Below are positions 1-22,833 of a DNA stretch of 22,833 nucleotides, piece after piece. The stretch's first letter is position 1, and each line of letters starts with the position of its first letter. The DNA comes from Zoopage sp. CT-All (Eukaryota; Zoopagomycota; Zoopagomycetes; Zoopagales; Zoopagaceae), in contig QZWS01000135.1 of the NCBI GenBank assembly GCA_004114245.1, forward strand, positions 1-22,833, written 5' to 3'. Made by a program: the position numbers and the translations under genes. Below the pieces are notes generated by a model. It made no database searches, was not told the DNA's origin, and saw only the letters and a list, made by a program, of their open reading frames with translations.

Positions 1-63
1 ACGCGCTTGCTCGCCCCCATGACGCTTGAGGGGTTAACGGCCTTGTCGGTTGAGAAAAAATAG
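1..63 (+). CDS. 3' end of an unidentified gene (partial)
   Basis: Frame 1 is open from the first base to a TAG stop at 61-63. It gives twenty residues ending in LTALSVEKK. The other two forward frames stop within the first 30 bases. Third codon positions are mostly G or C, as in the clear genes of this window. The start lies outside the window and the fragment is too short to assign a family. The 220 bases that follow, up to the next gene, are AT-rich and hold only weak TATAAA-like -10 candidates around 155-167, with no convincing -35. Confidence 0.4.
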   Translation, partial: TRLLAPMTLEGLTALSVEKK

Positions 64-283
64 CGCGTTGGATGACCCCTAAAGAATCCCCACTTCAAGA
101 ATTAAATATACGTTTTTTATCGGCAAGCGATGATTCTTAAGATCATTTTTTCCATATAAGATATAAAATCTATCGAAATGAAGGTTCACAATTCATTTAG
201 TTCAATCCCTTCGTGTACGCCCGTGGGCGCTAAAGCAGTGTCGAGCCGATTGCTATTTGATAGTTTTAGGGGACATATCAGCT

Positions 284-883
284 ATGAATACACGCCGTAT
301 AATAACTATGATCGTGATCGGTCTGGTTGGTCTTTTTGTCGCCAGTTGCACTCCCAATACGACTCCCACAACCCCAACCCCTGGTTATAAGCAGGTGACA
401 GAAGCCACTCTCAAGAAAGGCGATGCCATCCCTGTCCCAACGGGCGAGGTCATCCTGACTGTTACAGGCAAGGTGGGCACTCATAATGTGGGCGAGGAGA
501 TTCAGATGGATGTGGCCAGCATTGAGGCGCTTGGCCTTGTCGATTACACTCTGATTGACCCCTTTGATATGACCGAGGACACGGACAAGAAGCCTGTGAC
601 CTTTCAGGGACCGCTCATGTCAAACCTGCTGGATCTGTGGCAGGTTCCAGACACGGCCACAACACTGCATACTGTGGCCTTGAATGATTATTCTTCGGAT
701 GTGCCGATCAAAGATCTTCGCACGTATCCTGTGATCTTCGCGTTGAAGAGTGGTGGAGTGTATATGCCAACGTCAGAGCGCGGCCCCGCTATGCTGGTGT
801 ATCCCTACAATGATTTCACCTTCGATCATGATATCTATAACAATTATTGGGTCTGGCAGATTAAAAGCATTGATGTGCGCTAG
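284..883 (+). CDS. Lipoprotein with molybdopterin/pterin-binding (SUOX-like) fold, PruR-like
   Basis: Predicted extracytoplasmic ligand-binding lipoprotein of 199 residues. The start at 284 is chosen because AGGGGA lies about 10 nt upstream and it gives a short basic N-terminus, a hydrophobic stretch and a lipobox VASC with Cys22. An upstream in-frame ATG at 257 would spoil the signal peptide. The mature part matches the oxidoreductase molybdopterin-binding domain pattern: a buried strand region, LLDLWQVP, a YPVIFAL strand, RGPAMLVYPY near the C-terminus and a closing WVWQIKSI. The only cysteine is the lipid anchor, so the Cys that ligates Mo in true sulfite oxidases is absent; a binding or sensor role is likelier than catalysis. 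From family knowledge, Agrobacterium PruR has this fold and binds pterins for a partner signalling protein. Here it sits 14 nt before a histidine kinase gene. The fold assignment is fairly secure; the ligand is inference. Confidence 0.75.
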   Translation: MNTRRIITMIVIGLVGLFVASCTPNTTPTTPTPGYKQVTEATLKKGDAIPVPTGEVILTVTGKVGTHNVGEEIQMDVASIEALGLVDYTLIDPFDMTEDTDKKPVTFQGPLMSNLLDLWQVPDTATTLHTVALNDYSSDVPIKDLRTYPVIFALKSGGVYMPTSERGPAMLVYPYNDFTFDHDIYNNYWVWQIKSIDVR

Positions 884-897
884 GACGTAAAACCGCT

Positions 898-2328
898 ATG
901 AAGTCTTCTTCTCCTGCTTCGGTGTCGCATGATCGTTGGAGAGTGCTGGCCCCAATTGTGATTCCAACGGCTGTGATTGTGGCCTTGATGATTGGTGTGA
1001 CAGCAACGCTGGCACTCCTCATTCATTCCATCAATCTTCAGATCGAATCCGGCACCAAAGTGCTGAGCTACAACCTGTCCGATCAAAGCCGTGTGTTTGT
1101 GCAGCTTCAGCGCGAGTCGCTGAAAATGATTATCGTGCTCATCGACGGTGAGACCGCTCAGGATTACGATGCGATCAAGCTTCAATACGACCTGCTGACG
1201 AGCCGTATCAATTACACCAAGCTCTCCAGTCTGGAAGATCGGAGCATTACGCCTGTCAGCGTGTACGAAAATGCGCAGCAGATTATCAGTCAGTGGAATG
1301 TGTTAGCGCCCAATCTTGATCTGCTTCTCAAGGATCTGGGCAATGAAACGCTGCGGCAAACGGTTGTTGATGAGCTGCACGAATTTGAGGTGCTGGCAAA
1401 CACCACCGAGATCGACTACAGCCAAGGTCGTAATACAACGCTCCAAGCCTTTGCCGATGTCAGCCGCCAGATTCCGCAGACCTTCACCATCTTCACAGTC
1501 ATCTTGGTCACTGTCATGGCCACGGTTTTGATCGGGCTGTACGTTTATATCCGTCAGGTGCAGAGAGCTGAATCGGCACGCCTGTCAAACCAGTTCAAAG
1601 ATCATTTCTTGGCCGTTGTCAGCCATGAACTGCGCACGCCTCTAAATGCCATGATTGGCTTCCTGGGGATCATCAAAATGGGCGGTGGCCTGCCCGAAAA
1701 AACCGCTTATATGGTGGATCGTGTGCGTGACAATGCTGAACGACTGCTGGTGTTGATCAACGACATTCTTGATCTGAGCAAGCTGGAGGCCCAGCGCTTT
1801 GAGATTCACAATGAAGCTGTGGAGATCAAGGATCTGGCGACACGCTGGAAGGCCCAGACCGATGTGCTGGCCTCGCAAAAAGATCTGCGTTTCAGCATCA
1901 ACGTCGATCCGCAGCTTCCCAGCATCCTCTATACCGACTCGGACGCGCTGACGAAAATCGTCGTCAATCTGATGTCGAACGCCTTCAAGTTCACCAAAAA
2001 AGGTGAGGTCAATGTGGCGATGGTGCTGCGCGACCCAACCACCTGGGAGATCAGTGTGTCTGATACAGGTATCGGCATCCCTGAGGACAAACAAAAACTC
2101 GTCTTTGAGAGCTTCCAGCAGGTCGACAGCTCCACACGTCGTTCGTATGGCGGCACAGGCCTCGGCCTGTCCATCGTCAAGAGCCTCGCCACATTAATGA
2201 AAGGCTCCATCACGGTGAAGAGCCAGCCCAATGTGGGCAGCACATTTACCGTATCCCTCCCCTTGCTTAACACGCCAGAGGGCGAGGCCGCTGCTTCTTC
2301 CACACCCGCACTCAGTAAAGGTTCATAG
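898..2328 (+). CDS. Membrane-bound sensor histidine kinase
   Basis: Two-component sensor kinase of 476 residues. TM1 is at about residues 18-42 and TM2 at about 198-218. They enclose some 155 mostly helical, extracytoplasmic residues with no PAS or Cache signature that I recognise. The cytoplasmic part begins straight after TM2, with no clear HAMP. The HisKA H-box is SHELRTP with the phosphorylatable His243. The HATPase_c domain shows the N-box (N361), the G1 box SDTGIGIP (D389) and the G2 box GGTGLGL (418-424), so it should be catalytically intact. It lies between the SUOX-fold lipoprotein (14-nt gap) and a receiver gene (2-nt gap), which indicates one transcript. The simplest reading is that the lipoprotein presents a ligand to the external loop and the kinase phosphorylates the downstream receiver. 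Confidence 0.95.
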   Translation: MKSSSPASVSHDRWRVLAPIVIPTAVIVALMIGVTATLALLIHSINLQIESGTKVLSYNLSDQSRVFVQLQRESLKMIIVLIDGETAQDYDAIKLQYDLLTSRINYTKLSSLEDRSITPVSVYENAQQIISQWNVLAPNLDLLLKDLGNETLRQTVVDELHEFEVLANTTEIDYSQGRNTTLQAFADVSRQIPQTFTIFTVILVTVMATVLIGLYVYIRQVQRAESARLSNQFKDHFLAVVSHELRTPLNAMIGFLGIIKMGGGLPEKTAYMVDRVRDNAERLLVLINDILDLSKLEAQRFEIHNEAVEIKDLATRWKAQTDVLASQKDLRFSINVDPQLPSILYTDSDALTKIVVNLMSNAFKFTKKGEVNVAMVLRDPTTWEISVSDTGIGIPEDKQKLVFESFQQVDSSTRRSYGGTGLGLSIVKSLATLMKGSITVKSQPNVGSTFTVSLPLLNTPEGEAAASSTPALSKGS

Positions 2329-2330
2329 AC

Positions 2331-2759
2331 ATGGTCATTCCACAAAATGCGTTTCAAAACTGGACTGTCGTGGTCGTTGAAGACGATCCCGACAGCCTGA
2401 CGGTTGTCTCAATGCTGCTTGAGATGTACGGGGCCTCCGTGATTACCGCGCGCAACGGTCAGGAGGGCCTGGAGGTCATTCGGCGGCATCGTCCCCGCTT
2501 CGTCGTCAGCGATCTGTCCATGCCGGAGATGAGCGGCTGGGAACTGATCGAAGCCTTGAAGCAGGATGAGCGGCCTGTGGCTGAGATTCCTGTGATTGCG
2601 CTCACCGCCCACGCCATGGATTATGATCGTCGGCGGGCCATTCAAGCGGGATTCCAGAATTTCATTACCAAACCGCTTCAGCCGGAAAAGTTCATTCAGC
2701 AGGTGGTTGGCTTTCTCGCCGTTGATATGCCCGAGCTCAAGGCCCACATCGAGGCCTAG
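2331..2759 (+). CDS. Single-domain response regulator (receiver only)
   Basis: CheY-like receiver of 142 residues with no output domain. The acidic pair D18-D19, phosphoacceptor D61 (in VVSDLSMPEMSG), T92 (in IALTAH) and K114 (in FITKPL) are all present, so phosphorylation chemistry looks complete. It begins 2 nt after the kinase stop and is therefore translationally coupled to it; AAAGG near 2316 may serve as its ribosome site. Without a DNA-binding or enzymatic domain it must act by protein contact, for example on a target encoded elsewhere or in a phosphorelay. A hairpin 24 nt downstream probably closes the operon. Confidence 0.95.
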   Translation: MVIPQNAFQNWTVVVVEDDPDSLTVVSMLLEMYGASVITARNGQEGLEVIRRHRPRFVVSDLSMPEMSGWELIEALKQDERPVAEIPVIALTAHAMDYDRRRAIQAGFQNFITKPLQPEKFIQQVVGFLAVDMPELKAHIEA

Positions 2760-2783
2760 ACCCAATCATCTGTATTGAGATCT

Positions 2784-2812
2784 GTGTGGGCACGCCATTG
2801 CCGTGCCCACGC
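2784..2812 (+). terminator. Hairpin after the lipoprotein-kinase-receiver operon
   Basis: GTGGGCACG (2786-2794) pairs perfectly with CGTGCCCAC (2802-2810) around a 7-nt loop, and the stem can extend by two more pairs including one G-T. It lies 24 nt after the receiver stop. There is no U-tract, so it may be a weak terminator, an RNA-stabilising stem or a copy of a repeated palindrome. Confidence 0.5.
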
Positions 2813-2847
2813 ATGAGATCCCCAATCAACAGCTCCAAAACCCACTC

Positions 2848-2875
2848 TTGCCCCACACCCTCTCTAGAGTACAAT
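2848..2875 (+). promoter_or_regulatory. Putative promoter of the AraC-type gene
   Basis: TTGCCC (2848-2853) and TACAAT (2870-2875) are separated by 16 bp, the same spacing as two stronger promoters in this window. The predicted start falls inside the inverted repeat at 2876-2912. Confidence 0.4.
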
Positions 2876-2912
2876 CCATTTCGTTAGCGCTCATATGTTC
2901 TAATCGAAATGG
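2876..2912. promoter_or_regulatory. Inverted repeat overlapping the leader of the AraC-type gene
   Basis: CCATTTCG (2876-2883) and CGAAATGG (2905-2912) form a perfect 8-bp inverted repeat. It extends by TTAG/CTAA with a one-base bulge, leaving a loop of about 12 nt. It sits between the putative -10 and the start codon, so it could be an autoregulatory operator or an mRNA stem near the ribosome site. Confidence 0.45.
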
Positions 2913-2921
2913 AACGTGCTC

Positions 2922-3734
2922 ATGAGATCACACATCGTGCCTGCCCCCATACCCTTGAGAGAGCATGTGGAATGCATTCGTATTGCAGAGCACAGCAGCA
3001 GTGAGGATCTGGACATCAATGTCTGTTTGAACGGCCTGCCAGGGCTTGTGTTTCAGCATCACAACGGCAGCTCTCCCATCGAAAAGATCACCACGCAATC
3101 GGGCCGCACCACGGGTGCACCGCTCCTTTACGTCTATGGCCAGATGACCGAACCAAGCGTCATGCAGCACAACGGGCCGTTTACCACCATTCAGCTTGTC
3201 CTCAAGCCGCATGCCCTCCACACACTGCTTGGGATCAATGCGGCTGTGATGACTGACGCGCTGGTGGCTCTGAGTGAATTTTCAGGCGATGATCTTACAG
3301 GACCGCTGCTGGAGGCTTCTTGTGAGCAGGATCGTATCGCGCGACTCACAGATTTCCTGCTGAAAAAATATCAGTCAGTGCTCCCGCAAGATCAACTCGT
3401 TGAGGAAAGTTTGCGCCTTATCCACAGCTCCCCTGGCACAATGACGGTCAAATATTTGCTTGATGCCTTGAGCATCTCCGAGCGCCAATTTGAGAAGCGC
3501 TTCATTCAGGTCGTGGGAGTCTCGCCCCTCTTCTATATTCGGGTCAAGCGCTTTAACGCTGCCATGCGCCTGATGAATTCTGGACGCTTTGACACGCTCA
3601 CAGATGTCGCCCACGCCCTCAACTTCTACGATCAATCGCATTTTATTCGCGACATCAAAGCCTTCTCAGGCATCACACCCAAAACATTGGCCCGAAAAGT
3701 TAATGATCTCCACCCCATTTATTCCTATCTGTGA
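2922..3734 (+). CDS. AraC-family transcriptional regulator (DUF6597-type N-terminus)
   Basis: Regulator of about 270 residues. The N-terminal part (PIPLREHVECIRIAEH, then a cupin-like stretch ending in IQLVLKPHALHTLLGI) resembles the DUF6597 sensor domain common in uncharacterised AraC regulators. The C-terminal 100 residues contain two helix-turn-helix units: TVKYLLDALSISERQFEKRF and the second helix pair ending in FYDQSHFIRDIKAFSGITP, a typical AraC signature. ATG at 2922 is preferred, with GGA about 8 nt upstream; an in-frame GTG at 2916 is the alternative. The gene next door (3809) is a dihydrofolate-reductase-family enzyme, a common neighbour of such regulators, but it appears to have its own promoter. 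The inducer is unknown. Confidence 0.9.
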   Translation: MRSHIVPAPIPLREHVECIRIAEHSSSEDLDINVCLNGLPGLVFQHHNGSSPIEKITTQSGRTTGAPLLYVYGQMTEPSVMQHNGPFTTIQLVLKPHALHTLLGINAAVMTDALVALSEFSGDDLTGPLLEASCEQDRIARLTDFLLKKYQSVLPQDQLVEESLRLIHSSPGTMTVKYLLDALSISERQFEKRFIQVVGVSPLFYIRVKRFNAAMRLMNSGRFDTLTDVAHALNFYDQSHFIRDIKAFSGITPKTLARKVNDLHPIYSYL

Positions 3735-3774
3735 GACGACGGGTTTATACAATTCAGGCATGGGAGCGCCGCTT

Positions 3775-3796
3775 TATACTGGTCTGAGATACAGAC
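3775..3796 (+). promoter_or_regulatory. Putative -10 and small inverted repeat before the DHFR-family gene
   Basis: TATACT (3775-3780) has only a weak TTCAGG 16 bp upstream. Immediately after it GTCTG and CAGAC (3782-3786 and 3792-3796) form a 5-bp inverted repeat that would overlap the transcription start. The -10 ends 28 nt before the start codon, as for several genes here. Confidence 0.35.
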
Positions 3797-3808
3797 AAGG
3801 AGAGCACA

Positions 3809-4378
3809 ATGCGCAAAATCTACATGCTGAACCGAATTTCACTGGATGGCTTTTTTGCAAGCGCCGATGACACCTATGACTGGTTCATCCGCGATCCTGC
3901 CGTGGATGCCGCTGCCCATGCCGTTATTGATGCCGATATTCTGCTGCTGGGGCGCATCAGCTACAAACATCTTGAGGACTTCTGGCCACATGCCGCTGAT
4001 GATCCTCACGCTCCTGAAGGTCTCAAAACAATGGCCGCTGAGGTGAATGGCATGACAAAGTGGATGTTTTCCACCACGCGCAAAAATGTCACCTGGGAAA
4101 ACTCTGTTTTGAAGCGCGGTGATCTCATCAATGAGATGAAGACCTTCAAGCAGGGTGATGGCCCTGGGGCGCTCATCCTGGGCAGCGGTACCCTGGTGCA
4201 GCAGTTAAGCAATGAAGGCCTCATTGATGAGTACGTGCTCATCATGACACCTGTTATCCTGGGATCTGGGAAGGCACTGTTTAAAGACGTTGATTGCCTG
4301 TCTCTTACGCTGGTTTCCACGCAGCAGTTTGACTCAGGCAATGCGGTGCTGCACTATACGCGCGACGACTCCAAATAG
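3809..4378 (+). CDS. Dihydrofolate-reductase-family (RibD C-terminal-like) reductase
   Basis: Protein of 189 residues with the RibD_C/DHFR-like fold, which binds NADPH and reduces pterin- or pyrimidine-like substrates. Supporting features are the N-terminal RKIYMLNRISLDGFFA strand-loop, the LLLGRISYK segment, LILGSGTLVQQL (nucleotide-binding glycine loop) and the closing YVLIMTPVILGSGKALF. AAGGAGAG at 3797-3804 gives an excellent ribosome site 4-8 nt before the ATG. Family members of this size are usually stand-alone and of unknown substrate, often annotated YwjB/YyaP-like. It follows an AraC regulator on the same strand. Its closeness to a candidate pterin-sensing operon is suggestive but unproven. 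Confidence 0.9.
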   Translation: MRKIYMLNRISLDGFFASADDTYDWFIRDPAVDAAAHAVIDADILLLGRISYKHLEDFWPHAADDPHAPEGLKTMAAEVNGMTKWMFSTTRKNVTWENSVLKRGDLINEMKTFKQGDGPGALILGSGTLVQQLSNEGLIDEYVLIMTPVILGSGKALFKDVDCLSLTLVSTQQFDSGNAVLHYTRDDSK

Positions 4379-4404
4379 CCTTTAAGGTCATCTCCCCTGC
4401 GATG

Positions 4405-4441
4405 AACGTTTGAGACTCGTCGAGAGCGTCTCTCAAACGTT
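4405..4441 (+). terminator. Stem-loop downstream of the DHFR-family gene
   Basis: AACGTTTGAGA (4405-4415) and TCTCAAACGTT (4431-4441) form a perfect 11-bp inverted repeat with a 15-nt loop, 27 nt after the stop. No U-tract follows, and the 4-bp core AACGTT is itself palindromic. A factor-binding operator for the next gene is a real alternative. Confidence 0.45.
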
Positions 4442-4510
4442 TGTCCATCCTTCTCCCGGGGACATCGGTGTTATGCTTGTCTCTATTGAGAATTTCACCC
4501 AATCTCGTAA

Positions 4511-5344
4511 ATGAGCACATTGATGTCCGCAAGTCAAACACCCTTCCGCTTGCACCGTACTTACAGCTACTTCAAACCAGGCCGATCCAAAGTGCAGTTT
4601 GAGACGCTGCCGCATGTGAGCATTGTCAAAAATACTGGCGATGGTCTTTTCTTTTTCATCGTGGCCCTGTTCTTCCTGCTATTTGCCGCCCTTATAATCG
4701 CCGCAGTTATCTACCACCTCGCAGAGGACCTGGCCTATGTGAATAACGGGCAAAATATCACGGCTTACATGGTCAACTGCGAGGTTGAGAAGAGCAAATA
4801 CGGCAGTCTCAGAGTCATTGTGGCATATCGTTATGAGGTCGGCGCAAAGTCATACACAGACGAGGGGCGCGTTGACGGCGAAACATGTACGGCTTACCCT
4901 GCTGAAACGCCTCTCACCGTGCGCTATCTCTCGTTTGATCCCGCACAATCACGCATTGGCGCAGATGCAGGCGGTGCCTCGATGGTAGAGGCGATCTTTG
5001 TATCGATTGTGATGACGCTTCCCAGTCTGGCATTTGGTGCTATTGGCGTTTTCTTCCTGTACGATGTTCTGGCTTATCTCCGTGCCAAACGCATGCATCC
5101 ACGTCTCTCTGCCAGCACCACGCTGCTGACAGGCACCATTGTCTCGATCAAAGGTGCTCGGCAGGGCAAACATGAGCTTCACTACTATGTTGATGTGCAT
5201 TATGAATTTGAATCGCCAGCGGCAAAAATCCTGAAGGGGAAAGCATCTGCTGAGCGCCAAGATCTCATGCTGAAACCCCTGCCTGCTGTTGGCACGCCCG
5301 TGTCGATTCTATATGCGGATGACAGCACCTATATGATTTTGTAA
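4511..5344 (+). CDS. Two-TM membrane protein, DUF3592-like
   Basis: Protein of 277 residues. The N-terminal 45 residues are cytoplasmic, TM1 lies at about 46-69 and TM2 at about 160-188. Between them is a beta-rich segment with VIVAYRYEVGAKSYTDEG and TPLTVRYLSFDPAQSRI, the pattern of DUF3592. A second similar beta-rich unit follows TM2 (YYVDVHYEFESPAAKILKGKA, then GTPVSILYADDSTYMIL), so the domain seems to be duplicated. The molecular role of DUF3592 proteins is unknown. No good ribosome site precedes 4511; an ATG at 4523 is an alternative start. It is probably monocistronic and ends in a shared hairpin with the convergent CapA-like gene. Confidence 0.75.
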   Translation: MSTLMSASQTPFRLHRTYSYFKPGRSKVQFETLPHVSIVKNTGDGLFFFIVALFFLLFAALIIAAVIYHLAEDLAYVNNGQNITAYMVNCEVEKSKYGSLRVIVAYRYEVGAKSYTDEGRVDGETCTAYPAETPLTVRYLSFDPAQSRIGADAGGASMVEAIFVSIVMTLPSLAFGAIGVFFLYDVLAYLRAKRMHPRLSASTTLLTGTIVSIKGARQGKHELHYYVDVHYEFESPAAKILKGKASAERQDLMLKPLPAVGTPVSILYADDSTYMIL

Positions 5345-5348
5345 GGGA

Positions 5349-5382
5349 GTGGGCGCGACGAGAATTTCACTCATCGCGCCAC
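5349..5382. terminator. Bidirectional hairpin between convergent genes
   Basis: The left arm (5349-5362) and right arm (5370-5382), built on CGCGA/TCGCG, pair with one bulge and one mismatch around a 7-nt AT-rich loop. It sits in the 49-bp gap between stops at 5344 (plus) and 5394 (minus), so it can serve both. Confidence 0.6.
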
Positions 5383-5393
5383 AATTGTGAGGA

Positions 5394-6455
5394 TTAGGGT
5401 TCGAGGATTGAACTGACACTGGCCATGCGGCGCAGAATCTTCTCAGCCTCGGTCTGGTCCGCAAAGCGCGGCGTGGCGCTGTTTTCGATGATGACAGGCA
5501 GGAAGTTAATCGCCAGCGTGCCATCATGCTTCAGGTTGATGAGCGCAATCGCCCCTTCATTCACCCAGCCACCCTCTTTTTGATCAAAGATGAAATTGCC
5601 CAGCGAGTAGATGATCGGCTTGCCATCATACACCTCGACGCCTTCGACCCAATGCGGATGCATGCCCACCACCACATCGGCTCCGGCGTCAATGGCCACC
5701 TGCCCCAGATTGCGCTGACGCCTGTTTTGCATCAGCTTGTACTCAACGCCCCAATGAAACTGCACGATCAGATAATCAACTTCGTCGCGCAGGCTCCGGA
5801 CCTGGGCTTCGATGGTCTCAGGATCGGCAAAGGTGACAAACGTTGTTGGTCCAATATCGTTAAAGCCCAAAAAGCCAATCGTCTTGCCATGAATCTCGAT
5901 GATGACAGGTTTGGCACGGCCTGTGATCTCAATGCCAGCATCCGTCAGGATCTGCTCGGTTTCAAGCACGCCCTCTTCGCCGTGATTCTCGGCATGATTG
6001 TTGGCCATATTCGCAATATCAACCCCTGCTGAAAGCAGCGCTGCAACCCCGCGCGGATCACCGCAAAAGCGCATGCTGCGCCAGCGCAGCGGGCATTCCG
6101 TGAGCAAGGGTGTTTCCAGATTGACCCAGGTAATATCGCCGCGAGAAAGAAAGTCTTTGACGTTGGCAAATGGAAAGGTGAAATCCTCGCCCTGAACCAT
6201 CCGCACATTGACCGTACGCGCCAGCAGCACATCGCCCGTTGCCAGGATGACAATATCTTCGGGATTGCGATCATCCAGTACTGTTTCTGGGTCTTGATAG
6301 GTAAACATCCCGTCCCAGAACGCGGGCGCAGCAGCATTGGCATCTGCTTCTGCATCCTGCGCACGATTGACATGACTCTGAGACAACATCACAACCAGCG
6401 CAAGCAGAGGCAGCGCGCGCAGCAGACCCGCAGCAAATCGACGTTCAAACCGCAT
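5394..6455 (-). CDS. CapA-family metallophosphatase-like exported protein
   Basis: About 353 residues. ATG 6455 is preferred: GGAG lies 10 nt upstream and a clean signal peptide follows (MRFERRFAAGLL, then a hydrophobic run, cleavage near NRAQDA). A start at 6506 would run into the upstream gene and lengthen the signal. The body is the PGA_cap (CapA/PgsA) domain, a calcineurin-like metallophosphatase fold: ATGDVLLARTVN, VNLETPLL, MANNHAENHGEEG, VQFHWGVEY, GMHPHWVEGVEVYDGKPI and YSLGNFIFDQ carry the expected metal-ligand Asp, Asn and His residues. CapA proteins take part in poly-gamma-glutamate synthesis or other extracellular polymer processes, but no capB/capC partners are visible here, so the substrate is open. 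It follows the acetamidase-family gene by 17 nt and is probably cotranscribed with it. Confidence 0.9.
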   Translation of the reverse strand: MRFERRFAAGLLRALPLLALVVMLSQSHVNRAQDAEADANAAAPAFWDGMFTYQDPETVLDDRNPEDIVILATGDVLLARTVNVRMVQGEDFTFPFANVKDFLSRGDITWVNLETPLLTECPLRWRSMRFCGDPRGVAALLSAGVDIANMANNHAENHGEEGVLETEQILTDAGIEITGRAKPVIIEIHGKTIGFLGFNDIGPTTFVTFADPETIEAQVRSLRDEVDYLIVQFHWGVEYKLMQNRRQRNLGQVAIDAGADVVVGMHPHWVEGVEVYDGKPIIYSLGNFIFDQKEGGWVNEGAIALINLKHDGTLAINFLPVIIENSATPRFADQTEAEKILRRMASVSSILEP

Positions 6456-6472
6456 GAAAAATACACTCCAGA

Positions 6473-7384
6473 TTAATTGGGCAGCAGGCGTTTTGGAATT
6501 TTGCACACCATCGTATACGCCGGATCAAACATATTGCCAAGCTCATACTGCACACCATAGCCGATGAGCATATTGGCTTCCAGGGCAGAATAGCCGTAGC
6601 GCTGCTGAAGCCATGCCACCATTTCGGATGTGGCATGCTGCACGCATTGGTCAAGCGGGCGGGCATTGCCGACAGTGAAGATAAACTCAGCATTTTCGCC
6701 GCGTGGCCACCCAGAGGGCACCCCTTTGAGGAGTTCAACGGTGAACTGCACTTCAAATGAGATCTCAATGCCTGTGCCGCACATCTCCCCATCGCCCTGC
6801 ACTGCATGGCCATCGCCCAGGTGAAAGAGTGCCCCTGGCTGAAAGACCGGAAAATACACTGTTGTCCCAGCCACGAAGCCATTGTAATCCATATTGCCGC
6901 CGTGCTCTGCGGATGTCGCTGTGGAGATGGCCTGTCCATCCGAGGGGGCCACACCAAAACAGCCCACCATTGGCTTGATCGGCACAGGAAATGCGCCCAA
7001 TTGTCCCACAGGTTCGCGCAATGTGGCAGTGCCCGTCTCAAGATTCACATTCCAGTAGACCGTGCCCTTCTGCTCAGGCAGGGCCTCAACCGCTGAGGGA
7101 TCGACAACGTTGGTGGCCAGACGCACCCGCCCCCACCCCGTCGGGCGGTTTGGCGTGAGCCGATCCAGATGCACCACTAGCGTATCACCCGGCTCGGCCC
7201 CTTCAATGTAAAAGGGGCCAGTCATTGGGTTGCCGCCTGGGGTGATTCGTTCATCGTTGGCATCCAGGCCGCCCGCATCAACGGTGGTGGTGATGACAGT
7301 ATCACCGGGCGCAATGTGCAAGGCCGCAGGGTGTGATCCTATCGTCCGATAATACTGATTTGGGGTAAAGGTGTGCGTAACCAA
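6473..7384 (-). CDS. Acetamidase/formamidase-family hydrolase
   Basis: About 303 residues of the FmdA/AmdA family, which hydrolyses short aliphatic amides to ammonia and the acid. Family hallmarks: IAPGDTVITTTVDAGG near the N-terminus, GPFYIEGAEPGDTLVVHL, the GGNMDYNGFVAGTTVYFPV segment and ALFHLGDGHAVQGDGEMCG with conserved Asp, His and Glu. No ATG is available before the domain starts. A TTG at 7384 has GGAG 6 nt upstream and is my choice; TTG 7396, directly after an in-frame stop, is the alternative. The gene reads divergently from the tetR-type gene and is followed by the CapA-like gene. The actual amide substrate cannot be told from sequence. Confidence 0.9.
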   Translation of the reverse strand: MVTHTFTPNQYYRTIGSHPAALHIAPGDTVITTTVDAGGLDANDERITPGGNPMTGPFYIEGAEPGDTLVVHLDRLTPNRPTGWGRVRLATNVVDPSAVEALPEQKGTVYWNVNLETGTATLREPVGQLGAFPVPIKPMVGCFGVAPSDGQAISTATSAEHGGNMDYNGFVAGTTVYFPVFQPGALFHLGDGHAVQGDGEMCGTGIEISFEVQFTVELLKGVPSGWPRGENAEFIFTVGNARPLDQCVQHATSEMVAWLQQRYGYSALEANMLIGYGVQYELGNMFDPAYTMVCKIPKRLLPN

Positions 7385-7491
7385 TGCAGGCTCCAATCAT
7401 CCAATATGAACGACAATCCAAACAAGAATAACAATCATTGTGTCAGAGACAGGCAGATTTTAAGCGCTCATGGGGTGTTTGCAAAATCCAC

Positions 7492-7519
7492 TTGACGCAT
7501 CTATAAATTGTTTTATACT
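7492..7519 (+). promoter_or_regulatory. Promoter of the TetR-type gene
   Basis: TTGACG (7492-7497) and TATACT (7514-7519) with a 16-bp spacer, close to the sigma-70 consensus. The operator at 7519-7536 starts at the last base of the -10, so bound repressor would block the start site. Confidence 0.75.
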
Positions 7520-7536
7520 GATTGAGTAGTCACTCA
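7519..7536. promoter_or_regulatory. TetR-type operator, copy 1 (autoregulatory)
   Basis: TGATTGAGTAGTCACTCA contains a perfect TGAGT/ACTCA inverted repeat around AGTC and matches copy 2 at 14 of 18 positions (shared form TGAYTGAKTASTCASTCA). Its position over the -10 and start implies autorepression. Confidence 0.7.
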
Positions 7537-7555
7537 TTTTCAGGGTTGTGGTTAG

Positions 7556-8128
7556 ATGGCCTCTGCAAAAATCCAGGACAAAGAAAAGGCGATTCTAGCG
7601 GCAGCGATTGCGATCTTTGCAGAACGCGGCTTCTGGAATACCCCCACCTCGCTGATCTCAAAAACAGCCGGGGTCGCTGATGGCACGCTCTTTAACTACT
7701 TTAAGACCAAAGATGAGCTGATTAATGCTCTCTATCTTGAGATCAAGAGAGAAGTGGCTGAGATACTGCTGGCAGGCTTCGACTCTGAGCCGACAGTGCG
7801 TGACAAGATCTATCATATATGGAGTCGCTATATCGATTGGAGTCTCGCCAATCCTCAGAAGTTCAAGGTTATGAACGAGATTCATGCCTCATTCCCCCTT
7901 TCCGAGAGAGTCAAAGCGCAGAGCATGAAACCCTTTACCGAGATAGGCCTTATCGCTCAAGAGGGCATCGCGCGCGGTGAGTTCTACGATTATCCCGTAG
8001 AGTATCTAGCGTCAATGATGGATGCCCTGTCTGTGATGACTATTCAACACATAAGAGCCAATTCTGAGACAAAAACTGATTATAAGGCCATTGGATTTGA
8101 GATTCTGTGGCGCGGTGTCACGCGCTAA
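7556..8128 (+). CDS. TetR-family transcriptional repressor
   Basis: 190 residues, the usual TetR size. The N-terminal helix-turn-helix runs over about residues 9-55: KAILAAAIAIFAERGFWNTP, then ISKTAGVADGTLFNYFKTKDELI, the standard TetR_N pattern. The C-terminal half is helical and variable, forming the ligand pocket and dimer interface. A weak AGGG lies about 10 nt before the ATG. An 18-bp palindrome overlaps its own promoter and a near-copy lies between it and the dehydrogenase gene, 75 nt downstream. The straightforward model is a repressor controlling itself and the dehydrogenase. The inducer is unknown and may be the dehydrogenase substrate. Confidence 0.95.
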   Translation: MASAKIQDKEKAILAAAIAIFAERGFWNTPTSLISKTAGVADGTLFNYFKTKDELINALYLEIKREVAEILLAGFDSEPTVRDKIYHIWSRYIDWSLANPQKFKVMNEIHASFPLSERVKAQSMKPFTEIGLIAQEGIARGEFYDYPVEYLASMMDALSVMTIQHIRANSETKTDYKAIGFEILWRGVTR

Positions 8129-8145
8129 AAAATTTTACTACAAAT

Positions 8146-8163
8146 TGACTGATTACTCAGTCA
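8146..8163. promoter_or_regulatory. TetR-type operator, copy 2 (before the dehydrogenase)
   Basis: TGACTGATTACTCAGTCA is a perfect 7-bp inverted repeat around TTAC and shares 14 of 18 bases with the copy at 7519. TTGACT at 8145-8150 could double as a -35, though no well-spaced -10 is evident. Confidence 0.7.
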
Positions 8164-8203
8164 TTTCTGACTTTGAATACTATTCACAAGAAGGAGCAGC
8201 ATC

Positions 8204-9148
8204 ATGAGCGGGTTGAAGGGTTGGACAGCCAAAGACATACCGGATCAGCACGGACAGGTCATCGTTATCACCGGAGCCAACAGCGGCGTGGGCTATGAGA
8301 GCGCTGTGGCGCTGGCGCAGAAGGGCGCGCACGTCATCATGGCCTGCCGCAGTGTGGAGAGAGGAAAGCAGGCGCAGCAGGAGCTTCTTAAGCGTGTTCC
8401 CAGCGCCTCAGTGGAGGTCCGAGTGCTCGATCTGGGCCATCTGGCCTCAGTACGTGCCTTTGCCGAGGCGTTCAATCGCGATTATGACCACCTCAACGTG
8501 CTCATGAACAATGCGGGCATCATGGTCCCGCCCTATGCCAAAACGCCAGATGGCTTCGAATTGCAGTTCGGCACCAATCACCTGGGCCATTTTGCGCTGA
8601 CAGGTCTGCTGCTGCCCACCCTCCTCAAAACACCTCACAGCCGCATCGTCACCGTCAGCAGCGGCGCTGCATTCAGCGCACGAATCAACTTTGAGGATCT
8701 ACAGAGTGAGAAACACTATGATAAAAGAGCAGCCTATGGTCAGAGCAAGCTGGCCAACTTGCTCTTTATGACTGAACTTCAGCGCCAACTGAGCATGGCC
8801 CACGCCGATCTGATCAGTGTGGCCAATCAACCTGGCCTTGTGGCGACGCCCCTGCTCGACAAAAATCCCGGTGACATGATGTACGAATTTATCAATCGTG
8901 TTTTAAAGCCGCTCGCTTCGCAGCCTGCCGACGTGGGTGCGACCTATCAACTGTATGCGGCCACTGCCCCACAGGTGAAGGGCGGCGAATTCTACGGCCC
9001 GCAGCGCATGTTGTGGGGCGAGGTGGTGCGCCGTCCTTTGCAGCGGCGCGCCTCTGATCCCAACGTTGCAGCACGCCTGTGGCAGATCTCCGAGCAGCTC
9101 ACAGGCGTGCGCTACGAGATGCTGAGCCTTGCAAAGGCATATGCCTAG
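8204..9148 (+). CDS. Short-chain dehydrogenase/reductase (retinol-dehydrogenase-like)
   Basis: NAD(P)-dependent oxidoreductase of 314 residues. The Rossmann motif TGANSGVG is at 23-30, followed by ACRSVERG, whose Arg favours NADP(H). Next come the structural LNVLMNNAGIM motif, the NHLGHF segment typical of retinol dehydrogenase/WWOX-like members, VSSGA (151-155) with the catalytic Ser, and Y178-x3-K182. All catalytic residues are present. AAGGAG 8 nt before the ATG is an excellent ribosome site. The gene lies downstream of a TetR-type repressor, with a copy of that repressor's apparent operator in its leader, so it is probably inducible. The substrate, a lipophilic alcohol or ketone by family habit, is a guess. 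Confidence 0.93.
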   Translation: MSGLKGWTAKDIPDQHGQVIVITGANSGVGYESAVALAQKGAHVIMACRSVERGKQAQQELLKRVPSASVEVRVLDLGHLASVRAFAEAFNRDYDHLNVLMNNAGIMVPPYAKTPDGFELQFGTNHLGHFALTGLLLPTLLKTPHSRIVTVSSGAAFSARINFEDLQSEKHYDKRAAYGQSKLANLLFMTELQRQLSMAHADLISVANQPGLVATPLLDKNPGDMMYEFINRVLKPLASQPADVGATYQLYAATAPQVKGGEFYGPQRMLWGEVVRRPLQRRASDPNVAARLWQISEQLTGVRYEMLSLAKAYA

Positions 9149-9241
9149 GGGTTCCTACGAGAGGCCTATTGCTCAGCATCATGCCTACAAGTGCGTTTGA
9201 GCACAGACGCAGGGCATACTTCACGCATGATTAAGACATAC

Positions 9242-9275
9242 CCACAGCGGGCGCAGCGCCCCTGCGCCCCTGTGG
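9242..9275. terminator. GC-rich hairpin in the dehydrogenase-TPR intergenic region
   Basis: CCACAG (9242-9247) plus GGGCGCAG (9249-9256) pair with CTGCGCCC (9262-9269) plus CTGTGG (9270-9275), giving 14 pairs with one bulged base and a 5-nt loop. It lies 94 nt after the dehydrogenase stop and has no U-tract. It may be a terminator or a dispersed palindrome. The rest of 9149-9424 shows only a repeated AATTGAG (9329 and 9352) and the -10 candidate at 9391. Confidence 0.45.
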
Positions 9276-9390
9276 ATCGGACCCCGCAAATCCCTCTCAT
9301 GCCACATGCCCCAGCCCTCTCTCTTATAAATTGAGCGTTAAGATCTCTCACAATTGAGAAACATATGGGAGCAGATAAACGGCTCTCTCG

Positions 9391-9396
9391 TATAAT
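9391..9396 (+). promoter_or_regulatory. Putative -10 box of the first TPR gene
   Basis: A perfect TATAAT, followed by GAA, ends 28 nt before the start codon. The same TATAATGAA string precedes the third TPR gene at 15343. No recognisable -35 is present. Confidence 0.45.
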
Positions 9397-9424
9397 GAAA
9401 TGGCAATCATCAGGGAGGATAGAA

Positions 9425-11944
9425 ATGCGTCTTAAAGCAGGAATTTTACTGATCGTGTTGGGGATTCTGGGCCTGACTGTGGGATCTGTCGTGTTGAAGC
9501 GGCAGCCTGAGGCATCCCCGAATATCAAAGCCATCAATCTCTTCTGGTCAGGCGGCTATGAGGTGGCTTACGACGCCCTCGATGCCTTTAACGCCGTGCT
9601 CAAAGACCATCCTGATAACGCTGAGGCGCTGGCTTATCGTGGGGCCATCAACGAGAGCTGGCTCTATGATGACGAAGCCGCCGCAGCCGATTATGAGCAG
9701 GCCCGTACGCTCGATCCCGTTTCCGGGCTTGTGGATGGGCTGCAAGCTTATAACGACATCGGCTCAGGCGAGGCCGCCGCTATTGAAACGAAAGCCCAGA
9801 TTGCCATCAGCGCCGGAAACCCTATCGGGCTGCTGGTGCTGGGAGATCTGGCAAGCAGCAATAAAGAGTACGATGCGGCAATTGAGCATTACACACAGGC
9901 CATCACCACCGAGAACAAACAGTTCATCAGCTTCACAGCGCGGCTCTATGCTTCCCGTGCCGAGGCGCTACGCCGTCTGAGTCGCTTTGATGAAGCGCTG
10001 GCCGATGTAACCCAGGCCCTGGCCCTCGTGCCGGACCATGAGCGTGCCCTGCTGGTGCAGAACAGCATCGCGTGGAGCACCGGTGATGTTGAGGCCGCCC
10101 TTGTGACAGGCATCAATCGCTTCTGGACACAGGACTATGAAACGGACAGCTCTTTTGACGTTTTCGATGCCATCCTGCAAACACACCCCGACAATGCCCA
10201 GGCGCTAGCCTATCGTGGGGCGATTCAGGCCACCTGGTATTACAATTACGAGGCAGCCGAGGTTGATTACAAGCGTTCCCTTGAGATTGATGCCACATCC
10301 GGGTTGGTGGAGGGCTTGCAGGCGTATGTAGCCCTCACAGAGGATGGCGAGGACTTTGAGGCCAATGTTCAGGCTGCCATTCAAGCTGGAAACCCCATTG
10401 GATCGCTTGTACTGGCACAGAATGCCGAGTACAACAGCGATTCAGAGACGGCGATCAGCCATTACACCCAGGCGATTGCGGATGACAGCGGCCTCTACAC
10501 TGATTTTACGGCCAGACTTTACGCAGGTCGCGCCGAGGCTCTGCGTCTTCTGGCACGCTATGATGACGCGCAGATTGACGTCGCAAAAGCGCTGGAACTT
10601 GACCCTGATAATTATCAGGCCCTGAACACACAGGACATCATGACGTGGAGCACCCGCCCTGCTGAAGAGGTCCTGATCGAAGGTATTACCCTCTTCTGGT
10701 CGGATGAAGATGGAGATCACTACAAAGCCTATCAGGTGTTTGATGCCATCCTGCAAACACACCCCGACAATGCTGATGCCTTCGCCTATCGTGCGTCCTT
10801 TGGCTACGACTACGACAAAAGCATTGACGAGCTTTTTAAGGAGGCGCTGGCGCTGGGGTCTACGCCTGGGCTGGTCGAAGGTTTACAGGCCTACAACGCC
10901 ATCGAGAATGATGAGGACGACACAGCCAAAGAAAAAGCCCAGGTCTCAGCCGATCTCGGCAATCCCATTGGCTCTTTCATGCTGGGGCGTGTGGCGTATC
11001 GCGCTGATGAGTATGAAGACGCCATGGGCTTTTATGATCAGGCGTTGAGTGCTGACAGCAAACTCTATCTAACCTTCACCGCCGAAGTGCATATCGCACG
11101 CGCCAGAGTCTTCCGCCAGCTTGATCGTTATGATGAAAGCATCCCCGACCTGAGCCTGGCTATTGAGTTGGTGCCCACGGATTATCACACAGTCGCGCTA
11201 CGCGGCGATTCATACCGCATGATGAGCCAGTATCCGCGTGCTATCAAGGACTTTAATGCGGCACTGGCCGTAGACCCTGATTACATGTATGCCCTGGGTG
11301 AGCGTGCCGACACCTACTATTTCCTGGACAAGTATGAGCTGGCGCTAGCCGATGTGACGCGTGTGCTGGACGACGATCCCGATGACACCTTCTCGCTCAA
11401 CACACGCGGCAGCATTTACAAGCAGTTAGGCAACTTTGAGGCATCGGTTGCCGACTACACCCGCATCCTTGAAATCGACCCGGAAGATGCCTTTGCCTAT
11501 GGCAACAGAGCGTTGCTGTATCTTGATATGGAAAGCGCCTCCAAAGCCCTGGTCGACATCAATCAGGCCCTGGCGATTCTGCCCGATGATCTTTACCTGC
11601 TCAGCGTTCGTGGAGCGACCTATCGTCAACTGCGGGAGTATCAGAAGGCCCTGGCTGACTACAACCGCGTGCTTGAGATGGCCCCCAACGACAGTTATGC
11701 CCTGGATGGCCGTGGGCGCGTGTATTACTCAATGGGCGAGTTGGACAATGCGCTGGCTGATTTCAATCGTGTGCTTGAAAGAAACTCTGAGCACGTCTCT
11801 GTGCTCCTCAGCCGTGCCCGTGCCTATGACAAGATGGGCAAACGCGCTGAGGCCATTGCGGATGTCAAAGCAGCCCTGGCCCTTGAGCCAGACAACAAAG
11901 ATGCCCAGGAACTGCTCGACGATGTGATGAATCCGCTCAGCTAG
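9425..11944 (+). CDS. Exported/anchored TPR protein A (three large modules plus seven TPRs)
   Basis: 839 residues from ATG 9425, chosen because GGGAGGA ends 5 nt upstream and a signal-anchor (MRLKAGILLIVLGILGL) begins there; an upstream ATG at 9365 would bury it. The passenger is wholly alpha-helical repeats, acidic and outside the cytoplasm. Three modules of about 192 residues begin at residues 37, 230 and 421 with G/A-I-x3-W. Each continues with HPDNAxAxAYR, GLVxGLQAY, GNPIG and RAxxxRxLxRYDE-type TPR helices. From about residue 585 canonical 34-residue TPRs follow, seven in a row to the end (for example RGSIYKQLGNFEASVADYTRILEIDPED). TPR arrays bind proteins; no enzyme motif is seen. It is the first of three tandem paralogues. 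The function is unrecognised. Confidence 0.9.
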   Translation: MRLKAGILLIVLGILGLTVGSVVLKRQPEASPNIKAINLFWSGGYEVAYDALDAFNAVLKDHPDNAEALAYRGAINESWLYDDEAAAADYEQARTLDPVSGLVDGLQAYNDIGSGEAAAIETKAQIAISAGNPIGLLVLGDLASSNKEYDAAIEHYTQAITTENKQFISFTARLYASRAEALRRLSRFDEALADVTQALALVPDHERALLVQNSIAWSTGDVEAALVTGINRFWTQDYETDSSFDVFDAILQTHPDNAQALAYRGAIQATWYYNYEAAEVDYKRSLEIDATSGLVEGLQAYVALTEDGEDFEANVQAAIQAGNPIGSLVLAQNAEYNSDSETAISHYTQAIADDSGLYTDFTARLYAGRAEALRLLARYDDAQIDVAKALELDPDNYQALNTQDIMTWSTRPAEEVLIEGITLFWSDEDGDHYKAYQVFDAILQTHPDNADAFAYRASFGYDYDKSIDELFKEALALGSTPGLVEGLQAYNAIENDEDDTAKEKAQVSADLGNPIGSFMLGRVAYRADEYEDAMGFYDQALSADSKLYLTFTAEVHIARARVFRQLDRYDESIPDLSLAIELVPTDYHTVALRGDSYRMMSQYPRAIKDFNAALAVDPDYMYALGERADTYYFLDKYELALADVTRVLDDDPDDTFSLNTRGSIYKQLGNFEASVADYTRILEIDPEDAFAYGNRALLYLDMESASKALVDINQALAILPDDLYLLSVRGATYRQLREYQKALADYNRVLEMAPNDSYALDGRGRVYYSMGELDNALADFNRVLERNSEHVSVLLSRARAYDKMGKRAEAIADVKAALALEPDNKDAQELLDDVMNPLS
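10166..10197 (+). repeat. 32-nt exact repeat, copy 1 (within TPR protein A)
   Basis: A 32-nt stretch encoding the end of the first helix pair of module 2 (DAILQTHPDNA) recurs without a mismatch 576 nt downstream at 10742-10773 in module 3. Surrounding codons differ much more, so this points to recent conversion or to a younger duplication of modules 2 and 3. Confidence 0.85.
10742..10773 (+). repeat. 32-nt exact repeat, copy 2 (within TPR protein A)
   Basis: Second copy of the repeat at 10166-10197, at the equivalent position of module 3. The 576-nt distance equals 192 codons, the module period. Confidence 0.85.
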
Positions 11945-12000
11945 CAAGAGATGCTGGAAGAGTGTGGGGCATTGTTGTGTCTTGCAATTGGGTTATGGAA

Positions 12001-12020
12001 GGGCGGAGCATGCTCCGCCC
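12001..12020. terminator. 20-bp perfect palindrome after TPR gene A
   Basis: GGGCGGAGCATGCTCCGCCC is fully self-complementary and lies 56 nt after the stop of TPR gene A. As RNA it folds into a stem with a 4-nt tip, and a partly U-rich GUGUUUGUG follows. It is probably a terminator but could be a repeated palindromic element. Confidence 0.5.
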
Positions 12021-12091
12021 GTGTTTGTGATGGCTGTTTCGGGTGTGATCATGAAATTTACCAAATCAACGCGGATATAACATTTAGGTCT

Positions 12092-12119
12092 GTAGGGACA
12101 CGCAAATGCGTGTCCCTAC
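12092..12119. repeat. Interspersed palindrome of the GTAGGG type
   Basis: GTAGGGACACGCA (12092-12104) and TGCGTGTCCCTAC (12107-12119) form a perfect 13-bp inverted repeat with a 2-nt loop. Palindromes beginning TGTAGGG and ending CCCTAC are widely dispersed in Chloroflexota and cyanobacterial intergenic DNA, to my knowledge as REP- or MITE-like elements. It lies 84 nt before the next start, so it could also influence that gene's leader. Confidence 0.6.
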
Positions 12120-12203
12120 CTGATGTATTTGAGAGACGCAGACAATTATCGTGCCCGTGCCATCTGCTACATGATGAAAAGATATTTAGATGGGGAATTA
12201 AAG

Positions 12204-15200
12204 ATGCGCGTTAAATCATGGGGGGTATGGCTGTGCTGCCTGACGTTTCTGTGGACAACAACAGCCTGTGCCCAGGATCAAACCCTTGCCGAAGGGATCA
12301 ATTTGTATTGGTCAGGCCAGTATTCGCGGGAAGCCCTGGATGTTTTTGATGCCATCATTGAGGCAGACCCCGACAATGCCGAGGCCCTGGCCTATCGTGG
12401 CGCGCTGTATCAAATCTGGGAATGCAGCGACGAGGTTGCCACTGACGATTACACACAATCATCGACGCTTGATCCTGACGCTGGGTTGGTTGAAGCCCTT
12501 CAAGCGTCTATTGCACTCATATGCGAGAAGACAGACACCGCCGAGGCAAAAGCCGCCGAGTCTGTTGCCTTTGGAAATCCTCTTGGGCGGATGGTTCAAG
12601 GGGAGTTGGCGCACGATAACAAGGCCTATGACGAGGCTGTCACAGCCTATACGGAGGTCATCACAGCCGACAGCGGCTTCTATACATCCCTGACTGCGCA
12701 TCTGTATGCAGATCGCGCCGAATCGCTGCGTTTCTTAGGACGTTTTGATGAGGCCCTGGCGGATGCCGACAAAGCGCTCACGTTGGATGATGTCAATTAC
12801 CCCGCTACAAGAACGCGTGCCCTCATCGCCTGGAGCACAGGTGATGAAGCTGAGATGGTGACAAAAGCCATTGATATATTCTGGTCTTATGATTATGAGT
12901 ACGACTCAATCGATGTGTTTGAGGCCATCCTGATTGCCCATCCTGATAACGCGCAGGCCCTGGCCTATCATGCGTCCCTTGCGTTTGATTGGTATTATGA
13001 TGAAGATATGACCAATGCTGAGTACGAACGTGCCCTTGCGCTTGGTGCCCCACCAGGGCTTGTCGAAGGTCTGCGCGCCTACGCCGAGTACGATCCAGAG
13101 GTGGGTCGTCCCCTCGCTGAAGCATCTGTTAAAGCAGGACACCCGCTTGGATCGCTCGTGCTGGCAACTTTCGCTATCTACGACCAGGATTTTGAGGCGG
13201 CAGTCACACATTACACGCAGGCCATTGACGATGATAAAGGCCTCTCGCCCGCGTTCACGTTGAAGATCTACACAGGGCGTGCTGATGCCCTGCGAAACCT
13301 GGGGCGTTACGATGAGGCGCTGGCGGATGTCGACACAGTTCTAAAGCTTGACCCTGAAAATGCTATCGGGCTGTACATCCATGATCAGATTGCCTGGATC
13401 ACGGGTGAGCCTGAAGAAGTGCTGGCAGAAGCTATCGATAAGTTCTGGGCTGATGGAGGAGGTTATTCATCGAGAGAGATGTTTAATGCTCTGGCGCAAG
13501 CTTATCCCGATAATGCTGTGGCTCTGGCTTATCGGGGGGCCTTATCCAATTATGCGCCTGAACTGGCTGAACCTGATTATAAAGCGTCATTGGCACTGGC
13601 ACCTAAGACAGGCCTTGTGGAGGGGTTGCAATCCTTCATGATCTATAGGGATGACCCTGAGACTGCCCGCACCAAAGCAGAAGACTCAGCGCAGTATGGC
13701 AATGCCATTGGCTCGTATGTGCTGGGGCGGCTGGCCGCTGGCGATGGAGACAACAAGGCCGCTTACACCTTCTTCTCTCAGGCACTGCTCAACGACGACC
13801 AACATTCGACCCTCTTCACAGCAGAACTCTACAACTATCGCGGCGAGGCTCTGCGCCTGCTGGGGCGTCTTGATGAGTCGCTGGCGGATTTCAGCAAAGC
13901 ACTGGAACTGCGCCCCAATCGCCTTGAGAGCCTGCGCGCACGCATCGATGTTAACTGGCGGCTTGGCAACAAAGAGGCTGCGTTTCAGGATGCGGCGGAT
14001 GCGCTGGCCATCAATCCAACGGATGTCTTTGCCCTGTCTGTGCGCAGCAATATGTATCGTGAGCAGGGCAAATATGCATTGGCGCTCAAGGATATTGATC
14101 TGCTGATCGAAAATCATGCGGAAAATACCAATGCACGGGGCGCACGTGCTCAGATCTTCCTTGAGATGGGCCAACCTGAGAAGGCACTGACAAGCTTGAA
14201 TGAAGCCCTGACACTCAATCCTGACTCAAGCGAGATCCTGCGCAAACGCTCGGACATTTATCGCGATTTGGAACGATATGATGAAGCCATTGCTGATCTC
14301 GATAAAATTCTTGAGTTGAATCCCAACAGCCCCGACAGTGCCTCTTTACGCGCCGCGCGTGCTCAACTTCTCCTTGACAGTGGCGCGAATGAGAAGGCAC
14401 TGGATGATCTCAATGAAGCCCTGACGCTCACCCCTGAGTCGACAGATCTGCTGCGCAAACGCGCGGATATTTATCGCGATCTGGGGCGATACGATGAGGC
14501 CATTGCCGATCTCAACACGATTCTTGCCCTGCACCCCGACGACTATGAAACACAGGCAGTGCGCGGCTATGCCTATCGCGCGATGAATCTTTATATGCAG
14601 GCAGTGAGCGATTTTGATGCTGCCTTGCTCGATCATCCAGATTATAAGTACGCTCTTCAGGGTCGTGGGAGTGTGTATTTATCCCTGCATCAATACGAAC
14701 AGGCCCTCTCAGATGCGGATCAGGTGCTTGAGCAAGATCCAGATGATGTGTTCTCGCTCAATACGCGCGGCAATACCTACGTCTACTTTGAACGTTATGA
14801 CGAGGCGCTGGCCGATTTCAATCATGCGGCAGAGCTTGATCCGAATGAATCCTACGCCCTCGGAAATCGAGCGCTCATGTATATCTGGATGGGCGATTAT
14901 CAAAAGGCTGTTGATGATGCCACTGCAAGTTTAGAGCGCTTTCCTGATGGCCTCTACCTCTTGAGCATTCGTGGCGCGGCGTATCGCAGACTCAGAGAGT
15001 ATGAAAAGGCTCTCTCGGATTTCAATCGTGTGGTTGAGCTAAAGCCTAACGATACCTATGCCCTGTCAGGTCGCGGCGATGTCTATTATGCCATGGGCTA
15101 TATGGACAATGCGCTTCAGGATTATAGTCAGGTGCTCATGCTAACTCCTACAGACACAACCGCGCTCTTGAGTCGGGCACGGGTCTACATTAACACACAC

Positions 15201-15305
15201 CACCTGCTCGAAGCCTATGTGGACATCAAGACTGTACTCGCGCTTGAGCCTGGCAATGAGGACGCGAGAGCGTTGTACGATACGGGACTTGATCCATTCC
15301 GATAG
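12204..15305 (+). CDS. Exported TPR protein B (three large modules plus about thirteen TPRs)
   Basis: 1033 residues from ATG 12204, preceded by GGGGA 7 nt upstream and giving a secretory signal (MRVKSWGVWLCCLTFLW, cleavage after ACA). An in-frame ATG at 12123 would add 27 unrelated residues. Modules of about 190 residues begin at residues 32, 223 and 411 (GINLYW, AIDIFW, AIDKFW) and carry the same GLVEGL and G-N/H-P/A-x-G landmarks as TPR protein A. Roughly thirteen canonical TPRs follow. The last seven match the seven terminal TPRs of protein A one for one (for example DPDDVFSLNTRGN against DPDDTFSLNTRGS). Two TPR pairs at 14142-14530 are a recent tandem duplication. It is predicted to be a secreted or cell-surface scaffold; no catalytic motif or known family name. 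Confidence 0.9.
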   Translation: MRVKSWGVWLCCLTFLWTTTACAQDQTLAEGINLYWSGQYSREALDVFDAIIEADPDNAEALAYRGALYQIWECSDEVATDDYTQSSTLDPDAGLVEALQASIALICEKTDTAEAKAAESVAFGNPLGRMVQGELAHDNKAYDEAVTAYTEVITADSGFYTSLTAHLYADRAESLRFLGRFDEALADADKALTLDDVNYPATRTRALIAWSTGDEAEMVTKAIDIFWSYDYEYDSIDVFEAILIAHPDNAQALAYHASLAFDWYYDEDMTNAEYERALALGAPPGLVEGLRAYAEYDPEVGRPLAEASVKAGHPLGSLVLATFAIYDQDFEAAVTHYTQAIDDDKGLSPAFTLKIYTGRADALRNLGRYDEALADVDTVLKLDPENAIGLYIHDQIAWITGEPEEVLAEAIDKFWADGGGYSSREMFNALAQAYPDNAVALAYRGALSNYAPELAEPDYKASLALAPKTGLVEGLQSFMIYRDDPETARTKAEDSAQYGNAIGSYVLGRLAAGDGDNKAAYTFFSQALLNDDQHSTLFTAELYNYRGEALRLLGRLDESLADFSKALELRPNRLESLRARIDVNWRLGNKEAAFQDAADALAINPTDVFALSVRSNMYREQGKYALALKDIDLLIENHAENTNARGARAQIFLEMGQPEKALTSLNEALTLNPDSSEILRKRSDIYRDLERYDEAIADLDKILELNPNSPDSASLRAARAQLLLDSGANEKALDDLNEALTLTPESTDLLRKRADIYRDLGRYDEAIADLNTILALHPDDYETQAVRGYAYRAMNLYMQAVSDFDAALLDHPDYKYALQGRGSVYLSLHQYEQALSDADQVLEQDPDDVFSLNTRGNTYVYFERYDEALADFNHAAELDPNESYALGNRALMYIWMGDYQKAVDDATASLERFPDGLYLLSIRGAAYRRLREYEKALSDFNRVVELKPNDTYALSGRGDVYYAMGYMDNALQDYSQVLMLTPTDTTALLSRARVYINTHHLLEAYVDIKTVLALEPGNEDARALYDTGLDPFR
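14142..14530 (+). repeat. Tandem duplication of a TPR pair, 213-nt period
   Basis: Codons from 14142 and from 14355 encode aligned two-TPR units of 71 residues with landmarks EKAL-x2-LNEALTL, LRKR-x-DIYRDL and RYDEAIADL in both. The DNA is clearly similar by eye over most of the unit, more so than other TPR pairs in the gene, so this is a recent repeat expansion. Confidence 0.8.
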
Positions 15306-15312
15306 AACACGG

Positions 15313-15334
15313 GGGCGCAATAGGCGCCCTTTTT
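15313..15334 (+). terminator. Rho-independent terminator of TPR gene B
   Basis: GGGCGC (15313-15318) and GCGCCC (15324-15329) form a GC stem with a 5-nt loop followed at once by TTTTT (15330-15334). It begins 8 nt after the stop and is the clearest intrinsic terminator in the window. It means TPR gene C needs its own promoter. Confidence 0.85.
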
Positions 15335-15342
15335 CTTGTGAC

Positions 15343-15348
15343 TATAAT
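15343..15348 (+). promoter_or_regulatory. Putative -10 box of the third TPR gene
   Basis: TATAAT followed by GAA, ending 29 nt before the preferred start codon. It begins only 9 nt after the terminator of the preceding gene, whose hairpin occupies the position where a -35 would be. Confidence 0.5.
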
Positions 15349-15377
15349 GAATATAAATTGATCAGGGGATGATGACT

Positions 15378-17270
15378 GTGCGCTTTAAATTGTGGGGTCT
15401 GATTCTGAGTCTGTGTTGTTTTGGGGGTGTACTTCTGATGCCTGTGGCAGCGCAAGAGTCGCTGCAAGATGGTATTACCTTCTACTGGATGGATCGCGAT
15501 GCCGAGGCCATGGCTGTCTTTGATGATGTCTTAGCGTCCGATCCTGACAACGTAGAGGCCCTGGCCTATCGTGCTGTGGCCTTTCTTGCCTTGAATCAGG
15601 CAGATAAAGCTCAGGAGGACTTTAGCGCAGCCCTGGCCCTTGAGCCGGACTCAGCACTTGTCTATGCGCTGTGGTCTATTGGCTATAACGACTATGGACA
15701 GCGCAATATTGGAGCACTGTACGCCGATGAAGCGCTGGGTGCCGACTCTGATCTTGCCCTTGCTCATCTGGCAATGGGACGCGTGCACATCAATAACAAC
15801 GATTTTGCAGAGGCCTCGCTCTCATTCAGCAAAGCGTTGACTCTGGATTCAGGCGACAATGGGACGCTGACAGCCATTTTGTATGCGTATCGTGGCGAGG
15901 CCAACCGTCTGATCCCCAATTATGAACTGGCACTCAAAGACTTAAATGCCGCCCTGGATATAGAACCTGATCTGGTTCTGGCGCTCGAAAATCGTGGCTC
16001 TCTGTATCACTTTGTGGGCAATTACAGCAAGGCCCTTATTGACCTTAACCGGACGCTGGAGCAGCAACCGCAGAATTTCTTTGCGCTGGCCACGCGCGGC
16101 GATATTTATGTACGTACAGGCCTCTATGATGAGGCTTTTGAAGATCTGAATCAGTCGATTCTGCTCAGCCCCTACTTCGTCTCGCCCTGGGCCAGCCGAG
16201 GCAACCTGTATCGTGTGCTGGGCGAGTATGACAAGGCCCTTGCTGATTTGAATGAGGCCCTCAGGCTACAACCGCAGCACGGCTTTGCGCTGGTCACGCG
16301 CGGGAGTGTGTACCGCATGCTGGGACGCTATGACGAGGCCCTTACCGATTTGAGCGCTGCCTATCAGCAGTCGCCCAACGACGTGTATATCCTCAGCTTT
16401 CGCGGCGATGTGCTCAGCCGCCTGGGGCGCTATGACGAGGCGCTGGCCGATTTGAATCGTGCTTTGGAGTTAAGACCGGATGATCTGTTCAGTCTCACAA
16501 CACGGGGCAATGTCTATCGCCTCACGCAGAAATATGATGAGGCACTTGTTGATTTAAATCATTTTCTCGAACTACAGCCAAATGATGTCTATGCCCTGGC
16601 CCAGCGAGGTGAGGTCCATTCATTTCTTGGACACCCCGATGAGGCGCTAGCGGATTTTGCGCGCGCTTTAGAACTGGACCCTGACAATATTTTCACGCTT
16701 TCAGCCCGCAGCACCTTTTACAGCTTTCGTTTTGACGAAGAAGCAGCAATTGCCGACCTCAGCCATGTGCTTAAGATAGATCCAGATAACTTGAACGCGC
16801 TTGCGGCTCGTCTTGATTTATACAGAAAACAAAACCAGTATGATCTTGCCCTCAAGGATCTTAATTATCTATTTGAGTTAGACCCTGATAATGTGGCCTG
16901 GATCAAGGCGCGTGCGCTTCTTTATCGGGATATGGACGATTACGACAAGGCGCTCACTGACTACAACCTTGCGATGACGCTTGATCCCAACGATTCAACG
17001 TTGCTTCCAGAGCGCGGCTACACTTATTATCTGGCCGAGAATTATGAATTGGCGTTGGAGGATCTCAGCAAATTTCTTGAATCGTCTCCAAACGCCTACC
17101 TGCGCTTTGTACAGCGCGCATTGGTCTATTATGAACTTGAGCGTTATGAAGAGGCGGCAGCAGATCTTCGGACAGCGTTCCGTATCATGCCCGATTTCAA
17201 TTTCCCTCCCGCTTACGAGCTCTACTATCGCACGATGCTGCAACTGCATCGCCAGCAAGAGAGCAAATAA
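15378..17270 (+). CDS. Exported TPR protein C (one module plus about twelve TPRs)
   Basis: About 630 residues. The GTG at 15378 is preferred: AGGGG ends 9 nt upstream, and the resulting MRFKLWG matches the MRxKxWG starts of its paralogue. ATGs at 15369 and 15372 lie too close to the ribosome site but are possible. The signal peptide is cleaved near PVAAQ. One copy of the large module opens at residue 33 (GITFYW, then SDPDNVEALAYR). About twelve canonical TPRs follow directly, several almost consensus (RGDVLSRLGRYDEALADLNRALELRPDD). The C-terminus (PAYELYYRTMLQLHRQQESK) differs from those of A and B. It resembles the simple ancestor, or a reduced copy, of the two larger proteins. The role is unknown; secreted scaffold is inference. 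Confidence 0.9.
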   Translation: MRFKLWGLILSLCCFGGVLLMPVAAQESLQDGITFYWMDRDAEAMAVFDDVLASDPDNVEALAYRAVAFLALNQADKAQEDFSAALALEPDSALVYALWSIGYNDYGQRNIGALYADEALGADSDLALAHLAMGRVHINNNDFAEASLSFSKALTLDSGDNGTLTAILYAYRGEANRLIPNYELALKDLNAALDIEPDLVLALENRGSLYHFVGNYSKALIDLNRTLEQQPQNFFALATRGDIYVRTGLYDEAFEDLNQSILLSPYFVSPWASRGNLYRVLGEYDKALADLNEALRLQPQHGFALVTRGSVYRMLGRYDEALTDLSAAYQQSPNDVYILSFRGDVLSRLGRYDEALADLNRALELRPDDLFSLTTRGNVYRLTQKYDEALVDLNHFLELQPNDVYALAQRGEVHSFLGHPDEALADFARALELDPDNIFTLSARSTFYSFRFDEEAAIADLSHVLKIDPDNLNALAARLDLYRKQNQYDLALKDLNYLFELDPDNVAWIKARALLYRDMDDYDKALTDYNLAMTLDPNDSTLLPERGYTYYLAENYELALEDLSKFLESSPNAYLRFVQRALVYYELERYEEAAADLRTAFRIMPDFNFPPAYELYYRTMLQLHRQQESK

Positions 17271-17306
17271 CACAACGGGCGCAGAGTGTGATCTGCGCCC
17301 GTTGTG
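17271..17306. terminator. Bidirectional terminator between TPR gene C and the GTPase gene
   Basis: CACAACGGGCGCAGA (17271-17285) and TCTGCGCCCGTTGTG (17292-17306) form a perfect 15-bp stem with a 6-nt loop. It fills nearly the whole 38-bp gap between convergent stop codons. Short T/A tracts (CTTT after it, the AAATAA side before it) suit both directions. Confidence 0.8.
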
Positions 17307-17308
17307 CT

Positions 17309-18373
17309 TTAGCGTGCCCCCATCTTGCCGCGCAGCCATTCAAGCGCGGCATTCGCCAGCCGCTTGACTTCCGAATCAGGCTGATTCTCCGCGAGGCAGT
17401 CAGTCATTTTCTCATTGAGCACCTCGCGATCCAGCGCACCATGCGGCCCGATGAGCACAAACTGCGACTGCGGTGTGGCCGTGTTCCAGGCATCGCCGGG
17501 CTGGACGCTGATGCGCTTGCCCACCAGATGCACCAGCCCGCGCCGATCAGGATCATCCGCAAAGAAGAAGATGCCCTTGCCCCGATAAATCGCGGTTGGC
17601 AGATCATCCAGCAGCGCCCGCAGCGCACGGAACGACAGCGGCTTGTCGCTCTGCCATGACCATGTGCTGAACACCAGCGCATGATTGGGGGTGTCATGAT
17701 GATGCTCATGATCATGGTCGCTGTCTGCGTTTGCCTCGTGCACATGGATGTCCTGCGAAGGCCGCTGCATCAGAATATCAGGGTCGAACTGCCCCACGCC
17801 CAGGATCGCCTCAAGCGGCACGTTGGCCTGCACCGTCTCGATGATGCGTGCTTTGGGGCTGATGCGGCGAATCTCGCGCAGCAGCATGGCCTTGTGCGAG
17901 TCACTCACCAGATCGACTTTGTTGAGCAGCAGAATATCTGCCATGCCAATCTGATTCCACAGCAAGGCCTTGTTGTCATCCGGTGCTTCCAGCACATTCT
18001 CGGCATCAATCACCGTCAGGATGCTGTCGATACGGATGCTGTTAAGGCTGCGCAGCGACAGCGCCACCTCAAGCGGATCAGACACGCCGCTCGTCTCAAC
18101 GATGATCGCATCAGGTGGTTCGGGTGTGTCAAGGATTTGCTGGACAGCGCGAATCAGATCATCGCGGATGGTGCAGCAGATACAGCCGTTCGACAGGCTG
18201 ATCGTCTCGCCTTCGACCTTCGTAACGAGCTGTGTGTCGATGTTGATCGCACCAAAGTCATTGACGAGCACGCCAATTTTAATGCCGTGATCGCCGTGCA
18301 GAATGCGATTGAGAAGCGTGGTTTTGCCCGCGCCGAGGAAGCCCGTGATAATGGTGAGAGGAATGGGAGTCAT
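17309..18373 (-). CDS. COG0523 (CobW/G3E) metallochaperone GTPase
   Basis: About 354 residues. ATG 18373 is preferred over 18379 because GGAG lies 7 nt upstream of it. The G3E GTPase domain shows the Walker A GFLGAGKTT (11-19), the metal-binding CICC (64-67, in NGCICCTIRDDL), VETSGVSDP, LLLNKVDL and a CobW C-terminal domain (HALVFSTWSW, then ALLDDLPTAIYRGKGI). A His/Asp-rich linker around residues 208-230 (HVHEANADSDHDHEHHHD) can bind zinc or a similar metal. Family members use GTP to insert metal into client proteins: zinc (ZNG/YeiR type), cobalt in cobalamin synthesis, or iron in nitrile hydratase. No cobalamin or nitrile hydratase gene is nearby, so the metal is undecided. Zinc is the default from the CxCC plus His-loop combination. 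Confidence 0.93.
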   Translation of the reverse strand: MTPIPLTIITGFLGAGKTTLLNRILHGDHGIKIGVLVNDFGAINIDTQLVTKVEGETISLSNGCICCTIRDDLIRAVQQILDTPEPPDAIIVETSGVSDPLEVALSLRSLNSIRIDSILTVIDAENVLEAPDDNKALLWNQIGMADILLLNKVDLVSDSHKAMLLREIRRISPKARIIETVQANVPLEAILGVGQFDPDILMQRPSQDIHVHEANADSDHDHEHHHDTPNHALVFSTWSWQSDKPLSFRALRALLDDLPTAIYRGKGIFFFADDPDRRGLVHLVGKRISVQPGDAWNTATPQSQFVLIGPHGALDREVLNEKMTDCLAENQPDSEVKRLANAALEWLRGKMGAR

Positions 18374-18462
18374 GCACATGCTCCAAAGTGGGTGTGGTGC
18401 TGTCTATTGAACCACAGAGGGCAACCTTGCGACAAGCCCAGAGCGCACAGAGGAAATCAGTC

Positions 18463-18468
18463 TATAAT
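18463..18468 (+). promoter_or_regulatory. Putative -10 box of the Uma2-type gene
   Basis: TATAAT ending 24 nt before the start codon. No -35 is recognisable at a proper distance. Confidence 0.45.
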
Positions 18469-18492
18469 CGAGAAAAGGCACAGGAGAGAATG

Positions 18493-19059
18493 ATGTCGCT
18501 CCATATTCCCTTGATGACTGTTGAACAGTTTGATCTGTGGGTCATGCGTGAGGACAACGCTGATCAGCTCTTTGAATTCATTGGAGGAGAGGTTTACGAA
18601 GTGCCATCCAACGCCTATGCGTCGCAGTTCAGTCAGATCATTGCAGGCGAGTTGTATGCCTATCTGCGCGGCAAAGATCTGGCTCACCTCACAGGCGAGG
18701 CAGGCGGCTATATGGTCTCCGGTGAGCGGTATGCGCCCGATGTTGGGTTGATCTTCAAAGACAAGCAGCCTGTTCTAGCCAAATCCGGCTATAATCCCAA
18801 TCCGCCCGATCTGGCTGTTGAGGTTGATTTTCCATCGACCTATCAAACCCAGAAGACACTACGCACCAAGATCGTGAATTACCTCGCGGCGGGGACAGTG
18901 GTCTGGCTTGTTTCCCCTGAGGCACGCACAGTCTCAATCTATGCACCTGGTCAGCCTGCGCGTACACTCTCAATTGAGGATACGCTCGATGCCGCGCCTC
19001 TCTTGCCTGGATTCACACTGCCGCTCAAGACGTTTTTTGCAGAAGACGAGGCCGATTAA
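18493..19059 (+). CDS. Uma2-family protein (PD-(D/E)XK nuclease fold)
   Basis: 188 residues, the usual Uma2 length. ATG 18493 follows AGGAGAG by 4 nt; ATG 18490 would be too close. The family pattern is clear: MTVEQFDLWV start, FEFIGGEVYE with Glu33, RYAPDVGLIF with Asp83, PPDLAVEVDFPS with Glu110, then RTKIVNYLAAGTVVWLVSPEARTVSIY and LLPGFTLPLKTFF. Asp83 and Glu110 are the expected nuclease-fold acidic residues. Uma2 genes are numerous in cyanobacteria and Chloroflexota; some are thought to be mobile-element relics and the biological role is unsettled. Its stop codon overlaps that of the convergent ABC permease gene by 2 nt. Confidence 0.92.
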   Translation: MSLHIPLMTVEQFDLWVMREDNADQLFEFIGGEVYEVPSNAYASQFSQIIAGELYAYLRGKDLAHLTGEAGGYMVSGERYAPDVGLIFKDKQPVLAKSGYNPNPPDLAVEVDFPSTYQTQKTLRTKIVNYLAAGTVVWLVSPEARTVSIYAPGQPARTLSIEDTLDAAPLLPGFTLPLKTFFAEDEAD

Positions 19060-19811
19060 TCCCGTCCGCGCCAATCCATACGCTGGCTGACAAACCACAG
19101 CAGGACCACCCCCACCACAGCCAGCACCCCCAGATCGATCAGCAGCGGAATGCGATCCGACACACCGAGCACAACCTGCCGCAGTGCCGACGCCGCATAG
19201 GTGGAGGGCGAAAACAGGCTGAGCACATGCATCAGCGGTGGCAGCCGTTCGAGCGGGATCAGAATCGGACCAAAGCCAAACAACACAAATGTCGTGATCA
19301 AGCTCAGTGAGCCGACCTCCTCCGGCGTGCGCGACACCACCCCAATGAAGGCCCCCAAGCCGCACAACGATACGCTGATCAGCGGCACCACCAGCACAAT
19401 CAGCGGCGAGATCGCCAACGGCACATGCAGGATTACCTGCCCCATGATCAGCGTCACAACCACAGAAGGCAGCGAGAGCAGTAAAAAGGCCCCCACCGTG
19501 GCTACAATCAGAGCTGAACGATACAACGGCAGCGAAGCAAAATAATCCAATGTGCCTGCTGCGCGCATATACGAGAAATTGTTCGCCACTTTGTTGAGAC
19601 CATCCATCAGCAGCGAGAGCACAAGATTGCCTGTCAGAATGTAGCCGATGGCATTCGTATCACCGCGCTCTGCAAAGGCACTGAATGCCACAATCGACAG
19701 CAACGGGGTAAAAATGCCTGTAGTAATCATGCCGCGCCATGACCAGCGCCAGTTGGTGAGTTGGATCAAAAACAGGTCAAACATTTGAATATGAAACGGT
19801 TGCTGACGCAT
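19056..19811 (-). CDS. ABC-2-type transporter permease
   Basis: 251 residues with about six predicted TM helices (starting near ITTGIFTPLLSIVAFSAF and ending LGVLAVVGVVLLWFV), the size and layout of ABC-2 exporter permeases. The sequence FSPSTYAASALRQVVLG is the typical ABC-2 segment before the last helix. It follows its ATPase gene on the minus strand and should form a two-subunit (homodimer plus homodimer) exporter for a drug, lipid or polysaccharide; the substrate cannot be read from sequence. The 112-bp gap to the ATPase gene contains a long imperfect hairpin, which may uncouple expression of the two. Confidence 0.9.
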   Translation of the reverse strand: MRQQPFHIQMFDLFLIQLTNWRWSWRGMITTGIFTPLLSIVAFSAFAERGDTNAIGYILTGNLVLSLLMDGLNKVANNFSYMRAAGTLDYFASLPLYRSALIVATVGAFLLLSLPSVVVTLIMGQVILHVPLAISPLIVLVVPLISVSLCGLGAFIGVVSRTPEEVGSLSLITTFVLFGFGPILIPLERLPPLMHVLSLFSPSTYAASALRQVVLGVSDRIPLLIDLGVLAVVGVVLLWFVSQRMDWRGRD

Positions 19812-19819
19812 AAATCCTC

Positions 19820-19922
19820 ACAAGAGCAGAACAACACAAAGCAAACCAAGATCGCAAAGACACTGTAACAGCCTGACAGCTTTGTGTCCTTTGCTCTCTT
19901 TGTCTCTTCGCGTTGTTGTGCC
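19820..19922. repeat. Long imperfect inverted repeat of CACAAAG motifs
   Basis: The left half (about 19827-19864) and the right half (about 19880-19920, read on the other strand) align by eye at roughly 70 percent, sharing AACAAC, GCAAA and ACACAAAG-like words, so the region folds back on itself. Degenerate ACACAAAGG strings of this kind are common intergenic repeats in several phyla. It occupies nearly all of the gap between the ABC ATPase and permease genes. Confidence 0.5.
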
Positions 19923-19923
19923 T

Positions 19924-20832
19924 CTAATTCTCCACCAGTGACAAATACAAATCTTCCAGTGTGGCCGTGCTCAGACGAAAATCGTGACGGCCATCCTGCG
20001 GCACACAGGCCAGATACTCAGGGGCATCCTGCGGGAGAATGTGTAGCAGCCAGCGCCCTGGTGAGAGCACCTGCGGTTGTGCGCCTGGGGGCAGCGTAGG
20101 CGGGGTTTCAGGGTCAAAGGTAATTTCCAGGCGCAAATGCTGATTTAACTCGGCTTTGAGCGCCGCAGGACGCCCCAACGCCACAAGCTTGCCTGCCCTC
20201 ATGATGCCCACACGCTGAATCACGGTTTCGGCTTCAAGAACATTGTGCGTCACAAGGATAATCGTTGCACCCTCCTCAACATTGACACGGCGCAGTACAT
20301 CCCACACCAATGTGCGATTTTGCGGCGCAAGCTCGTTGGTCGGCTCATCAAGGATGAGGATAGGCGGATGCGCCACCAGCGCTGTGGCCAGCAGCATCAG
20401 CCGCTTCTGGCCCCCACTCAAGCGCGGGGCAATGCGGTCACGCACCTCGTCCAATCCAAGCAGCTTGAGTATGCGGTCACGCTCCTGCCGCGCATCGGCA
20501 CGCGAATAGCCGCGCAGGTGGGCCGTGAAATACAGCGCTTCGGCTATGGTGGTGCTGTTCAGGGCACCGTTGTTCTGGGGCATGTAGCCAATCTGCCCCG
20601 CCGCCCACAGGGAACGATGATCCAGAGGACGCCCCAGGAGCTGGATTGTGCCGCTGGTGGGGCGTAAGAGATTGGCCATTTGTTTAACGAGGGTGGTTTT
20701 GCCTGCGCCATTGTCGCCCAGCAGCCCAAAAATCTCACCTGCACCAATGCTAAAGGTGAGATCATCATTGGCAGGCCGCGATTGTTTGGGGTACACGCGC
20801 GTGAGGTGTGCAATATCGTAAGCGAGAGTCAT
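19924..20832 (-). CDS. ABC transporter ATP-binding protein
   Basis: 302 residues from ATG 20832 (a TTG at 20835 is possible). Motifs in order: Walker A GDNGAGKTT (39-47), Q-loop MPQNN (Gln86), signature LSGGQKRLMLL (138 on), Walker B ILILDEPT (to 165) and H-loop VTHN (His196). The D-loop reads NELAPQNR instead of the usual NGLDPxxR, so its conserved Asp is replaced by Ala. About 100 C-terminal residues form the accessory domain seen in drug- and lipid-exporter ATPases (CcmA class). It pairs with the ABC-2 permease downstream. The ribosome site is weak. Confidence 0.94.
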   Translation of the reverse strand: MTLAYDIAHLTRVYPKQSRPANDDLTFSIGAGEIFGLLGDNGAGKTTLVKQMANLLRPTSGTIQLLGRPLDHRSLWAAGQIGYMPQNNGALNSTTIAEALYFTAHLRGYSRADARQERDRILKLLGLDEVRDRIAPRLSGGQKRLMLLATALVAHPPILILDEPTNELAPQNRTLVWDVLRRVNVEEGATIILVTHNVLEAETVIQRVGIMRAGKLVALGRPAALKAELNQHLRLEITFDPETPPTLPPGAQPQVLSPGRWLLHILPQDAPEYLACVPQDGRHDFRLSTATLEDLYLSLVEN

Positions 20833-20936
20833 CAAGCGTGCCTATCGTCGTAAGATAAAATCTGGCCGCGCTTTGCTGATACACGGCCAAACGCTTCTAT
20901 CATACGGCTATAGACACGCCTTTTGCAGGAAAGGTT

Positions 20937-21467
20937 CTATGAAAGACTCGATGTGTTCGAATCGCTGGGTGCACCCCAGCTGCCCAGATCAGGCGCAGCT
21001 GGCTTGACACCGTTGGATGTGCTTTTGGGTGTGGCACCCCAACTGCCCAGCTCAGAGGGTGTCGAGACAGGTTCTGCCTTAGGCTGAGGGTCCACACTGG
21101 GCTTTGTCACCTCCGCGATGGTGGGCACCTTCATCGAGGAGGCCATATCAGATTGTACACGGCGATAATCTTCGTCCACCTCTTTGGCCATCTTGTTTAC
21201 AGGGTCCATCATCGGTTTGGCCGCCTGCTGAATCATGCGCCCAACGTCGGCCCGTGTGGGAATGTCTTTGGGCACCTGAACATCCAGACCTGCTGCATCA
21301 ACCTCAGCCTGGATGACCTTCGCCACATCTGCCCACATCGCGCGCAGCTTGCCAACATAGGTTCCCAGGATGTAGGCCCAGCGAATCATACGCTTGGGGC
21401 CCGCGACAACAATCGCGATCATGAGAATGAGAATGAGTTCAGGCGCACCAATGCCAAGAATATTCAT
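20937..21467 (-). CDS. TatA/TatB-like twin-arginine translocase component
   Basis: 176 residues. The N-terminus MNILGIGAPELILILMIAIVV followed by AGPKRMIRWAYILGTYVGKLR is the TatA/B pattern: a short TM helix with Glu10, a hinge with GPKR, then an amphipathic helix. The usual FG of the hinge is AG here. The remaining 120 residues are charged and then Pro/Ser-rich, longer than TatA and closer to TatB in length. The tail contains LGSWGA twice (140-145 and 161-166), an unusual repeat. No tatC lies in the window. It acts, if typical, at the inner face of the membrane in export of folded proteins. TatB-like function is likely but not certain. Confidence 0.85.
   Translation of the reverse strand: MNILGIGAPELILILMIAIVVAGPKRMIRWAYILGTYVGKLRAMWADVAKVIQAEVDAAGLDVQVPKDIPTRADVGRMIQQAAKPMMDPVNKMAKEVDEDYRRVQSDMASSMKVPTIAEVTKPSVDPQPKAEPVSTPSELGSWGATPKSTSNGVKPAAPDLGSWGAPSDSNTSSLS
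20971..21055. repeat. 63-bp-spaced direct repeat in the Tat-like gene tail
   Basis: A 22-nt stretch at 20971-20992 recurs at 21034-21055 with two mismatches. It encodes the doubled LGSWGA motif near the C-terminus of the TatA/B-like protein, so the tail grew by duplication of a 21-codon unit. Confidence 0.7.
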
Positions 21468-21552
21468 CGAGAATCTTTTCTACTGGGTGAGATCTATCGT
21501 CAAGCCGAGCACAAGTCTCATGTATCATGCCCGCACAAGGTTACGTATTTAT

Positions 21553-22524
21553 TTAGCCAAAATGAGTTTTCAGGAATTGCAGGCGCTCCACAGCATGATA
21601 GATGCCGCCACCCTCATGCTCATTGTACTCATAGACCTGAATTTCTTTCTCGCCTGCATAGTGATTGTAGGCTGCATACACGGTTGATGGCGGGCATGTG
21701 GTGTCCATCAGGCCCACGGAGAAGAGAGCGCGCGCCTGCGCCCGTGCCGCAAAGTTCACACCATCAAAATAGGAGAGGGTGTAAAACACGTTCTCGACTT
21801 CATCGCGGTGTGTCTTGAGATATTTGCTGATCTCGCCATACGGCATGGTGTCGACGATTTGCGTGGCACGACGATAATGACACAGGAACGGCACATCCGT
21901 CATGAGGAGCTGCACATCTTCGAGTGCTGCCGCCGCCAATGCAATGCCCCCGCCCTGGCTGCCACCTGCTACTGCGATTCGCTTGGGATCAACGCCGGGA
22001 TAGCTGCGCGCGGCTTCAATGGCCATCACAGCATCGGTGAAGACGCGGCGATAGTAGTACGTATACTGCGAATGAATGCCACGCGTCATAAAGCCAGGAA
22101 AATGCGGATCTTCATTCTCCACATGATCAGGGGTGTCCCCATGCAGCCAGGCACTGCCCTGCCCGCGTGTGTCCATGATAAAGTGCGCATAGCCCGCTGT
22201 TGGATAGTCCAACCACTGAAGCGGAAAGCCACGTCCCCCGCCATAGCCGATATACTGCACGACGCAGGGAAGCGGCTCATTTTCATCGCGATGACGCGGC
22301 ACCAGCATCCAGCCCTTGATGCGCTGGCCATTGAAGCCCGAATAGGTCACATCATTCGTCTCAAGCAGTGTGAGACCCGCATCAATTTCCTCAAAGACCA
22401 CATCCAATTTGTGGGAGCGCGTTTCTTGCAATGTCTCCGACCAGAACGCATCAAAATCGTTCGGTTCCTGGCGCGGCGGATGATAGCTTTCAAGCTGTTC
22501 AATAGGCAGATCAAAAAAACTCAT
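21553..22524 (-). CDS. Acetyl-xylan esterase / cephalosporin-C deacetylase (CE7 family)
   Basis: 323 residues, the standard length of the AXE1/CE7 family, with alpha/beta-hydrolase fold. Nucleophile Ser189 lies in GGSQGGG, acid Asp274 in GLMDTTCPP and His303 in NEHEGG. The oxyanion-loop Tyr91 ([10 protein letters not shown]) and the MDTRGQG segment are also typical. There is no signal peptide, as usual for these cytoplasmic hexamers, which remove acetyl groups from imported xylo-oligosaccharides and from cephalosporin C. AAAGGA lies about 10 nt before the ATG. No glycoside hydrolase or sugar transporter is adjacent, so it may be a scattered carbohydrate-utilisation gene. The Tat-like gene follows by 85 bp. 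Confidence 0.95.
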
Positions 22525-22771
22525 TGTGAGAGTGTCCTTTCACAGGATGGTCTGTAGGGGCTTCTGTCCTTAAATCAATCAGTGTCGGGCATGTCCGCTA
22601 GTTCGGATGCACTGAACATGGAGGTCGTATCCATGAGCATGCCTGCAGAGCCTGTCTCAATTTATCGGATGAAGCTGTCAATATAGAGCTTGATTGTAGT
22701 GCAAAAGTTAGTGACGGGGGTAAAACCCACATCACAATCTGGCCACCTGCAAAAGAAAACATTCACACTGC

Positions 22772-22799
22772 TTGACATTTTTGATCCTCCTTCTATAAT
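22772..22799 (+). promoter_or_regulatory. Near-perfect sigma-70-type promoter firing out of the window
   Basis: TTGACA (22772-22777) and TATAAT (22794-22799), both perfect consensus, with a 16-bp spacer. It is the strongest promoter visible and drives an unseen plus-strand gene beyond 22833. Confidence 0.85.
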
Positions 22800-22828
22800 C
22801 AATTATCAATAATCAATCAAAATAATTG
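22797..22828. promoter_or_regulatory. Three heptameric direct repeats and an inverted repeat at the start site
   Basis: AATCAAT, TATCAAT and AATCAAT follow one another without gap (22797-22817), beginning inside the -10 box. CAATTAT (22800-22806) and ATAATTG (22822-22828) also form a 7-bp inverted repeat. Placement over the -10 and start suggests a repressor site. Confidence 0.5.
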
Positions 22829-22833
22829 TCTCA

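Follow-up and report, generated by a model that had tools for sequence, protein, structure and literature searches.

Investigation of the window, which is the whole contig of 22,833 nucleotides, revealed three forward-strand genes that, with a probability of roughly 70%, encode a split, lipid-anchored two-component system resembling PruR-DTB. A lipoprotein gene of the PruR family (284..883, 199 aa) is followed after 14 nt by a gene encoding a sensor histidine kinase (898..2328, 476 aa) and, after a further 2 nt, by a gene encoding a stand-alone receiver (2331..2759, 142 aa); the coordinates and spacings given for these genes in an earlier note on this DNA were correct. As the window is the entire contig, the visible sequence upstream of the lipoprotein gene is limited to 283 nt. 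In the PruR-DcpA system of Agrobacterium tumefaciens, the periplasmic pterin-binding PruR controls a membrane signalling protein via the periplasmic part of the latter, and in the PruR-DTB systems of Proteobacteria a kinase takes the place of the c-di-GMP domains (PMC13259868, main text). The window has the pruR gene directly upstream of the sensor gene and the histidine kinase output by which PruR-DTB is recognised, with HisKA (E 2e-19, residues 234-298) and HATPase_c (E 1e-29, residues 347-456) domains. These domains fit the earlier suggestion that a phosphorelay replaces cyclic-di-GMP, although the main text of PMC13259868 already reports this arrangement in Proteobacteria as PruR-DTB.

The lipoprotein has a hydrophobic N-terminus with a lipobox (VASC, Cys22), a predicted export signal, and a SUOX/PruR fold at residues ~47-199. 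Profile search, predicted structure and structure comparison all point to a SUOX-type fold, with PruR crystal structures as the nearest relatives, in agreement with the molybdopterin-type fold proposed in the earlier note at the level of the fold as distinct from the pocket; the lipoprotein has one match in the source genome. Because the only cysteine is Cys22 of the lipobox, which is invariant in 32/32 aligned rows (a selection, window included, from the window and 120 homologues listed), the Mo-ligating Cys of SUOX-family Mo-enzymes is absent, as had also been noted. By pattern, a lipobox was detected in 16/17 Chloroflexota, 5/5 cyanobacterial, 2/2 actinobacterial and 9/70 proteobacterial loci. 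An ordinary SUOX-family Mo-oxidoreductase subunit lying by chance beside a two-component system would have this fold, which is common to SUOX enzymes, and might account for the weak match to PF00174 (16 bits, below the cut-off of 24 bits), but the absence of Cys outside the lipobox, a sequence and structure much nearer to PruR than to any enzyme listed, and the kinase gene directly downstream of the PruR gene in 77/80 loci (the best 80 of 153) make this extremely improbable, and it was rejected.

The 77 loci come from a scan of genome contigs in which the best 80 of 153 relatives, mostly Alphaproteobacteria, were analysed. They comprise 73 identified by script, L006 identified by Pfam (its neighbour has HATPase_c and a receiver, with HisKA under the cut-off), and L013, L016 and L061 taken from ORF lists, their kinases having been missed by the script because overlong ORF calls concealed them. 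The exceptions are L009, with a GGDEF protein, L011, with the kinase upstream and apart, and L066, with a 238-aa ORF lacking any kinase match. The adjacency of lipoprotein and kinase genes in several phyla passes a check set beforehand for the proposed pair. Further arrangements were seen among the relatives. At L009:6405-7595 a cyanobacterial PruR gene is followed by a sensor with GGDEF, and downstream of the PruR-kinase pair of Agrobacterium albertimagni (L028:8714-9799; L035 is alike) lies a receiver with an HD domain, possibly HD-GYP and hence a c-di-GMP output. A Deinococcus grandis plasmid (L130:3893-7256) carries in succession a PruR-like gene, a gene for a 240-aa protein that has no Pfam match at E 0.001, and a PAS histidine kinase gene. 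A tblastn search of a plasmid collection with the lipoprotein matched 439 records, 219 of them from Klebsiella, with at least 80% query coverage in 3/439.

Regarding the residues that mark PruR, a Trp described as 'mostly conserved' replaces the Mo-ligating Cys (PMC13259868, main text), and Trp was found in 70/70 proteobacterial loci. The window has Phe94 instead, in a column that we read, from the sequence alignment with PruR, as the probable Mo-Cys position. Phe94 is invariant in the 32-row alignment, and Phe occupies this position in 12/17 Chloroflexota loci (window included; the remaining five have S, W, W, H and G) and 5/5 cyanobacterial loci, with Q and L in the two actinobacterial ones. 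Within the folded domain the predicted structure has its lowest confidence at residues 91-100 (block mean 74), the block that includes Phe94, and 161-170 (70). Asn134, which probably corresponds to PruR Asn102 when counted along the printed alignment, is present in the window and in 12/17 Chloroflexota loci (Asp in the other 5), and Tyr136 is conserved in 17/17 (window included). Because Phe94 replaces Trp, the lipoprotein is assigned to a divergent subfamily of PruR homologues and is not a canonical PruR. In a tree built from 44 selected PruR rows, a branch (100/98) separates all 21 proteobacterial rows from the rest, and the window belongs to a ten-row set (98/90) with L003, L006 and L101 (Chloroflexota), L002 and the five cyanobacterial rows, the remaining Chloroflexota rows being placed elsewhere; the root is the midpoint, thus the tree gives no direction. 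Locus L002 is labelled Chitinophagaceae, possibly through a binning error, and its PruR clusters with those of Chloroflexota and Cyanobacteria.

The kinase has hydrophobic segments at residues ~16-34 (TM1) and 198-216 (TM2) on either side of an external sensor loop (residues ~43-197; 1024..1488), so that hydropathy agrees with the two-TM topology described earlier. This loop, which had been called domain-less, indeed lacks a Pfam model but is a member of the family of sensors found in PruR-linked kinases, being homologous by sequence comparison to the loops of 66 such kinases from Proteobacteria. It may therefore be classed as a DcpA-type domain, a label that for the 66 loops comes from the description in the main text of PMC13259868 together with their WX7E motif. 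The loop contains R65-x3-Q69-x2-R72-E73 and S102-R103, and hence RX7E (R65, E73) in place of WX7E. In an alignment of 91 sensors, the Trp position is W in 64/66 proteobacterial sensors and Arg in the window, L002, L003, L006, L101, 4/5 cyanobacterial and 2/2 actinobacterial sensors; in Chloroflexota (n=17, window included) it is W in 8/17 and another residue in 5/17. The Glu of E73 is kept in 66/66 proteobacterial, 13/17 Chloroflexota (window included), 5/5 cyanobacterial and 2/2 actinobacterial sensors.

Since Phe stands for the PruR Trp and Arg for the WX7E Trp, the ligand or the docking may differ from those of PruR-DTB. The lipoprotein could then bind a different heterocycle, a product of Moco breakdown or some other redox-active small molecule, with the same docking driving the kinase, and the change of the sensor Trp to Arg fits such a reading, as does the constancy of Phe94 in the 32 rows and its frequency in Chloroflexota and cyanobacterial loci. 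Against it stand the retention of Asn134 and Tyr136 and the 'mostly conserved' status of the PruR Trp in PMC13259868 (main text), and we consider a changed ligand unlikely. The pterin sensing proposed in the earlier note by comparison with PruR-DcpA holds as homology, in PruR fold and sequence, sensor loop and gene pairing, and the ligand would by inference be a pterin.

Helical sensors are known from other kinases. TorS, a kinase whose sensor loop is helical, is controlled by the separate periplasmic binding protein TorT, an arrangement like that proposed for the window, although TorT differs from the lipoprotein in fold and ligand. NarQ itself senses nitrate/nitrite, unlike the proposed action of the window kinase. 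A fold search with the sensor loop gave nothing at E 0.001; a likeness was noted to NarQ (6xyn, TMt 0.79, Foldseek E 0.13, not significant), which also has a helical bundle between two TM helices and whose structure entry titles name a nitrate/nitrite sensor.

The receiver, described earlier as a receiver-only regulator, has PF00072 at residues 13-125 (E 1e-26) and is without an output domain. Separate receivers 3' of the kinase were also detected in L002, L003, which has three receiver ORFs consecutively, and L102, whose sensor is weakly supported (14.6 bits leave-one-out; 9.2 bits with a smaller profile, below a background ORF at 10.5). The window receiver is 58% identical to that of L002 at the same position and merely 22% and 20% identical to those of L003 and L102, therefore a conserved receiver is established for L002 only. 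Such wide differences, and the three receivers of L003, could mean that the receiver serves another kinase and that the regulator of this kinase is encoded elsewhere, but the 2-nt spacing in the window, the same gene order with a similar receiver in L002, and a kinase with a fused receiver in 66/80 loci by score (the best 80 of 153) argue that the kinase and receiver belong together, and the alternative is improbable. A perfect 9-bp inverted repeat with a 7-nt loop (2786..2810, forward strand), found by eye 26 nt past the receiver stop and without a T-run, is a possible operon end; it is absent from the list of the terminator scan, and the promoter and terminator scans gave results no better than chance.

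Three further genes of the window were considered as members of the system and left out. The AraC-type regulator gene from 2916 (HTH_18, DUF6597), between the receiver and RibD_C genes, lies 156 nt off, past the hairpin, and has a relative only in L038 (E 3e-6). The RibD_C (DHFR-like) protein identified by Pfam at 3809-4378, a candidate pterin-reducing partner, was excluded because no relative occurs among the ORFs of 100 other loci. PruA-type enzymes have the motif TGxxxRxG, and the SDR at 8204-9148, a candidate pteridine reductase, has TGxxxGxG by eye where this is expected. Further along, consecutive ORFs of 859, 1060 and 633 aa with similar openings (9365-17270) have by eye the look of repeat (TPR-type) proteins.

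Compared with the Ruegeria pomeroyi system in the main text of PMC13259868, the window likewise has pruR directly 5' of a membrane kinase, a related external domain, a kinase output and the Glu of WX7E; it differs in that PruR is a lipoprotein with Phe for Trp and lies outside the proteobacterial clade of the tree, the sensor has Arg for Trp, and the receiver is a separate gene. With PruR-DcpA, as described there, it shares the PruR fold and, as proposed, a membrane signalling protein addressed through its periplasmic part (DcpA being likened by description), whereas the output of PruR-DcpA is c-di-GMP turnover and its PruR is periplasmic, that of the window being lipid-anchored. Thus, sequence comparison and predicted structure identify the lipoprotein as a PruR homologue and the kinase loop as a homologue of the sensors of proteobacterial PruR-linked kinases, and the system probably functions like PruR-DTB; it is not filed as a canonical member because two marker residues differ. 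In the proposed mechanism, the exported, lipid-anchored PruR would bind a small, probably reduced pterin and, once loaded, dock onto the helical sensor loop, which would switch the kinase between autokinase and phosphatase states; phosphate would pass from His243 to the separate receiver, replacing the kinase-fused receiver typical of the 80 loci, and the receiver might act by protein contact or a further relay.

Chloroflexota were surveyed in samples drawn around G001, the genome of L003 (Chloroflexi bacterium). Matches to the lipoprotein at E 1e-10 were detected in at least 10/396 genomes of the class and at least 11/400 of the phylum, lower bounds because most genomes had just 8 candidates scored; the two samples share G001 and G351, which leaves 19 distinct genomes with a match. 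A sensor-type gene lies 3' of the match in 14/19. It is missing after the match in G012, G093 and G132, and in G030 and G443 the contig ends right past the match; these five have the lowest scores of the 19 (42 to 84 bits). The outputs are HisKA kinases in G001, G351, G287 and one G324 copy, HisKA without HATPase in the same ORF in G257, a sensor and GAF kinase in two overlapping ORFs in G172, HisKA_3 with a NarL-type regulator in G672, SpoIIE in G714 and the other G324 copy (Pfam), and STAS in G432, G440, G499 and G471 (Pfam) and in G492 and G648 (by closely similar sequence); from the contig scan, L006 (Anaerolineae) adds a hybrid kinase. Leave-one-out scores (STAS 42.2 bits, SpoIIE 32.6 and 38.4, HisKA_3 32.0) place these sensors in the same family. 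In six genomes of the phylum sample, at L121, L122, L123, L124, L128 and L129, the PruR lipoprotein gene has a 1-base overlap with the gene of a membrane sensor whose C-terminal domain is STAS, and in L101:7205-8824 and L125:5987-7861 a PruR gene precedes that of a membrane sensor carrying a SpoIIE phosphatase domain. A single 630-aa ORF at L107:6775-8667 has four tandem PruR/PF00174-type domains, and at L110:433-2652 a weak PruR-like ORF is followed 66 nt on by an aldehyde ferredoxin oxidoreductase gene.

Regarding novelty, a kinase output with PruR is already known from PruR-DTB (PMC13259868, main text), and it is the anchored, split version that is new here. The earlier suggestion of an undescribed phylum finds partial support in the relatives in Chloroflexota, Cyanobacteria and Actinomycetota; the main text of PMC13259868, figures excluded, does not contain 'chloroflex', 'lipoprotein', 'phyla', 'STAS', 'SpoIIE' or 'Actino', and STAS or SpoIIE outputs of PruR were found neither there nor in the literature searched. 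Of more interest is the wider finding, an anchored PruR module whose outputs are exchanged. Chances are about even that PruR and its helical sensor form a plug-in module whose range greatly exceeds that of the published proteobacterial PruR-DcpA/DTB, with Chloroflexota members in several deep branches, an anchored PruR, and kinase, STAS and SpoIIE (partner-switching type) outputs; if so, general-stress or sigma-factor-like switches would receive pterin input, and the systems published to date would represent a single derived clade. The natural variants (Phe/Trp in PruR, Arg/Trp in the sensor) offer tests of the residues that set ligand and docking, and the separate receiver makes phosphotransfer readily assayed. 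The idea that PruR mediates pterin signalling is recent and comes from work on Proteobacteria; extended to Chloroflexota, Cyanobacteria and Actinomycetota by homologues that have an anchored PruR and exchanged outputs, it would be a general bacterial signalling module.
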